A stretch of 64,000 nucleotides of DNA from Xanthomonas sp. DAR 35659. Its GTDB lineage: Bacteria > Pseudomonadota > Gammaproteobacteria > Xanthomonadales > Xanthomonadaceae. Below are positions 1 to 64,000 of the stretch, piece by piece. The position numbers and the translations under genes are program-made. The DNA is taken from positions 1,850,001 to 1,914,000 of the forward strand of contig NZ_CP162488.1 of assembly GCF_041242975.1 (NCBI RefSeq), written 5' to 3'. The notes beneath the pieces were generated by a model. That model was given only the letters and a program-made list of their open reading frames with translations, did no database searches and had not been told where the DNA came from. Positions within the stretch are counted from its first letter, which is position 1. Each line of letters starts with the position of its first letter.

Positions 1-219
1 ATCGGCGTCGACCAGCGCGCCCGTATCGGCATTTTCCCCCTCGACATCCCGGCAACGCTCGCGCACCGTGGCGAACCACTGTCCCTGCGTGCGGACCACG
101 ATGGTTTCCACGGCGGAGTGACCGTAGGGCGCGATCCGGCTTTGCCCGAGAGACAGGGTATTGTCCCGCCATACGAGCGGTTGCTCGAGGTCGGTGAAGG
201 CAATGTTGGCCTTGATCAT
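1..219 (-). CDS. Unrecognised protein, N-terminal 73 residues only
   Basis: An open frame begins with ATG at 219 and runs off the left edge without a stop. The protein starts MIKANIAFTDLEQPL and continues with no recognisable domain, signal peptide or membrane segment. It lies on the same strand as, and downstream of, the small peptide gene at 331-495, with an intrinsic terminator between them. This layout is common where a peptide is made in excess of the proteins that act on it. I do not recognise the family. The base composition is more AT-rich than the rest of the window. The function is unknown and the gene is incomplete here. Confidence 0.6.
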   Translation of the reverse strand, partial: MIKANIAFTDLEQPLVWRDNTLSLGQSRIAPYGHSAVETIVVRTQGQWFATVRERCRDVEGENADTGALVDAD

Positions 220-266
220 GGAGACTCGACTGCCTGTGTTCGGTGTCGGTGGTCATCACGTTTTCG

Positions 267-295
267 AACAAAAAACGCCGCCTGACGGCGGCGTT
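267..295 (-). terminator. Intrinsic terminator after the small peptide gene
   Basis: AACGCCGCC (274-282) and GGCGGCGTT (287-295) form a perfect 9-bp stem with a 4-nt loop. Read on the minus strand the stem is followed by a run of six T (275-270). It lies 36 nt past the stop codon of the 54-residue peptide gene and before the ATG of the truncated gene, so it probably limits read-through from one to the other. Confidence 0.8.
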
Positions 296-330
296 ATGTA
301 TCGCGACGTCTTGAGCGAGCCGCCGTCGTT

Positions 331-495
331 TCAGCCGCCTGGTTGCGTGGAGTACCAGCGAGAATCCTCGCCAAGATATGGCTTCATCTCGCAGACGCCC
401 GGCGCCGCGATGTTTTGCATGGGCTCGTCGAGCTGGACCGCGAACGGGTTGGAGTGAGAATCCTGTTTCTCTAATTTGGCGTCTTGAATTTTCAT
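331..495 (-). CDS. 54-residue peptide, candidate RiPP precursor
   Basis: ATG at 495 is preceded by a strong ribosome site (AAGAGGAG, about 8 nt upstream) and a sigma-70-like promoter, and the gene is followed by an intrinsic terminator, so this is very likely a real small gene. The product starts MKIQDAKLEKQDSHSNPF and ends DSRWYSTQPGG. It is charged and hydrophilic, with no signal peptide. Two features recall modified-peptide precursors. P-F-A-V-Q-L-D-E (residues 17-24) resembles the PFxxx[LF]xE leader helix of microviridin-type graspetides. Its C-terminal third is rich in Ser, Thr, Asp, Glu and Lys and also contains an E-x-x-x-Y motif (EMKPY, 36-40) like that of PqqA. No maturation enzyme lies in the window; it could lie beyond the left edge. 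That the gene is real is well supported; the RiPP assignment is inference. Confidence 0.7.
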   Translation of the reverse strand: MKIQDAKLEKQDSHSNPFAVQLDEPMQNIAAPGVCEMKPYLGEDSRWYSTQPGG

Positions 496-539
496 CACGA
501 AGCTCCTCTTCCTCTATGTCGTCATGCGGCGACCAACAA

Positions 540-568
540 AACCTAGCACTGCGCCCATGGGGTGACAA
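540..568 (-). promoter_or_regulatory. Sigma-70-like promoter of the peptide gene
   Basis: On the minus strand TTGTCA (568-563) and TAGGTT (545-540) are separated by exactly 17 nt. The first differs from the -35 consensus at one base; the second is a weaker -10. Transcription would start near 533, giving a leader of about 40 nt before the ATG at 495. Confidence 0.5.
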
Positions 569-709
569 GTTGGGATGGCGGTCATGGCTGGCGGTGCGGG
601 CGGCTCAGCACGATTCGCAGGTCTTATCGGTGCCTTCGTCACCGACCATGCGAGCTGCGCACGCGCCGACACGCGAAGCGTTTGCGTCGCCCCAAGGCGA
701 CGCAGCCGC

Positions 710-2476
710 TCAGCGCACCCCGTGCATCATCCGCCGAAGCAATGGCGCGGCGAGGAAGGCCAGCAGCGCGCAGCCCAGGCCGATCCACAGCATCAGCCAG
801 AACAGGTGCGCGTACTTGGCCGCGGCGTCGGCGACGTTCAGCGCCTCGCCGTCCGGCACCTCGATCGCGGCGAGCTTGCCGAACAGCGCCGCCAACGCTT
901 CGGAGAAGGCGGTGGCCAGGAACCAGGTGCCCATCATCAGGCTGACCACGCGCGGCACCGCGAGTTGGGTCACCGCCGACAGGCCGACCGGTGACAGGCA
1001 CATCTCGCCGGCCTCCAGCACCAGGTAGGCCAGCACCAGCCACCACACGCTGGCCATCTGTCCGCTGGCGCCGACCTGCTGCGCGGCCAGCGCCAGCGGC
1101 ACGAACGACAGCCCGGCCAGCAGCAGGCCGGCGGCCGACTTGAGCGGCTTGGACGGCTCCAGATTGCGCCGCTCCAGCCATGCCCACAGCGCCGCGAACA
1201 GCGGCGCCAGCAGCACCAGGAACAGCGCGCCCAGGTAGGTCAGCGAGCCGGCGGTCTGCGGCAGCACCAGGCAGTCGCGGATCAGGAACAGCAGCATCAG
1301 CGCCCCCACCACCACGAACAGCACGCGTGGCGCCGCCGACGCTGGGCGCCGGTCGGACAGCGACGCGGCCAGCACGAAGCCCAGCGGCGCCAGCAGCAGC
1401 GAGGCGATCGACCACGGCAGCGGGGTGCCGTCGCGGATCACCAGCGACGGCACGATGTCCTTGGTCATCAGCCGGTCGGTGAAGGTGACCCAGGAGCCGT
1501 AGGTCTGCTCGTACAGGGTGAAGTACACCAGCGCCATCGCGATCAGCACCATCAGCGCGATCATCTGCTGGCGCTGCACCGGCGTGCACTGGGTGCCGGT
1601 GAACCAGGCGAACCACAGCAGCACCGCGCCGAGCACAAGCAGCATCAGCAGCAGCGCCAGGGAGATTTCCCCGCCCAGGCTGAAGGCGCCATTGGCCGCG
1701 GCCCACATCAGGCCGGCCACCGGCACCACGCCGAGCGTCGCGGCCAGGTAGATCGCCCATTCGCGCGGCATGCCGAACACGCGCGCGCGCAGCAGTGCCG
1801 GTTGCGCCGGCTCGGCGTGGCCGTGCAGGTACTTCTGGCCCCACAGGAACATGCCCAGGCCGAGCAGCATGCCGATCCCGGCGGCACCGAAGCCGTAGCG
1901 CCAGCCGTAGGCCTCGCCCAGGAAGCCGCAGACCAGCGAGGCGAACAGCGCGCCGAGGTTGATGCCGGCGTAGAACAGGGAAAAGCCGGCGTCGCGGCGC
2001 GGATCGTCGGCGGGGTAGAGCTTGCCGACGATGGTGGAGATGTTGGGCTTGAGGAAACCCACGCCCATGATGATCAGCGCCAACGACAGGTAGGTGATGC
2101 CCAGCGACGAGGTGTCGCGTACCACCTCGCCATGGACGCGGGTGGCGGCGTGGCCCTCGAAGGCCATGCCGAGATGGCCGAGCACCAGCAGCAGCCCGCC
2201 GAACACCACCGCCTTGCGCATGCCCAGCCAGCGGTCGGCGAGCAGGCCGCCGAGCACCGGCACGCAGTACACCAGCCCGCCGTAGGCGCCGAGCAGGTCG
2301 AGCCCGGCCTTGTCGTCGAACAGGTGGTACTTGGTCAGGTACAGCAGCAGCAACGCCTTCATCCCGTAGAAGGAGAAGCGCTCCCACATCTCGGTGAAGA
2401 AGCAGACGTAGACGCCCTTTGGATGGCCGAGGAAGTCGTCGCGCGCGTCGCGCAGCGGCAGGGTCGAAGCGGACAC
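710..2476 (-). CDS. POT/PTR2-family proton-coupled oligopeptide symporter
   Basis: Inner-membrane MFS transporter that imports di- and tripeptides with protons. The N-terminal family signature is clear: FTEMWERFSFYG (about residues 28-38), followed by the second PTR2 motif, FSLFYAGINLGALFA. About 14 hydrophobic segments follow. At 588 residues it is longer than the commonest bacterial members, which are near 500. The start is the GTG at 2476 (S-A-S-T-L-P-L-R follows). The frame stays open upstream into the repeat-filled gap, but that extension is repeat-encoded and has no family similarity. The gene is divergent from an OPT transporter, and an S9 peptidase follows that, so the block looks devoted to peptide uptake. 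Substrate range cannot be read from sequence. Confidence 0.9.
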   Translation of the reverse strand: MSASTLPLRDARDDFLGHPKGVYVCFFTEMWERFSFYGMKALLLLYLTKYHLFDDKAGLDLLGAYGGLVYCVPVLGGLLADRWLGMRKAVVFGGLLLVLGHLGMAFEGHAATRVHGEVVRDTSSLGITYLSLALIIMGVGFLKPNISTIVGKLYPADDPRRDAGFSLFYAGINLGALFASLVCGFLGEAYGWRYGFGAAGIGMLLGLGMFLWGQKYLHGHAEPAQPALLRARVFGMPREWAIYLAATLGVVPVAGLMWAAANGAFSLGGEISLALLLMLLVLGAVLLWFAWFTGTQCTPVQRQQMIALMVLIAMALVYFTLYEQTYGSWVTFTDRLMTKDIVPSLVIRDGTPLPWSIASLLLAPLGFVLAASLSDRRPASAAPRVLFVVVGALMLLFLIRDCLVLPQTAGSLTYLGALFLVLLAPLFAALWAWLERRNLEPSKPLKSAAGLLLAGLSFVPLALAAQQVGASGQMASVWWLVLAYLVLEAGEMCLSPVGLSAVTQLAVPRVVSLMMGTWFLATAFSEALAALFGKLAAIEVPDGEALNVADAAAKYAHLFWLMLWIGLGCALLAFLAAPLLRRMMHGVR

Positions 2477-2635
2477 GGCGGGCCTTGGCGGAAGAGGGCA
2501 GCGGCGGAGTATAGGCGCGCTGGCATGGGTTGGCGGCTGGGCCAGGGCGCCGGGGCATTTTTGGTTGGGCGGCGGGAAAGGTGACCAGTGATGTTGGTTG
2601 TTTTTGGAGGCAGTCTCGTCCGCCCAGCTTCGCGC

Positions 2636-2972
2636 GTCGCTTTCGCGCCGCACCCTCACCCCAACCCCTCTCCCGGCGGGAGAGGGGCTAGCGGCTGTTC
2701 CTTCTCCCGTCGGGAGAAGGTGCCCCGAAGGGGCGGATGAGGGTACGGGCGCAGCCTCGTGCAACAGATTCCACGCGTCGCTTTCGCGCCGGACCCTCAC
2801 CCCAACCCCTCTCTCGGCGGGAGAGGGGCTAGGCTCTTCCCTTCTCCCGTCGGGAGAAGGTGCCCCGCAGGGGCGGATGAGGGTACGAGGCGCAGCCTCG
2901 TGCACCAAACTCCGCGAGTCGCTTTCGCGCCGCACCCTCACCCCAACCCCTCTCCCGCCGGGAGAGGGGCTA
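2636..2972. repeat. Three tandem 141-bp units of a REP-like (BIME-type) element
   Basis: The sequence TTTCGCGCC followed by ACCCTCACCCCAACCCC recurs at 2641, 2782 and 2923, giving a period of 141 bp. Each full unit has two hairpins, CTCTCCC-GGGAGAG (module A) and CTTCTCCC-GGGAGAAG (module B), and ends in GGATGAGGGTAC; the third unit keeps module A only. The array fills most of the 641-bp gap between the divergent POT and OPT genes. Related modules recur at 15971-16038 and inside mfd (42081-42254). The reading frames across the array are by-products of the repeat and I do not count them as genes. Confidence 0.85.
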
Positions 2973-3117
2973 ATTCGCTGACGCCGCGGCGCCATCGCCT
3001 CCACGAATCCCCAATCCCCGCTTCCCAGGCATGTGCCACAAGCTGGGAGCCAGAACGCTGGACTTGCCCATCCCCAGACGCTAGCGTGGAAAACGTTTTT
3101 TCGTTTCAGGGGCAACC

Positions 3118-5100
3118 ATGAACAACGCTGCTGCACCGCGTCAGCTCACCTTCCGCGCGGTCGTGCTGGCGATCGTGCTGGCCGTCGTGCTGTCGGCCGC
3201 CAACGCCTACCTGGGGCTGTTCGCCGGCCTGACCATCGCCACCGCGATCCCCGCGGCGGTGGTGTCGATGGGCGTGCTGCGCCTGCTCGGCGGCGGCACC
3301 ATCCTCGAGAACAACATCGTGCAGACCGGCGCCTCGGCCGGTTCGTCGATCGCGGCGGGGGTGATCTTCACCATCCCGGCGCTGGTGATCATGGGCTACT
3401 GGCCCGACTTCAAGTACTGGTGGGTGCTGGGCATCGCCGGCATGGGCGGCCTGCTCGGGGTGCTGTTCTCGGTGCCGCTGCGGCGCTCGATGATCGTGGA
3501 GGATCCGTTGCCCTTCCCCGAAGGCAAGGCCGCGGCGGAAGTGCTCAAGGCCGGCGACAATCCGGGGCCGGGCCTGAAGATCCTGGCGCTGTCGGCGAGC
3601 ATCGGCGGGCTGGTCAAGCTGGCCGCGGCCAGCGGCCTGAAACTGATCCCGGATACCTGGGCGCAGGCCACCTACCTGGGCAGCAGCAAGCTGGTCGGCT
3701 ACGTCGGCACCAACCTGTCGCCGGCGCTGCTGGGCGTGGGCTACATCGTCGGGCTCAACGTCGGCATCGTGGTGCTGTCCGGCTCGATCCTGTCCTGGCA
3801 CATCGCCATCCCGCTGTACCAGCAGTTCTTCATGGGCTCCGACCCGGCGCTGGCGCAGAGCCTGGCGAATGCGCCGGCAGCCGAGGCCGCGTTCGGCATC
3901 TGGGCGGCCAAGGTGCGCTACCTGGGCGTGGGCGCGATGCTGATCGGCGGCGTGTGGACGCTGTTCTCGCTGCGCAAGTCGTTGCTGTCGGGCGTGAAGA
4001 GCGGCTTCGCCGCCGCCCGCAAGAGCACCGCCGGCACCATCGTGGCCGACACCGACCGCGACCTGCCGATGAAATGGATGCTGGTGGCGCTGCTGCTGTG
4101 CACGCTGCCGCTGCTGGGGCTGTATCAGGCCATCGTCGGCCAGTGGCACGTGAGCGTGCCGATGACCATCATCATGATCGTCGCCGGCTTCCTGTTCGTG
4201 TCGGTGTCCGGCTACCTGGCCGGCCTGATCGGCTCGTCGAACAACCCGGTGTCCGGCATCACCATCTCCACCATCCTGTTCGCCTCGGCGGTGCTGGTGC
4301 TGCTGCTGGGCAAGAGCGGACTGGCGCCGGTGGGCATCGGCGGCGCGCCGATCGGCGCGGTCGCGGCGATCATGATCGGCGCGGTCGTGTGCTGCGCCGC
4401 AGCGGTGGGCGGCGACAACCTGCAGGATCTGAAGGCCGGCTACCTGGTCGGCGCCACGCCGTGGAAGCAGCAGCTGATGCTGGCGATCGGTGCGTTCTCC
4501 TGCGCGCTGATCATGGCGCCGGTGCTGAACCTGCTGGCCCAGGCCTACGGCATCGGCGCGGCGACGCCGCAGCACCCGAACGCGCTGGCCGCACCGCAGG
4601 CGACGCTGATGGCCTCGGTGGCCAAGGGCCTGTTCGGCGGCGAACTGCCGTGGACCATGATCGCCATCGGCGCCGGCGTCGGCGCGGCGATCATCGCCAT
4701 CGACGAGTGGCTGAAGGCGACCGGCAAGCGCTTCCGCGTGCCGGTGCTGGCCGCGGCGATCGGCATCTACCTGCCGCTGGAGCTGATGGTGCCGATCTTC
4801 CTGGGCGGCCTGCTCAGCCACCTGGTCGAGCGCTTCCACAAGATCCGCGCCGACGACGAAGAGGGCCGCGATCGCGTGCACCGTCCGGGCACCCTGTTCG
4901 CCGCCGGCCTGATCACCGGCGAGGCGCTGATGGGCATCGCCATCGCCGTGCCGATCGTGGCGTCCGGCCGTGCCGACGTGCTGGCGCTGCCGGAAGTGCT
5001 GCATCTGAACCAGTGGTGGGGCCTGGCGTTGCTCGCCCTGGTCGGCTTGCTGCTGTACCGCACCGGCCGCAAGGGCGAACCAGCCACGCCGCGCGCGTAA
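3118..5100 (+). CDS. OPT-family oligopeptide transporter
   Basis: Integral membrane protein of 660 residues, with hydrophobic segments along almost its whole length and the opening typical of OPT proteins (LTFRAVVLAIVLAVVLSAAN), then NAYLGLFAGLTIATAIPAAV. Bacterial OPT proteins move oligopeptides or metal-chelate compounds by proton symport. ATG at 3118 follows AGGGGC at a suitable distance. A GC-rich hairpin lies 26 nt after the TAA. The gene is divergent from the POT symporter and precedes a secreted S9 peptidase, which suggests nutrition on extracellular peptides. A metal-chelate (YSL-like) substrate is an alternative that sequence alone cannot exclude. Confidence 0.9.
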   Translation: MNNAAAPRQLTFRAVVLAIVLAVVLSAANAYLGLFAGLTIATAIPAAVVSMGVLRLLGGGTILENNIVQTGASAGSSIAAGVIFTIPALVIMGYWPDFKYWWVLGIAGMGGLLGVLFSVPLRRSMIVEDPLPFPEGKAAAEVLKAGDNPGPGLKILALSASIGGLVKLAAASGLKLIPDTWAQATYLGSSKLVGYVGTNLSPALLGVGYIVGLNVGIVVLSGSILSWHIAIPLYQQFFMGSDPALAQSLANAPAAEAAFGIWAAKVRYLGVGAMLIGGVWTLFSLRKSLLSGVKSGFAAARKSTAGTIVADTDRDLPMKWMLVALLLCTLPLLGLYQAIVGQWHVSVPMTIIMIVAGFLFVSVSGYLAGLIGSSNNPVSGITISTILFASAVLVLLLGKSGLAPVGIGGAPIGAVAAIMIGAVVCCAAAVGGDNLQDLKAGYLVGATPWKQQLMLAIGAFSCALIMAPVLNLLAQAYGIGAATPQHPNALAAPQATLMASVAKGLFGGELPWTMIAIGAGVGAAIIAIDEWLKATGKRFRVPVLAAAIGIYLPLELMVPIFLGGLLSHLVERFHKIRADDEEGRDRVHRPGTLFAAGLITGEALMGIAIAVPIVASGRADVLALPEVLHLNQWWGLALLALVGLLLYRTGRKGEPATPRA

Positions 5101-5570
5101 CCGCCGCCCGCGCTCCCGCACCACCCGAAGCCCGGCCCCGCGCCGGGCTTCGCATATCCGGACCCAGCCACCGCGACACGCGTGCAGGGCCGGGACCGAA
5201 GGCCGCTGCCGGCCGCAGCTGGCCCGGACGGCTTGCATGGTGGACATCGCACAGGCCGCCAGGCCATGCCGCGCCCCGACCGCGCGTCCAGCGGCACCCG
5301 CCTCACCAAACGAGGCCAGCCGTCCAGCGGCCCTCGCACCTCCCACCAAGCCCGCGCCTCGCGCTTACCAATCCCCATTCCCGATTCCCCACTCCCAGCT
5401 CCTCAGCCAGCCGCGCACCGGCGTTCGCAGCGCCTACCGAGCCCGCGTCCCGCTCTTGCCACTCCCCATTCCCGATTCCCCAATCCCAGCCCCTCCATGA
5501 CTTCAGTCCTTTGCGCCACGCCCACCCGCGCCCCTACCATCGACGTTTTGCCGTGTTCCGGAGACGCCCG
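5101..5570. other. Gene-free gap with hairpin and ATTCCC-type repeats
   Basis: I see no gene in these 470 bp. They hold the hairpin at 5127-5151 and two clusters of short degenerate direct repeats of the type CCCCATTCCCGATTCCCCA (about 5366-5398 and 5461-5492). Similar clusters recur in other gaps of the window. Confidence 0.6.
5127..5151 (+). terminator. GC-rich hairpin after the OPT gene
   Basis: GAAGCCCGGC (5127-5136) and GCCGGGCTTC (5142-5151) form a perfect 10-bp stem with a 5-nt loop, 26 nt past the OPT stop codon. No T-run follows, so it may stabilise the 3' end or act as a weak terminator. Confidence 0.5.
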
Positions 5571-7652
5571 ATGACCTTGCGCTACGCCTTGCTGCCCCTG
5601 TGCCTGCTGACCGCGCTGCCCGCGCTGGCGGCGACCCGCGGTTTCGACGTCCGCGACATGGTGGCGATGGACCGGGTGTCCTCGCCGCTGCTGACCCCGG
5701 ACGGCGGCACCGTGCTGTTCGCCAAGCGGCAGGTGGACAAGGCCACGTACAAGGCCAGCACCGGGCTGTGGCTGCGCGACCTGCGCACCCGCGACCTGGC
5801 GCCGCCCAAGCGCTTGACCCCGGAAGGCTGGAACGTCAATTCGCCGGAACTGTCGGCCGACGGCAAGACTGTTTACTTCCTCAGCGCCAAGTCCGGCCGC
5901 CAGCAGCTGTACGCGCTGCCGCTGTCCGGCGGTGCCCCGCGCCAGCTCACCGACTTCGCGCTGGACGTGGACAGCTACCACGTCGCCCCGCAGGGCGACC
6001 GCGTCGCCTTCAGCGCCGGCGTGTTCCAGGACTGCGGCTCGGACCTGGCCTGCACGCAGAAGCGGCTGGACAAGGTCAAGAACGCCAAGGCCAGCGGCGT
6101 GGTGTTCGATCAGTTGTTCGTGCGCCACTGGGATACCTGGAACGACGGCCGCCGCAACAGCCTGTTCGTCGCACCGCTGCCGAGCGGCGCGAAGGCCAAG
6201 CCGGTGGTCGGCGCCTCGGCGCTCAGCGCCACCCTGGCCGGCGACATCCCGTCCAAGCCGTTCGGCGGCGGCGAGGACTACACCTGGGCGCCGGACGGGC
6301 AGTCGCTGGTCGCCAGCGTGCGCCTGGCCGGGCGCGAGGAGCCGTGGTCGACCAACTTCGACCTGTACCGGCTGGATGCCGCCGGCAAGGCGGCGCCGGT
6401 GAACCTGACCGCGGCCAATCCGGCCTGGGACGCCGGCCCGGTGTTCTCGCCCGACGGCAAGACCCTGTACTACCGCGCGATGAAGCGTCCGGGCTTCGAG
6501 GCCGACCGCTTCGGGCTGATGGCGATGGACCTGGCCAGCGGCAAGACCCGCGAGATCGCGCCGAAGTGGGATCGCTCGGCCGACGCCATCCAGGTGTCCG
6601 CCGACGGCAAGACCCTGTACGTGCCGGCGCAGGAACTGGGCCAGCATCCGCTGTTCGAGATCGACGTCGCCAACGGTGGCGTGTCGCAACTGGTCGGCGG
6701 CAACAGCGTGGCCGAATTCGGCATCAAGGGCGACACCCTGGCGGTGATGACCAACTCGCTGCAGACCGGCAACCAGTTGTTCACCGCGCCGATCGCCAAG
6801 GATGGCGGCGCCACCGCGATGCGCGCGATCACCCCCAGCGCCGGCGAGATGCTGCCCGAGGTGAAGTTCGGCGACGCCGAGCAATTCACCTTCAAGGGCT
6901 GGAACGACGAGACCGTGCACGGCTACGTGGTCAAGCCGTGGAACTACGAGGCGGGCAAGACCTATCCGGTGGCGTTCCTGATCCACGGCGGCCCGCAGGG
7001 CAGCTTCGGCAACGGCTGGAGCTACCGCTGGAATCCGCAGACCTACGCGGGCCAGGGCTACGCGGTGGTGATGATCGATTTCCACGGCTCCACCGGCTAC
7101 GGCCAGGCCTTCACCGATGCGATCAGCCAGCATTGGGGCGACCGTCCGCTGGAAGACCTGCAGAAGGGCTGGGCCGCGGCGCAGAAGCAGTTCAAGTTCC
7201 TCGACGGCGACAAGGCCTGCGCGCTCGGCGCCAGCTACGGCGGCTTCATGGTCAACTGGATCGCCGGTAACTGGAATTCGCCGTTCAAGTGCCTGGTCAA
7301 CCATGACGGCGTGTTCGACCAGCGCATGATGGGCTACGCCACCGAGGAACTGTGGTTCACCGAGTGGGAGCAGGGCGGCACGCCGTACCAGAAGGCGTCG
7401 AACTACGAGAAGTTCAACCCGGTCAACCATGTGGCCGACTGGAAGAAGCCGATGCTGATCGTGCACGGCCAGCTCGACTTCCGCATCCCGGTCGAGCAGG
7501 GGCTGGCGGCGTTCACCGCGGCGCAGCGGCAGGGCATCGAATCGAAGTTCCTGTACTTCCCGGACGAGAACCACTGGGTGCTGAAGCCGCAGAACAGCAT
7601 CCTGTGGCACGACACGGTCAATGGCTGGTTGAAGCAGCATATCGGGCAGTAG
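5571..7652 (+). CDS. Secreted S9-family prolyl oligopeptidase-type peptidase
   Basis: Serine peptidase of 693 residues. Residues 1-21 are a signal peptide ending A-L-A-A, so it acts in the periplasm or outside. A beta-propeller part (WD40-like segments such as SPDGKTLYY and SADGKTLYV) occupies about residues 25-420. An alpha/beta-hydrolase domain follows, with the HGGP oxyanion motif and nucleophile Ser555 in GASYGGFM, plus Asp636 (GQLDF) and His668 (ENHWV) as the likely triad. ATG at 5571 is chosen because GGAG lies 7 nt upstream and the signal peptide starts there; the frame is open further upstream through repeats. Relatives cleave dipeptides or oligopeptides after particular residues. With two peptide transporters just upstream, peptide scavenging is the likely role. 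Confidence 0.92.
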   Translation: MTLRYALLPLCLLTALPALAATRGFDVRDMVAMDRVSSPLLTPDGGTVLFAKRQVDKATYKASTGLWLRDLRTRDLAPPKRLTPEGWNVNSPELSADGKTVYFLSAKSGRQQLYALPLSGGAPRQLTDFALDVDSYHVAPQGDRVAFSAGVFQDCGSDLACTQKRLDKVKNAKASGVVFDQLFVRHWDTWNDGRRNSLFVAPLPSGAKAKPVVGASALSATLAGDIPSKPFGGGEDYTWAPDGQSLVASVRLAGREEPWSTNFDLYRLDAAGKAAPVNLTAANPAWDAGPVFSPDGKTLYYRAMKRPGFEADRFGLMAMDLASGKTREIAPKWDRSADAIQVSADGKTLYVPAQELGQHPLFEIDVANGGVSQLVGGNSVAEFGIKGDTLAVMTNSLQTGNQLFTAPIAKDGGATAMRAITPSAGEMLPEVKFGDAEQFTFKGWNDETVHGYVVKPWNYEAGKTYPVAFLIHGGPQGSFGNGWSYRWNPQTYAGQGYAVVMIDFHGSTGYGQAFTDAISQHWGDRPLEDLQKGWAAAQKQFKFLDGDKACALGASYGGFMVNWIAGNWNSPFKCLVNHDGVFDQRMMGYATEELWFTEWEQGGTPYQKASNYEKFNPVNHVADWKKPMLIVHGQLDFRIPVEQGLAAFTAAQRQGIESKFLYFPDENHWVLKPQNSILWHDTVNGWLKQHIGQ

Positions 7653-8040
7653 TGGGGCCGGGATTCGGGATTCGGGATTCGGGATTTTCCGGTGGTAGGC
7701 GGCAGTTGCCGTTGTGGGAGGGGCTTCGGCCCCGACGCGTCATCGGCAAGGCGTCGGGGCTGAGGCCCCTCCCGCACGGGGCTGCCGCAGCGGCACCGGC
7801 GCGCCGCTTCCCTGTCCTGTTCTGCGTGCACTTCCGCCCTGTATTTCACCGGTGGCACGTCGGTCATATCAGCCACCGCGCATGGCTTGGCGCTGCCGGC
7901 CTGGCGGGCGGCGTCGGCGGGCCGATGTTTGGAAGGGGCGAGGATGCTCCTTCGTCGACCAGCCTGACGGCGATGCGGCGCCGGACAGCATGCCGGCGTC
8001 CCGCCAGCGCCGTTTCCGATCACCATAGCGCGAGACCTCC
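7653..8040. other. Gene-free gap with a variant REP palindrome
   Basis: I see no convincing gene. The start holds GGATTCGGGATTCGGGATT direct repeats (about 7661-7687). A long palindrome lies at 7713-7777, listed separately. The rest has no structure I can name. Confidence 0.6.
7713..7777. repeat. Variant REP palindrome (A)
   Basis: GTGGGAGGGGCTTCGGCCCC on the left is answered by GGGGCTGAGGCCCCTCCCGC on the right, with a spacer of about 20 nt. It has the layout of the TGTAGGAG-type REP pairs elsewhere in the window but differs in the arms, with GGGGCT in place of GCGGCT, so it is a diverged subtype. Confidence 0.7.
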
Positions 8041-9285
8041 ATGCCGTCGACGCCCCTGATCCACAACGACATCGTCATCTTCGGCCTGATCGCCGCCACA
8101 TTGGGCGCGGTGTTCTGGACCGCGGGGCGGCCGTCGGGGTTCTGGAAGCGCTTCTACGGCGTGGTGCCGGCGCTGCTGCTGTGCTACCTCATCCCCGGCA
8201 TCTACAACACCGTCGGCCTGATCGACGGTGGCAACAACCGGCTGTACGACCCGGTCGCACGCGACGTGCTGCTGCCGGCGGCGCTGGTGCTGCTCACCCT
8301 CACCATCGACCTCAAGGGCATCCTGCGCCTGGGGCCGAAACTGGTGGCGATGTACCTGGGCGCCTCCTTCAGCATCATGCTCGGCGCGGTGGTGGCGTTC
8401 CAGATCATGAAGTGGCTGCACCCGGTCACCGTGGCCGGCGACACCTGGGCCGGCATGGCCGCGCTGGCCGGCAGCTGGATCGGCGGCGGCGCCAACATGC
8501 TGGCGATGCGCGAGGTGTTCCAGGTCGACGCCACCACCTTCGGCCAGTTCGCGGTGGTCGACGTCGGCGTCGGCTACGTGTGGATGGCGTTGCTGATCTT
8601 CCTCGCCCCGCGCGCGGCGGCGATCGACGCGCGCAGCGGCGCCGACACCAGCGGCATCGACGACCTGCAACGGCGCATCGCGCAGTTCCAGGCGCAACAC
8701 GAGCGCGTGGCCAGCCTCACCGACCTGATGCTGATCGTGGCCATCGCGTTCGGCGCGGTCGGCCTGGCGCATGCCATCGCGGCGCCGGCCGCGGCCTGGT
8801 TCGACGCCAACGTCGCCTGGGCCAAGCAGTTCAGCCTGGGCTCGCCGTTCGTGTGGGTGGTGGTGCTGGCCACCACCATCGGCCTGCTGCTGAGCTTCAC
8901 CCGCGCGCGCACCCTGGAAGGCGCCGGCGCCTCGCGGATCGGCACGCTGCTGCTGTATTTCCTGATCGCCTGCATCGGCATGCAGATGGACCTGCTGGCG
9001 CTGTTCGATCGGCCCTGGATCTTCGCGCTCGGGCTGATCTGGCTCTGCGTGCACGTGGTGCTGCTGCTGGCGTTGGGCAAGCTGCTGCGGGTGCCGTTCT
9101 TCTACTTCGCGATCGGCTCGCAGAGCAACGTCGGCGGCCCGGCGTCCGCGCCGGTGGTGGCGGCCGCGTTCCATCCGGCGCTGGCGCCGGTCGGCGTGCT
9201 GCTGGGCACGATGGGGTATGCCACCGGCACCTATCTGGCGTATCTGGTCGGGATCACCTTGCGCGCGATGGCCGGCGTGGCATGA
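8041..9285 (+). CDS. DUF819-family integral membrane protein
   Basis: Polytopic inner-membrane protein of 414 residues with about 11 hydrophobic segments. Two internal regions share the family's Gly-rich motifs: GSWIGGGANMLAMREV (about residue 143) and GSQSNVGGPASAPVVAAAF (about 360). The pattern resembles DUF819 proteins (YjcL-like), which are related to cation/solute transporters but have no settled substrate. ATG at 8041 begins MPSTPLIHNDIVIF. The gene is convergent with the effector gene at 9374, and a REP pair sits in the 88-bp gap. I can assign only the family. Confidence 0.8.
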   Translation: MPSTPLIHNDIVIFGLIAATLGAVFWTAGRPSGFWKRFYGVVPALLLCYLIPGIYNTVGLIDGGNNRLYDPVARDVLLPAALVLLTLTIDLKGILRLGPKLVAMYLGASFSIMLGAVVAFQIMKWLHPVTVAGDTWAGMAALAGSWIGGGANMLAMREVFQVDATTFGQFAVVDVGVGYVWMALLIFLAPRAAAIDARSGADTSGIDDLQRRIAQFQAQHERVASLTDLMLIVAIAFGAVGLAHAIAAPAAAWFDANVAWAKQFSLGSPFVWVVVLATTIGLLLSFTRARTLEGAGASRIGTLLLYFLIACIGMQMDLLALFDRPWIFALGLIWLCVHVVLLLALGKLLRVPFFYFAIGSQSNVGGPASAPVVAAAFHPALAPVGVLLGTMGYATGTYLAYLVGITLRAMAGVA

Positions 9286-9289
9286 ACCC

Positions 9290-9360
9290 TGTAGGAGCGG
9301 CTTCAGCCGCGACCGAGGCTTTCCCGGGAATGCCCGGTCGCGGCTGAAGCCGCTCCTACA
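9290..9360. repeat. REP pair (B) between convergent genes
   Basis: TGTAGGAGCGGCTTCAGCCG on the left is mirrored by CGGCTGAAGCCGCTCCTACA on the right with an internal CCCGGG-containing loop. It lies between the convergent DUF819 and lipase genes and probably serves both as a transcript end. Both arms contain the sequence targeted by the IS110 element at 18 kb. Confidence 0.9.
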
Positions 9361-9373
9361 GAGGGGGATGCGG

Positions 9374-10570
9374 CTACTGCTGCATCGATACCCGACGCTG
9401 CGGCTCTTCCTGCTGTGGCGCACCCGCCTGCAGGTTCTGCTGCTGCAATTGGCCGACGTTGCGCTGCGCCGGTTCGCTGGCCGCGGCCGCGGTCTGCACC
9501 TGGCTGCGCAGGTGCGCCGGATCCTCGGGGCGGCCCTGCACCGCGAACAGGCGGTCGCCGTCGCGGCTGGGCAGCAACTGGTCGATCCGTTCCAGGCCGT
9601 CGCTGCCGGCGCGCGCGGCGACGCTGGCGGCGGTGTTGATGAAGCTGCCGTCGTCGCGCAGGCCGAGCCGCTCGCGCTGCCCGTCCAGTTGCACCACCGC
9701 ATCGTTGAACAGGCGGCTGCCCGGCGGCAGCGCGTGCTCCTGGCCCTGTGCCTGGGTCTGCGCTTCCAGCGACTGCGCCTTGATCACCGAATCGATGCCA
9801 TGCAGGTCCAGCCGATGCTTGAGCATCATGCCCGGCACCAGGCGCTGGCCGAACGACAGCGGGTCCGGATCCGACAACTGGATCTGATGCCCGGCCGCGT
9901 CGGGCATCACCCATTTCAGCGGAATGCTGTCTTCCTGCAGGTGGGTCAGCAGTTCGTTCTTGACGTGGTAGCCGCGGATCAGGCCGTCGGCGGCATAGGC
10001 CTTGGCCGCCGACGCGTCCAGGCCTTCCCGTTCCAGGGTGCGGTCGTTGACGCCGGCGGCGTTGTAGGTCACCGCCGGCACGTCGTTGACCATCGACGAG
10101 GCCGCGGCCAGGCCGCCGCCGAGCGAGTGCCCGGAGATCATCAGGTTCTCGCCGAACGCCTGCCTGGCCTGGCTGCCGAGCTGCATCGCCGAGGCGTACT
10201 GCGCGTCGGAGAACCCCAGGCCCTGGCCGATGTTGTGCTTCCAGTCCTTGCCTTCGTCGGTGCCGCAGAAGGCCAGCACCACGTTGCCCTGCGCGTTGCG
10301 GTACAGCGCCGCGTCGAAGCCGCTCTTGGCGTCGTGCAGCATGCCCGGGTCGATGCCGGCGCCCTGTACCGCGGCGTCGTCCATGCGGCTCCAGCCGCCG
10401 GGCAGTGGCGCGAACGTCTCCGCGCCACCGGCGCGGCGCTGCTCGGCGGTGGCGTACAGGTCCTGCAGCAGGGCGGGAAGTTGCGTGTCCACCGCCTGCG
10501 GCTGCTGGCCGCGGACGGCCTCGGCGAAGGGGGCGGAGGCGGTGGTGCCGGGAAGATCGTGCGTGCTCAT
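9374..10570 (-). CDS. Lipase effector with XVIPCD tail, probable X-Tfe of the antibacterial type IV secretion system
   Basis: 398 residues in two parts. Residues about 30-270 form an alpha/beta-hydrolase lipase with nucleophile Ser149 in ISGHSLGGG and a preceding FCGTDEGKDW loop. Residues about 285-398 match the Xanthomonadales VirD4-interacting domain (XVIPCD): FNDAVVQLDG, then LERIDQLLPSRDGDRLFAVQ, then a Q-rich tail ending RRVSMQQ. No signal peptide is present, as expected for a T4SS substrate. Such effectors are delivered into rival bacteria, here presumably to attack membrane lipids. The gene lies 34 bp downstream of an ankyrin-repeat protein, the expected place for its immunity partner. 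No T4SS structural gene lies in the window. The domain reading is by eye from motif order. Confidence 0.85.
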   Translation of the reverse strand: MSTHDLPGTTASAPFAEAVRGQQPQAVDTQLPALLQDLYATAEQRRAGGAETFAPLPGGWSRMDDAAVQGAGIDPGMLHDAKSGFDAALYRNAQGNVVLAFCGTDEGKDWKHNIGQGLGFSDAQYASAMQLGSQARQAFGENLMISGHSLGGGLAAASSMVNDVPAVTYNAAGVNDRTLEREGLDASAAKAYAADGLIRGYHVKNELLTHLQEDSIPLKWVMPDAAGHQIQLSDPDPLSFGQRLVPGMMLKHRLDLHGIDSVIKAQSLEAQTQAQGQEHALPPGSRLFNDAVVQLDGQRERLGLRDDGSFINTAASVAARAGSDGLERIDQLLPSRDGDRLFAVQGRPEDPAHLRSQVQTAAAASEPAQRNVGQLQQQNLQAGAPQQEEPQRRVSMQQ

Positions 10571-10604
10571 GCGCGGCTCCTTGCGTGTCTGGCGACCGTC
10601 CGCA

Positions 10605-11372
10605 TCAGCGGGTCGCTTCCAGGGGAATGGCGTGGGCGGTCAGCCACTCGCGCACCGCGGCGCGGGTCTGCTGCGCGGTGCTGTTGAGCAGCCGTTCGGG
10701 CGTGGTGAAGAAGTACGCCTGGAAGGTCTTCTGCTGCGCGTTGCGCAGGCTGGGATCGACCCCGGCCTGCAGCAGCTTCAGCACCCAGGGGTTGCCGGCG
10801 CCGCTCTGCGCGGCCAGGTGCAGCAGCGAGTTGCCGCTGGCGTCGACCCGGTGCGGATCGGCGCCGGCCTGCAGCAGCAACTGGATCTGTGCGTCGCGCT
10901 TGCTCTGCACGGCGCGGAACAGCGGCGTCCAGTTGCCGCGCGCGCTGACCGGATCCATCGGTGCGCCGTGCTGCAGCAGGATCGTGAGGTACTGCGGGTC
11001 CTTGGCCATCGCCGCCATGTGCACGACGGTTTCCTGGTCCATGCCCGGTTCGGCCGGATTGGCGCCGGCGTCCAGCAAGGCGGCGAGCGCGCGCGGCTGC
11101 TCGTGCCAGATCGCGTATTCGAGCAGGGTGACGTTCTGGTCGCCATGCGCGGACAGGTCCACGGTCGGCGCCAGCGCGGCGATGCGTGCGGCATCGCCGC
11201 GGGCGACGGCGGCGGCGATATCGGCGAGAGCGGGGTCGCGGAAGGCGACCGAATGATCCTGCAGGGTGGCTGACATGGCGGAATGCTCCTTGGCGCCGGG
11301 CGAGGCGGCGCATGAGACCGAGAAGAACATCGAGGTCGCAAGCGCGATCAGGGTGGGAAACCGCTTGCGCAT
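10605..11372 (-). CDS. Exported ankyrin-repeat protein, probable immunity protein of the lipase effector
   Basis: 255 residues. Residues 1-22 are a signal peptide (MRKRFPTLIALATSMFFSVS) followed by Cys21, which could be lipidated although the lipobox is weak. The mature part has about five ankyrin repeats, for example NVTLLEYAIWHEQPRALAAL (about 78-97), GNWTPLFRAV and GNSLLHLAAQ. It is first in a two-gene operon with the lipase effector (34-bp gap). Periplasmic ankyrin proteins are known immunity partners of Tle-type phospholipase effectors, so protection of the producer's own membranes is the likely role. An internal ATG (S-A-T-L-Q-D) could give a cytoplasmic form. The pairing is inferred from context. 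Confidence 0.75.
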   Translation of the reverse strand: MRKRFPTLIALATSMFFSVSCAASPGAKEHSAMSATLQDHSVAFRDPALADIAAAVARGDAARIAALAPTVDLSAHGDQNVTLLEYAIWHEQPRALAALLDAGANPAEPGMDQETVVHMAAMAKDPQYLTILLQHGAPMDPVSARGNWTPLFRAVQSKRDAQIQLLLQAGADPHRVDASGNSLLHLAAQSGAGNPWVLKLLQAGVDPSLRNAQQKTFQAYFFTTPERLLNSTAQQTRAAVREWLTAHAIPLEATR

Positions 11373-11698
11373 GGACGTCTCCTTTTCTGTTCGCGTTCCA
11401 GTTCCGATGGGGCGCAGTCCTCGCGTCCCGGACCGATGCTAGCAGCTGCCTCGCGGCGATTCGGTAAGGTTTTGTTACAGCGCACTTGGGTGCGCGGGGC
11501 ATACGCCGCGGCACTGCGGCGTGCGCTACTGCGGTCCCGCTTGCGGATGTGGTCCGATTCGCCGGCAAGCGATCTCGTTGCTCACTGCGCGTGGGTGCGA
11601 CGCGTGTCCACCACGTCCATCACGCGCGACCGGCACCGCGAGCACGCTGGTGTACATGCGCATCCCGGCATAATGCGGTTTTGCACGAGGATCTGGCG
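11373..11698. other. Divergent gap without visible genes
   Basis: These 326 bp separate the effector operon from the HAD gene and should hold both promoters. I see no convincing -35/-10 pair, repeat or small gene. GTAAGGTTTTGTTACAG (11464-11480) is a locally AT-richer candidate promoter area. Confidence 0.4.
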
Positions 11699-12385
11699 AT
11701 GACGGCGACTCCCTTCGACCTGTTGATCAGCGACTGCGACGGTGTGCTCGTCGACAGCGAGGTGCTGGCCGATCGGGTCATGCTCGACGCGCTCAGCGGC
11801 TACGTGCCGCGCGCCGAACTCGAGCAGTTCCTGGCCGGCAGCTTCGGCCAGACCGCCGAGGAGATCGTGGAGCGCGTGCAGCGGCATTTCGCGATCGCGC
11901 TGCCGCCGGGCACGTTCGAGGACATCCGGCGGCGTTCGGAGGCGCTGATCGCCGCCGAGGTGCAGCCGATCGATGGCGTGCGCGAGGCCTTGCTGGCGAT
12001 CGCGCTGCCGCTGGCGGTGGCGTCCAACAGCCATCGCCACAGCGTGGTCGCCTCGGTGGCGCGCGCGGGACTGAGCGAGCGCGTCGGCGGCAATATCTTC
12101 AGCGCCGACATGGTGGCGCGACCGAAGCCGGCGCCGGACGTCTACCTGCTGGCCGCGCACACGCTGGGCGTGGCGCCGGCGCGTTGCCTGGTGATCGAGG
12201 ACAGCGCGACCGGCGCGCGCGCCGCCCTGGACGCGGGCATGACCGTGATCGGCTTCACCGGCGCGGCGCATATTCCCGCCGGCCATGCCGCCACCCTGCG
12301 CGAACTTGGCGTCGCCGCGGTGATGCCGCACATGCGCGAATTGCCGCGCATCTACGCGGAGCTTGTGCGCGCCGCTGCGGCCTGA
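11699..12385 (+). CDS. HAD-superfamily sugar-phosphatase/phosphoglucomutase-like hydrolase
   Basis: 228 residues with all four HAD motifs: DCDGVLVDSE (motif I, residues 12-21, nucleophile Asp12), VASNSHRHS (motif II), KPAPDVYLLAAHTLG (motif III Lys) and VIEDSATG (motif IV). The cap begins right after motif I, so this is subfamily IA. Close relatives are small phosphatases acting on sugar phosphates, or beta-phosphoglucomutases. The RPKPAPDVYL context fits phosphatases such as YfbT/YniC. ATG at 11699 follows GAGG; the frame is open upstream but without family similarity. The gene stands alone and faces ybdD-cstA across a REP pair. The exact substrate is unknown. Confidence 0.88.
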   Translation: MTATPFDLLISDCDGVLVDSEVLADRVMLDALSGYVPRAELEQFLAGSFGQTAEEIVERVQRHFAIALPPGTFEDIRRRSEALIAAEVQPIDGVREALLAIALPLAVASNSHRHSVVASVARAGLSERVGGNIFSADMVARPKPAPDVYLLAAHTLGVAPARCLVIEDSATGARAALDAGMTVIGFTGAAHIPAGHAATLRELGVAAVMPHMRELPRIYAELVRAAAA

Positions 12386-12452
12386 AAGGCCGGGATTGGG
12401 AATTAGGGATTGGGGATTGGGGATTTTTCGCGAGTGCGCGGCGCATTTTTCC

Positions 12453-12523
12453 TGTTGTAGGAGCGGCTTCAGCCGCGACAGGTTCTGACAGGATCCGTCG
12501 CGGCTGAAGCCGCTCCTACAACA
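12453..12523. repeat. REP pair (C) between convergent genes
   Basis: TGTTGTAGGAGCGGCTTCAG on the left is mirrored by CTGAAGCCGCTCCTACAACA on the right. It sits between the convergent HAD and ybdD genes. GGGATTGGGGATTGGGG direct repeats lie just before it (about 12393-12425). Confidence 0.9.
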
Positions 12524-12670
12524 GCGAAGCGGCGATGCCTGTTGCCAGGCATCGCCGCGCATCGTCATCGCTTCAAGAGTGGGGCGCGCGCGCGTCGTCG
12601 GCGAACCGGATCGTACCGGCATCGGCGACCCACCACGAATCCCCACTCCCGAATCACGAATCCCGGCCCC

Positions 12671-12895
12671 TCAACAACACCGGAACCCGCTCTTGCCGCC
12701 ATACCGCGCCTCCTGGCGCTCGCGGAAAAAGGTCTTGTAGTCCATCGGCTGCCGGTCCGGATGTTTCTCCAGCACATGCCGCACGTAGTTGTCGTAGTCG
12801 GGGATGCCGCAGCACAGCCGCGCGGTCTGCACCAGGCGCCGCCACAGCCGGCGGTGCGCCTGGTACTGCCCGACCGGAACCAGGGCGCCGCTCAT
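12671..12895 (-). CDS. YbdD/YjiX-family small protein
   Basis: 74 residues with the family hallmarks [13 protein letters not shown] and [20 protein letters not shown], ending GFRCC. Members are encoded directly after CstA/BtsT pyruvate transporters and have been reported to be needed for transport activity. Its ATG at 12895 overlaps the cstA stop by one base (TGATG), so translation is probably coupled. Confidence 0.9.
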
Positions 12896-14967
12896 CACAG
12901 GTCCGCCATCTGGTGCGGCTGCAGCGCCACGTAGGGGGTTTCCCGGTCGCTGCGCTGCGGGTTGCGGCGCGCGGCGAGGATGGTCTTGACCGCGTAGATC
13001 AGCACCGAGATCACCACGAACAGGAACAGCGCGGTCAGCCCGGTGTTGACGTAGGCGTTGGTCACGATCTGCTGCATCTGCGCCACCGTCTTGGCCGGCG
13101 CGGTGATGGTGCCGCTGGCGATCGCGTCCTGGAACTTGTACGCCTGCGCCAGGAAGCCCTGCGCCGGGTTCGGGTCGAAGATCTTGATCAGCCCAGCGTA
13201 GGTGGTGCAGATCAGCAGCCACAGCGCCGGCACGATGGTGACCCAGGCGTAGCGGTCGCGCTTGAGCTTGAACAGCACCACCGTGCCCAGCATCAGCGCG
13301 ATGCCGGCCAGCATCTGGTTGGAGATGCCGAACAGCGGCCACAGCGTGCGGATGCCGCCGTAGGGATCCTTGACGCCGGTGTAGAGCAGGTAACCCCACA
13401 GCGCCACGCAACCGGCGGTGCCGATGATGTTGGCGCCCCACGACTCGGTCTTCTTCAGCGCCGGCACGAAGTTGCCGAGCAGGTCCTGCAGCATGAAGCG
13501 CCCGGCGCGGGTGCCGGCGTCGACCGCGGTGAGGATGAACAGCGCCTCGAACAGGATCGCGAAGTGGTACCAGAACGCCATCATGTCCTCGCCCGGCAGC
13601 AGCTGGTGCAGGATCTGCGCGATGCCCACCGCCAGGGTCGGGGCGCCGCCGGCGCGGGCCAGGATGGTGGTCTCGCCGATGTCGCGGGCGGTGGCTTCGA
13701 GCACGTCGGGGGTGATCGCAAATCCCCATTCGCTGACCTTGGCCGCGACCGCCACGACGTCATTGCCGACCATCGAGGCCGGCGCGTTCATCGCGAAGTA
13801 CACGCCCGGCTCGATGATCGAGGCGGCGACCAGCGCCATCACCGCGACGAACGATTCCATCAGCATGCCGCCGTAGCCGATGTAGCGCATGTGGCCTTCG
13901 TTGGCCAGCAGCTTCGGCGTGGTGCCCGAGGAGATCAGCGCATGGAAGCCGGACACCGCGCCGCAGGCGATGGTGATGAACAGGAACGGGAAGATGCCGC
14001 CGGTCCACACCGGGCCCATGCCGTTGTGCGCGTACTGGGTCAGCGCCGGCATCTTCAGGTCGGGCATGACCACCAGGATGCCGATGGCCAGGGCGATGAT
14101 GGTGCCGATCTTGAGGAAGGTGGACAGGTAGTCGCGCGGCGCCAGCAGCAGCCACACCGGCAGCACCGAGGCGACGAAGCCGTAGCCGATCAGCATCCAG
14201 GTGATCTGCACGTCGGTGAAGGTGAAGGCCGGGCCCCAGGTGGGATCGGCGGCGACCTTGCCGCCGAACCAGATCGCCGCCAGCAGCAGGATCAGGCCGA
14301 CGATGGAGATCTCGCCGATCTTGCCGGGGCGGATGTAGCGCATGTACACGCCCATCAGGATCGCGATCGGCATCGTCGCGATCACCGTGAACATGCCCCA
14401 GGGACTTTCCGCCAGCGCCTTGACCACCACCATCGCCAGCACCGCCAGGATGATGATCATGATCAGGAACGCGCCGAACAGGGCGATGGTGCCGGGAATC
14501 TGGCCCATTTCCTCGCGCACCAGGTCGCCGAGCGAGCGGCCGTTGCGGCGGCTGGACAGGAACAGCACCACGAAGTCCTGCACCGCGCCGGCGAACACCA
14601 CGCCGACCACCAGCCACAGCAGGCCGGGCAGGTAGCCCATCTGCGCGGCCAGCACCGGCCCGACCAGCGGCCCGGCGCCGGCGATGGCGGCGAAGTGGTG
14701 GCCGAACAGCACGTGCTTGTTGGTGGGCACGTAGTCCAGGCCGTCGTTGTTGAGCACCGCCGGGGTGGCGCGGGTGGGATCGAGCTGCATCACCTTGGTG
14801 GCGATGAACAGGCTGTAGAAGCGGTAGGCGATCAGATAGATCGAGACCGCGGCGACCACGATCCACAGCGCGTTGATGTGCTCGCCGCGGCGCAGGGCGA
14901 TGGTGCCCAGGCAGAACGCGGCCAGCACCGCGAGCGCGGCCCAGGCCAGTTTGGAAAACCCTTTCAT
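12895..14967 (-). CDS. cstA: CstA/BtsT-family carbon-starvation (pyruvate or peptide) transporter
   Basis: 690-residue inner-membrane protein with many hydrophobic segments. Family blocks are visible: [20 protein letters not shown] near the N-terminus, then [40 protein letters not shown] and [22 protein letters not shown] at 14967 (M-K-G-F-S-K) is chosen because GGGGAG lies about 9 nt upstream; an in-frame ATG ten codons earlier lacks one. CstA was first linked to peptide use in carbon starvation, and close homologues (BtsT, CstA) import pyruvate. It forms an operon with ybdD. No BtsSR-like regulators are adjacent, although a LytTR/LytS pair of that general type occurs at 62-63.8 kb. Confidence 0.92.
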
Positions 14968-15107
14968 GCAGATCGCTCCCCGACGAGATTCCGGCAAGGG
15001 TCGCCCCGATGGCCTGGGGGGTCAATCCCGCGACACGCCCCGGCCCTAGTACTTTGGTCGTAGGCAACGCCTGCGGCGAGCGCCGGGCGCGCCCGCCATG
15101 CCGGGCG

Positions 15108-15578
15108 TCAGCGGTCCAGCGCCAGGCTGGCCGGCGTCATGTCCAGGCCCTGCACCAGCGATTGCAGCGATTGCAGTTCCTGCGCGTCGCTGGCGTCGAT
15201 CCAGACCTGCGCGTAGTGGCCCTTGCCTAGTTCGACCACGGTGACGCGGCGCGAGGCCAGGCCAGGCGCATTCACGCCGCCGAGGTCCGGGCGGTACCAA
15301 TGCACGCTTTCGCCGGCGATGCTGCCTTTCTCCTCGCGCAGGTTGCGCGCCAGCGGGATGTCCGGGTCGCGCGAGGTGAGCATCATGCCCAGCACCTGGC
15401 GGCCGTCGGCGGCCGTGGCGCGGCAGACGATGAAGCCCTTGTCGCTGCGTTCGTTCCACTGCAGGTTGGCCTGCGGCGGCAGTTGCGGACAGTTCTGCGC
15501 TTGCTGCGCCATGGCCGTGGCCGCCGCCAGGACGGCAGGCAGGACCGACAGGCCGGTGAGCCAGTGTGCAACCCTCAT
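15108..15578 (-). CDS. Uncharacterised exported protein
   Basis: 156 residues from the ATG at 15578 (MRVAHWLTGLSVLPA). A signal peptide with cleavage after A-M-A is evident, so the mature protein is periplasmic. The mature part has two cysteines (QNCPQ and FIVCR) that could pair, and the segments GKGHYAQVWIDASDAQ and EELQSLQSL-like helices near the C-terminus. I do not recognise the family. Alternative starts lie 5 and 9 codons upstream. It stands alone between cstA and pirin. Confidence 0.7.
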   Translation of the reverse strand: MRVAHWLTGLSVLPAVLAAATAMAQQAQNCPQLPPQANLQWNERSDKGFIVCRATAADGRQVLGMMLTSRDPDIPLARNLREEKGSIAGESVHWYRPDLGGVNAPGLASRRVTVVELGKGHYAQVWIDASDAQELQSLQSLVQGLDMTPASLALDR

Positions 15579-16210
15579 TCGCGATGTCCCCATGCGCCGC
15601 CGCAACCGCGGCGGGATCGATCTTCAGCGCACGCCGGCGCAGGCCGGCACGGCACGTCCCCCTCGTTCATCACGGGATCGGCGTGCAGTGCATACCCCTA
15701 CGCAATGCGTGTCCCGGTGCGCGGCTGCAGGTGCCTGGCCGCTGTCGGCACCATAGCCCAGCGGGCGGCACTTGACAATTGGAATGCGGATCGAAGGACG
15801 CCTGCCGCGGCGCCCCCGTGCGCAGCATTCGCTGAACGCGCTCAGCAGGCGCTGGCCGCTGCGCCGCCCGCGTCGCGGGATGCCGTTGTGCAGAGCTGTG
15901 TTCGCTCCGGCGAGCTAGCGGCGCCCTGCTGTGCTGCGGGCACTTTTTCCTGGTGGGAGAAGGACGCGCCACTAGCCCCTCTCCCGCCGGGAGAGGGGTT
16001 GGGGTGAGGGTTCGGCGCGAAAGCGACTCGCGGAGTTTGCTGGGCGGGGTCGCGGCCGGCGGCCGGCCCCGGTCGCGACGGGCGCTGCTGGCGTTGGGCG
16101 TCGCCGCTGGTACGCGGCGACGCGCACGCCTACCCGCGCCGCGGCCGGCCGCGATCGGCGGCCCGGTCCGGCCGATGCGATCGGTCTGCGCCGGCCGCGC
16201 CGGCCGGGCG
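15579..16210. other. Gene-free gap with a REP-like module
   Basis: I see no credible gene in these 632 bp. TTGACA at 15773-15778 has no matching -10 or plus-strand gene. The only clear structure is the module at 15971-16038. The part from 16040 to 16210 is very GC-rich and featureless. Confidence 0.55.
15971..16038. repeat. Inverted single copy of the 2.6-kb repeat, module A
   Basis: CTAGCCCCTCTCCCGCCGGG followed by AGAGGGGTTGGGGTGAGGGT and CGCGAAAGCGACTCGCGGAG is the reverse complement of the third copy near 2910-2972. It contains the CTCTCCC-GGGAGAG hairpin and the flanking CGACTCGCGGAG sequence, so the mobile or duplicated unit is larger than the hairpin itself. Confidence 0.85.
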
Positions 16211-17080
16211 CTACTTGCCCGGCTCGGGCAGCGGAATGAACTCCTGGTCGTCGCCGGGAATCAGGCCGAACCGGCCTTCGCGCCAGTCCTGCTTGGCCTG
16301 CTCGATGCGTTCGACGGAACTGGAGACGAAGTTCCACCACAGGTGGCGCGGCCCATCCAGCGGCTCGCCGCCCATCAGCATCGCCTTCAGCGGGGTCTTG
16401 GCGCGCAGCCGGCCGCGCGCGCCGGGTTCGGGCAGTACCAGGTAGCGCGCGGGGATGTCCACGCCGTCCAGTTGCGCCTCGCCTTCGAGCACGTACAGCG
16501 AGCGCTGCACGTGGCTGGTGTCCAGGTCGATCTCCGCGTCCGCGTCCAGATCCAGCGCCACGTTCAGCGTGTCGGCGAACACCTTGACCGGCGATTCCTC
16601 GCCGTAGGCGCGGCCGGCGATGACCCGCAGCCACACGCCGTCGCGGCGCTGCTGGGGCAGGGTGGCGGCGGCGTGGTGGTAGAACGCCGGCGCGGTTTCC
16701 TCGGCCGACTTCGGCAGCGCCACCCAGGTCTGCATGCCGTGCAGCGGATGCGCCTGCGCGCGCAGCGCGGTCGGCGTGCGTTCGGAATGGGAGATGCCGC
16801 GGCCGGCGGTCATCCAGTTGACGTCGCCGGCGCGGATCACCTGGTCCGAGCCGAGCGTGTCGCGGTGCCCGATCTCGCCGGACCACAGGAAGGTCACCGT
16901 GGCCAGGCCGATGTGCGGATGCGGACGCACGTCGACGCCGCGGCCGGGTTCGAAGATCGCCGGGCCCATGTGGTCGATGAACACGAACGGGCCGACACTG
17001 CGCGCCTGCAGGCTGGGCACCGCGCGGCGCACTTGGAAGTCGCCGATGTCGTGCACGCGGGGAGCGATCAGGGTGGTCAT
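16211..17080 (-). CDS. Pirin-family bicupin protein
   Basis: 289 residues with the pirin N-terminal cupin motif PFVFIDHMGPAIFEPG and RPHPHIGLATVTFLWSGEI, then GDVNWMTAGRGISHSERTP, which carries the metal-binding His and Glu residues. A C-terminal pirin domain follows (LYVLEGEAQLDG). Pirins bind iron; some are quercetin dioxygenases or redox-sensing regulators. ATG at 17080 (M-T-T-L-I-A-P-R) is preferred because the homologous region begins there, although the frame extends 19 codons upstream. It is not in an evident operon. The family is sure; the substrate is not. Confidence 0.9.
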   Translation of the reverse strand: MTTLIAPRVHDIGDFQVRRAVPSLQARSVGPFVFIDHMGPAIFEPGRGVDVRPHPHIGLATVTFLWSGEIGHRDTLGSDQVIRAGDVNWMTAGRGISHSERTPTALRAQAHPLHGMQTWVALPKSAEETAPAFYHHAAATLPQQRRDGVWLRVIAGRAYGEESPVKVFADTLNVALDLDADAEIDLDTSHVQRSLYVLEGEAQLDGVDIPARYLVLPEPGARGRLRAKTPLKAMLMGGEPLDGPRHLWWNFVSSSVERIEQAKQDWREGRFGLIPGDDQEFIPLPEPGK

Positions 17081-17210
17081 GGCGGGGCACTCGCGGCGAA
17101 CGGAGGGCGCAAGCTTCGCATGCCGGCGCGAGCGCATGCCCGGATGCGGGCAAGACGCAATGTTCCGCGGCGCGCGCCAGGTGCCGCCGTCGGTGCGTCC
17201 GCGGCGCGCG

Positions 17211-17921
17211 CTATAGCAGGCCCGGCTGCGCCGGGAGCGCGATCTCGCCGCGGCGCGAGGCCAGCCGGTCGGCCAGGCGGGTGGGCTCCGGCAGCCGGTA
17301 GCCGCGCAGGTAGCGCAGCGTCCACGCCAGCGCGCTGTCCACCGCGACGCGATGGCCGGGCGAGACGATCAGCGGATTGCAGCGTGGCTTGCTGCGCAGC
17401 GCCCAGCCGACCGTGTCGTCGCGATGCACGATCGGGCTGCGGTCGCCGGCCTGCGGTCCTGGTGCGTCGTGGCGTCCGGCCAGCAGCGTCTTCGCCACGC
17501 CGATGCTGGGCAGGCCGGTGACCACGCCGAAGTGCGCGGCGATGCCGAGCCGGCGCGGATGCGCGATGCCCTGGCCATCGACGAACACCAGATCCGGACG
17601 CTGCCGCAGCAGCGCCAGCGCGGCCAGCAGCGCCGGCAGTTCGCGGAAACTCAGCAGGCCCGGCACATAGGGCATCGAGGTCGGCACGCGAGCGATCTCG
17701 GCCTGTTGCGGTTGCAGGGTGTCGGCGTCGATCAGCACGGCGGCGGCGCGGGTGATGCGGCCTTCGTCCTCGAAGCCGACGTCGAACCCGGCCAGCCAGC
17801 GCGGCGGGTCCGGCACTTCGTCCTGCAGCCGCACGTGTTTCGCCAAGGTCGCCTGCAGCGCGCGCGCCTGAACGACGCTGCCGTCCCAGTCGCCGAAGAC
17901 GCTGTGCGAAGAAGTGTCCAT
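17211..17921 (-). CDS. nfi: Endonuclease V (deoxyinosine 3'-endonuclease)
   Basis: 236 residues. It nicks DNA at the second phosphodiester bond 3' of deoxyinosine and starts repair of deaminated adenine. The active-site residues are in place: Asp in AGFDVGFED (about residue 47), Glu in [11 protein letters not shown], Asp in DLVFVDGQG and His in [18 protein letters not shown] and [10 protein letters not shown] are also family blocks. The gene starts about 110 bp from the IS110 element, which lies upstream on the same strand and could affect its expression. Confidence 0.93.
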
Positions 17922-18033
17922 GTGGCGATGATCGCGCCGCGCTCGTGGCTGTGGTGTGGAGGCGCTGGGAATGGGGAATGGGGAATCGTTGAAGCAGGTT
18001 GCGTTCCGGCGTAGCGCCAGCCCGTCACGCCTT

Positions 18034-18041
18034 TGTAGGAG
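18034..18041. repeat. Left remnant of the REP split by the IS110 element
   Basis: TGTAGGAG ends exactly where the insertion begins; the REP resumes with CGGCTTCAGCCGCGAC at 19191-19206. Joined, they restore an ordinary REP half. Confidence 0.9.
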
Positions 18042-18048
18042 TCAACTG

Positions 18049-18972
18049 TCATGCAGCAGCGATGACGGGAGGCGCGTAAGAAGCCTGATCGCGCGCGATG
18101 GCATTGAGCCAGCGTAGGTACTTGTGCATGCAGGCGACGATGGCGACCTTGGCCGGTTTGCCGGCCGCTTGCAGGCGCGCATAGGTTTGGGCCAAGGGGG
18201 ATTTGGCGCGGATGCTGGCCCAGGTGGCCATGTACAGCGCGCGGCGCACGTCGCTGCGCCCGCCTTTGATGCGGCGCTGGCCTTGCCAGCGGCCGCTGTC
18301 GTGATTGAACGGCGCCAGCCCGACCAGGGCGGCCAGCTTGCGCGGCGGCAGCGTTCCCAGTTCCGGCAGGCGTGCGGCCAGGGTGGCGCGCAGGATCGGC
18401 CCCAGCCCCGGCACCTTGGGCAGGGTCGAACACGCGTCGGCCTGCTGCTGAAGGTCTCGCTTCAGCGCATCGCTCTGCCGCTTCAGTAGGTCGATCGCTT
18501 CCTGGCAGTGGCGCCGCACCTCCGGGCTGGTGATGTGCTCCAGACGCCGCCGCAGGGCGTCGTGCTGGCCGACCAGAGCATTGCGCAGATCCAGCAGTTC
18601 GCGCAGGTGCTGCAGGTGCTCGGGCAACACGTCCGTCGGGGGGGCCACAATGGCTTGGGCTGTCACGGCCAACAGACGCGCGTCCAGGGCGTCGGTCTTG
18701 GCCTTGATGCCCAGCGCCTTGGCCAACGCACGTGGGCGCTGCGCACACATCCGCACCGCCGGCAGGTTGGCCTGCCGCAGCGTCCGCAGCACCTCATGTT
18801 CGTAGCCGCCGCTGGCTTCCAGCACGATCCGTTCGCACTCCAGCCTCGCCAGACGCTGGACCAGCTCAACGCGCCCTTGCGGCGTGTTGGGCTGGGTCCA
18901 GGCCAGTCCGTCCGGCAGCACATGAATGACCAGTTCGGCCTTGGCAACATCGATCCCGACAAAGCGCCGCAT
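18049..18972 (-). CDS. IS110-family recombinase (DEDD transposase)
   Basis: 307 residues. The N-terminal RuvC-like domain carries the DEDD set: Asp8 (FVGIDVAKAE), Glu52 (IVLEASGGYE), Asp94 and Asp97 (KTDALDARLLA). A coiled-coil stretch follows (about 115-180). The C-terminal Tnp domain has PGLGPILRATLAARLPELG and the HDSG motif with Ser226, then GQRRIKGGRSDVRRALYMAT. In IS621 the equivalent Ser is the nucleophile that acts with the DEDD site under bridge-RNA guidance. All key residues are present, so the enzyme is probably active. ATG at 18972 starts MRRFVGIDVAK. No frameshift or truncation is seen. Confidence 0.95.
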   Translation of the reverse strand: MRRFVGIDVAKAELVIHVLPDGLAWTQPNTPQGRVELVQRLARLECERIVLEASGGYEHEVLRTLRQANLPAVRMCAQRPRALAKALGIKAKTDALDARLLAVTAQAIVAPPTDVLPEHLQHLRELLDLRNALVGQHDALRRRLEHITSPEVRRHCQEAIDLLKRQSDALKRDLQQQADACSTLPKVPGLGPILRATLAARLPELGTLPPRKLAALVGLAPFNHDSGRWQGQRRIKGGRSDVRRALYMATWASIRAKSPLAQTYARLQAAGKPAKVAIVACMHKYLRWLNAIARDQASYAPPVIAAA

Positions 18973-18989
18973 AGACGTTCTCCGCAGTA

Positions 18990-19165
18990 GACTTAGGGTC
19001 GAGAGCGCTCCTGCCAATGCCCAGGCTTGTGATGTTCGAGCTCCCGGCTCAGGCAACTGTTCGGGCTTGTCAGGCAGGAGAACCGGGGTGCGGCGGCACT
19101 GACTCCTACTCGTGCTCGCTTGGCACTGCGGCTTAACGGCCTGCCGCACCCCGCTCTCACCTTCA
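18990..19165 (-). ncRNA. Candidate bridge RNA of the IS110 element, with readable target and donor guides
   Basis: Read on the minus strand, the leader folds into two stem-loops. The target loop is closed by GGGGTGCGGC (19152-19143) with GCCGCACCCC (19094-19085). It holds AAGCCGC (19134-19128), a small GTGC/GCAC hairpin, and GTAGGAG (19109-19103). AAGCCGC equals the left half of the occupied REP up to the first base of the CT core; GTAGGAG is the complement of its right half. The donor loop is closed by CTCCTGCC (19080-19073) with GGCAGGAG (19015-19008). It holds ACAGTTGCCT (19060-19051), which matches the element's right end ACAGTTGACT at 9 of 10 bases, and CACAAG (19031-19026), the complement of CT plus the left end. 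Exact RNA ends are unknown. Confidence 0.88.
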
Positions 19166-19190
19166 ACGATAGACCCTCTTTTGACACAAG

Positions 19191-19206
19191 CGGCTTCAGC
19201 CGCGAC
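19191..19206. repeat. Right remnant of the REP split by the IS110 element
   Basis: CGGCTTCAGCCGCGAC continues the REP interrupted after TGTAGGAG at 18041. No mirrored partner follows, so the target was a single REP half. Confidence 0.9.
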
Positions 19207-19337
19207 ACATCGCCAGGCGGCAAGGTGCGCTGAAACCCCACGCCGTTCCCATTCCCCATTCCCGACTCCCCATTCCCAGCCACCAGCTACAATCCAGGGC
19301 CGCACGACCCACGCATCCCCCAACGGAGACCGTCGCA

Positions 19338-20087
19338 GTGACCCGCAAACTCGTACTGTTGCGCCATGGCCAGAGCCAGTGGAACCTGGATAACCGCTTC
19401 ACCGGCTGGGTGGACGTGGACCTCACCGAACAGGGCCGCCAGGAAGCCGTCGCCGCCGGCCGGCTGATGCGCGAGGAGGGGCTGCAGTTCGACGTGGCGC
19501 ACACCTCGGTGCTCAAGCGCGCCATCCATACCCTGCAGGGCGCGTTGAAGGAACTGGACCAGGACTGGCTGCCGACGCACAAGAGCTGGCGCCTCAACGA
19601 GCGCCACTACGGCGGCCTGCAGGGCCTGGACAAGGCCGAGACCGCGGCCAAGCACGGCGAGGAGCAGGTCAAGATCTGGCGCCGCTCCTACGACATCCCG
19701 CCGCCGCCGATGGAGGCCGACGATCCGGGCCACCCGCTGCACGATCGCCGCTACGCCACCCTCGACCGCAACGCGCTGCCGGCCACCGAGTCGCTGGCGA
19801 CCACGCTCGAGCGCGTGCTGCCATACTGGCACGATGCGATCGCGCCGCAGCTCAAGGCCGGGCAGACCGTGCTGGTCACCGCGCACGGCAATTCGCTGCG
19901 CGCGCTGTACAAGTATTTGAACGGCGTGTCGCGCGAGGAAATCCTGGAGCTCAACATTCCCACCGGCATCCCGCTGCTGTTCGAGCTGGACGACGAATTG
20001 AAGGTGCAGTCCTACCGCTATCTGGGCGATCCGGAAGCGGCGAAGAAGGCGGCCGAGGCGGTGGCCAACCAGGGCAAGGCGAAGTAA
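19338..20087 (+). CDS. gpmA: 2,3-bisphosphoglycerate-dependent phosphoglycerate mutase
   Basis: 249 residues. It interconverts 3- and 2-phosphoglycerate in glycolysis and gluconeogenesis in the cytosol. The phospho-His motif [17 protein letters not shown] lies near the N-terminus (His about residue 10), then [11 protein letters not shown] and [15 protein letters not shown] with the second catalytic His. The length is that of the dPGM family. The start is GTG at 19338 (T-R-K-L-V-L follows), after GGAGAC. The upstream gap holds ATTCCC-type repeats and the IS/REP junction. Confidence 0.96.
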
Positions 20088-20121
20088 GCGCCGTCACCTG
20101 CGCTGTCGAAAGGAGAACGCT

Positions 20122-20376
20122 ATGGGTGGATTCAGCATCTGGCACTTCGTGATCCTGCTGGTCATGCTGGGAGTCCCGCTGCTGATCGTGGCGGTGGTGT
20201 GGTGGGCGATCCGCGCCAACCGGCGTCCGCCGGCGGCCGCGCGGGTGGCGCCGCCGCCACTGCCGCCGGCCTCGGTCGAGCACCGGTTGCGCGAGCTGGA
20301 CGCGTTGAAGGCGCAGGGCCTGATCGATCCGGCGGAGTACGCGGATCGGCGCGAGCGGATCCTGGCCACGCTGTAA
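20122..20376 (+). CDS. Small membrane protein with SHOCT domain
   Basis: 84 residues. One membrane segment lies at about 8-29 (VILLVMLGVPLLIVAVVWWA), then a Pro-rich linker, then a SHOCT motif at 53-84 (HRLRELDALKAQGLIDPAEY with a following RRERIL). SHOCT is a short C-terminal oligomerisation-type domain found in many small bacterial proteins. ATG follows AAAGGAG at good spacing. It lies 34 bp after gpmA on the same strand and may be co-transcribed, ending at the hairpin 20386-20407. The cellular role is unknown. Confidence 0.85.
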   Translation: MGGFSIWHFVILLVMLGVPLLIVAVVWWAIRANRRPPAAARVAPPPLPPASVEHRLRELDALKAQGLIDPAEYADRRERILATL

Positions 20377-20385
20377 GCGGCAAGC

Positions 20386-20407
20386 GCGCGCGGTACGGGC
20401 CGCGCGC
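20386..20407 (+). terminator. GC-rich hairpin after the SHOCT gene
   Basis: GCGCGCGG (20386-20393) and CCGCGCGC (20400-20407) form a perfect 8-bp stem with a 6-nt loop, 9 nt after the stop codon. There is no T-run beyond ATT, so it is a weak terminator or end-stabilising hairpin. Confidence 0.45.
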
Positions 20408-20614
20408 ATTCCGTCGATCGGCGTTGTTCGACGCCACGACGCCTTGCACGGTCGAATGAGACCTCCCTTTTCCCAGCAGCAGGGAGGCGCTCAATGACGT
20501 GATGCGCACGCGTGCGCCGACCGCCGCGTCAATCGCGCGGCGATGTTCGCCTTGCCTGGCACGAACACAGCGGGCCCGGCCAACGCAGGCCAAGCGCCTC
20601 GCGCCGCGCGCGCG

Positions 20615-22600
20615 TCAGTCCGCGTCCACCCACACCCGCATCTCGCCTTCGCCGCGGTTGGCCCAGGCGAAGTAGGGCACGAAGGTCAGGGTCTGCGCCT
20701 GCCGCGACGGCGGCGGCGCGTCGTAGCGGTACAGCGGCATGGCGTCGGCCTGCGCCTCGTCGTGGCGGTCCACGCGTTCGCCGTCGGCCTGCAGCAGCAC
20801 CTGCCCGGCCAGCGCGCCGCTACCCGGCAGCATGCGGATCGGCGCGGCGGCGGGCAGGCGCAGCTGGTGCAGGTGCGCGCCGTTGTCGGCCTGTTCCAGG
20901 CAGTACACCAGTGGCCCGCGTTGCAGGGCGACCTTGCCGGCCAGATGGCGCACGCGCGGATGTCCGCTGACCCGCATCGCCGGCATCGGCAGCTGCAAGT
21001 GCAGAGTGTCGCCGGGTTGCCACGTCCGGCGCAGCACGCAGTAGCCGTGTTGCAGATGCTCCGCGATCGCGACCGGCTCGCCATTGAGCATCAGCTGCGG
21101 CGCGCGGCACCAGTCCGGCAGGCGCAGCGCCAGCGCGGCGGTCGCCGGCGTGGCGCAGTCCACGCGCAGTTCGACTTGCTCCTGCCAGGGATAGTCGCCG
21201 CGCTGGCGCAGGGTCAGCGTCTGTCCGTCCACCTCGAAGGCGGCGTCGCTGCCGACATACAGGTTCACGTACAGCGTGTCGTCGCGGCGGGTGTAGATGT
21301 AGTGGCCGAGCGAGGTCAGCACGCGGGCGATGTTGGGTGGGCAGCAGGCGCAGCCGAACCAGCGCTGCCGCACCGGCTTGACGTGGTCGAAGGTGTGGTT
21401 GCCGTGCACCGTGGGCGGATGCACTTCCAGCGGATTGACGTAGAAGAAATGGCGGCCGTCCAGCGCCATGCCGGCCAGCACGGTGTTGTACAGCGCCCGC
21501 TCCATCACGTCGGCGTAGCGGCTGTCCGGCGCCAGCTGCAGCATGCGGTTGGCGAACATCATCAGCCCGATCGAGGCGCAGCTCTCGTTGTAGGCGGTGT
21601 CGTTGGGCAGGTCGTAGTCGACGCTGAAGGCCTCGCCGTAGCTCTGCGCGCCGATTGCGCCGGTGAGGTAGAGCTGGCGCTGCGTGGCGTTCTCCCATAG
21701 CCGCTCGCAGGTGGCGCGCAACCGCGCATCGCCGCTGTGCCGGGCCAGGTGCGCCACGCCCGCGTACAGGTAGACGAAACGCACCGCGTGTCCGACCGCG
21801 GTGTCCTGCAACGCCACCGGCAGGTGCGCCTGGCTGTAGGCCTTGTCCTGGATCATCCAGGCCGGGCCGTGCCCGCCCCAGAAGAAGCTGCGGCCGCGGC
21901 GTTCGTACTCTTCGTCGTAGTAGTGCGGCGTGGCGCCGCGCTGTTCGACGAAGTAGCGCGCCAGCGCCAGGTAGCGCGCCTCGCCGGTGGCTTCGTACAG
22001 GCGCATCAGCGCCAGCTCGATCTCCGGATGTCCGGGGTAGCCGTGCAACTGGTCCGGACCTGGGCCGAAGGTGGCGTCGATGTGGTCGGCGAGCCGGCAC
22101 ACGATGTCCAGCAGCGCGCGCTTGCCGGTGGCCTGGTGGTAGGCGACGCCGGCCTCGATCATGTGCCCGGCGCAGTACAGCTCGTGGCACTCGGCCAGGT
22201 TGCTCCAGCGCTGCTCCGGCGCCTTCACCGTGAAATAGGTGTTGAGGTAGCCGTCGGCCTGCTGCGCGGCGCCGATCAGGTCGATGGTGGCGTCGGCATC
22301 GCGTTCCAGCGCCGGATCCGGATGCTGCGCGAGCAGGTAGGCCACCGCCTCCAGCCACTTGGCCACGTCGCTGTCCTGGAACACCATGCCGTAGAACGTC
22401 CCGTCGCTGCGCCCGGCGGCGATGCGGAAGTTCTCGATCGCATGGCTGGGTTCGGCATCGGCGACGTTGTCGTTGAGCGCCTGCCATTGATAGGGCAGCA
22501 CCACGTCCTGCACCAGGCGCTGGTAGCGCTGCCAGAACGGATCGGCGATGCGCAGGCGGTCGAGCGGAAGTTCGGGCGGCGGGGCGAGCGAATGCGGCAT
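20615..22600 (-). CDS. GH127-family beta-L-arabinofuranosidase
   Basis: 661 residues without a signal peptide, so probably cytoplasmic. The alpha/alpha-barrel has GH127 blocks: IENFRIAAGR, FYGMVFQDSDVAKWLEAVAY, DGYLNTYF, ECHELYCAGHMIEAGVAYHQ, and the catalytic pair in NESCASIG (acid Glu) and FGCACCPPNIAR (nucleophile Cys and Zn-binding Cys residues). Members release beta-L-arabinofuranose from plant arabino-oligosaccharides such as those on hydroxyproline-rich glycoproteins. ATG at 22600 (M-P-H-S-L-A) is chosen because the family begins there; the frame is open far upstream through the neighbouring gene on the same strand. The gene lies 38 bp downstream of an MFS sugar symporter and is divergent, with it, from an AraC regulator, which fits uptake and cleavage of an arabinoside. 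Confidence 0.92.
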   Translation of the reverse strand: MPHSLAPPPELPLDRLRIADPFWQRYQRLVQDVVLPYQWQALNDNVADAEPSHAIENFRIAAGRSDGTFYGMVFQDSDVAKWLEAVAYLLAQHPDPALERDADATIDLIGAAQQADGYLNTYFTVKAPEQRWSNLAECHELYCAGHMIEAGVAYHQATGKRALLDIVCRLADHIDATFGPGPDQLHGYPGHPEIELALMRLYEATGEARYLALARYFVEQRGATPHYYDEEYERRGRSFFWGGHGPAWMIQDKAYSQAHLPVALQDTAVGHAVRFVYLYAGVAHLARHSGDARLRATCERLWENATQRQLYLTGAIGAQSYGEAFSVDYDLPNDTAYNESCASIGLMMFANRMLQLAPDSRYADVMERALYNTVLAGMALDGRHFFYVNPLEVHPPTVHGNHTFDHVKPVRQRWFGCACCPPNIARVLTSLGHYIYTRRDDTLYVNLYVGSDAAFEVDGQTLTLRQRGDYPWQEQVELRVDCATPATAALALRLPDWCRAPQLMLNGEPVAIAEHLQHGYCVLRRTWQPGDTLHLQLPMPAMRVSGHPRVRHLAGKVALQRGPLVYCLEQADNGAHLHQLRLPAAAPIRMLPGSGALAGQVLLQADGERVDRHDEAQADAMPLYRYDAPPPSRQAQTLTFVPYFAWANRGEGEMRVWVDAD

Positions 22601-22638
22601 GGGCGCGGCGATCCTGGAAGCGGGGAAGGGAAGGGGTA

Positions 22639-24042
22639 TCAGTGCACCGGGCGCGCAGCCAGGTCGGCGGCGACCTGGGCCAGCAGCGGCCGGCGCAGGC
22701 GGCAGCGGTGGATCACCGCGGCCAGCAGCAGGTGGATGGCCGCGGGGATCAGCGTTTCCAGCAGCGTGATCGCCTGCAGCGAGGCGGCGGTCTGGTGCTC
22801 GGCGCCGGCGCGGTAGCCCACGCGCACGAACAGGTAGCTGATCACCACCGCGCTCGAGGCCCAGGCCAGCTTGATGCAGAACAGGTTGAAGGCGAAGTTG
22901 ATGCCGGAGGAGCGCACCCGGTTCTTCCATGCGCCGTAGTCGTCGGCGAAGGCCATGATCGAGAAATGCAGCGGCAGCGCGAAGCCGAGCACCAGGCAGT
23001 TGGCGAAGATCAGCCCCAGCCACAGCGTCTGCTGCGCCGGGCCGGTCGGCATCCACCACTGCAGCACGCCCAGCGCCGCCAGCGCCAGGTTGGTATGCAG
23101 GTACAACGCCAGCGGATCGAAGCGGCGGCACAGCGCGTTGACCACGATCGCGCCCAGCACCGTGGCCAACGCCACCATCGCGAAGAACAGCGAGGCGTAG
23201 CCGGGGCTGCCGCCGAGCACGTAAGTGATGAAGTACAGGTAGCCGCCGCCGCGGATGTTGAACACGTTGATCAGCAGGAACGACATCAGCAGCACCAGCC
23301 GCATCTGGTCGTTGCGCAGCAGCCCGCGCAGGTGCTCGCCGATGCCGGCCTCGCCGAGCAGGCTGACCGGCACGCGTTCGCGCACCGCGAAGAAGCAGCA
23401 CAGGAACATCGCCACCGCCAGTGCGCTGAGCAAGCCCACGCCGAGTTGGTAGCCGCGCGCGGCATCGCCGTCGCCGAGCACCCGCACCAGCCATGGCAGC
23501 CCGACAGAGACCAGGAAGCCGGCGATGCCGCACAGCACGAAGCGCCACGACTGCGCCGACACCACGTCGCGGTGGTCGCCGGTCATGCTGTTGATCAGCG
23601 CGCAGTACGGCACGTTGATCGCGGTGTAGCACAGCGACAGCAGGAAATAGCTGGCGAAGGCATAGGCGATCTTGGCCGTCGCGCCCAACTGCGGGGTGCT
23701 GAAGGTGAGTACGCAGGCGATGCCGATCGGCAGCGCGATCCACAGTTGCCAGCCGCGAAAGCGGCCCCAGCGGCTGCGGGTGCGGTCGGCGAGCACGCCC
23801 ATCACCGGGTCGGAGACCGCATCGGCGATGCGCAGCACGGTGAACAGGGTGCCGACCAGCGCCGGGGTCAGGCCGAACACATCGGTGTAGAAGAAGGTCA
23901 GGAAGTTGGCGATCAGGCAGGTGACGATGGTGCCGCCGGCGTCGCCCAGGCCGTAGCCGAACTTTTCCAGGCGCGAGAGCCGGGGTGGGGCGGCGGCCGG
24001 TTCGGCGCCTGCGGCGATGGGGCCAACGGTGGTGGCATTCAA
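22639..24042 (-). CDS. MFS sugar:cation symporter (GPH family)
   Basis: 467 residues and about 12 membrane segments. GPH hallmarks are present: [20 protein letters not shown] near the N-terminus, [29 protein letters not shown] (motif A loop), and the central [13 protein letters not shown]. The start is judged to be TTG at 24042 (N-A-T-T-V follows), because AGGAA lies 8-12 nt upstream and no ATG or GTG fits before the conserved part; the ATG-initiated frame reaches into the divergent regulator and is unlikely. It heads the two-gene operon with GH127 and should import the arabino-oligosaccharide cleaved by that enzyme. Confidence 0.88.
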
Positions 24043-24135
24043 CGGGACGATTCCTGGCAGGCGCGCGCTGCGGCGTCCGCAACGTCGCATGCGGACCGTG
24101 CCGGAACAAGAGCCGGCGCGGTATAAAAACGGTAC

Positions 24136-24201
24136 GATTCCGACCTGTGCGGGAGTCGCGCTCCAGGTCGCCGAATCCTGCACTATTTGCTGCATTGCAG
24201 C
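24136..24201. promoter_or_regulatory. Candidate operators in the AraC/MFS divergent promoter region
   Basis: In the 190-bp divergent gap GATTC-C-GACCTG (24136-24147) is mirrored by CAGGTC-GCC-GAATC (24164-24177). A second dyad GCTGC-ATT-GCAGC lies at 24189-24201, 31 bp before the AraC start. Either could bind the AraC protein or a LacI-type repressor. GTATAAAAACGG (24121-24132) is a plausible -10 area. Function is inferred from position only. Confidence 0.35.
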
Positions 24202-24232
24202 GTGCACTGGGCCATAGGGAGACGTTTCCGAC

Positions 24233-25063
24233 ATGCTCGAATTCGCGGTCGCGTATCCGATCCGGGTCCAGAACGGCGGCCTGTTCATTTCCCGTGGACT
24301 GGGCGCGCATCCGGCGCGGGTAATCCAGTCCTACGAGTTGATCTTCGTCGAGCGCGGCACCCTGTCGATCCGCGAACAGGACAGCGACTTCCATATCGGT
24401 CCCGGCGAGACCCTGCTGTTGTGGCCGGGACGCGAGCACGCCGGCATCGGCCGCTTTCCCGCCGACCTGCGCTTCTACTGGGTGCATTTCGAGCTGGCGA
24501 CGCAGGCCGCCGCCGCCGCGGCCGGCACCGCCGAGGCGACGTTGCTGTCGATGCCGCAGCGCACCGCGATCCGCGACCCGGAGCGCTTCGTCGGCCTGTT
24601 CCGCTGGTTGCTCAGCGAGCAGGAGGAACGGCGCACGCTGCCGATGCTGGAGCCGATCGTGCTGTCGATGTTGCAGTGCGTGGCCGGCGCCTGGCCCGAC
24701 CCGCAGGATTCCGACCGCGCCGGCGTGGCCCTGGCGTATCGCGCCAAGCAACTGATCGGTACCCAGTTCCACACCGCGCTCACCGCCTCGGCGCTGGCCG
24801 CGCAACTGCACTGCAACCCGGATTACCTGGGGCGCATCTACCGGCGCGCGTTCGGCACCACCCTGACCGAGGCGATCCACCGCCAGCGCATCGCCTTCGC
24901 CGAAAAGCTGCTGCTGGTGAACGCCTGCAGCGTGGACGAGGTCGCGCAGCGCGCCGGCTTCAGCGACGGCGGCTACTTCCGCCGCATCTTCCGCCAGCGC
25001 CTGGGCATGACCCCGAGCGCCTACCGGCGGCTGTACTGCAAGGAACACATCAACTCGGAGTGA
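24233..25063 (+). CDS. AraC-family transcriptional regulator of the arabinoside operon
   Basis: 276 residues. An N-terminal cupin-like sensor ([36 protein letters not shown]) is followed by a C-terminal two-HTH DNA-binding domain (about 165-270): [20 protein letters not shown] for the first HTH and [20 protein letters not shown] for the second, then GMTPSAYR. It is divergent from the MFS-GH127 operon, so it most likely activates it when the imported sugar is present. ATG follows GGGAG. The ligand is unknown, but arabinose or an arabinobiose would fit the neighbours. Confidence 0.9.
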
Positions 25064-25129
25064 AGCGCGGTCGGCGCGGTCTACACGCCGCAGTGCCTAC
25101 ACTGCGCCGACCTTCAGGGGAGCCGGCCG

Positions 25130-26689
25130 ATGAACAAGAGGACGCTCAAGCGCAGCGGCATCGCCGTGGCCGGGGTGCTGCTGGGCGCCATGCTCGGCCT
25201 GTCCGCCTACGGCCGCTTCGCCGATCGCACGCGCGGGCCGGCCAGCCACGCATTGCCGGCGACGGTGGTGCAGACGCCGATCGACCGCGCCCTGGCGCCG
25301 TTGACCGCCGCCCACGCCGGACGCAGCGGCATGGTGATCGTGCCCGACAACGTCGAGGCCTTCGCGGTGCGCGCGGTGACCGCGCGCGCGGCCGGGCGCA
25401 GCCTGGACCTGCAGTACTACATCTGGCATCCGGACTTCACCGGCAACCTGCTCTACAACGAACTGCTGCGCGCCGCCGACCGCGGCGTGCGCGTGCGCCT
25501 GCTGCTGGACGACATGAACGTGCATGGCAGCAAATCGGTGCTGGCCGCGCTGGATCGCCATCCGCTGATCGAGGTGCGCCTGTTCAACCCGACCCGCGCC
25601 CGCGAGGGTACGCTGATGCGCGGCGTGGAACTGGTGCTGCGCTTCTTCAGCGTCAACCGGCGCATGCACAACAAGGCATGGATCGCCGACGGGCGTCTGG
25701 CGGTGGTCGGCGGGCGCAACATCGGCGACGAGTACTTCGATGCGGCGCGCGACACCAATTTCATGGACACCGACGCGGCGGTGGTCGGGCCGGCGGTGGC
25801 GCAGGCCGCGCAGATCTTCGACGCCTACTGGAACAGCCGCACCGCGGTGCCGCTCGCCGCGCTGGTGCAGGCCGAACCGGACGCCTTGCCGCGGCTGCGC
25901 GCCAGCATCGACGCCGGCCTGCGCTCGGCGCGGGCGCGGCCCTACGCGCAGCGGCTGCAACGGGCGCCGGAGGTGCGCGACCTGCTCGCCGGCGAGCGTC
26001 CGCTGCATTGGAGTGCGGACGCGCGGATCGTGTCCGACCCGCCGGAGAAGGCCGAGGGCGCGCCGCCGCGCGCGGACTGGATGACCCCGCTGCTGGTCGG
26101 CGAGATGGCACGCGCGCAGCGCGAACTGGCGCTGATCTCGCCGTACTTCGTGCCGGGTGCGGACGGCATGCGCTGGATCGGCCGGTTGCGTCAGCGCGGC
26201 GCCAAGGTCGGGGTGCTGACCAATTCGCTGGCGGCCAACGACGTGGTCGCGGTGCATGGCGGCTATGCCGGCTACCGGGTGCCGCTGTTGCGCGACGGCG
26301 TGGCCTTGTTCGAGCTCAAGCCCGACGGCGATCCGGGTGGCAGCCTGTTCGGGTCCAGCGGCGCCAGCCTGCATACCAAGGCCTTCGTGGTCGACCGCGA
26401 GCAGGGCTATATCGGCTCGTTCAATCTCGACCCGCGCTCGATGGACCTCAACACCGAGATGGGCCTGTTGTTCCGCGATCGCGCCGCGGCCGAGGAGCTG
26501 CATCGCCTGTACCAGGCCAAGGTATCGGCGCCGGTCAGCTACCGGCTGGCGCTGCAGGACGGCGCGCTGCGCTGGCACGACGACGCGGCGCGGCCGCCGC
26601 GCACCTGGGAGCGCGAGCCGGAGGCGAGCGCGTGGCGGCGCGCGGCGGCACGCGTGATCGGCTGGCTGCCGCTGGAGTCGCAGCTATAG
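25130..26689 (+). CDS. Phospholipase D-superfamily protein, ClsC-like cardiolipin synthase
   Basis: 519 residues. An N-terminal hydrophobic anchor or uncleaved signal lies at about 11-27. Two HxKxxxxD motifs are present: MHNKAWIADGRLAVVGGRN (about residue 181) and LHTKAFVVDREQGYIGSFN (about 417), each followed by the conserved N-x-G or N-x-D. The layout and the block GRSLDLQYYIWHPDFTGNLL are those of ClsC/YmdC, which makes cardiolipin from phosphatidylglycerol and phosphatidylethanolamine. No YmdB-like partner is adjacent. It stands alone, convergent with cheB across REP pair D. A general phosphodiesterase function is the alternative. Confidence 0.87.
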   Translation: MNKRTLKRSGIAVAGVLLGAMLGLSAYGRFADRTRGPASHALPATVVQTPIDRALAPLTAAHAGRSGMVIVPDNVEAFAVRAVTARAAGRSLDLQYYIWHPDFTGNLLYNELLRAADRGVRVRLLLDDMNVHGSKSVLAALDRHPLIEVRLFNPTRAREGTLMRGVELVLRFFSVNRRMHNKAWIADGRLAVVGGRNIGDEYFDAARDTNFMDTDAAVVGPAVAQAAQIFDAYWNSRTAVPLAALVQAEPDALPRLRASIDAGLRSARARPYAQRLQRAPEVRDLLAGERPLHWSADARIVSDPPEKAEGAPPRADWMTPLLVGEMARAQRELALISPYFVPGADGMRWIGRLRQRGAKVGVLTNSLAANDVVAVHGGYAGYRVPLLRDGVALFELKPDGDPGGSLFGSSGASLHTKAFVVDREQGYIGSFNLDPRSMDLNTEMGLLFRDRAAAEELHRLYQAKVSAPVSYRLALQDGALRWHDDAARPPRTWEREPEASAWRRAAARVIGWLPLESQL

Positions 26690-26710
26690 CGCGGGCAAAC
26701 CGCCGCATCC

Positions 26711-26778
26711 TGTAGGAGCGGCTTCAGCCGCGACAGGGCATCCCCGTACTGCCTGTCGCGGCTGAAGCCGCTCCTACA
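26711..26778. repeat. REP pair (D) between convergent genes
   Basis: TGTAGGAGCGGCTTCAGCCG is mirrored by CGGCTGAAGCCGCTCCTACA after about 28 nt. It separates the convergent cls-like gene and the end of the chemosensory operon and probably marks both transcript ends. Confidence 0.9.
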
Positions 26779-26790
26779 ACGGCCGCAGCC

Positions 26791-27870
26791 CTAGGTCAGC
26801 TGCTGCACGATCTCGCGCGCCATCGCGCCCAGCGGCAGGATCTTCTCCGCGCCGCCGCGCTTGATCGCTTCCTTGGGCATGCCGAACACCACGCTGCTCT
26901 GTTCGTCCTGCGCCACCGTGCGCGCGCCGGCCTGGCGCATCTCCAGCAGGCCGACCGCGCCGTCGTCGCCCATGCCGGTCATGATGATGCCCAGCGCGTT
27001 GCCGCCGGCGGCGCGCGCGGCGGAGCGGAACAGCACGTCCACCGATGGCCGGTGCCGGTTCACCGGCGGCCCGTCCACCACCTCGACGAAGTACTGCGCG
27101 CCGCTGCGGCGCAACAGCATGTGCTTGCCGCCGGGCGCGATCAGCGCGCGGCCCGGGACCACGCGGTCGTTGTTGGCCGCTTCCTTCACCGCGATCTGGC
27201 ACAGGCTGTCCAGCCGCGCGGCGAACGCGGCGGTGAACTTCTCCGGCATGTGCTGGACGATGACGATGCCGGGGCTGACCCGCGGCAGCGCGGTCAGCAC
27301 TTCCTCCAGCGCCTGGGTGCCGCCGGTGGAGGTGCCGATCGCGATCACCCGTTCGGTGGTCTGCGCCAACGGGCGCCCGCCCTGCGCCGGCAGGATCACG
27401 TCGGCGGTGTGCTTGACCTCCGCTTCCACCGGCGGCGCGGCGCTGCGCGCGGCCAGGCGCTTGACGTTGGCGCGCGCGGCGCTGCGCACCGTGCCCACCA
27501 GTTCCTCGGCCGAATCGGTGAGGAATTGCTTGAGGCCCAGCTTGGGCTTGGTCACCACCGCCACCGCGCCGGCGGCGAGTGCGTCCATGGTCACCCGCGC
27601 GCCTTTCTCGGTGAGGGTGGAGCAGATCACCACCGGCGTGGGGCGCTCGCTCATGATCTTGCGCAGGAAGGTGATGCCGTCCATCTTCGGCATCTCCACG
27701 TCGAGCACGATCACGTCCGGCCACTGCTGGCGCATCTTGTCCATCGCCAGCAGCGGATCGGCGGCCGAGGCGATCACCTCGATGCCGGGTGCCTCGTTGA
27801 GCACCGCCACCAGCACCTGCCGTACCACCGCCGAATCGTCGACCACCATGGCCTTGATCGTCGTCGTCAT
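26791..27870 (-). CDS. cheB: Chemotaxis protein-glutamate methylesterase/glutaminase
   Basis: 359 residues. The N-terminal receiver has phospho-acceptor Asp57 ([13 protein letters not shown]) with the acidic pocket VVDDS. The C-terminal methylesterase has Ser in IAIGTSTGG, His in [11 protein letters not shown] and Asp in [10 protein letters not shown]. It removes methyl groups from the chemoreceptors when phosphorylated by CheA and so resets adaptation. It is the last gene of the chemosensory operon, 31 bp after cheR. All catalytic residues are present. Confidence 0.96.
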
Positions 27871-27901
27871 CGCGGATTCCTTTGCTCGGCGCCGGCGGCG
27901 C

Positions 27902-28705
27902 TCATGGTTTGCGGTACACGGATGGGGCCACCTGGACCACGTCGTTGTTGACGTCGTTCAGACTTTCCGAGTGGCCGATGCAGAAGATGCCGCCGCGCTT
28001 GAGCGTGGACAGCACCCGCGCGACCACTTCGCGCTTGGTCTGGCCGTTGAAGTAGATCATCACGTTGCGCAGGAAGATCACGTCGAACTGGCCGAGGTTG
28101 GGCAGCGAGGCATTGAGGTTGGCGTGCAGGAAGCGCACGTTGTCGCGCAGCTTGCGATCGATCAGCAGGCTGCCCTCGTACTCGCCGCGGCCCTTGAGGC
28201 AGTAGCGCTTGAGCAGCGCCGGCGGCATGTGCTCGATCCGCTGCAGCGGATAGTGGCCGGCGCGGGCCTTGGCCAGCACGCGGGTGCTGATGTCGGTGCC
28301 GACCACCTCGTAGGGGCGGCTCTGCAGCGTGTCGTCCAGCACCATCGCCATGCTGTAGGCCTCCTCGCCGGTGGAGCTGGCCGCGCTCCAGATGCGGAAC
28401 GGCGCGCTGCCCTTGTGCTCGCTGGCCAGCTTGCGCAGCAGGTCGAAGTGCTTGGGTTCGCGGAAGAAGTAGGTCTCGTTGGTGGTCAGCAGGTCGATCG
28501 CGGTCTGCACCTCGGCGCTGCCTTCGCGGCTCTCCAGCAGCTTCATGTACTGGGTGTAGGTCTGCAGCGAATGCGCCTTCAGGCGCTTGCCCAGGCGCCC
28601 GCACAGCATCGCCTTCTTGGCCGGGGAAATGGTGATGCCGGCGGCGTCGAAGATGAAGCGTTGGAACCTGCCGAATTCTTGTTCGGTGATGTCGGTGCTG
28701 GTCAT
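27902..28705 (-). CDS. cheR: Chemotaxis protein methyltransferase
   Basis: 267 residues. The N-terminal helical domain ([19 protein letters not shown]) is followed by the SAM-binding part with [36 protein letters not shown] and [13 protein letters not shown]. It methylates receptor glutamates with S-adenosylmethionine. Its beta-subdomain would bind the C-terminal Phe-containing tails seen on all three MCPs of this operon. It lies 13 bp after the REC-EAL gene. Confidence 0.96.
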
Positions 28706-28718
28706 GATGCCCTGCGTG

Positions 28719-29972
28719 TCAGTGATGCGGCGCTTGCGCCGAAGTGGGTCCGTGTTCGTGCAGCCGCGCCTGGTGTTCGAGCAGCCAGGTGGTCAGCGCG
28801 CCGCCCCCCAGCGGCCGCGCCAGCAGATAGCCCTGGCCCAGGTCGCAGCCCAGTTCCTGCAGCAGCTGCCAGTCCTCCACCGTCTCGATGCCTTCGGCGA
28901 CGGTGGTCAGGCCCAGCCGCTGCGCCATGCCCAGCGCCGATTCCAGCACGGTGCGCAGGTTGCGGCTGCGGTGCGCGTCGTGCACGAAGATGCGGTCGAT
29001 CTTCAGTTCGGTGAAGGGGATGCGGGTCAGTTGCTGCAGCGAGGAAAAGCCGGTGCCGTAGTCGTCCAGCGACAGCCCGAAGCCCTGCAGCCGCAGCCGC
29101 GCCAGCATGCCCAGCGCGCTGGCCTCGACCAGCGAGCTTTCGGTGATCTCCAGGATCACGTCTGCCGGCTCCAGCCCGTGGCGCCGCAGCTGGCCTTGCA
29201 GTTCGTCGAGCAGTCCCGGCTCCTGCAGCAGGCACGGCGACAGGTTGAGCGCCAGGGTCAGGCGGAAGCCGGACTGCTTCCAGGTCGCCAGCCGCGCCAT
29301 CGCCTGGTCGGCGACGCTGGCGGTCAGCGCGTGGATCAGGCCCTCGCGTTCGGCCAGGGCGATGAAGCGGTCCGGCGCGATCTGCCCGTTCTGCGGATGC
29401 CGCCAGCGCGCCAGCGCTTCCACTCCGCTGACCTGGCCGCTGCGCATGTCCACCTTGGGCTGGTACGCCACTTCGATCTCGTTGCGGCGCAGCGCCTCGC
29501 GCAGCATTTCCGCGTCGGTGCCGCCGTCCAGGTCGGTGTCGGTGCGCGCGGTCGGCAGCGGCGGCGGATTGGCCTGCAGGGCGCGGCCGAGTTCGGGCGC
29601 GCGCAGCGGCTTTTCCAGCCCGGCCAGCACCTGCAGGCCATTGGCGCGGCCGACCTGCAGCACCGAGTCGATCAGCGCCGCGCCGCGTTGCGAGGCGACC
29701 ACGATCGGCACCCGCACGGCGCAGCGGGCCAGCGCGTCGAGCAACTGCACGCCGTCCATGCCCGGCATTTCCAGGTCCACGATCAGCAGCCCCGGCGGCG
29801 GACCCTGCACCACCCGCGCCAGCGCCGCATGGCCGTCGTGCACGCCTTCCACCGCCACCGCGCCCAGCCGCAGGCACAGCGCCAGCGCGTGTTCGCACTG
29901 GACCTGGCTGTCGTCGACGACCAGGACCGTTCCGAATTGGCTGAGCGTGGCGGGTTCGTGTACGGGCGACAT
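28719..29972 (-). CDS. Response regulator with EAL c-di-GMP phosphodiesterase output
   Basis: 417 residues from ATG 29972 (MSPVHEPATLS). The receiver domain (about 14-130) has VVDDS, acceptor Asp in LIVDLEMPGMDG, Ser in VVASQRG and Lys in LEKPL, all the residues needed for phosphorylation. The EAL domain (about 160-400) has intact catalytic motifs: VEALARWRHP, NLSPCLL, EITESS, DDYGTGFSSL, ELKIDRIF and AEGIET. It therefore should hydrolyse c-di-GMP to pGpG under control of the CheA in the same operon. It occupies the place a CheY would take. Frames upstream of 29972 are open but unlike the family. Confidence 0.92.
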   Translation of the reverse strand: MSPVHEPATLSQFGTVLVVDDSQVQCEHALALCLRLGAVAVEGVHDGHAALARVVQGPPPGLLIVDLEMPGMDGVQLLDALARCAVRVPIVVASQRGAALIDSVLQVGRANGLQVLAGLEKPLRAPELGRALQANPPPLPTARTDTDLDGGTDAEMLREALRRNEIEVAYQPKVDMRSGQVSGVEALARWRHPQNGQIAPDRFIALAEREGLIHALTASVADQAMARLATWKQSGFRLTLALNLSPCLLQEPGLLDELQGQLRRHGLEPADVILEITESSLVEASALGMLARLRLQGFGLSLDDYGTGFSSLQQLTRIPFTELKIDRIFVHDAHRSRNLRTVLESALGMAQRLGLTTVAEGIETVEDWQLLQELGCDLGQGYLLARPLGGGALTTWLLEHQARLHEHGPTSAQAPHH

Positions 29973-30033
29973 GCGGATTCCGTCCGGTGGGCAGGGGCTG
30001 GGCGCGGCGCATCGCGCCACGCCGCGCGGTGAC

Positions 30034-30567
30034 TCAGGCGGCCACGCTGGTCTCGACGTCCGGCGCGATGCCGGCCATCGCCACGAACTCCTGAGTGGAC
30101 AACGCGGCATCGGCGTTGAGCAGGATCACGAAGCGCTCGCCGACCTTGCCCATGCCATGGATGAATTCGCGGCGGATGCCGGCGCCGAAGGCGGGGGCGG
30201 GCGCGATGTCGGCGGCGGCGATCTCCAGCACTTCGCTGACCGCGTCCACCAGCAGGCCCAGCACCTGGCGTTCGTTGCCGTTGGCGACTTCGACGATGAC
30301 GATGCAGGTGCGCTTGGTGACGTCGCTGGCGGCGCGGCCGAAGCGTTGCTGCAGGTCCACCACCGGCACCACCGCGCCGCGGAGGTTGATCACCCCGCGC
30401 AGGGCCGGCGGCATCATCGGCACGTCGGTCGGCGTGCGGTACTCGATGATTTCCTTGATGCCGAGGATGCCGACGCCGAACATTTCCTTGCCGAGCAGGA
30501 AGGTCAGGAACTGGTCGGGGGCGAGATCGGTGCCGGCGGACGGCGACGGGGATTCGTGAGTGGTCAT
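30034..30567 (-). CDS. cheW: Chemotaxis coupling protein
   Basis: 177 residues, one CheW-like (SH3-fold) domain: LTFLLGKEMFGVGILGIKEI, MPPALRGVINLRGAVVPVVD and GLLVDAVSEVLEI are the family blocks. It links the receptors to CheA in the signalling array. It lies 9 bp after the first-listed MCP (30577-32508) and before the REC-EAL gene. Confidence 0.95.
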   Translation of the reverse strand: MTTHESPSPSAGTDLAPDQFLTFLLGKEMFGVGILGIKEIIEYRTPTDVPMMPPALRGVINLRGAVVPVVDLQQRFGRAASDVTKRTCIVIVEVANGNERQVLGLLVDAVSEVLEIAAADIAPAPAFGAGIRREFIHGMGKVGERFVILLNADAALSTQEFVAMAGIAPDVETSVAA

Positions 30568-30576
30568 GGCCTGTCC

Positions 30577-32508
30577 TCAGAAGGTTTCGAAATACGCTTC
30601 GTCGAGCGCGTCGCCGGCCAGCGCCAGCCGGCTTTCGGTCGCACGCGCCTGCGGCTTGCGCGCGGCGGCGCGCGGCGGCTGCGGCTTGCGTGCGCTGGCG
30701 GCGGCGCTGCGCCGCACCGGCGCGGCGCCGGCGAGCTTGAAGAAGCTCATCAGCTGCTGCAGTTGCTCGGCCTGGCCGCTCATCTCCTCGGCGGTGGCGG
30801 CCAGTTCCTCGGAATTGGACGCCGCCTGCTGCGTGGTCTGGTTGAGCTGTCCGACCGCGGCGTTGATCTGGCTCACGCCCGAGGCCTGTTCCTCGGAGGC
30901 GGCGGTGATCTCCTGCACCAGGTCGGAGGTGCGCTTGATCGACGGCACCATCTGCTCCAGCAGCTTGCCGGCGTTCTCGGCCAGTTCGACGCTGGAGCTG
31001 GCGACGTCGCCGATCTCCTGCGCGGCCACCTGGCTGCGCTCGGCCAGCTTGCGCACTTCCGCGGCGACCACGGCGAAGCCCTTGCCGTGCTCGCCCGCGC
31101 GCGCCGCCTCGATCGCCGCGTTCAGCGCCAGCAGGTTGGTCTGGTAGGCGATGTCGTCGATGATGCTGATCTTCTGCGCGATCTGCTTCATCGCGTGCAC
31201 GGTGGCGCGCACCGACTCGCCGCCGTCCAGCGCCTGGGTGGAGGCCTTGCTGGCCATGCCGTCGGTGACCTTGGCGTTCTCGGTGTTCTGCGCGATCGAG
31301 GCGGTCATCTGCTCGATCGAGGCGCTGGTTTCCTCCACGCCCGCGGCCTGTTCGCTGGCCGCCTGGCTCAGCGACTGCGCGGTGGCGCTGACTTCCTCCG
31401 AGGCGCTGGCCAGGGCCTCGGCGTTGCCGTTGACCTCGCTGACCACCTGCGACAGCCGCGCGATGGTGTCGTTGACGTAGTTCTTCATCTCGGCATAGGC
31501 GCCGTCGTAGGGCTTGTCGATGCTCTGGGTCAGGTCGCCGTCGGCCATCGCGCCCATCACCCGGACCACGTCCTGGATGCTGTCGCCGGTGGTGCCGACC
31601 ATCTCGTTCAGGCCCTGGCCCATCTCGCGCTGGAAGCCGGCCAGGCCGTCCAGGGCGACGCGCTCGGAGAAGTCGCCGCGGTTGGCGGCCTGCACCACGC
31701 GGCGCTGGCCGTCGATGACCAGCTTGAGCCGCTCGACCATGCTGCGCATCGCGAACAGCGCGCTGCCGCTGTCGTCGCCACGCACCCGCACGTCCAGCGC
31801 CAGATCGCCCTGCGCCACCTTGTTGGCGATCTCGGCCACGTAGGCCGGCTCGCCGCCCAGCAGCCGGCCGAGGATGCGCACGATGTATACCGAGACCGCC
31901 ACGCCGAGCAGCAGCGCGATCGCGATCGCCACCACGATCAGCGTGCGCGAGGACGCGTACAGCGTGTCGGCCGCGGCGCTGGCCGCGTCGCCGCCCTTGA
32001 CGTTGAGGTCGACCAGTTTGCCCAGGGTGTCGGCGGTGCCGCGATAGATCTCGCGCTGCTCGCCGTTGAGCAACGCCAGCGCCTCCTGGGTCTTGAGCGT
32101 GCGGGACAGGTCGAGCACGCGCGTGTGCAACGCCATGTAGCGGTCGAACTTCGCCGAGAATTCCTCGTACAGCGCACGCTCCTCGGGCGAGGAGATCAGC
32201 TTGGCGTAGGTCTGCCGGGTCTTGGCGAAGTCGTCGACCGTGCGCTGCATGCGCGCGTCGTAGTCCTGCATCTCGGCCGGCTTTTCGGTGATGACGTGCT
32301 GCAGTTCGTACAGGCGCAGCTGGGTGAAGCCGGCGTTCATCTCCTGGATGCTGCGCACGCTGGGCAGCCAGTTGCCGGCGATCTCGGTGGACGATGCGTT
32401 GATCCTGGACATCTGCAGCATGGCGAAGCCGCCCATGCCGAGCATGAGCAGCAGCACCAGGCCGAAGCCCAGGCCGATGCGGGTGGCGATTTTCATGTTG
32501 CCGAACAT
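30577..32508 (-). CDS. Methyl-accepting chemotaxis protein with four-helix-bundle periplasmic sensor
   Basis: 643 residues. TM1 at about 8-31, a helical periplasmic domain of about 155 residues ([19 protein letters not shown], 4HB_MCP type), TM2 at about 190-212, a HAMP stretch, then the signalling hairpin with the invariant tip ([20 protein letters not shown]). The C-terminus is Ala/Arg/Lys/Pro-rich and ends EAYFETF, a tail resembling the NWETF tether that recruits CheR and CheB. Translation could start at M1 or M5 (32496). The signal-output half is nearly identical to that of the next two MCPs, a sign of duplication or gene conversion. The ligand is unknown. Confidence 0.94.
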
Positions 32509-32574
32509 AGAGGTGGTCTCGGGTAGCGGGAGGCGATGCCGCGCAGGGCGCGGGCCGGTGCGGCGGTCGGTGGA

Positions 32575-34572
32575 TCAGAAGCTGTCGAAGTGATGTTCGT
32601 CCGGTTGCACCAGCGCCAACCCGGCCTCGCCGTAGGCGCGCGCGCGGGCGGGGGCGGCGGTCTTCCTGCCGCCGGCGCCGCGCGGCACGCCGACCAGCCG
32701 GCGCGACGGCGGCAGGTGGTTGGTGCGGAAGAAGCCCATCAACTGCTGCAGCTGTTCGGCCTGGCCGCTCATTTCCTCGGCGGTGGCGGCCAGTTCCTCG
32801 GAATTGGCCGCGGCCTGCTGGGTGGTCTGGTTGAGCTGGCCGACCGCCGAATTGATCTGGCTCACGCCGGAGGTCTGTTCCTCGGAGGCGGCGGTGATCT
32901 CCTGCACCAGGTCGGAGGTGCGGCGGATCGACGGCACCATCTGTTCCAGCAGCTTGCCGGCGTTCTCGGCCAGTTCGACGCTGGAGCCGGCGACGTCGCC
33001 GATCTCCTGCGCGGCGACCTGGCTGCGCTCGGCCAGCTTGCGCACTTCCGCGGCGACCACGGCGAAGCCCTTGCCGTGTTCGCCGGCGCGCGCCGCCTCG
33101 ATCGCCGCGTTCAGCGCCAGCAGGTTGGTCTGGTAGGCGATGTCGTCGATGATGCTGATCTTCTGCGCGATCTGCTTCATCGCCGACACCGTGGAACGCA
33201 CCGCCTCGCCGCCTTCGTTGGCCTCGCGCGCGGCCTTGGCCGCCATGCTGTCGGTGACCTTGGCGTTCTCGGTGTTCTGCGCGATCGAAGCGCTCATCTG
33301 CTCCAGCGCCGCGCTGGTCTCCTCCACGCCGGCGGCCTGCTCGCTGGCGGCGTGGCTCAGCGACTGCGCGGTGGCGCTGACCTGCTCGGACGCGCTGGCC
33401 AGGGCCTCGGCATTGACGTTGACCTCGCCGACCACCTGCGCCAGGCGCGCGACGGTGGCGTTGATGCTGTCGCACAGTTCCTTCAGCTGGCCCTGGCAGG
33501 CGACGTTGGCGGTACGGGTCAGGTCGCCGTCCTCGATCGCCTTGAGCACCATGCGCGCTTCGTCCAGCGGCGCGATCACCGTGTCCAGGGTCTGGTTGAC
33601 GCCGGCCACGATGCGGCGGAAATCGCCGTGATGCAGTTGGGCGTCGGCGCGCACGTCGAGGCGGCCGGCGGCCGCGGCCTCGACCAGCAGGTTGGTGTCG
33701 TGGATCAGCGCGCGCAGGTTGGCGCGCACCTGCTCGATGGTGTCGTTGATGAAGACCTTCTTGCCCGGGAAGCGCTCCAGCGGCGCGTCGAAGTTGCCGC
33801 GGCCGAACTCGGCGATGCAGGCCATGGCCTGCTTCTTGACCGCGATGTGGCCGGCGACCATGCGGTTGATGCCGTCGGCCATGCTGCGGAAGTCGCCGTC
33901 GAAGCGCACGCTGTCGATGCTCACGTCGATGTCGCCGGCGTCGTGCTCGGCGGACATGTGGTTCATCTGCGCGATCAGCCCCAGCAGGTTGCGGCGCACC
34001 TGCTCGATGGTGTCGTTGATGAAGGCCTTCTTGCCGGGGAATGCCTCCAGCGGCGCCTGGAAGTTGCCGCGACCGAACTCGGCCACGCAGGCCAGAGCCT
34101 TCTTCTTGGTCGCGATATGCGCACCGACCATGCGGTTGATGCCGTCGGCGATGGCGCGGAAGTCGCCGTCGAAGCGCTGGCTGTCGATGACCACGTCGAT
34201 GTCGCCGGCGTCGTGCTCGGCGGTCATGCGCTGGATCTCGCTGCTGACCAGGCGCACGCTGCCCTGCACCTGGCGTAGGCCCAGCAGGATCTCGCAGGCC
34301 TGGTCGTTGCGCACCGTGGGCATCACCACGTCGAAATCGCCGCGCGCGAAGCGCGCCAGACTGGTGAGCGCGATGCCCAGCGAACGGCAGACCGCGTGCA
34401 CCACGTAGGCCAGCACCGCGCCGCCCAGAACGGCGGCGCCGATGGCCAGCGCCAGCAGTTGGCCCGGGGCCAGCGCCAGCGTCAGACCGGTGGCGGTGGC
34501 CGCCAGCGGCAGCGCGATGGCGACGCAGGCGCCGGTCCATAGCTTTGCGGAGAGAGAAAGGGCGTTGGACAT
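32575..34572 (-). CDS. MCP without periplasmic domain, with two 90-residue HAMP-like repeats
   Basis: 665 residues. Two back-to-back membrane segments (about 12-35 and 40-62) leave almost nothing in the periplasm. Then come two copies of a 90-residue unit built on [30 protein letters not shown] and [11 protein letters not shown], followed by a HAMP stretch and the signalling hairpin with [20 protein letters not shown]. The tail ends DEHHFDSF, again like the CheR/CheB tether. Without an external domain it may sense membrane state or a cytoplasmic cue through the stacked HAMP-like units. It lies 66 bp upstream of the 4HB-type MCP. Confidence 0.92.
33796..34080. repeat. 270-bp in-frame tandem unit, two copies (MCP 32575-34572)
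   Basis: The marker sequence GCCGCG(G/A)CCGAACTCGGC, coding for FGRGNF-type residues, occurs at 33796 and 34066, 270 bp apart. The unit is 90 codons, so copy number can change without a frameshift. Confidence 0.85.
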
Positions 34573-34643
34573 GGCGGTGTACCTATGTATGGGTCGAAGG
34601 GGGCGGCCATGCCTTGGCCGGTTCCGGGTGAACGGGAGGAAGG

Positions 34644-37034
34644 TCAGAACGTTTCGAACGCGGCTTCGTCCAGCCGCGTGGCCGTGACGGCGGCCGGGCC
34701 GGCGAAGCTGCGCAGGCGCGGCGCCCGCGCGGGCGGAGGCGGCGCGCGGCGCGGCAACGGCGTCGCGACAGGAGCAGCAACCGGACCGGTGCGGAAGAAG
34801 CTCATGAGCGCCTGCAACTGTTCGGCCTGGCTACTCACTTCTTCGGCCGTGGCGGCCAATTCTTCAGCGTTGGCCGCCGATTGCTGCGTGGTCTGGCTGA
34901 GCTGGACCACCGCGCAGTTGATCTGGCCGACGCCGGTGGTCTGCTCCTCGGACGCGGCGCTGATCTCCTGCACCAGGTCGGAGGTGCGGCGGATCGAGGG
35001 CACCATCTCCACCAGCAGGCGGCCGGCGCTTTCCGCCAGCTCGACGCTGGAGCCGGCGACCTCGCCGATCTCGTGCGCGGCGACCTGGCTGCGCTCGGCC
35101 AGCTTGCGCACCTCCGCGGCGACCACCGCAAAGCCCTTGCCGTGCTCGCCGGCGCGCGCCGCCTCGATCGCGGCGTTCAGCGCCAGCAGGTTGGTCTGGT
35201 AGGCGATGTCGTCGATGATGCCGATCTTGCGGGCGATCTCCTTCATCGCCGCGACGGTGGCGCGCACCGCGTCGCCGCTCTCGGCGGCCTCGCGCGCGGC
35301 CTTGGCGGCCATGCCGTCGGTGACCTTGGCGTTCTCCGAATTCTGCGAGATCGATCCGGTCATCTGTTCCAGCGACGCGCTGGTTTCCTCGACCCCGGCG
35401 GCCTGCTCGCTGGCCGCCTGGCTCAGCGATTGCGCGGTGGCCGACAGTTCCTCCGACGCGCTGGCCAGCGTGGTCGCGTTGCCGTTGACCTCGTTGACGA
35501 TGCCGGTGAGCTTGTCGATGGTGGCGTTGACGTAGCGCTGCATGTCGGCGAACGCGCCCTCGTAGCGTCCCTGCACCTTGCGGCTGAGGTCGCCGTCGGC
35601 GATCGCGCCCATCACCTGGATCACGTCGCCCACGCTGCGCAGGTTGCCGCGCGCCTGCTCGATGGTGTCGTTGATGAAGGCCTTCTTGCCGGGCAGCTGC
35701 GCCAGCGGCGCGTCGAAATTGCCGCGGCCGAACTCGGCCACCACGCCCATCGCCAGTTTCTTGACCGCGATGTGCGCGGCCACCATGTGGTTGATGCCGT
35801 CGCCCATCGTGGCGAAGTCGCCGTCGAAGCGGGCGGTGTCGATGACCACGTCGATGTCGCCCCTGTCGTGCTCGGCGGACATGCGGTTGATCTCGGCGAT
35901 CAACTGCTTGAAGTTGCCGCGCACCTGCTCCACGGTCTCGTTGATGAAGGCCTTCTTGCCCGGCAGTTGCGGCAGCGGCGCATCGAAGTTGCCGCGGCCG
36001 AACTCGGCGACCACGCCCAGCGCCAGCTTCTTGACCGCGATGTGCGCGGCGACCATGCGGTTGATGCCGTCGCCCATCGTGCGGAAGTCGCCGTCCAGCC
36101 GCGCGGTGTCGATGACCACGTCGATGTCGCCCTGGTCGTGCTCGGCGGACATTCGGTTGATCTCGGCGATCAGCTGCTTGAAGTTGCCGCGCACGTGCTC
36201 GATGGTGTCGTTGATGAAGGCCTTCTTGCCGGGCAGCGGCGCCAGCGGCGCGTCGAAATTGCCGCGGCCGAACTCGGCGACCACGCCCAGCGCCAGCTTC
36301 TTGACCGCGATGTGCCCGGCGACCATGCGGTTGATGCCCTCGGCCATGCCGCGGAAGTCGCCGTGGAACTGCGCGCTGTCGATGACCGCGTCGATCTCGC
36401 CGGCCTCGTGCTGCTCGGACATGCGCCGCATCTCCGCGATCAGCCCCAGCAGGTTGCGCCGCACCTGCTCCACCACCTCGTTGATGAACGCCTTCTGGCC
36501 CGGGAACGCCGCCAGTGGCGCGGCGAAGTTGCCGCGGCCGAACTCGGCCACGCAGTCGATCGCCTGCTTGTTGACGCCGATGTGCCCGGCGACCATGCGG
36601 TTGATGCTGTCGGCCAGGTCGCGGTGCGTGCCTGGCCAACGCGTCAGGTCCATCGCCACCTCGCAGTGGCCGGCCGCATGCGCGGCGGACATCTGGCCGA
36701 CGTCGGCATGGAACTGGCGCAGGTCGGTCTGCGCGGTGCGCAACAGCCGGCTCACCTCGTCGTCGGCGGCGAGGTGCGCCGGCACGATGCCGTCCAGGTC
36801 GCCGCGCACCAGCGCGTCCAGTCCGGTGGTGGCCAGGGTCAGCGCGCGCGCCGCGGCGCGCACGGCCCAGCCCAGCGCGGCGGCGCTGGCCAGCGTCGCC
36901 ACCGCGATCAGCGCCAGCGCGGCGCCGGGCGCCAGCGGCAGCAGCAGCGCGGTGGCCGTCGCGGCGGCGGGCAGGGCGACGGCGAGCGCCGTCGTGGTCG
37001 ACAAGGTGGTCGCGATCCGTGAGCGGTGGGACAT
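34644..37034 (-). CDS. MCP without periplasmic domain, with four 90-residue HAMP-like repeats
   Basis: 796 residues. The N-terminal Ala-rich membrane hairpin (about 15-65) lacks a sizeable periplasmic loop. Four tandem 90-residue units follow (about 105-465), each with INRMVAx[24 protein letters not shown] and RMSAEHDxGDID motifs. A HAMP stretch and the standard signalling hairpin come next ([20 protein letters not shown]). The end is EAAFETF, a CheR/CheB tether-like tail. It differs from the neighbouring MCP chiefly in having two more repeat units. It is 67 bp downstream of cheA in the operon. Confidence 0.93.
35721..36550. repeat. 270-bp in-frame tandem unit, four copies (MCP 34644-37034)
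   Basis: GCCGCGGCCGAACTCGGC recurs at 35721, 35991, 36261 and 36531, exactly 270 bp apart each time. Surrounding sequence is highly similar between copies, so the array is young or kept uniform by recombination. Confidence 0.9.
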
Positions 37035-37101
37035 GGCTGCGGTTCCTGGCTAGCGTGCTTTGCGTGATGTGGTGCGCGGCGGCACCGGCGTGCGGGCGGG
37101 A

Positions 37102-39174
37102 TCAGGCCGCCAGCGAATCGGGAGCGGGTTCGACCTGGGTCAGCAGCGAGGGCACGTCGAGAATCAGGGCGACGCCGCCGCTGCCGAGAATGCTGGAGCC
37201 GCTGATGCCCTTGACCCCGGCGAACACCTTGGACAGCGGCTTGATCACGGTCTGCCATTCGCCCAGCAGCGTGTCCACGACCAGGCCGAAGCGCTGCGTG
37301 CCCTGGCGGATGACCACGATGCTCTCGCGCGCCGGCGGCGCGCCGGGGATGCCGAACACCGAGCGCAGGCGCACGAACGGCAGCACGCCGCCGCGCAGGT
37401 CGATGTAGTCGCTCTGGTAGTTCGGCGCGAATTCCACGCATTCCTCGACCACGTCCAGCGGCACCACGAACACCGACTTGCCGACGCCGACCTGGAAGCC
37501 GTTGATGATCGCCAGGGTCAGCGGCAGGCGCACCGAGATGGTGGTGCCCACGTCCTGCTGGCTGGCGATGTCCACGCTGCCGCGCAGCGCGGTGATGTTG
37601 CGCTTGACCACGTCCATGCCGACGCCGCGGCCGGACAGGTTGGTGACCTTCTCGGCGGTGGAGAAGCCCGGTTCGAAGATCAGCGCGAACACGTCGCGGT
37701 CGGACAGGTTGCGGCCGGGTTCGATCAGGCCGCGTTCCAGCGCCTTGGCCAGGATCCGGTCGCGGTTGAGGCCGCCACCGTCGTCGCTGATCTGGATGAC
37801 GATGCTGCCCGAATCGTGGAAGGCGTTGAGCCGGACCGTGCCGCGCACCGGCTTGCCGCGCGCCTGGCGCAGCTCGGCCGATTCGATGCCGTGGTCCATC
37901 GCGTTGCGCACCAGGTGGGTCAGCGGATCGGCGATCTTCTCCACCACCGACTTGTCCAGTTCGGTGTCCTCGCCGTTGACCACCAGGGCGATGTCCTTGC
38001 CCAGTTCGCGCGCCACGTCGTGGACCACGCGATGGAAACGGCTGAAGGTGCCGCCGATCTTGACCATGCGCAGTTGCAGCGCGCTTTCGCGCACTTCCTC
38101 GACCAGGCCGGCCAGGATCGAGGTGGATTCGAGCAGTTGCGCGTCGCCGGTGCGCTGGGCGTTGGCGCCGGTGCTGGCGACGGCGATGATCAGTTCGCCG
38201 ACCAGGTCGATCATGCGGTCGAGCTTGTCGGCATCGACGCGGATGGAGCCGCCTTCCTGCGCGCGCGCGGCGCCGCCTTCGGCACGCGCGGCGGGCGCCT
38301 TGGCGGCCGCCGCGGCGGGCGCCGCCGGAGCGGCGAGGGCAGGGGCGTCCGCAGCCGGTTCGGCCGCGCCGAAGTTGGCGAAATCGTCGGCCTGCGCGTG
38401 GCCGCCGGCTTCGGCGACCAGCAACGGCAGGTCCAGGTTGGCGGCATCGCCGTGCGGATCCACCGCGACGACGTGCAACTCGCAGTCGTCGCGGACGAAT
38501 TCGAAGATGTCCTCGATCGCGGCCTGCTGCGCGTCCGAGCGCAGCAGGATGTCGAAGCCCAGGTAGCAAGCCTCCGGGTCCAGTTCCGGCAGCGCCGGCA
38601 CGCGTTCGTGGCGGGTGCGCACCGCTTCCAGCGTGCCCAGGCTGCGCAGGCAGCGGATCAGGTGCAGCGGCGAGTTGCCGAAGCGCAGCGCATCGCTGAA
38701 CAGTTGCAGCGCAATGCGCCAGTAGCCGGTGTGCGCCGTGGCGGCCGTCGCCGCGGCGGCCACCGTGGCCACGGGGACCGCCGCCGGCTGCAGATAGGTC
38801 TGCAGTCGCGCCAGCAGCGGCGCGCCGTCGGCGGCCAGGGTGGCTTCGTCGGCATCGGCGCCGGCCGCCGCTTCCACCAGCGCACGGATATGGTCGCAGC
38901 AGGCCAGCATCAGCTGGATCAGCTCCGTGTCCAGCGCCAGCGTGTTGTCGCGGACCAGATCGAGCACGCTTTCCACGACGTGGGTGAAACCCACCAGTTG
39001 CGCCAGGTCGAACAAGCCGCCGGAGCCCTTGATGGTGTGCGCGGCGCGGAAGATGGCGTTGACCGCGTCGGGACCGGCTTCGCCGCGTTCGGCCTCCAGC
39101 AGGTTGCGTTCCATGTCCTCGAGCAGGTCGCGGCTCTCGGCGATGAAGGTCTGCAGCAATTGGGCGAGATTCAT
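37102..39174 (-). CDS. cheA: Chemotaxis histidine kinase
   Basis: 690 residues from ATG 39174 (MNLAQLLQTFIAESRD). P1/Hpt has phospho-His46 (AAHTIKGSGG). A variable region of about 200 residues and an Ala/Pro-rich linker follow. P3 dimerisation is at SIRVDADKLDRMIDLVGELI, P4 kinase at LVRNAMDHGIES (N box), QISDDGGGLNRD (G1) and GRGVGMDVV (G2), and P5 CheW-like at the C-terminus (DYIDLRGGVLPFVRL). No CheY/CheB-binding P2 is obvious. It should pass phosphate to CheB and to the REC-EAL protein, the only receiver proteins in this operon. The start avoids 20 codons of unlike upstream sequence. Confidence 0.95.
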   Translation of the reverse strand: MNLAQLLQTFIAESRDLLEDMERNLLEAERGEAGPDAVNAIFRAAHTIKGSGGLFDLAQLVGFTHVVESVLDLVRDNTLALDTELIQLMLACCDHIRALVEAAAGADADEATLAADGAPLLARLQTYLQPAAVPVATVAAAATAATAHTGYWRIALQLFSDALRFGNSPLHLIRCLRSLGTLEAVRTRHERVPALPELDPEACYLGFDILLRSDAQQAAIEDIFEFVRDDCELHVVAVDPHGDAANLDLPLLVAEAGGHAQADDFANFGAAEPAADAPALAAPAAPAAAAAKAPAARAEGGAARAQEGGSIRVDADKLDRMIDLVGELIIAVASTGANAQRTGDAQLLESTSILAGLVEEVRESALQLRMVKIGGTFSRFHRVVHDVARELGKDIALVVNGEDTELDKSVVEKIADPLTHLVRNAMDHGIESAELRQARGKPVRGTVRLNAFHDSGSIVIQISDDGGGLNRDRILAKALERGLIEPGRNLSDRDVFALIFEPGFSTAEKVTNLSGRGVGMDVVKRNITALRGSVDIASQQDVGTTISVRLPLTLAIINGFQVGVGKSVFVVPLDVVEECVEFAPNYQSDYIDLRGGVLPFVRLRSVFGIPGAPPARESIVVIRQGTQRFGLVVDTLLGEWQTVIKPLSKVFAGVKGISGSSILGSGGVALILDVPSLLTQVEPAPDSLAA

Positions 39175-39187
39175 GGGCGGGTGCCGA

Positions 39188-39505
39188 TCAGTGGAAGGTG
39201 GCGTTGGCGCACGCGAGCGTGTCGCGCAGGCCAAGCAGATCGAGTGCGTCGTTGACCGGCGCGCTGCAACCGTCGAGCTGGAACGGACGCCCCAGCGCGC
39301 GCAACGCGGCCTGCGTGGCCAGCAACAGCTGCACGCCGGTGGCGTCGATTTCGGTCACCGCTTGCAGCTGCAGGTGCAGGCCACCCGGATGCTCCAGCGC
39401 CGGCAGCAGCAACGGCTTCAGTTCGCCGGCGCGGCGAATGGTCATGTCGCCTTCCAGGCTCAGTTGCAGCGGAGGAGGCGGGGAGTCCGGCGAGGTCGAG
39501 TGCAT
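39188..39505 (-). CDS. STAS-domain protein heading the chemosensory operon
   Basis: 105 residues forming one STAS domain: LQLSLEGDMTIRRAGELKPL, LQAVTEIDATGVQLLLATQ and a C-terminal ALDLLGL helix. STAS proteins act as phospho-switched partners, as in anti-sigma antagonists. The usual D-S-[ST]-G site reads D-A-T-G here, so only a Thr could be phosphorylated. It is the first gene, 13 bp before cheA, and probably belongs to the signalling output or array. Its partner is not identified. Confidence 0.88.
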   Translation of the reverse strand: MHSTSPDSPPPPLQLSLEGDMTIRRAGELKPLLLPALEHPGGLHLQLQAVTEIDATGVQLLLATQAALRALGRPFQLDGCSAPVNDALDLLGLRDTLACANATFH

Positions 39506-39872
39506 GGCGTGTCTCCGAAGCGAGCGGTAGAACGGCGAAAGAGCGGCCGCGGCACGATGTGAAGACGGCGTGCAGATGGCGGTGTAAGCAGATATCGGCG
39601 CCTTTCGGGAATATTTAGGCCGAATGCCACATTTGTCTCGCTAAGCCTTGACATGGATGAGCGGTTCAGATGCAGAACCGGAAATGCATTCCAGATGGCC
39701 TTGGCGTCGCTGCCTGGCGAGGAACCCAATGCATGCGCCATGCCAATACGCCGCTGCTGCGGCGCAACGAAAAACGGCCGGAAAAACGGCCGTCGTTCTT
39801 CACATGGAGGAGGAGGCGCGCCAGGAAGTCGGCGCGCGGCGCGCCCATCGCGGGCGCGCCGGTGCTGTCGGC
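39506..39872. other. Gap between the chemosensory operon and mfd
   Basis: These 367 bp should hold the operon promoter (minus strand, upstream of 39505) and the mfd terminator at 39769-39793. AT-richer sequence at 39590-39660 (GGGAATATTTAGGCCGAATG) is the likely promoter area. I see no gene. Confidence 0.5.
39769..39793 (-). terminator. Intrinsic terminator of mfd
   Basis: Read on the minus strand, ACGGCCG and CGGCCGT (39793-39787 and 39780-39774) form a 7-bp stem with a 6-nt loop followed by a T-run. It lies 80 nt past the mfd stop codon. Confidence 0.75.
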
Positions 39873-42800
39873 TCAGCGCGGCGACAGCGCCGCGAGCAGG
39901 CCGCGCGCGGCGTTGAAGCGATCCGCGGCCTCGGGCAGCGGCAGCTTCACCTTCAGCTTGTCCGGGCCGTCCATCGCGTACAGCTTGGGCTGCTTCTGGA
40001 TCATCTGGATGATGGTCATCGGATCGACGTTGGGCTTGGCCTCGAACACGATGCGGCCGCCGAGCTCGCCCAGTTCCAGCTTGCGCACGCCCAGCGTGTT
40101 GGCCTGCAGCTTCAGTTCGGCGATCGCGAACAGGTGCTTCACCGGATCCGGCAGCAGGCCGAAGCGGTCGATCATCTCCACCTGCAGTTCGCGCAGGGCC
40201 TCGGTGTCGCGCGCGCTGGAGATGCGCTTGTACAGGGTCAGGCGGGTGTGCACGTCGGGCAGGTAGTCGTCCGGGATCAGCGCCGGCACGTGCAGTTCCA
40301 CTTCGGCGCCGCGCGCTTCCTCGCCGGCGTCCAGGTCCGGCAGCTTGCCCTGGCGGATGCTGCGCACCGCGCGCTCCAGCAGTTCGGTGTACAGGCTGAA
40401 GCCGACCTCGGCCATCTGTCCGCTCTGGTCCTCGCCGAGCAGTTCGCCGGCGCCGCGGATCTCCAGGTCGTGCGTGGCCAGGGTGAAGCCGGCACCGAGT
40501 TCGTCCATCGAGGCGATCGCGTCCAGCCGTTTCTGCGCATCCGGGGTGATGCTGCGCCGGTCCGGCACCAGCAGGTAGGCGTAGGCGCGGTGGTGCGAGC
40601 GGCCGACGCGACCGCGCAACTGGTGCAACTGGGCCAGGCCGAAGCGGTCGGCGCGGTTGATGACGATGGTGTTGGCGTTGGGGATGTCGATGCCAGATTC
40701 GATGATCGTGGTCGACAGCAGCACGTTGAAACGCTGCTTCTGAAAATCCAGCATCACCCGTTCCAACTCGCGCTCGGGCATCTGCCCGTGGGCGATGCCG
40801 ATGCGCGCCTCCGGCACCAGTTCGCTCAGCTCGCGCTGCATGCGGCCGATGCTTTCCACGTCGTTGTGCAGGAAGTAGAGCTGGCCGCCTCTGCTGAGTT
40901 CGCGCTGGAACGCCTCGCGCAGCAGCGCGTTGTCCCAGGCGGTTACGAAGGTCTGCACCGCCAGCCGGTTCGGCGGCGGGGTGGCGATGATCGACAGGTC
41001 GCGCAGCCCGGCCATGGCCATGTTGAGCGTGCGCGGGATCGGCGTGGCGGTGAGGGTGAGCAGGTGCACGTTGGCGCGCATCGCCTTCAGCGCCTCCTTC
41101 TGGCGCACGCCGAAGCGCTGCTCCTCGTCGACCACCACCAGGCCCAGATCCTTGAACTTCACGTCCGGCTGCAGCAGGCGGTGGGTGCCGATGATCACGT
41201 CGATGCCCCCCTCGGCCACCTTCTCCAGTTCGGCCTTGATCTCCTTGGCGCTCTTGAAGCGCGACAGCACCTCCACCCGCAGCGGCCAGTCGGCGAAGCG
41301 GTCGCGGAAATTGCGGTAGTGCTGTTCGGCCAGCAGCGTGGTCGGCACCAGCACCGCGACCTGCTTGCCGGCGCTGGCCGCGGCGAACGCGGCGCGCACC
41401 GCCACCTCGGTCTTGCCGAAGCCGACGTCGCCGCAGACCACGCGGTCCATCGGCTGGCTGCTGGCCAGGTCGCGCAGCGTCGCGTCGATCGCGGCCAACT
41501 GATCGCCGGTTTCCTCGAACGGGAAGCCGGCGGCGAACGGCTCGTACATCGCGCGATCCACCTGCAGCGCCAGGCCGGCGCGGGCGCGCCGGCGCGCCTG
41601 GATCTCCAGCAGTTCGGCGGCCACGTCGCGCACCTTCTCGGCGGCGCGGCGCTTGGCCTTGGTCCATTGCTCGCCGCCCAGCGAGTGCAGCGGCGCGGTC
41701 TCGGCCGAGGCGCCGGAGTAGCGGCTGATCAGGTGCAACTGCGCGACCGGCACGTACAGGCGGTCGCCCTTGGCGTACTCGATTTCCAGGAACTCGCCGG
41801 GCATGCCGCCGGCGTCGAGCACGATCAGTCCGCGGTAGCGGCCGACGCCGTGGTCCTCGTGCACGATCGGCGCGCCCTCGGTCAGCTCGCCGAGGTCGCG
41901 GATGATCGCTTCCGGCTCGCGCCCGGCACGGCGCGTGCGGCGCGGCTGGCCGGCGCGTTCGGGAAACAGCTGGCGCTCGGTGAGCACCGCGATGCGTGGT
42001 GCGTCGAGGGCGAAGCCGTCGTCCAGTGGCGCGACCGCGATGGCGAATGCAGGCGGCAAAGCCTCGACACTGCCGGAGTCGAGCCCCTCTCCCTTCGGGA
42101 GAGGGGTTGGGGTGAGGGTACGACCGCCAGGGAGTTCTGCCCGTCCGGCTGTCGAGGAAGCGGCCGCGGCAGAAGCCTTCTTCGATGAGGTCCGCGCGCG
42201 CGCCGTACCCTCATCCGGCGCTTCGCGCCACCTTCTCCCGGTGGGAGAAGGGAGGAATGCGGCGAAGTTCGGGATCACCTCGGGCTTCAGGTCCGCCGCC
42301 GCCAGCACTTCCAGCAACGCCTCGCGGCGCCCCGGCGAATCGGCGGCGATCAGCACGCGCCCCGGGTAGTGGGCGAGGAAGCCCTTCAGCGCTTCGGCCG
42401 GCGCGGCGTCGCGCGCGGCGATCGGCAGCGGCGGCAACGGTTGGTCGCCCAGCGCCTGCGCCTCGGCGATGCGCGCGTGGTCGGCGGCCCACACTTCGAT
42501 GCGCGGCAGCCCGTTGAGGGTTTCGCGCAGCGCGTCCGGCGCCTGGTACAACTCCTCGGGCGCCAGCAGCGGGCGTTCCACGTCGTGGCGGCGTTGCTCG
42601 TAGCGGTTCTGGGTCTGCGCCCAGAACGCGTCGGCGGCGGCGCTCACGCCCGGTGCGAGCAGCGGCAGCACCGACTCGCCCAGGTAATCGAACAGGGTGG
42701 CGGTGGCCGCGCGGGCGGCGCCGGCGCCGCGCGCTTCCTGGAAGAACAACGGCAGGTAGTACTCGATGCCCGACGGCGCCAGCCGCGCCTTCAGGTCCTG

Positions 42801-43556
42801 GTACAGCGCGCTGCGCCGGGTGTCCACGTCGAAGCGCTCGCGCAGCGCGGTCAGCACGCGCTCCACGCTGGCATCGTCCATCGGCACCTCGCGCCCCGGC
42901 AGCAGCTGCACCTGTTGCACGTGGTCGAGCGAGCGCTGCGATTCCGGGTCGAAGGCGCGGATCGAGTCGATGTCCTCGTCCAGCATCTCGATCCGCAACG
43001 GGCTGTCGGCGCCCATCGGGTACACGTCGAGCAGGCCGCCGCGCACCGCGAAGTCGCCCGGGTCCATCACCTGCGGCACGTTGCGGTAGCCGGCGCTCTC
43101 CAGGCGGCGCTTTTCCGCCTCCAGATCCAGGCGCTGGCCCACCCGCAGGTCGAAGCTGCCGCCGACGATGTAGCGCAGCGGCGCCACGCGCTGCATCAGC
43201 GTCTGCACCGGCACCACCACGATGCCCTGGCTCAGCGTGGGCAGGCGGTGCAGCGCCGACAGGCGCTGGCTGACGATGTCCGGATGCGGGCTGAACTGGT
43301 CGTAGGGCAGCGTTTCCCAGTCCGGAAACGGCACCACCGGCAGCCGCGCGTCGCCGCCCAGCAGCGTGTGCAGGTCGGCTTCGATCTGGTGCGCGCTCTG
43401 GTTGTCGCGCGCGACCACCAGCAACGGCCCGCGATGCGCCGCGGCGGCGCAGGCGATGTGCCAGGCCAGTGCGGTGGAGGACGCGGGGGCGCGCCAGAAG
43501 GCGCGGAGCTGGCCGGACTTGGGCAGCGGCGGAACGGGAAAGGAGAGAGGCGCCAT
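39873..43556 (-). CDS. mfd: Transcription-repair coupling factor, with an extra repeat-derived segment
   Basis: 1227 residues, about 70-80 longer than E. coli Mfd. It removes RNA polymerase stalled at lesions and recruits UvrA. The UvrB-homology N-terminus (SGQLRAFWRAPASSTALAWH), the RNA-polymerase-binding domain (EDHGVGRYRGLIVLDAGGMP), the RecG-like motor with GDVGFGKTEVAVRAAF (Walker A), VVDEEQRFG (DEEQ box), LTLTATPIPRTLNMA and STTIIESGIDIPNANTIV, and the C-terminal D7 domain are all present. Residues about 434-492 are encoded by a REP-like repeat (SPTGRRWREAPDEG, then GGRTLTPTPLPKGEGLDSG) inserted in frame in the domain-3 linker. The frame is not interrupted, so the protein is presumably functional. 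Confidence 0.96.
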   Translation of the reverse strand: MAPLSFPVPPLPKSGQLRAFWRAPASSTALAWHIACAAAAHRGPLLVVARDNQSAHQIEADLHTLLGGDARLPVVPFPDWETLPYDQFSPHPDIVSQRLSALHRLPTLSQGIVVVPVQTLMQRVAPLRYIVGGSFDLRVGQRLDLEAEKRRLESAGYRNVPQVMDPGDFAVRGGLLDVYPMGADSPLRIEMLDEDIDSIRAFDPESQRSLDHVQQVQLLPGREVPMDDASVERVLTALRERFDVDTRRSALYQDLKARLAPSGIEYYLPLFFQEARGAGAARAATATLFDYLGESVLPLLAPGVSAAADAFWAQTQNRYEQRRHDVERPLLAPEELYQAPDALRETLNGLPRIEVWAADHARIAEAQALGDQPLPPLPIAARDAAPAEALKGFLAHYPGRVLIAADSPGRREALLEVLAAADLKPEVIPNFAAFLPSPTGRRWREAPDEGTARARTSSKKASAAAASSTAGRAELPGGRTLTPTPLPKGEGLDSGSVEALPPAFAIAVAPLDDGFALDAPRIAVLTERQLFPERAGQPRRTRRAGREPEAIIRDLGELTEGAPIVHEDHGVGRYRGLIVLDAGGMPGEFLEIEYAKGDRLYVPVAQLHLISRYSGASAETAPLHSLGGEQWTKAKRRAAEKVRDVAAELLEIQARRRARAGLALQVDRAMYEPFAAGFPFEETGDQLAAIDATLRDLASSQPMDRVVCGDVGFGKTEVAVRAAFAAASAGKQVAVLVPTTLLAEQHYRNFRDRFADWPLRVEVLSRFKSAKEIKAELEKVAEGGIDVIIGTHRLLQPDVKFKDLGLVVVDEEQRFGVRQKEALKAMRANVHLLTLTATPIPRTLNMAMAGLRDLSIIATPPPNRLAVQTFVTAWDNALLREAFQRELSRGGQLYFLHNDVESIGRMQRELSELVPEARIGIAHGQMPERELERVMLDFQKQRFNVLLSTTIIESGIDIPNANTIVINRADRFGLAQLHQLRGRVGRSHHRAYAYLLVPDRRSITPDAQKRLDAIASMDELGAGFTLATHDLEIRGAGELLGEDQSGQMAEVGFSLYTELLERAVRSIRQGKLPDLDAGEEARGAEVELHVPALIPDDYLPDVHTRLTLYKRISSARDTEALRELQVEMIDRFGLLPDPVKHLFAIAELKLQANTLGVRKLELGELGGRIVFEAKPNVDPMTIIQMIQKQPKLYAMDGPDKLKVKLPLPEAADRFNAARGLLAALSPR
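42081..42254. repeat. REP-like element inside the mfd coding sequence
   Basis: CCCCTCTCCCTTCGGGAGAG with GGGTTGGGGTGAGGGTACGA (42083-42122, module A) and CGTACCCTCATCCGGCG with CCACCTTCTCCCGGTGGGAG (42203-42247, module B) are the two modules of the 141-bp element at 2.6 kb, about 80 bp apart. They translate in frame as part of Mfd. Confidence 0.9.
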
Positions 43557-43766
43557 GGACCGGCTAGTTTAGCAAGCTGGGATCGGGGAGTCGGGATTGG
43601 GGATGGGTCGCGCGCGCGGAGGTGCGTGGCCGTTGCATGGTTGGACGCCCGTGCGGCGGTCGATGGGGTCGCTGCGTCCGCCGCGCCGCTGCGCGCCCGA
43701 ACGAGGTGCGTGGCGGAAGGCAGGTGGGCAAGCGCCCGCGAGCAGTCCGCGCCGGGTCGCCTTCGC

Positions 43767-44309
43767 TCAGTTGCCCAGTTCCAGCACCACCCGGACCAGC
43801 CCCGGGGTGTCCGGGTGCGGCATCGGCCGGAAGCCCAGCGACTCGGCCAGTTGCAGCATCGGCACGTTGCTCTCGACCACGTCGCCGTACAGCCGGTCCA
43901 GGTACTTGCGCCGCGCCCACTTGACCAGCTTGCGCATCAGTTGCCGGCCCAGGCCCTGGCCGGCGACGAAGCTGCTGACCAGGATCGCGTATTCGGCCTC
44001 GCGCGTGCCGGGGATGATCGCCGCGCGCGCCACCGCGCCGACCACCGCCTCGCCCGGCGGCAGCGGCTCGGCCGCGACCAGGGTCAGTTCCGTCTTCGGG
44101 TTGGGGTGGGTCAGGCGCTGCGCCATGTCCTCGCTCAGCTCCTGCACCGAATGCAGGAAGCGCGCGCGGATCTCGGTCGGGCCGAGCAGGCTGAAAGCGC
44201 CTTGCAGCGGCGCGCCGTCTTCCGGCCGGATCGGCCGGATCAGCAGCTCGCGGCCGCTGGGCAGGGTGAAGTTTTCATGCCACGGAGGCATGCGGTTGCG
44301 GGTAGCCAT
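43767..44309 (-). CDS. GNAT-family N-acetyltransferase
   Basis: 180 residues. The acetyl-CoA-binding motif A is seen as VSSFVAGQGLGRQLMRKLVK, preceded by EAEYAILV. The N-terminus LPSGRELLIRPIRPEDGAPL and the arrangement FLHSVQELS resemble the acetyltransferase part of protein (lysine) acetyltransferases of the PatZ type, so it may modify proteins, but free-standing members also act on small molecules. It reads leftward, divergent from the CDF transporter. ATG at 44309. Confidence 0.85.
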   Translation of the reverse strand: MATRNRMPPWHENFTLPSGRELLIRPIRPEDGAPLQGAFSLLGPTEIRARFLHSVQELSEDMAQRLTHPNPKTELTLVAAEPLPPGEAVVGAVARAAIIPGTREAEYAILVSSFVAGQGLGRQLMRKLVKWARRKYLDRLYGDVVESNVPMLQLAESLGFRPMPHPDTPGLVRVVLELGN

Positions 44310-44425
44310 GGCCGGATGATCCTCGACGAAGCCTGGATTCTCGCATTACCCGCGACGGCCGCCGTGAACGCAACGCTCACCGCGCTTGCCTACGCTATGC
44401 ACCGGTTTTCGATTCGGGAGCGGCC

Positions 44426-45349
44426 ATGTCCGGCAGCGGCGATTCGCGGCGCGCCATCTTCTTCGCGCTTGGCGCCAACCTGTCCATCGCCCTGGCCAAG
44501 GGCGCGGCGGCGCTGGCCACCGGCTCGGGCGCGATGCTGGCCGAGACCGTGCACTCGCTGGCCGACTGCGGCAACCAGTTGCTGTTGCTGCTGGGCATGC
44601 GCCAGGCCAAGCGCCCGGCCAGCGCCGAGTACCCGCTGGGCTACGGCCGCGCGATCTACTTCTGGTCGTTCCTGGTGGCGGTGATGCTGTTCTGCATCGG
44701 CGGCATGTTCTCGGTGTACGAGGGCGTGCACAAACTGCTGCGGCCCGAGCCGCTGAGCAGTTGGGGCTGGGCGGTGGGGGTGCTGTGCTTCGCGCTGGTG
44801 GCCGAGGGCGTGTCGCTGCGCACCTGCCTGCAGGAGATCGCCAAGCTGCGCGGCGAGCGTTCGTTGTGGCGCTGGTTCCGCGAGAGCCGCCAGGCCGAAC
44901 TGATCGTGATCTTCGGCGAAGACCTGGCGGCCCTGCTCGGCCTGGCGCTGGCGCTGGCCGCGGTGCTGCTGACCGTGCTGACCGGCAATCCGCTGTGGGA
45001 CGCGCTCGGCACCATCGCCATCGGCGCGCTGCTGATCGTGGTCGCGGTGCTGGTGGCGATCGAGATCAAGGCGATGCTGATCGGGCAGAGCGTGGATCCG
45101 GCGCTGCAGCGGCAACTGCACGCGTATTTCCAGGCACGGCCGGAGATCGAGCGGGTGATCCACCTGATCGCGATGCAGCTCGGCGAGGACGTGATGGTGT
45201 CGGTGCAGGCGACGCTGCGCGAGACGCGCGACGCCACGGCCTTGCTGGCCGACATCACCCGCATCGAGCGCGATCTGAAGCGGCAGTTCCCGACGGTGCG
45301 CTGGAGTTTCTTCGAGCCCGAGGCGTCGGCGCCCCTGGCCGACGCCTGA
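44426..45349 (+). CDS. Cation diffusion facilitator (CDF) family transporter
   Basis: 307 residues and about six membrane segments. Motifs: ETVHSLADCGNQLLLLLG in the second helix and GEDLAALLGLALA in the fifth, the metal-binding positions of this subfamily, then a cytoplasmic domain (ERVIHLIAMQLGEDVMVSVQ). CDF proteins export Zn, Co, Fe or Mn by proton antiport. The ED pair in place of the H-x-x-x-D of zinc exporters suggests a different metal preference. ATG at 44426. It lies 44 bp before the DUF1963 gene on the same strand. Confidence 0.88.
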   Translation: MSGSGDSRRAIFFALGANLSIALAKGAAALATGSGAMLAETVHSLADCGNQLLLLLGMRQAKRPASAEYPLGYGRAIYFWSFLVAVMLFCIGGMFSVYEGVHKLLRPEPLSSWGWAVGVLCFALVAEGVSLRTCLQEIAKLRGERSLWRWFRESRQAELIVIFGEDLAALLGLALALAAVLLTVLTGNPLWDALGTIAIGALLIVVAVLVAIEIKAMLIGQSVDPALQRQLHAYFQARPEIERVIHLIAMQLGEDVMVSVQATLRETRDATALLADITRIERDLKRQFPTVRWSFFEPEASAPLADA

Positions 45350-45393
45350 GCGCGCGTTGCTAGAGTAGCGCCTGGCCACCACGAGCACCGCAG

Positions 45394-46362
45394 ATGAAGA
45401 CCGCCCATGCCATCGTCCTGTCCAGCGTGATCGCGCTGGCGCTGTTCGCCGTGCTGCTGGGGCTGGTGCTGGGCGGCGGTTGGTGGCTCAAGCGGTCGAT
45501 GCCGGCGGCGCAGCCGCTGCCGGCCGCCTCCTCCTCCCCCGCCGTATCCGCCGCGCCGGTGCAGGCCGATGCCGTCCTGGCGCCGTACCGCGGGCGCCTG
45601 GACCCCACCGCCAAGCCGGTGGCGCAGCTGAGCCTGCAGCCGATGGCGCAGGACGACCGGCTGGCCAGCAAGGTCGGCGGGCGGCCTTACTGGACCGGGG
45701 ACGCGCCGTATCCGCGCGATGCGCGCGGCCAGCCGCTGGCGCTGCTGGCGCAGGTCGACCTGGGCGCGATGCCGCCGCTGCCTGGCTACCCTGACCACGG
45801 CCTGCTGCAGTTCTTCATCGGCGGCGACGATTTCTACGGCGCCAATTTCGGCGACCATCGCGCCGACCTGGCCGCGCTGAGCGTGCAGCGCAATTTCCGC
45901 GTGGTGTACTGGCCGCGGCCCGAGCCGGCGGCGCGCCAGGCCGCGGTGCCGTTGCCGGCCGCCGATACCCTGCCGTTCGATCCGGCAAAGCCGCGGGCGA
46001 TGCGGTTCAACGTGAGTACGGAGACCATCGGCAGCAGCGACGTGCATTTCGAGCAGGCGCTGGGCCGCTCGCTGGACGACGTCGCCGCCGCCTACGCCGG
46101 CCGCCTCGGGCTGCCGCAGGACACGGTGGACGAGGCGCTGTACGACGCGTTGAACCGCAGCGGGCACAAGCTCGGCGGCTATCCGGAGTTCACCCAGGAG
46201 GATCCGCGCGCGCCGCAGGACCGGCAGGTGCTGTTGCTGCAGTTGGACAGCGACGACGAGATGATGTGGGGCGACAGCGGCATCGCCAATTTCTTCATCG
46301 ATCCGGACGACCTGCGGCGCGGCGATTTCAGCCGCGTGGCCTATCACTGGGATTGCTACTGA
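45394..46362 (+). CDS. DUF1963 (YwqG-like) membrane-anchored protein
   Basis: 322 residues. One hydrophobic N-terminal segment (about 8-30), then a Pro/Ala-rich linker, then a DUF1963 domain with KVGGRPYWTGDAPYPRDARG, LLAQVDLGAMPPLPGYPDHG and LLQFFIGGDD, and the typical C-terminal block LLLQLDSDDEMMWGDSGIAN. The family has no assigned activity; one member structure is known but its ligand is not. The N-terminal anchor would place the domain in the periplasm, which is unusual for this mostly cytoplasmic family. Confidence 0.82.
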   Translation: MKTAHAIVLSSVIALALFAVLLGLVLGGGWWLKRSMPAAQPLPAASSSPAVSAAPVQADAVLAPYRGRLDPTAKPVAQLSLQPMAQDDRLASKVGGRPYWTGDAPYPRDARGQPLALLAQVDLGAMPPLPGYPDHGLLQFFIGGDDFYGANFGDHRADLAALSVQRNFRVVYWPRPEPAARQAAVPLPAADTLPFDPAKPRAMRFNVSTETIGSSDVHFEQALGRSLDDVAAAYAGRLGLPQDTVDEALYDALNRSGHKLGGYPEFTQEDPRAPQDRQVLLLQLDSDDEMMWGDSGIANFFIDPDDLRRGDFSRVAYHWDCY

Positions 46363-46410
46363 CCTCGCGCGGGCGCGCGCAAGGCCTGGCGCGTGGCGCC
46401 GCCCGGCGTC

Positions 46411-47268
46411 TCATTCCTCGCGCTTGAGCCACTCCACCCGCGTCGCCGCGCCGGCCTCGCCCAGGTGCGCCTTCAGCGCCGGCAGCGCGCTCGCCAGGAC
46501 CTTCTCGAACTGCCAGGGCAGATTCAGCAGCAGCATGCCGCTGCCGTTGAGCCGCAGCGGCGAATCGTCGGGACGCACCTGCAGCTCGGCCAGCAGCACC
46601 GACTTGGCCGGCATCGCCGCGGCCTTGCGGAAGAACGGCTGCAGGCTGCGGCGCTGCTTGATCGGATACCACACCGCGCACATCGCCTGCGGCCAGCGGG
46701 TCAGGGTTTCGCGCAGGGCCGCGGCGATCAGCGGGTACTCGGCGTCCTGCGCCTCGTAGGGCGGGTCGATCAGCACCAGGCCGCGGCCGATCTTGCTGGC
46801 GCCGGCTTTCGGCGGCACGAACGCCTTGATCGCCGCGTAGCCGTCGCCGGCATGCACCTGCACGCGGCGATCGCCGGCGAACAGCGCCTTCAGTTCGGCC
46901 GCCTCCTCGGCCTGCAGCTCGCAGGCGACGAGCCGGTCCTGCTCGCGCAGCGCCTGCGCGACCAGTAGCGGCGAGCCCGGATACGCGACCAGCGCGCCGA
47001 CCGGATTGCCGGCCTGCACCGCGCGCAGATAGCGTTCCAGCACCTCCGGCAGGGTCGGCTGGCCCATCAGCCTGAGCACCCCGGCCGCGGCTTCGCCGGT
47101 CTTGCGCGCCTCGCTGGCGGCGAACAGGTAGCGGCCGCGTCCGGCGTGGGTGTCGAGCACGAAGAACGCGCTGTCCTTGCGCTTGAGCGCATCGATCAGC
47201 GCGAGCAGCACGGTGTGCTTGAGCGCATCGGCATGGTTGCCGGCGTGGTAGGCGTGGCGATAGTTCAT
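46411..47268 (-). CDS. rlmJ: 23S rRNA (adenine-2030-N6)-methyltransferase
   Basis: 285 residues from ATG 47268 (MNYRHAYHAGNHADALKHTV), the invariant start of RlmJ. The SAM site is at FFVLDTHAGRGRYLF and the N6-adenine catalytic motif is LVLIDPPYE. It methylates A2030 of 23S rRNA. The frame extends 12 codons further upstream without similarity. It is convergent with the DUF1963 gene. Confidence 0.95.
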   Translation of the reverse strand: MNYRHAYHAGNHADALKHTVLLALIDALKRKDSAFFVLDTHAGRGRYLFAASEARKTGEAAAGVLRLMGQPTLPEVLERYLRAVQAGNPVGALVAYPGSPLLVAQALREQDRLVACELQAEEAAELKALFAGDRRVQVHAGDGYAAIKAFVPPKAGASKIGRGLVLIDPPYEAQDAEYPLIAAALRETLTRWPQAMCAVWYPIKQRRSLQPFFRKAAAMPAKSVLLAELQVRPDDSPLRLNGSGMLLLNLPWQFEKVLASALPALKAHLGEAGAATRVEWLKREE

Positions 47269-47375
47269 CGGCGCAGTGTACGGGGCGCCACGGCGCGGAG
47301 CCATGTCGGCGCCGCGCCGGCGATGCTAGCCTGTGGCCATGCCGATCCCGCTCCGTCCGCCGCCGCGCCGCCGTC

Positions 47376-47783
47376 GTGCCCGCCCTGCGCCGGCGGTGCG
47401 CGGTCATGCTGGTGGCGGCGACGCTGGGTGGCTGCGTGACCGCCAGCGATCGCTGGCAGTCGATGCGCGGCGACGTGCAGGTGCGCGTGGGCGACCGGCT
47501 GGTGGCGCGGCGCGGGTTCGCGCTGGTGGCATGCCGGACCGAGACCTCCACCCTCCAGTTCTGGGCCGGCGGTACCCGGAAGCGCTGCGTGGAAGCCGGC
47601 GCCGCGGCGCCGCCGCGGGACGCGACCTACGCCGCCGGGACCGTGGTGCGGGTGGTGGCGATCAAGGACCGTGGCATGGTGGATAACGCGGACAGCCTGA
47701 TGCTGCTCAAGTCGGACGCCTGGCGCGGCACGGTGGTCGCCGATGCCGAGCTGGCGCAGGGGCTGTTCGGTCCCCAGCCGTGA
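47376..47783 (+). CDS. Small uncharacterised lipoprotein
   Basis: 135 residues from GTG at 47376. MLVAATLGGC gives a clear lipobox (L-G-G-C at about residue 20) with an Arg-rich n-region before it, so it is probably lipidated and faces the periplasm. The mature part has one further Cys pair (VACRTET and KRCVEAG) and the segment GTVVRVVAIKDRGMVDNADS. I do not recognise the family. An internal ATG (47406) would leave no n-region, so the GTG is preferred. Confidence 0.7.
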   Translation: MPALRRRCAVMLVAATLGGCVTASDRWQSMRGDVQVRVGDRLVARRGFALVACRTETSTLQFWAGGTRKRCVEAGAAAPPRDATYAAGTVVRVVAIKDRGMVDNADSLMLLKSDAWRGTVVADAELAQGLFGPQP

Positions 47784-47925
47784 TCGGCGCGGCGCGGGCG
47801 GGCAGCGCCGCACGGCGCGGCGATCGCCGCCGGGGCCTGCGCGGGCCTTGGCGCCGCCACCACCGCGCACCCGGTAGGGTCGCCGCCATCAGCTTCCCTT
47901 AAGCCCGGTCGGCTACGTTGTCCCG

Positions 47926-48588
47926 ATGCGCATCCTGCTGGTAGAAGACGATCCCTCGCTCGGCGACACGCTGCGCGCCTGGCTGAAGCTCGACGGCTAC
48001 ACCGTCGACTGGCTGACCCGTGGCGACGAGGCGCGCGCCGCGCTGCAGGCGCAGCCCTACCACTGCGTGCTGCTCGACCGCGGCCTGCCCGGGCTCGATG
48101 GCGACGCGCTGCTGCGCACGCTGCGCGCCGCGCGGGTGACCACGCCGGTGCTGCTGATCACCGCCCGCGATGCGCTCGAAGACCGGGTGCAGGGCCTGGA
48201 TCTGGGTGCCGATGACTACCTGGTCAAGCCGTTCGACCTGGAGGAACTGTCGGCGCGGATCCGCTCGGCGCTGCGCCGCGGCAACGGCAATCCCAGCGTG
48301 GTGCTGACGCACGGCCCGGTGCAGCTGGACCCGGTGGCCAAGCGCGTCACCCGCGACGGCGAAACGGTGGCGCTGACCGCGCGCGAGTACGCGGTGCTGC
48401 ATGCGCTGATGGCGCGCAAGGGCCATATCGTCGGCCGCGCCCAGTTGGAGGATGCGCTGTACGGCTGGGGCGAGGAAGTGGAGAGCAACGCGATCGAGGT
48501 GCACATCTCGCACCTGCGCAAGAAGCTGGGCAGCGACCTGATCGTCACGCTCCGCCGCCAGGGCTATCGCCTGGGGGCGCCCGAGTGA
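47926..48588 (+). CDS. qseB: OmpR-family response regulator, QseB/PmrA type
   Basis: 220 residues. Receiver with VEDDPSLGDTL, acceptor Asp51 (CVLLDRGLPGLDG), Thr in LLITARD and Lys in YLVKPFDLEEL; winged-helix output with ALTAREYAVLHALM and NAIEVHISHLRKKLG. It overlaps the kinase gene by 4 bp (GTGA). The kinase is followed by a ygiW-like gene; ygiW-qseBC is a conserved neighbourhood in enterobacteria, and this supports the QseB label, although PmrA is an equally close family name. Confidence 0.85.
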   Translation: MRILLVEDDPSLGDTLRAWLKLDGYTVDWLTRGDEARAALQAQPYHCVLLDRGLPGLDGDALLRTLRAARVTTPVLLITARDALEDRVQGLDLGADDYLVKPFDLEELSARIRSALRRGNGNPSVVLTHGPVQLDPVAKRVTRDGETVALTAREYAVLHALMARKGHIVGRAQLEDALYGWGEEVESNAIEVHISHLRKKLGSDLIVTLRRQGYRLGAPE

Positions 48589-50039
48589 ACTGGCCGTGGC
48601 GGCGGACGGCGGCCGCCGGCGCGCAGGAGGTTGGCCGCCATTCGCTGCGGCGGCGGCTGATCGCCACCACCCTGGGATCGAGCATCGTGTGCTGGCTGGT
48701 CAGCCTGGGCATCATCGTCGGCGTGGCCTGGACCGAGACCAGCGACGTGTTCGACGACGCGCTGGAGGAAAGCGCGCGCCTGCTCGCGACCTTCGGCCCC
48801 GGTCTGCTGCACGGGGGAGCGGCCGCGGATGACGGCGACGGCGACAAGGCCGCGGACGCCGACGGCCGCGTGCGCCTGTACTACCAGCTCGTCGATCGCC
48901 ACGGCACGGTGCTGCGCCGTTCGCCGGACGTGCCGCGGCAGCCGTTCGTGGCGCCGCACCAGGTGCGCGACGACGATACGACCGTCACCGTGCGCCACGC
49001 GCAGCGCTACTGGCGCGTGCACGTGCTGCATGCCCCCGCACAGGACCTGTACGTGCAGGTGGCGCAGCCGCTGGAGGAACGCACCGAACTGCTCGAGGAA
49101 ATGGCCGAGAACCTGGTGTGGCCGGCATTGGCGTTGCTTGCGCTGCTGGCCGCGCTGAACTGGTGGGTGATCCGGCGCCAGCTGCGGCCGCTGGAGCGCT
49201 TGGCCGCGGACATCGGCCGGCAGTCGCCGCAGGAACTGCACCCGGTGTCCGCCGCCGGCCAGCCCGACGAACTGCGCCCGATCGTGCAGGCGCTCAACAG
49301 CGTGCTGGCGCGGCTGGGCGAGGCGCTGCAGTCCGAGCGCCGCTTCACCGCCGATGCGGCGCACGAGCTGCGCACGCCGCTGGCTGCGCTGCGCATGAAG
49401 ATCCAGCTGCTGCAGCGCCAGCACGCGGCGACGCTGGAGGCCGCTCAGCGCCAGGATCTGGCGACATTGCGCGGCGACGTGGACCGCGCCGCGGCGCTGC
49501 TGGACAATCTGCTGATGCTGGCGCGGCTGGACCCGCAGCGGCCGGGCAGCCTGGCCTGCGCCACGGTGGCGCTGCCGCCGCTGGTCGATGCGGCGCTGGC
49601 GGATGTCGCGGCCGCCGCCGCGGCCAAACGCATCGCGCTGCATACGCGCATCGACGTGGACACGGTCTGGGCGCACGCCGAGTTGCTGCGCAGCGTCCTG
49701 CGCAACCTGTTCGACAATGCGGTGCGCTATGGCAGGCCCGGCGGACAGGTCCGCATCGAGGCCAGCGCCGAACATGGCGCCGCCGGTACGCCGTCCACGG
49801 TGCACCTGGTGGTGCGCGACGACGGTCCCGGTGTGGCGCCGGCCGACCTGGCGCGGCTCCCGCAACGCTTCTTCCGCGTACTCGGCAACGCGGGGCAGGG
49901 CAGCGGACTCGGCCTGTCGCTGGTGCAACGCATCGTCGCCCTGCATGGCGGGCAGCTCCGCTTCGCGTCCGACGGCGAAGGCACCGGTTTGACCGTCCGC
50001 ATCGCCCTGCCGCAGCGCGGGCCTTTGGTGCCCGACTAG
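48585..50039 (+). CDS. qseC: Sensor histidine kinase, QseC type
   Basis: 484 residues from GTG 48585, overlapping the regulator stop. TM1 at about 35-55 (SIVCWLVSLGIIVGVAW), a periplasmic region of about 110 residues, TM2 at about 178-197, a HAMP-like stretch, then dimerisation with phospho-His260 (AADAAHELRTPLAALRMK-type block) and the catalytic domain with LRNLFDNAVRYG (N), DDGPGVAP (G1) and GSGLGLSLVQRI (G2). All kinase residues are intact. The signal is unknown; QseC proteins are thought to sense hormones or envelope state. Confidence 0.86.
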   Translation: MNWPWRRTAAAGAQEVGRHSLRRRLIATTLGSSIVCWLVSLGIIVGVAWTETSDVFDDALEESARLLATFGPGLLHGGAAADDGDGDKAADADGRVRLYYQLVDRHGTVLRRSPDVPRQPFVAPHQVRDDDTTVTVRHAQRYWRVHVLHAPAQDLYVQVAQPLEERTELLEEMAENLVWPALALLALLAALNWWVIRRQLRPLERLAADIGRQSPQELHPVSAAGQPDELRPIVQALNSVLARLGEALQSERRFTADAAHELRTPLAALRMKIQLLQRQHAATLEAAQRQDLATLRGDVDRAAALLDNLLMLARLDPQRPGSLACATVALPPLVDAALADVAAAAAAKRIALHTRIDVDTVWAHAELLRSVLRNLFDNAVRYGRPGGQVRIEASAEHGAAGTPSTVHLVVRDDGPGVAPADLARLPQRFFRVLGNAGQGSGLGLSLVQRIVALHGGQLRFASDGEGTGLTVRIALPQRGPLVPD

Positions 50040-50353
50040 AACGGCGCCGTGCGAGCCTGCGCGACGCCGATCGCCGCGGCATGCCGCCGTGCCTGCTGGG
50101 CAGGAGCGGGCACCTGCTGGCGATCGCTGCGCCTGGCGCACGACACGTTCGTGCGCGCTGACGTACCGCGATCGGCGACCAGCACGCATGACGACGTGGC
50201 GATGCAGCGTGCGCCAGGGACGCCTTTGCGAATCCCCAATCCCCAATTGCCAATCCCTAACCTCCGAATCGACATCAGATCCACTTCAGGTTCGTGCGCT
50301 GCAATGGCGTCCATGGCGATCGGCCATGACATCGCACCCCATAGGAGCCTCCC
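50040..50353. other. Gap with ATTCCC-type repeats
   Basis: No gene is visible in these 314 bp. GAATCCCCAATCCCCAATTG and the following CCAATCCC (about 50229-50255) are another cluster of the short degenerate repeats. The ygiW promoter should lie in the last 100 bp. Confidence 0.5.
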
Positions 50354-50710
50354 ATGCGTACTTCCATTCTCTCCGCCCTCATCGCCACCGCCGCGGTCTT
50401 CGCCGCGGGCCAGGCCGCCGCGCAGTACACCGGACCCAGCAGCGTTCCGCTCACCACGGTCAAGCAGCTGCTGGACCAGGGCAAGGACGAGCAGCAGGTG
50501 GTGCTGCGCGGAAACATCGTTTCCCACGACGGCGGCGACCGTTACACGTTCCGCGACGCGACCGGCAGCGTGAAGGTGGAGATCGATGCGCATCGCCTGC
50601 CGGCCGGGCGCCCGTTCGACGACAAGGCGCAGGTCGAACTGGTCGGCGAATTCGACAAGGACTTCCGCTCCGCCGAAGTCGAGGTGGACGAGGTGCGCTT
50701 CCTGCGCTGA
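50354..50710 (+). CDS. ygiW: YgiW/YdeI-family periplasmic OB-fold stress protein
   Basis: 118 residues. Signal peptide 1-23 ending QAAAQ, then a bacterial OB-fold (BOF) domain: QYTGPSSVPLTTVKQLLDQG, VVLRGNIVSH, YTFRDATGSVKVEID and AQVELVGEFDKDF. The family binds cationic compounds or signals and helps tolerance to peroxide, acid and metals. ATG follows TAGGAGC. Its position directly after a QseBC-like pair matches the ygiW-qseBC neighbourhood. It lies about 110 bp before creB. Confidence 0.88.
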   Translation: MRTSILSALIATAAVFAAGQAAAQYTGPSSVPLTTVKQLLDQGKDEQQVVLRGNIVSHDGGDRYTFRDATGSVKVEIDAHRLPAGRPFDDKAQVELVGEFDKDFRSAEVEVDEVRFLR

Positions 50711-50828
50711 GCCAGGGACGCGGCGTGGCGAGGGGGCCGGGCGCGCTGCCCGTCCTGTCTCCGGCGCGGGCGAGGGTGGCCCGCGCCCGCGCTGCACGCC
50801 GTGCCCCGCTGCGGCTATGCTGCGCGCC

Positions 50829-51524
50829 ATGTCCGCGTCCGCCGCCCCCTGTGTCCTCGTCGTCGAGGACGAATCCGCCATCGCCGATACCGTGCTGTAC
50901 GCGCTGCGCAGCGAGGGGTACCAGGTGCGGCATTGCCTGCTCGGGCGCGAGGCGCTGGCCCAGGCCCGCGCCGGCGGCATCGACGTGGTGGTGCTCGACG
51001 TGGGTCTGCCGGACCTGGGCGGCTTCGAGGTGTGCCGCGAGCTACGCGGTTTCAGCCAGGTGCCGGTGATCTTCCTGACCGCGCGCAACGACGAGATCGA
51101 CCGCGTGCTCGGCCTGGAACTGGGCGCCGACGACTACATGGCCAAGCCGTTCTCGCCGCGCGAACTGGTCGCGCGGGTACGCGCGCGGCTGCGCCGGCCG
51201 GCGGCCGCGGCGGCGGCCGAACCGGGCTGGCAGCGGCACGGCGACTTCGCCATCGACCGCGAAGGCCGCCGCATCCACTATCGCGATGCCCTGCTGGACC
51301 TGACCCGCTACGAATACGCCTTGCTGGCCGCGCTGCTGCAGCGGCCCGGCGCCATCCTCAGCCGCGCGCAGCTGATGGACCGCGGCTGGGACGCCAGCGC
51401 CGACAGCGCCGACCGCACCGTGGATACCCACATCAAGACCCTGCGCGCCAAGCTGCGCGCGGCCGGCGCCGCGTCCGATCCGATCCGCACCCATCGCGGC
51501 CTCGGCTACGCGCTGGAGCAATGA
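50829..51524 (+). CDS. creB: Response regulator of the Cre system
   Basis: 231 residues from ATG 50829; an in-frame ATG four codons earlier is also possible. Receiver with VVEDESAIADTV, acceptor Asp57 (VVVLDVGLPDLGG), FLTARND and YMAKPFSPREL; winged helix with LTRYEYALLAALLQRPG and VDTHIKTLRAKLR. The creB-creC-creD set within 5 kb and a cre-tag before creD make the assignment firm. CreB controls creD and, in some gammaproteobacteria, beta-lactamases. It lies 1 bp from creC. Confidence 0.92.
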   Translation: MSASAAPCVLVVEDESAIADTVLYALRSEGYQVRHCLLGREALAQARAGGIDVVVLDVGLPDLGGFEVCRELRGFSQVPVIFLTARNDEIDRVLGLELGADDYMAKPFSPRELVARVRARLRRPAAAAAAEPGWQRHGDFAIDREGRRIHYRDALLDLTRYEYALLAALLQRPGAILSRAQLMDRGWDASADSADRTVDTHIKTLRAKLRAAGAASDPIRTHRGLGYALEQ

Positions 51525-51525
51525 G

Positions 51526-52968
51526 GTGCGGCTAGGGCTGAAGCTGTTCCTGGGGTTCTTCCTGATCGTCGGCGTCGCCGCGTTCTTCGTGATGCGGGTG
51601 TTCGTCAACGAGGTCAAGCCGGGCGTGCGCCAGGCGATGGAATCGACCCTGGTGGACGCGGCCAACGTGCTGGCGCAGATGGCGGCCGGCGACCTGAAGG
51701 CCGGGCGCATCGACAGCGGCGCCTTCGCCCGCGACCTGAGCGCCGCGCAGCGGCGCAACCCGCGCGCGATGGTGTGGCGTTTCCCCAAGCGCAGCGTCGA
51801 TTACCGCGTCACCATCACCGATGCGGCCGGGGTGGTGGTGTTCGATTCGCGCGGCCAGGACCTGGGCCGCGACAACTCGCGCTGGAACGACGTCTACCGC
51901 ACCCTGCGCGGCGAGTACGGCGCCCGCTCCAGTCCCGAGGCCGACGGCGACCCCAACCACACCGTGATGCACGTGGCCGCGCCGATCTACGACCCGGCCG
52001 ACAACCGCCGCCTGATCGGCGTGCTGACCCTGTCCCAGCCCAACCGCAGCATCGAACCGTTCATCCTCGCCAGCCAGCGCAGCATCCTGCTGCGCGGCGC
52101 GTGGTTGATCGGCATCTCCGCGCTGATCGGCCTGCTGATGACCTGGGGCCTGCTGCGCGGCATCGGCCGGCTCAACCGCTATGCGCAGGCGGTCAGCGCC
52201 GGCGAACCGGTGCCGCCGCCGCCGCCGCGCCGCGACGAGATCGGCGACCTGGGCCGCGCGCTGGAGACGATGCGGCGCAAGCTGGAGGGCAAGGCCTATG
52301 TCGAACAGTACGTGCAGTCGCTGACCCACGAGATGAAGAGCCCGCTGGCGGCGATCCGCGGCGCCGCCGAACTGCTGCAGGAGCCGCTGCCGGAGGCGGA
52401 GCGGCAACGCTTCGTGCGCAACATCGCCGAGCAGCAGCAGCGCCTCACCGAGACCATCGACAAGCTGCTGGCGCTGGCCGAGGTGGAACAGCACGGCTGG
52501 CTGCAACGGCGCGAGCGGATCGCGCTGGCGCCGCTGTTCGAGCAACTGCAGGAGGCCTTGGCGCCGCGGCTGCAGGCCAGCGGCGTGCGGCTGCGGGCGC
52601 CGCCGCCGGACCCGGCGCTGGCGCTGGTCGGCGATCCCTACCTGCTGCGCCAGGCGCTGCACAATCTGCTGGACAATGCGATCGCGTTTTCGTCGTCCGG
52701 CGATACCGTGGTGGTGCGCGCCGAGCGCGACGCGGAGGGGCGCATCGTGCTGCTGGTGGAAGACCAGGGCCCGGGCGTTCCGGATTACGCGCTGGAGCGG
52801 GTGTTCGAGCGCTTCTACTCGCTGGCGCGGCCGGCCAGCGGCCAACGCAGTTCGGGCCTGGGCCTGCCGTTCGTGCGCGAAGTGGCGCGGCTGCACGGCG
52901 GCGAGGCGAGCCTGCGCAATCGCGACGCGGGCGGCGCGGTGGCGCGGATGGCGTTGCCGGCGGGGTGA
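51526..52968 (+). CDS. creC: Sensor histidine kinase of the Cre system
   Basis: 480 residues from GTG 51526, 1 bp after the creB stop. TM1 at about 6-24 (LFLGFFLIVGVAAFFVMRVF), a periplasmic sensor (about 28-183) with AAPIYDPADNRRLIGVLTLS, TM2 at about 186-208, HAMP, phospho-His268 (SLTHEMKSPLAAIRG), N box LHNLLDNAIAFSS, G1 VEDQGPGVP and G2 SSGLGLPFVREVA. The H-E-M-K-S-P H-box is typical of CreC. The signal is probably related to metabolism or cell-wall stress. Confidence 0.92.
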   Translation: MRLGLKLFLGFFLIVGVAAFFVMRVFVNEVKPGVRQAMESTLVDAANVLAQMAAGDLKAGRIDSGAFARDLSAAQRRNPRAMVWRFPKRSVDYRVTITDAAGVVVFDSRGQDLGRDNSRWNDVYRTLRGEYGARSSPEADGDPNHTVMHVAAPIYDPADNRRLIGVLTLSQPNRSIEPFILASQRSILLRGAWLIGISALIGLLMTWGLLRGIGRLNRYAQAVSAGEPVPPPPPRRDEIGDLGRALETMRRKLEGKAYVEQYVQSLTHEMKSPLAAIRGAAELLQEPLPEAERQRFVRNIAEQQQRLTETIDKLLALAEVEQHGWLQRRERIALAPLFEQLQEALAPRLQASGVRLRAPPPDPALALVGDPYLLRQALHNLLDNAIAFSSSGDTVVVRAERDAEGRIVLLVEDQGPGVPDYALERVFERFYSLARPASGQRSSGLGLPFVREVARLHGGEASLRNRDAGGAVARMALPAG

Positions 52969-53080
52969 GTGGTACGGGTCCGGGCTGGGGTGTCAGCGGG
53001 TGTCGCTGGCAGCTCGACGTGAGCCGTGCCGGAGCGTGCTATGAGCGTTTCCCTTGAGCGTGAGTCCCGCCACTTCAGTC

Positions 53081-53428
53081 ATGAACATCAATCAAATTCA
53101 TCTACTGGCGAGCCAGCTTCCGACCATCATGGATCTGGATGACGAAATCAGGTTGATTGAAAATTTGACCATGATTGGGCCGAGGGAGATCGCCGGCCAT
53201 CAAGACGAATTTCGATGCGTGGTTTTAAAACTGCAAGAATCCCATCAGGGCGGTGGGGTGTTTGAGGTGACGGAGGAAAATTATCCTGTTTTTGAAGGTT
53301 TCTGCGATTGGCTTCAATCGCTGCAGCCCCATCTCGAATTCGATGTCTCCTGCCTTTGCGACGGGTTGAACGTGTCGCCCGGCGCTATCAGGGCTTCGAT
53401 GGGAACGGGGCGGAATCGAATGCCGTGA
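53081..53428 (+). CDS. Orphan protein in an AT-rich island between creC and creD
   Basis: 115 residues from ATG 53081 (MNINQIHLLASQLPT); TTG and GTG starts up to nine codons upstream are possible. It is acidic, without membrane segments, and contains FRCVVLKLQESHQGGGVFEV and CDWLQSLQPHLEFD. I do not recognise a family. The DNA is clearly richer in A and T than both neighbours (for example ATCAGGTTGATTGAAAATTT), which points to acquisition from elsewhere. Small lone genes of this kind are often immunity or orphan defence proteins, but nothing here proves that. Confidence 0.6.
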   Translation: MNINQIHLLASQLPTIMDLDDEIRLIENLTMIGPREIAGHQDEFRCVVLKLQESHQGGGVFEVTEENYPVFEGFCDWLQSLQPHLEFDVSCLCDGLNVSPGAIRASMGTGRNRMP

Positions 53429-53713
53429 GTGGTATTCACTGAGTCGGCCAGCGCGTGTCATGAACTTCGCTTCGCGGGTGCGGCACAGACGTGGAGTGCG
53501 CTGATGCCTCGCGAGCGCCAACCGGCGGACGTCAGCGATGAAGGTTCGGCCGGTTGGCGGGGTTTCGTGGATTGCCCAGGAACCATGAGCGGCTACCCGC
53601 CGCGCTCGGCGGGCTGCATTTCCTGGTGCTTGCGGTGCGCGTGTCGTCAGCCGCCGCACGGGGGCTCGATGCGGCGAAGGTTCATCACACGCGCAAGGTT
53701 TCTCCGTCGTTCC

Positions 53714-53738
53714 GGTCGCGGCTGAAGCCGCTCCTACA
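53714..53738. repeat. Single REP half (E)
   Basis: GGTCGCGGCTGAAGCCGCTC followed by CTACA is one arm of the TGTAGGAG-type REP without its mirror partner. It contains the IS110 target sequence. Confidence 0.85.
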
Positions 53739-53807
53739 GAGGTGACGCGTGGGCGGGGGCGCTGCGGCGAGGCGCTTGGGCGCCGCCGGCGCCGCGTCGG
53801 CGGCGAC

Positions 53808-53834
53808 TTCACATTCGCTTCAAATTCGCCTCAA
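53808..53834 (+). promoter_or_regulatory. cre-tag (CreB-binding direct repeat) before creD
   Basis: TTCAC-ATTCGC-TTCAA-ATTCGC-CTCAA shows three 5-bp boxes, each 6 bp apart (11-bp period). The known CreB/BlrA recognition sequence is TTCAC-N6-TTCAC, so the first two boxes match at 9 of 10 positions. It lies 56 bp before the creD start, an expected site for activation. Confidence 0.8.
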
Positions 53835-53889
53835 ACCCCGCACACGCGGCCGCGGCACCCTGGCGTCCTCCCGATCCCGAGGACCATCC

Positions 53890-55209
53890 ATGAAATCCCT
53901 GAAGCTCGTCCTGCGATTCGCCACCATCGGCGGATTGATCCTGTTGCTGCTGATCCCGCTGCTGATGATCCGCGGCGCCATCAGCGATCGCGAAGGCTAC
54001 CGCCGCCAGGCGGTGGAGCGCGTGTCGCAGAGCAAGGCCGGCGAGCAGCGCCTGCTCGGCCCGGTACGCGTGCTGCCGTGGACCCAGGTGCGCGACGTGG
54101 CGGTGCTCGACGCCGACGGCAAGCGCAGCGTGCAGCGCGAGACCACGAGCGGCTACGACCTGCAGACCCCGCGGCACCTGGCCATCGACGGCGAGATGAA
54201 GCCCTCGCAACGCGTCATCGGCCTGTTCAAGGTGCAGGTCTACAGCCTGCACGCGCGGCTCAAGGCGCAGTTCGACGACATGGAGTACGCCGCGGTGGAG
54301 GGCCGCACCTACGGCCAGCCCTACCTGGTGCTCGGCATCGAGGACGTGCGCGGCCTGGTCGGCACGCCCAACCTGCGCACCGACGGCAAGGCGCAGACGC
54401 TGCAGCCGGGCTCGCTGGCGATGAACGCCGTCACCAAGGGCGTGCACGCGCCGCTGCCGGCGCTGGCCGACACCCGCCAGGGCAGGCTCAGCGACCTGCA
54501 CAGCGTGGAGATGGAGTTCGTGCTCGACGGCACCCAGGCGCTGTCGGTCGTGCCGGTGGGCGACGACAATCAGATCGCGCTGACCTCGCCGTGGCCGCAC
54601 CCGCTGTTCGGCGGCCGCTTCCTGCCCAACGAACGCCGCTTCGGCCCGCAGGGCTTCCAGGCCAGTTGGGCGCTGTCCTCGCTGGCGACCGGCGCGCAGG
54701 CGCAATTGGCGACCGGCACCGACGAGGTCGATGCCTTGCGCGTGGACCTGGTCGATCCGGTCGACGTCTATACGCAGACCGACCGCGCCAGCAAGTACGG
54801 CATCCTGTTCGTGGTGCTGACCTTCGTCGCCTTCGGCCTGTTCGAGCTGATCAAGCGTCTGCCGATCCATCCGCTGCAATACCTGCTGGTCGGCCTGGCG
54901 CTGGCGATCTTCTTCCTGCTGCTGCTCAGCCTGTCCGAGCACATCCCGTTCTGGCAGGCCTACCTGATCTCGGCGGTGAGTTGCATCGGCCTGCAGTTCT
55001 TCTACCTGGCCGGGGTCTTGCGCAGCCGCGCGCGCGCCGCGGGCTTCGCCAGCATGCTGACCCTGCTGTACGGCGCGCTGTACGGGTTGCTGGCGTCGGA
55101 AGACAACGCCTTGCTGATGGGCTCGCTGCTGCTGTTCGCGATCCTCGCCGCGATCATGTGGATCACCCGCAAGATCGACTGGTACGCGCTCGGCGCGTCC
55201 CTGCGCTGA
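53890..55209 (+). CDS. creD: Inner-membrane protein CreD
   Basis: 439 residues from ATG 53890. TM1 at about 12-29 (TIGGLILLLLIPLLMIRGAI), a large periplasmic domain (about 35-300, with PLFGGRFLPNERRFG), then five or six membrane segments in the C-terminal third (KYGILFVVLTFVAFGLFELI onward), including HPLQYLLVGLALAIFFLLLL and SEHIPFWQAYLI, which are CreD signatures. It is a target of CreBC and affects envelope integrity and colicin/beta-lactam responses. It is separated from creBC by about 920 bp containing the AT-rich orphan, so it has its own cre-tag promoter. Confidence 0.93.
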   Translation: MKSLKLVLRFATIGGLILLLLIPLLMIRGAISDREGYRRQAVERVSQSKAGEQRLLGPVRVLPWTQVRDVAVLDADGKRSVQRETTSGYDLQTPRHLAIDGEMKPSQRVIGLFKVQVYSLHARLKAQFDDMEYAAVEGRTYGQPYLVLGIEDVRGLVGTPNLRTDGKAQTLQPGSLAMNAVTKGVHAPLPALADTRQGRLSDLHSVEMEFVLDGTQALSVVPVGDDNQIALTSPWPHPLFGGRFLPNERRFGPQGFQASWALSSLATGAQAQLATGTDEVDALRVDLVDPVDVYTQTDRASKYGILFVVLTFVAFGLFELIKRLPIHPLQYLLVGLALAIFFLLLLSLSEHIPFWQAYLISAVSCIGLQFFYLAGVLRSRARAAGFASMLTLLYGALYGLLASEDNALLMGSLLLFAILAAIMWITRKIDWYALGASLR

Positions 55210-55234
55210 GCCGGTGCGCGAGGAGACCCGGAGC

Positions 55235-55666
55235 ATGTCGGCGCATCTGCATCTGCACCGTCGCGTCCAGGCGCTGTTGCCGGACGCACTGGACACCCGC
55301 GGTCTGCACCGCGGCAACGCCGGCGCCGCGCTCGCGCGCAGTGCGCAGGCGGCGCTGGTCACCGCCGCCGACCGCGGCGGGGCGTTGTGGCTGCGGCTGA
55401 GCGAACGCAGCCGCGACGCGCTGGCCGCGCACGGCCTGGCGTTCCTGGCCGCGGCGCTGCAGGCCCGCGCCGCCTTGCCGGGCGAGGCCGAACCGTGGCG
55501 CTACTGCGCCTGGCGCGCGCTGCGGCGCGACTCGGCCTGGGCGCAGCCCGGGCAGGACGCGGCATCGGCGCATGGCCCCGGCTTCGTGACCTGGGAAGCG
55601 CAAGGCCGGGCGCGGCTGGTGGTACTGCCGGCGCAGGCCGCGCTGCTGTGCCGCTGGTGGAGGTGA
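55235..55666 (+). CDS. Uncharacterised Ala/Arg-rich protein after creD
   Basis: 143 residues from ATG 55235 (MSAHLHLHRRVQALLP), with GAGGAG about 12 nt upstream. It is soluble-looking and rich in Ala, Arg and Leu, with GNAGAALARSAQAALVTAAD and PGFVTWEAQGRARLVVLPAQ. I do not recognise a domain. It begins 25 bp after creD on the same strand and is probably co-transcribed, hence under the same CreB control. The good ribosome site supports a real gene. Confidence 0.6.
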   Translation: MSAHLHLHRRVQALLPDALDTRGLHRGNAGAALARSAQAALVTAADRGGALWLRLSERSRDALAAHGLAFLAAALQARAALPGEAEPWRYCAWRALRRDSAWAQPGQDAASAHGPGFVTWEAQGRARLVVLPAQAALLCRWWR

Positions 55667-55760
55667 GCCAGGCCGCGGCCGGCGCCCGCGGCGTCGGCCA
55701 CGGCACGCGACCGCGGCGCATGGAGCAGCCGCGCGGTCGCGGTACCCAATCGCGGCACGG

Positions 55761-56262
55761 ACGCCGCCGCAGGACGCATCGACCAGGAGGTCGCCGCCAG
55801 GGAGGGCGCCAGGGAAGGGCGAGCGGATAGACCCGCTCGTGGCTTGCATCGCGGAAGGGACACCGCCGCAGGACGCATCGGCCAGGAGGCCGCCGCCAGG
55901 GAGGGCGCCATGGAAGGAGCGAGCGGCCAAGCCGCTCGCGCTGTGCACCGCGGTCAGGGACGCCGCCGCAGGATGCATCGGCCAGAAGGCCGCCGCCAGG
56001 GAGGGCGCCAGGGAAGGGCGAGCGGATAGGCCCGCTCGTGGCTTGCATCGCGGAAGTGGACGCCGCCGCAGGACGCATGGGCAGGAGGCCATCGCCAAGG
56101 ATGGCGCCATGGAAGCAGCGAGTGGACAAACCCGCTCGTGGCTTGCATCGCGGCAACGGACGCCGCCGCAGGACGCGACATCGGCCAGGAGGCCGCCGCC
56201 AGGGACGGCGTCATGCAACACCCGAACGGGCACCGCGATCGCGGTGCCCATCGTGGCCAGGG
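55761..56262. repeat. Five tandem 100-bp repeats, each with a hairpin
   Basis: ACGCCGCCGCAGGACGCATC (or a close variant) starts at 55761, 55860, 55960, 56060 and 56160. Each unit carries CCAGGAGGCCGCCGCCAGGG and then a hairpin: GAGCGG-N5-CCGCTC in copies 1 to 3, a GAGTGG variant in copy 4, and a different perfect palindrome GGGCACCGCGATCGCGGTGC in copy 5. The period is not a multiple of three, so this is not coding. It fills the 715-bp gap between the creD operon and the GNAT gene. Confidence 0.9.
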
Positions 56263-56381
56263 AGGCCGCGGCACAGGAGCGGCAAGGACGCCACGCGCCA
56301 GGGACGGCGACTCAGGGATGAAAGGAGTAGGGCATCGCCAGGCCGGCAGCGCCATGGAAACACCTGCGGTAGAGTGCACGG

Positions 56382-56987
56382 ATGCACTCTCCGCTCTCCA
56401 TTCAGCGGCTGCGCGGCGCGCAGATCGCGCCCTACCTGGACGACGTCGCACGCCTGCGCATCGCGGTGTTCCGCGACTGGCCGTATCTGTACGCCGGCGA
56501 CCTGGACTACGAGCGCGACTACCTGGCCGCCTACGCCGGCTCGCCCGACAGCGTGTTCGTGCTCGCCCAGGACGGCGAGCAGGTGGTCGGCGCCTCCACC
56601 GGCCTGCCGCTCGCCGACGATGCCGAGGCGTTCGGCGCGGCGTTCGCGGGCAGCGCCATCGCGGTGGCCGACGTGTTCTATTTCGGCGAATCGGTACTGC
56701 TGCCGGCCTACCGCGGCCGTGGCGTCGGCCACGCCTTCTTCGACCACCGCGAAGCGCATGCGCGCGCGCTCGGCCGCTTCGGCCTGACCGCGTTCTGCGC
56801 GGTGGACCGCGACCCCGCCGATCCGCGGCGCCCGCCGGACTACCGCGGCAACGACGCGTTCTGGCGCAAGCGCGGCTACGCGCCGCAACCGTCGCTGCGC
56901 GTGCGCTTGGCATGGAACGAACTGGAACGCGGCGAGATCCCGCATACCCTGAGCATGTGGACCCGTCCGCTGGAGCCTTGCGCATGA
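56382..56987 (+). CDS. GNAT-family N-acetyltransferase
   Basis: 201 residues. A GNAT fold with [20 protein letters not shown] (motif A, the acetyl-CoA loop R-G-R-G-V-G-H) and [13 protein letters not shown] (motif B). The N-terminal part ([19 protein letters not shown]) is typical of a subfamily often paired with a carbon-nitrogen hydrolase. The next gene starts within its stop codon (ATGA overlap), so the two are translationally coupled and likely act in one small pathway. The substrate is unknown. Confidence 0.87.
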
Positions 56988-57868
56988 AGATCGCCGTCGC
57001 CAAGTACCCGATCGGCGCGCCGGTCGATTTCGCCGCCTTCGCCGACAAGCAGGCGGCCTTGATCGCGCAGGCGGCGCAGGCCGGCGCGCAGCTGGCGGTG
57101 CTGCCCGAGTACCTGTCGCTGGAACTGGCCGCGACCTTCGCCGCGTCCGTGGCCCAGGACCTGCCCGCGTCGCTGGCGGCGATCCAGGCGCTGCATCCGC
57201 AGTACCTGGCGTTGTTCGCACAGTTGGCGCAGCGCCATCGCCTGCACCTGATCGCCGGCAGCTTCCTGCTCGCCAGCGGCGAGGGGCGCTACCGCAACCG
57301 CGCCTACTGGTTCGCGCCCGATGGCCGCCACGGCTGGCAGGACAAGCTGCAGTTGACCGGCTTCGAGAAGGCCACCGGCCTGATCGACGGCGGCGAGACG
57401 TTGAAGGTATTCGCCGCCGATGGCGTGCGCGCCGGCGTGGCGGTCTGCTACGACAGCGAGTTCCCGCTGCCGGTGCGGGCCCAGTACGAGGCCGGCGCGC
57501 GCTTGCTGGTGGTGCCCAGTTGCACCGACACCGAGGCCGGCGCCACCCGTGTGCGTGTCGGGTGCCTGGCGCGGGCGCTGGAGAACCGCATCTTCGTCGC
57601 CCAGTCGGTGACCGCCGGGCTGGCCGAATGGAGCCCGGCGCTGGACGTGAATACCGGCGAGGCGGCGATCTACGCACCGATGGACGCCGGCTTCCCGGCC
57701 GACGGCATCGTCGCGCAGACCCGGGGCGAACAGGTCTGGGCGCTGGCCGAGCTGGACTTCGCCGCGTTCGAAGCCAGCCGCGCGCAGGCCCAGGTCGCCA
57801 ACGACCGCGACTGGCGCGGCCAACTGGCGCCGGCGATCGTGCGCGCGGAGGTCGAAGACTTGCAGTAG
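56984..57868 (+). CDS. Carbon-nitrogen hydrolase (nitrilase superfamily)
   Basis: 294 residues from the ATG at 56984, which overlaps the GNAT stop. The catalytic triad is readable: Glu42 (VLPEYLS), Lys121 ([12 protein letters not shown]) and Cys155 ([11 protein letters not shown]). Members hydrolyse amides or nitriles such as omega-amides and N-carbamoyl compounds. Coupling with an acetyltransferase suggests the pair adds and removes, or successively processes, groups on one amine metabolite. No signal peptide is present, so it is cytosolic. Confidence 0.9.
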
Positions 57869-58261
57869 CGTCGTCGGCCGCTGTCGGCCGTGCATCGCGG
57901 GATGGCAGGACGGCTGCGCATGCCGACACGGGCGCTTGGATCACGGGCAGAGGCCCGCCTGGCGCGCAGGTCGGCCAGTGGCCGAAGCCTCTGCTCGGAC
58001 AACGTGACGTCGCGTTCGGCCTGCTCGCGCTGCTTGCGGATGTAGCCGACACGCCGTCTCGCCTTTGCGTCGCCGTCGCGCCCGCACAAGCTGCTGCGCA
58101 CACCGCACACCGCACACGCACACGCACACGCACACGCACAGCGGCGCTGGCGCCAGCCGCGGAGCATTCCGGTGCGTGGCCGCCCGATGTCCTGCAGCAC
58201 ACGCCATCCGAACGCGTGATGCGCTTTGCTGTCGCCTTGTCCGCGACCCACTGTGTGCCCC
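57869..58261. other. Gap with a hexanucleotide microsatellite
   Basis: No gene is convincing in these 393 bp. The only marked structure is the (CACACG)n-like run at 58099-58141. Confidence 0.55.
58099..58141. repeat. (CACACG)n-type simple repeat
   Basis: CACACCG and CACACG units repeat about seven times. Such runs change length by slippage. It lies about 120 bp upstream of the DUF3616 gene, where length changes could affect spacing in its promoter region. Confidence 0.8.
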
Positions 58262-59344
58262 ATGCCCAAGATCCTGCAGCCGCACGCCGTGCGCCTGGAA
58301 TTCGCGCCCGGCGCGCTGGTCCACGCCAATCTGTCCGGCGCCGCCTTCACCGACGAGTGGCTGTGGGTGGCCGGCGACGAGGCCTGCGCGGTCGATCGCC
58401 TGCGCGCGCTGGCGCCGCGCGGCGCGGAAACGCTGCGCTTCGGCGATGGCCGCAGTTTCGCCCTGGGCGCCTTGCTCGACCTGCCCGGCGATCACGACGA
58501 CGAAGCCGACCTGGAGGGCATGGCGCTCTCGCCCGGCTACCTGTGGGTGGTCGGCTCGCATGGCATGAAGCGCAAGAACGCCAAGCCCGATCGCGACGAC
58601 GCCGACAACGGCAAGCGCCTGGCCAAGCTCAAGCTCGACGCCAACCGGCGCCTGCTCGCATGCCTGCCGATCGAACGCGCCGCCGACGGCGCGCCGCAGC
58701 TGGTGCGCGAGGCCGCGGACGGCCGCCGCGCCTTGCGGCTGAAGGGCGACGCCAAGGGCAACCAGCTCACCGACCTGCTCACGGACGATCCGCACTTCGG
58801 CGCCTATCTCAAGATTCCGGGCAAGGACAACGGCTTCGACATCGAAGGCATGGCGGTGGACGGCCAGCGCCTGCTGCTGGGCCTGCGCGGGCCGGTGCTG
58901 CGCGGCTGGGCCGGGGTGCTGGAGATCGCGGTGGAGGCGCACGGCGACCACCTGCGCCTGGCGCCGCTGGACGAGGACGGCACGCTGCTGCGCAAGCACT
59001 TCCTGCAACTGGGTGGGCTTGGCGTGCGCGACCTGCATTTCCACGGCGACGACCTGTACCTGCTGGCCGGCCCGACCATGGTGCTCAACGGCGAGATCCG
59101 CCTGTTCCGCTGGCCCGGCGCGCGCACCCTGCTGGCCGACAACCGCGCGCCGGTGCGGTTCCAGCGCGAGCTGGTGAAATCGCTGGCGCTGCCGCATGGC
59201 GAGGACTGCGATCGTGCCGAAGCGCTGTGCAACCTGCCGCCGGCGCTGTCCGGCGGCGTGCCGAGCTGGCTGGTGCTGTACGACGCGCCGGGGCCGGCGC
59301 GCAGCGAGGGCGAGTGCATCGTGCACGGCGATCTGTTGCGCTAG
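58262..59344 (+). CDS. DUF3616-family protein
   Basis: 360 residues from ATG 58262 ([14 protein letters not shown]); an ATG 12 codons upstream is less likely. The whole length matches the layout of DUF3616: [59 protein letters not shown] and [20 protein letters not shown]. Repeating W-V-x-G and L-x-L-x-G strands suggest a beta-propeller. No signal peptide is evident. The family has no known activity. Confidence 0.82.
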
Positions 59345-59375
59345 CGCCGTTCCGCGCCTGGGCGACGAACGCCCA

Positions 59376-59400
59376 TGTAGGAGCGGCTTCAGCCGCGACA
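59376..59400. repeat. Single REP half (F)
   Basis: TGTAGGAGCGGCTTCAGCCG followed by CGACA lies 32 bp after the DUF3616 stop and upstream of gltX. There is no mirror partner. It contains the IS110 target sequence. Confidence 0.85.
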
Positions 59401-59538
59401 GGCACCACCAGTCACCCCCATCGCGTCCGAAGCCGCGCTCAAAGAAATGCAAACCCGGGGACGGCACGCTGCCGCCTCCGGCAGCCAACGGCCCGGCGGG
59501 GTAAAATCGCCCGATTCCCGTTTGCCTTCGAGCGTTCC

Positions 59539-60945
59539 ATGGCCTGCCGCACCCGTTTCGCCCCCAGTCCCACCGGTTACCTGCACATCGGCGGCGCGCG
59601 CACCGCGCTGTACTGCTGGCTGGAGGCGCGGCACCGCGGCGGCGAATTCGTGCTGCGCATCGAGGACACCGACCGCGAGCGCAGCACCCAGGCGGCGATC
59701 GACGCGATCCTGGAAGCGATGGAGTGGCTGGGTCTGGACTACGACGAAGGCCCGATCTACCAGACCCGGCGCCTGGACCGCTACCGCGCCGTGGCCGAGC
59801 AGTTGCTGGCGCAGGGCAAGGCCTACTACGCCTACGAGACCCGCGAGGAACTGGACGCGATGCGCGAAGCGGCCATGGCCCGGCAGGAAAAGCCGCGCTA
59901 CAACGGCGCGGCGCGCGAGCAGAACCTGCCGTACCGCGACGATCCGAACCGGGTGATCCGCTTCAAGAACCCCAGCGAGGGCGTGGTGGCGTTCGACGAC
60001 CTGATCAAGGGCCGCATCGAGATCGCCAACAGCGAACTGGACGACATGGTGATCTTCCGCCCCGACGGCTATCCCACCTACAACTTCGCGGTGGTGGTGG
60101 ACGACTGGGACATGGGCATCACCGAGGTCATCCGCGGCGACGACCACATCAACAACACCCCGCGCCAGATCAACATCTACGAAGCGCTGGGCGCGCCGGT
60201 GCCGACGTTCGCGCACATGCCGATGATCCTGGACGAGCAGGGCGCCAAGCTGTCCAAGCGCACCGGCGCGGCCGACGTGATGCAGTACAAGGACGCCGGC
60301 TACCTGCCGCACGCGCTGATCAACTACCTGGCGCGGCTGGGCTGGTCGCACGGCGACCAGGAACTGTTCGGCCGGCAGGAGCTGATCGACCTGTTCGACG
60401 TCAAGGACGTCAATTCCAAGGCCGCGCGCCTGGACATGGCCAAGCTCGGCTGGGTCAACCAGCATTACCTCAAGAGCGACGATCCGGCGACGATCGCGCC
60501 GCAGCTGGAATACCACCTGGCCAAGCTCGGCCTCGACCCGGCCGCCGGCCCGGCCGCCGCTGACGTGGTGGTGGCGCTGCGCGAGCGCGTGCAGACGCTG
60601 AAGGAAATGGCCGAGAAGGCGGCGGTCTGGTACCAGCCGCTGGAGCGCTACGACGAGGCGGCGGTGGCCAAGCACCTCAAGCCGGGCGCCGAACTGGCGC
60701 TGGGCAAGGCGCGCGAGCTGCTGGCGGCGCTGGGCGACTGGAGCGTGGAGGGCGTGTCCGCCGCGCTGCACGACGCCGCCGCCGCGCTGGAACTGGGCAT
60801 GGGCAAGGTGGCGCAGCCGCTGCGCGTGGCGATCACCGGCACCCAGGTCAGCCCGGACATCTCGTATACGGTGTACCTGGCCGGGCGCGAGCAGGCCTTG
60901 AAACGCATCGATGCCGCGCTCATCAAGATCCCAGCGGGACCCTGA
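59539..60945 (+). CDS. gltX: Glutamyl-tRNA synthetase
   Basis: 468 residues. Class I aminoacyl-tRNA synthetase that charges tRNA-Glu. The HIGH motif is in [15 protein letters not shown], the KMSKS motif is [10 protein letters not shown], and [12 protein letters not shown] and [13 protein letters not shown] are GluRS blocks. ATG at 59539 follows a short leader after a CG-rich stretch. It is followed 16 bp later by zur, a neighbourhood typical of xanthomonads. Confidence 0.97.
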
Positions 60946-60961
60946 CTCCCCGGAGACGCCC

Positions 60962-61450
60962 ATGTCCAGCAAGAAGACCGCCTGCACCGAGCCGCACCAC
61001 CACGTCCACGACGCCGACGACTTCGTGCGGGTGGTGGAGCGGGTGAGCCGCGAGCGCGGGCTGCGGCTGACCCCGATCCGCGCCAACGTGCTGCGCCTGA
61101 TCGCCGAGGCGGCGCGCCCGGTGAAGGCCTACGAGCTGCTGGAATGGGTGCGCGAGGGCAAGAGCGTGGGCGCCGACGCGCCGCCGACCGTGTATCGCGC
61201 GCTGGACTTCCTGATGGCCAACGGCTTCGTGCACAAGCTCGAGTCGGTCAACGCCTTCGTCGCCTGCCACCATCCCAGCAGCGCGCAGCATTCGGTGCCG
61301 TTCCTGATCTGCGACCGCTGCCATAGCGCGGTGGAACTGGAGGACCGCGACGTGGTCGCGCAACTGGAGCAGCGCGCCAAGGCGCTGGGCTTCCAGCCGC
61401 AGGCGCAGACCCTGGAAGTGCACGGCCTGTGCGCGCGCTGCGCCGGCTGA
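60962..61450 (+). CDS. zur: Zinc-uptake regulator (Fur family)
   Basis: 162 residues from ATG 60962 (MSSKKTACTEPHHHVHDADD). A winged-helix N-terminal domain (LRLTPIRANVLRLI, PTVYRALDFLMANGF) and the metal-binding part with HHPSSAQHSVPFLICDRC and the second C-x-x-C (LCARCAG), which together form the structural zinc site of Zur. It represses zinc-uptake genes when zinc is sufficient. The His-rich N-terminus is common in Zur. It is probably co-transcribed with gltX. Confidence 0.9.
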   Translation: MSSKKTACTEPHHHVHDADDFVRVVERVSRERGLRLTPIRANVLRLIAEAARPVKAYELLEWVREGKSVGADAPPTVYRALDFLMANGFVHKLESVNAFVACHHPSSAQHSVPFLICDRCHSAVELEDRDVVAQLEQRAKALGFQPQAQTLEVHGLCARCAG

Positions 61451-61491
61451 GCTGACGGCCGCCGCGCGCCATCGCCGACGTCGGAACCCGC

Positions 61492-61893
61492 ATGTACCCG
61501 ATCGTCCTTCCGCTGTTCGCCGAAGACCTGCGCCGTAGCGCCGCGTTCTATGCCGCCACCGGCTTGTGCGCCGGCGATCCGGCGTCGCTCCTCGTCGATG
61601 CCGATGTCCGGGGGACGATCCTGGTGGAACTGGAGAACGGCCCGAGCCTGCGCGTGCATCGCTGCGAGGATGCCGCGGTGCTGCGCTACCTGCGCGCGCA
61701 GCAGCCGCAACTGGAGATCGGCGAGGCGGACGTCGCCGCGATCGCCGCCCGCATCGCGCCGCAGCTGCGCCGTGGCGACATCTTCGGCGCCGGCGAAACC
61801 AACTGCTGCCAGGGGCCGCTCGACTATCCAGGCGGCCTGGCGCTGGCGTTCTGCGATCCGGACGGCAACCGCCTGGTGTTCACCGAGTGGTAG
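61492..61893 (+). CDS. Glyoxalase/VOC-superfamily protein
   Basis: 133 residues. One VOC beta-alpha-beta fold pattern: VLPLFAEDLRRSAAFYAATG at the start and LALAFCDPDGNRLVFTEW at the end, with the usual D-P-D-G-N-R turn and a C-terminal Glu that could bind a metal. The equivalent of the first metal ligand (often His) is not obvious. The substrate is unknown; it could be an enzyme or a binding protein. It is 42 bp after zur and convergent with the LytTR regulator. Confidence 0.78.
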   Translation: MYPIVLPLFAEDLRRSAAFYAATGLCAGDPASLLVDADVRGTILVELENGPSLRVHRCEDAAVLRYLRAQQPQLEIGEADVAAIAARIAPQLRRGDIFGAGETNCCQGPLDYPGGLALAFCDPDGNRLVFTEW

Positions 61894-61915
61894 CGCCGCG
61901 CGTCGCGGCGGCGCG

Positions 61916-62695
61916 CTACATCGCGCGGAACAGCGGCAGGTAGCTGCGACTGACCGGCAAGGTTTCGCGACGGCCGCGCAGGTGGATCTGCGCGGTGTCG
62001 TTGTCGAGGCGGACCAGGTGCGCCACGGAATGCAGGTTGACCACGACCGAGCGGTGCACCTGGCGGAAGCTGGCCGGGTCCAGTTGCGCGGCCAGCTCCT
62101 TGAGCGGCGTCGCCACGATCGCCTGGCAGGGCTGGGCGGCGGCGTCGTGCCAGGCCACGCAGGTGTACTTGTGCTCGGACCGCAGATAGTCGATCGCCTC
62201 GACCGGGATCAGCCGCAGCGTGGTGCCGGCCTGCGCGTGCAGCCAGCGCAGCGGTGCCGGCCGCTGCGGCGGCAGCAACTGCGCGGCCAGCCGCTGCAAC
62301 TGCTCGCTGAGGTCGGCGGCCGGCTGCGCCGCCTGCAGGCGCTGCTGCAGGCGGCCGACGGTATCGGCCAGGCGCGCGTCCTGCACCGGCTTGACCAGGT
62401 AGTCCAGCGCGCCCTCGGCGAACGCCTGCACCGCGTAGTCGTCGTAGGCGGTGACGAACACGATGTGCGCGCCGCGGCCGATCTGCTGTGCCGCCTGCAC
62501 CCCGGACAGGCCGGGCATCTGGATATCCAGGAAGCAGATCTGCGGCTGCCGCTCCGCGAACAGGCGCACCGCGTCCCGGCCGTTGCGCGCTTCGGCGGTG
62601 ACCCGCAGCGCCGGCCACAGCCGCGCCAGCTGCCGCTTGAGCGCGTCGCGCAGCAGCGGTTCGTCGTCGGCGATCAGCGCGCTGGGCGTGTCCAT
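61916..62695 (-). CDS. LytTR-family response regulator
   Basis: 259 residues. Receiver with IADDEPLLRDAL, acceptor Asp57 (ICFLDIQMPGLSG), FVTAYDD and YLVKPVQDARL; then a LytTR DNA-binding domain (about 155-255) with IDYLRSEHKYTCV, FRQVHRSVVVNLHSV and LPVSRSYLP. LytTR regulators often control cell-wall, extracellular or pyruvate-uptake genes. Its ATG overlaps the kinase stop by one base (TGATG), so the pair is translationally coupled. A link with cstA at 13 kb is only a thought based on the BtsSR system. Confidence 0.92.
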   Translation of the reverse strand: MDTPSALIADDEPLLRDALKRQLARLWPALRVTAEARNGRDAVRLFAERQPQICFLDIQMPGLSGVQAAQQIGRGAHIVFVTAYDDYAVQAFAEGALDYLVKPVQDARLADTVGRLQQRLQAAQPAADLSEQLQRLAAQLLPPQRPAPLRWLHAQAGTTLRLIPVEAIDYLRSEHKYTCVAWHDAAAQPCQAIVATPLKELAAQLDPASFRQVHRSVVVNLHSVAHLVRLDNDTAQIHLRGRRETLPVSRSYLPLFRAM

Positions 62696-63771
62696 CAGGC
62701 CTGCGCCGCCAGCGGGAAGCGGATGTCGGCGCGCGTGCCGTGCGGCAGCTGCGCCGCCACCTGCAGGTGCGCGGCGGCGCCGAAACTGAGCGCGAGCCGG
62801 TCGCGCAAGGTGCCCAGTCCGGTGCCCAGGCCCTGCGCGCTCGCCCCCGCGCCGGTGCCGCTGTCCTCGACCCGCAGGTGGCAGTAACCGGCCTCGCGCC
62901 AGGCGCGGATGACGATGCGGCCGCCGTCCTCGGCCGGGTCGATGCCGTGCTTGACCGCGTTCTCTACCAGCGTCAGCAGCGTCAGGGTGGGGCAGCGCAC
63001 CGCGGACAACGCCTGGTCGGCGTCGATCGCGTACTGCAGGCGGTCCGGCATGCGCATGTACATCAACTCCAGATAGGCGCGGACCAGCGCCAGTTCGTCG
63101 CCCAGCGTGGTGGTCGGTTCGTGCAGCCGCGGCACCGCCGCGCGCAGGTAGGCGATCAGGCTGCGCATCAGGTCCGCCGCTTTGGGCGAGCCCATGTCGA
63201 TCAGCGCCTGCACGTTGGCCAGCGTGTTGAACAGGAAGTGCGGCGCGACCTGGCGCTGCATCAGATGCAGGCGCGCATCCAGCGTCTGCCGTTCCAGTTC
63301 GCTGCGCTCCAGCTCGAAGGCCAGCGCCTGGTGCCTGGCCAGGGCATCCTTCTGCCTGACCAGCGCCGCCAGCGCCGTCCACGGCGCGACCAGCACGCCG
63401 GTCACGATGAGCATGAAGAAGCCGGACAGCCGCTCCTGGTCCTCCCAGAACGGCGGTGCGTCGTGCGGGGTCAGGCCGACGTAGATCGCCAGCGTCGTCA
63501 GCGGAATGGCCAGCGCCACGCCCAGCACCTGCAGCGCCCAGCGCGCCAGCCACGCCGGCAGCCGCCGCGGCCAGCGCTCCAGCGCGACGAAGGCCAGCAG
63601 CGCGGCGGCGCCGAGCGCGAAGGCGCGGGCCAGCGCCGAGAGCGTGGAATCCCAGCTCAGGCTCAGCAGCAGCCCGAGTCCGCCGGACAGGACGCAGACC
63701 GTGCCGATGCGCGCCCAGGTCAGCGGCGCGGGGCGGCGTGGCGGTGCGGAGAGCGGAGCGGAACCTGGCAT
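62695..63771 (-). CDS. LytS/YehU-type sensor histidine kinase
   Basis: 358 residues from ATG 63771; an ATG four codons earlier is possible. Four membrane segments lie in the first 140 residues, then the His_kinase domain with QVAPHFLFNTLANVQALID (phospho-His) and the ATPase part with TLVENAVKHGIDP (N box), VEDSGTG (G1) and GTGLGTLRDRL (G2). This is the LytS type. It overlaps the LytTR regulator gene by one base. No GAF or 5TM-LYT domain is evident, so the ligand is unknown. Confidence 0.9.
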   Translation of the reverse strand: MPGSAPLSAPPRRPAPLTWARIGTVCVLSGGLGLLLSLSWDSTLSALARAFALGAAALLAFVALERWPRRLPAWLARWALQVLGVALAIPLTTLAIYVGLTPHDAPPFWEDQERLSGFFMLIVTGVLVAPWTALAALVRQKDALARHQALAFELERSELERQTLDARLHLMQRQVAPHFLFNTLANVQALIDMGSPKAADLMRSLIAYLRAAVPRLHEPTTTLGDELALVRAYLELMYMRMPDRLQYAIDADQALSAVRCPTLTLLTLVENAVKHGIDPAEDGGRIVIRAWREAGYCHLRVEDSGTGAGASAQGLGTGLGTLRDRLALSFGAAAHLQVAAQLPHGTRADIRFPLAAQA

Positions 63772-63814
63772 GGGCGCGAGCATAGCCGAGGGCACCGGTC
63801 GGCGTGCCGCGCCG

Positions 63815-63871
63815 CTAGGGCGTGTCGCCAGTCCCCGAGCGGCATCCTTGGAGAGTGGGGACACGCCCTAG
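63815..63871. repeat. 57-bp fold-back element with perfect 12-bp ends
   Basis: CTAGGGCGTGTC (63815-63826) is mirrored exactly by GACACGCCCTAG (63860-63871), with inner GTCCCC and GGGGAC also complementary. It overlaps the stop codon of the truncated gene at the right edge (63868-63870). It may be a small terminator-like or MITE-like element. Confidence 0.75.
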
Positions 63872-64000
63872 GCCGGCCGCAGCATCGGCCACCACATGCC
63901 CAGCGTCGCGGCGGCGCTGCCGATCAGGGTCACCAGGCTCATCAGCGCCAACGTGCCGGTCGCCAGCCAGTGCAGCGCGCGGCGGCGGCCATCCAGCGCG
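63868..64000 (-). CDS. C-terminal end of a membrane protein (cut by the window edge)
   Basis: The last 43 residues plus TAG are visible: ALDGRRRALHWLATGTLALM, then SLVTLIGSAAATLGMWWPML and RPA. One hydrophobic segment is clear. The stop codon lies within the fold-back element at 63815-63871. It reads toward the LytS gene. The family cannot be judged. Confidence 0.6.
   Translation of the reverse strand, partial: ALDGRRRALHWLATGTLALMSLVTLIGSAAATLGMWWPMLRPA

Follow-up and report, generated by a model that had tools for sequence, protein, structure and literature searches.

The window analysed here, a stretch of 64,000 nucleotides, carries an insertion sequence that interrupts a REP sequence. 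The insertion lies between two genes which we take to be endonuclease-V-like and phosphoglycerate-mutase-like (the nfi-gpmA gap). The features of the locus, including those predicted in the analyses below, are the following:

18040..19188, minus strand: insertion sequence assigned to the IS110 group, 1,149 bp with one core CT counted; ends defined from 10 same-genome copies
18049..18972, minus strand: IS110 recombinase, 307 aa, with DEDD_Tnp_IS110 and Transposase_20 domains
19189..19204, minus strand: left half of the split REP, CGCGGCTGAAGCCG, comprising the left target and the left core CT (19189-19190)
18034..18041, minus strand: right core CT (18040-18041) and right target CCTACA
18973..19188, minus strand: non-coding leader (left end), 216 nt, or 218 nt with the core
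18999..19160, minus strand: predicted bridge RNA, about 162 nt (140 bits with covariance model R1, a hit by construction, R1 having been made from this element's own family)
19153..19160 (5' side) with 18999-19006 (3' side), minus strand: predicted clamp helix P1 (covariation, swap test)
19143..19152 (5' side) with 19085-19094 (3' side), minus strand: target-loop stem P2, 10 bp (covariation)
19112..19126, minus strand: target-loop inner hairpin P3, 19123-19126 pairing with 19112-19115 (covariation)
19073..19080 (5' side) with 19008-19015 (3' side), minus strand: donor-loop stem P4, 8 bp (covariation)
19128..19134, minus strand: left target guide AAGCCGC, fitting the site and following targets in relatives
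19103..19109, minus strand: right target guide GTAGGAG, likewise fitting the site and following targets in relatives
19101..19102, minus strand: target-loop handshake guide TC, complementing the donor GA beside the core
19054..19060, minus strand: left donor guide ACAGTTG (then CCT, where the donor has ACT)
19026..19031, minus strand: right donor guide CACAAG, one base of which tracks the donor throughout (38 of 38 rows whose left end was mapped)
19166..19171, minus strand: predicted -10 box TATCGT, 4/6 to consensus, 17 nt from the junction -35 box
18040..18045, minus strand: predicted -35 box TTGACT, joined to the leader only in the circle

The ends of the element were set where the ten same-genome copies, which have different flanks, cease to match. 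The initial annotation had given it a span of 18034..19206, which contains the element but takes in REP flank on both sides. Its layout, with a left end of 216 nt and a right end reaching 9 nt past the stop codon, is that of the IS110 group and not of IS1111. No terminal repeat pair was found in the element by a repeat search, and only short TGTC/GACA-type repeats were noticed by eye. The recombinase matches PF01548 (E 7e-15) and PF02371 (E 2.7e-17), both beyond the cut-off, and also NF033542, the 'IS110 family RNA-guided transposase' (E 1.7e-55; 188.6 bits against a cut-off of 140). Profile matches to solved structures include IS621 (E 1.4e-42) and ISCro4 (E 4e-45). Residues D8, E52, D94, D97 and S226, presumably the catalytic DEDD residues and the nucleophilic serine, are invariant in 11 homologues and align with IS621, whose nucleophilic serine is described as S241. 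Judged by domains, residues and end layout together, the element belongs to the IS110 group.

The host genome (5.4 Mb, one contig) contains 19 IS110 matches; by protein identity, 10 of them fall at 96-100%, 6 at 79-80% and 3 at 30%. Over the 1,149 bp, the nine other close copies include five identical to the window copy, one with a single mismatch and three with 36-46 mismatches; the six nearly or fully identical copies suggest that part of the spread of this element is recent. Among named homologues the highest segment identity is to a Stenotrophomonas element (L226, 67%), and several Luteimonas and other genera are also represented. The Stenotrophomonas and Luteimonas matches agree with the initial description of the element as that of a probable xanthomonad.

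As had been proposed, the element splits a REP, GTCGCGGCTGAAGCCGCTCCTACA, at the core CT. The same REP is uninterrupted in the orthologous nfi-gpmA gap of 5 of 19 same-genus relatives, being identical over 29 bases in four (L131, L133, L135 and L136) and having its outermost base changed in L132. The other 14 have a degenerate REP (L134), a remnant of a related element (L147) or lack that REP (12 relatives, of which L137, L145 and L146 have other REPs there). Sister copies also have empty sites. For copy L009 an exact empty site, in which GAAGCCGCT runs directly into CCTACA, is present in two of five relatives (L261 and L265), and for copy L015 in one of four (L272); the flank search with L019, a copy of the second IS110 type described below, gave no relative matching the whole flank. 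The comparison with empty sites in related genomes, which the initial annotation had suggested, thus bears out the split: insertion is exact and CT alone is duplicated. All 16 own-genome copies of both close types lie after CCG-CT and before CCTAC in a single orientation. Perfect GAAGYCGCTCCTACA sites number 378 in the host genome, while the reversed pattern is absent.

The remnant in L147 (genome G019, another species) is the right end of a related element adjoining the same phosphoglycerate-mutase gene, and represents either an independent hit in the same intergenic spot or an old shared insertion. Two same-genus genomes without a perfect REP site (G001 and G012) also have no match to the element, and neither do four REP-rich genomes (G002, G006, G013 and G016). 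The insertion is itself flanked, at 17964-17986 and 19248-19280, by GGGAATGGGGAATGGG-type repeats in opposite orientation; similar repeats occur in the empty-site relatives and are therefore part of the intergenic region rather than of the element.

The leader is predicted to encode a two-arm RNA with conserved, covarying stems. It had been described as a leader of 218 nt with two stem-loops; both stem-loops are present, although the length is 216 nt unless the core is counted. The perfect closing stems of 10 and 8 bp are exact in the sequence (GGGGTGCGGC/GCCGCACCCC for the target loop and CTCCTGCC/GGCAGGAG for the donor loop). An Rfam search of the whole window at gathering thresholds returned no hits, so that curated bridge-RNA families were of no help. 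Single-sequence folding recovered the two arms and the clamp, but with a z score of -1.33 and 19 of 200 shuffles as stable, and was not taken as proof. We drew 31 clusters from 105 loci whose leaders show GAGAG...(C/T)TCTC, aligned 30 of them, built a covariance model and searched 96 sources, which gave a set of 39 RNAs above 100 bits (A4; the near-duplicate L117 was excluded). In A4, which is model-fitted and so leans towards structure, 95.6% of 1,430 cells are paired, against 77.0% when shuffled and 36-49% when partners are slid, and 26 of 37 pairs show two-sided changes. These include all ten pairs of P2 (98.7% of cells paired), three of the four in P3 and all eight in P4 (91.2% paired). 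The plain MAFFT alignment A2 (30 rows), which is not structure-fitted, has 91.6% of cells paired versus 75.5% when shuffled, with two-sided changes in 24 pairs. P4 is weaker in A2 (74.1%) because A2 is misaligned there: one lineage sits one column off in P2 and further off in P4. One locus, L030, is absent from A2, where the pattern was misanchored, and is correctly placed in A4. Covariance across homologues had been named at the outset as the result on which the two stems should stand or fall, and both covary in fitted and unfitted alignments alike.

At the window site, AAGCCGC equals the top strand (AAGCCG plus C) and GTAGGAG complements CT plus CCTAC. The 7-nt pairing proposed for each guide is thus an exact match to the two sides of the site, and follows the rule known for IS621, that the left guide equals the top strand and the right guide complements it. 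The base of the left target guide opposite the core T is an A and is unpaired; the core T is left unpaired by 19 of 25 distinct left target guides. The view that chance was very unlikely needs dividing. Shuffling the leader 1,500 times by dinucleotide never gave the donor score (15/16), nor both scores together, but gave the target score (14/15) five times (about 0.003). The target match alone is consequently only modestly unlikely by chance and called for comparison with relatives, and it is this comparative support, drawn from sequence, that is decisive for the guide decoding.

For this comparison, a donor-side pattern blind to the target guides located both ends in 138 of 238 oriented loci, which fell into 54 leader clusters; the right-end pattern had been loosened before guide scoring, raising the number from 113 to 138 of 238, and the other 100 loci were unusable, either because no end pair was found or because they were cut off. 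In a free scan of the 54 clusters, leaders scored 12.81/15 on their own target and 10.81 on those of others, the best of 20,000 permutations being 11.39. The own target was best or tied in 35 of the 54 and strictly best in 15, many clusters sharing CCTAC; the poorest decoders were L182, L173, L152 and L048. We then counted standard and wobble pairs at fixed columns set by the window element. Since several rows evidently sit one base over, each left guide was allowed two registers and given the higher score, own and swapped targets being treated equally. In the 36 rows whose left target could be read it averaged 6.36/8 on its own target versus 4.45 on different targets (25 distinct guides), own being best or tied in 17 of 25. 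With a single register the values were 4.84/7 and 3.61 (37 rows). The right guide averaged 4.76/5 versus 3.28 (29 rows). For both guides none of 20,000 permutations did as well, although the rows share descent and the permutation figures are not clean probabilities.

Individual relatives illustrate the correspondence. L090 has the guide TGCGCTCCT for the target TGCGCTC-CT and L056 has TCGGCTCT for TCGGCT-CT. L055 carries TAACGCCT and AATTCAG for TAACGC-CT-GAATT, and L058 carries TAACGCCT and AACTCAG for TAACGC-CT-GAGTT, so that the changed target base lies opposite the changed guide base. Some rows decode poorly, including L059 and L057, whose left guides are poor in both registers. The initial annotation had expected matching guide changes in homologues with other targets: overall they are found, with the exceptions just given, and the data support the conclusion that the guides fit their own targets and, on the whole, change in relatives that have other targets.

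Five IS110-group relatives with the same RNA fold (L055, L058, L059, L060 and L062) lie, as judged by eye, in attC-like integron sites and have half-guides that correspond to them. These sites read TAACGC-CT, TAACG-CT or TAACAC-CT followed by GA(A/G)TTAAG, with GTTAGGC further on in L055, L058 and L062. The attC-targeting elements named in the cited literature, as far as its text was available, are IS1111. A second IS110 type, 30% identical and represented in the same genome by L017-L019, sits in the REP of the window element, but 3 nt farther along (GCCGCTC-CT-ACAGG), and second-type elements occur in this REP also at L104-L109 and L125-L127. The L017 leader contains GTCGCTCC (7/8) and ATTGTAG (5/7) at the shifted register, which suggests that this repeat would be contested by two bridge-RNA systems. 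In L065 (genome G338) the leader is present as a tandem duplicate ahead of the gene, possibly reflecting a target-joined or nested insertion; it was excluded from the guide counts.

A naturally occurring one-base variant allows a finer comparison. Elements of genomes G003, G017, G014 and G015 have the guide AAGTCGC in place of AAGCCGC or TAGCCGC. T sites, which are rare (8 of the 378 perfect sites of the host genome), are occupied in 6 of 13 insertions with the AAGTCGC guide. Elements with a C guide are at C in 43 of 43 cases, which is not evidence by itself because T sites are rare and C sites common. Within the exact class GAAG(T/C)CG-CT-CCTACA, which was defined after the copies had been seen and omits L121, L295 and L037, occupied sites in G003 are 3 T to 1 C while intact sites are 7 T to 217 C (Fisher 2.4e-4). 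Taken by itself, G017 gives no significant preference for T (1 T to 3 C occupied, 20 to 336 intact, p 0.21); pooled, the four genomes give 4 to 6 occupied and 46 to 1168 intact (p 4.3e-4). The six G003 left flanks differ from one another, indicating separate insertions. A guide U would pair with A at a T site or wobble with G at a C site, so that both should be accepted with T preferred, as RNA pairing predicts. For G003, these counts favour the view that the one-base difference in the guide accompanies a shift towards the rare matching REP variant.

On the donor side, the initial annotation had both donor guides matching the element ends. The right donor guide CACAAG does so fully (6/6, complementing CT plus TGTG), but the left guide ACAGTTGCCT has one mismatch with the donor ACAGTTGACT (9/10). 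Relatives conserve ACAGTTG (7/7), and its first bases, ACAGT, also begin the IS621 donor guide. Among the elements whose left end was mapped (38 rows), the last bases of the right donor guide are CAAG when the element starts with CTTG (26 rows) and TAAG when it starts with CTTA (12 rows). The two bases past the right guides have a handshake role in IS621 as described (PMC11208158). In the target loop, GA donors go with TC (12/12) and TG donors with a first C (17/17: CA 7, CC 7, CT 3), and in all 29 rows donor position 7 is complementary to the first handshake base. In the window, GTAGGAG plus TC complements GA-CT-CCTAC, the junction at the element's right end. The donor-loop handshake is looser: its first base complements the core-adjacent target base in 31 of 37 rows and its second in 16 of 37, and in the window element the first is complementary and the second is not.

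Joining of the element ends would also create a promoter. In 29 elements of the same RNA type with both ends, the -35 box is TTGACT in 12 and TTGCTT in 17, and the best -10 box lies at spacing 17, as compared with 16 and 18, in 29 of 29. Mean likeness to the -10 consensus peaks at 17 among offsets 8-29 (3.38/6; next 2.79, at 15), single boxes matching at 4/6 in 13 elements, 3/6 in 14 and 2/6 in two. In all 29 elements 4-5 nt separate the end of the -10 box from the first base of the clamp, so that the RNA is predicted to start at the helix that clamps both arms. In the window, P1 has six standard pairs and one wobble, with the outermost G-A unpaired. In A4 its outer pairs covary, whereas the four inner pairs never vary, an invariance that is partly a matter of selection since the panel was chosen by the GAGAG...(C/T)TCTC pattern. 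A swap test used 38 of 46 more distant leaders not chosen for the clamp, near-duplicates having been dropped. Own strands scored 12.53 and those of others 9.57, with none of 20,000 permutations reaching this; many leaders are individually weak, and the places come from a clamp-containing model, a mild bias. The model therefore predicts a compact bridge RNA that lacks a 5' stem-loop and whose arms are held by a clamp, GAGAGC/GCTCTC, at the RNA ends. The window RNA would act as that of IS621 does, but apparently with another layout; the apparent lack of an IS621-type 5' stem-loop depends on the predicted promoter.

Taken together, we think it very probable that this IS110-group element, inserted in a REP at CT, uses a leader bridge RNA of about 160 nt to guide its own recombinase to the REP and to the joined element ends. 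The element ends, the site, its empty counterparts, the identity of copies and the covariation of stems and of guides with targets can be read directly from the sequence comparisons. By analogy with IS621, the circle, the RNA-protein complex, strand exchange and re-insertion would complete the cycle. The element would excise as a circle with the junction ACAGTTGA-CT-TGTGTC. This junction would form the -35/-10 promoter TTGACT-17-TATCGT, from which the bridge RNA would be transcribed; by base pairing, one of its loops would recognise the REP target and the other loop the joined ends. Exchange of the top strands at CT, aided by the handshake bases, would then lead to re-insertion into another of the perfect genomic sites.

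Three other readings deserve consideration. The recombinase might itself read the REP, by its palindrome or its sequence, and the REP-like words in the leader might derive from captured target DNA or from composition. REPs are indeed palindromic and, as reported in the available text of PMC1525189, targets of several IS families, and the five shuffles in 1,500 that reached the target score show that the match by itself is not extreme. This is nevertheless highly improbable, since the guides track targets in relatives at fixed places within conserved stems, both half-guides of the elements at attC-like targets (L055, L058) differ from those for REPs, and the single-base guide difference in G003 goes with a single-base shift in site use. 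The top-strand sense of the left guide and the complementary sense of the right would moreover be needed for RNA pairing and not for a plain copy of the target. The leader RNA might instead act mainly on translation of the recombinase, the guide matches being a side effect. Its predicted 3' end lies 26 nt ahead of the recombinase start codon, and small RNAs of ISPpu9 are discussed as modulators of recombinase expression in the text of PMC11208160. A regulatory role gives no reason for covariation of guides with targets or of handshake bases with donors, and we consider it, as the main function, the least probable of the alternatives; regulation and guidance are in any case not exclusive. It is also very unlikely, if somewhat less so, that the window copy is a dead relic whose decoding records past insertions only. 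Against this stand the open 307-aa frame with its invariant residues and the copies identical over 1,149 bp, or differing at one base, which indicate recent spread. We accordingly retain the bridge-RNA reading of the leader as the preferred one.

Much of this agrees with what has been described for IS621, whose bridge RNA of 177 nt has a 5' stem-loop, a target-binding loop (TBL, 34-98) and a donor-binding loop (DBL, 110-177) (Hiraizumi et al. 2024, PMC11208158; Durrant et al. 2024, PMC11208160). The two systems share, as far as the text of those papers goes, a DEDD/Ser recombinase, a CT core and a REP target, a left guide of top-strand sense and a complementary right guide, a target loop preceding the donor loop, handshake bases past the right guides and a circle-junction promoter, here predicted from sequence. 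They differ in several respects. The recombinase has 307 aa here, and the IS621 chain has 328 residues. The right target guide is 7 nt rather than 4, although some IS621 orthologues are reported to have right target guides longer than 4 nt (PMC11208160). The core T is unpaired in the left target guide here, whereas the IS621 text places the core within all four pairings. A clamp helix on both arms is predicted here, while the text description of IS621 gives a 5' stem-loop and no clamp; if the predicted promoter is right, there is no room for such a stem-loop in the present RNA.

IS110 elements inserted in REPs were the subject of a 2006 study by Tobes and Pareja. That report included ISPpu9 and ISPpu10, with a 2-bp repeat (PMC1525189). 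As in the present genome, its ISPpu9/ISPpu10-type elements include two dissimilar IS110 members that share both a host and a REP; they belong to other hosts, and their guides are not decoded in the available text of that study. ISPpu10 is among the six elements drawn in Fig. 6d of Durrant et al. That paper predicted bridge RNAs in 85.7% of IS110 elements and reported guides covarying with targets across thousands (PMC11208160). SeekRNA systems were described for ISEc21 (IS110) and ISEc11 (IS1111), together with natural retargeting, by Siddiquee et al. (2024, PMC11187229); ISEc21 yielded an RNA of 74 nt that contains target matches. The present element resembles ISEc21 in its upstream non-coding region, in a bottom-strand match preceding the top-strand match and in retargeting among relatives. 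It differs from the 74-nt RNA, as described, in its predicted donor guides and two-arm RNA. A limited search of titles and abstract openings on Xanthomonas bridge RNAs, IS110 and REP found no decoding of this element. The bridge rule, REP targeting by IS110 elements, family-wide bridge RNAs and natural retargeting are already in print in these sources (PMC11208160, PMC11208158, PMC11187229, PMC1525189). Only the clamped RNA layout may differ from known bridge RNAs.

Whether that layout defines a distinct class of compact bridge RNA is a proposal that we regard as plausible but short of an even chance. Such a class would have no 5' stem-loop, a 6- to 8-bp end clamp and modular arms. In the course of evolution a single fold would have been redirected from one REP to others, to a REP variant that differs by one base and to attC sites of integrons, while its handshake bases kept in step with the donor.

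The full guide-to-target decoding originally claimed for this IS110 relative is sustained by stem and guide covariation, with two corrections, the mismatch in the left donor guide and the unpaired core T. A single genome window thus sufficed for reading an IS110 guide-target code, which was then put to the test on natural relatives. In these, one RNA fold appears to carry guides that vary with the REP addressed, and others again for attC-like sites. These relatives provide natural triplets of recombinase, guide and target in a graded set, including two IS110 types that read the same REP 3 nt apart within one genome, on which specificity and tolerance of mismatches such as G-U could be measured. 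The compact clamped RNA, if functional, may offer a smaller bridge-RNA scaffold and, should the clamped class prove distinct, its members would amount to a set of bridge recombinases already reprogrammed by nature.
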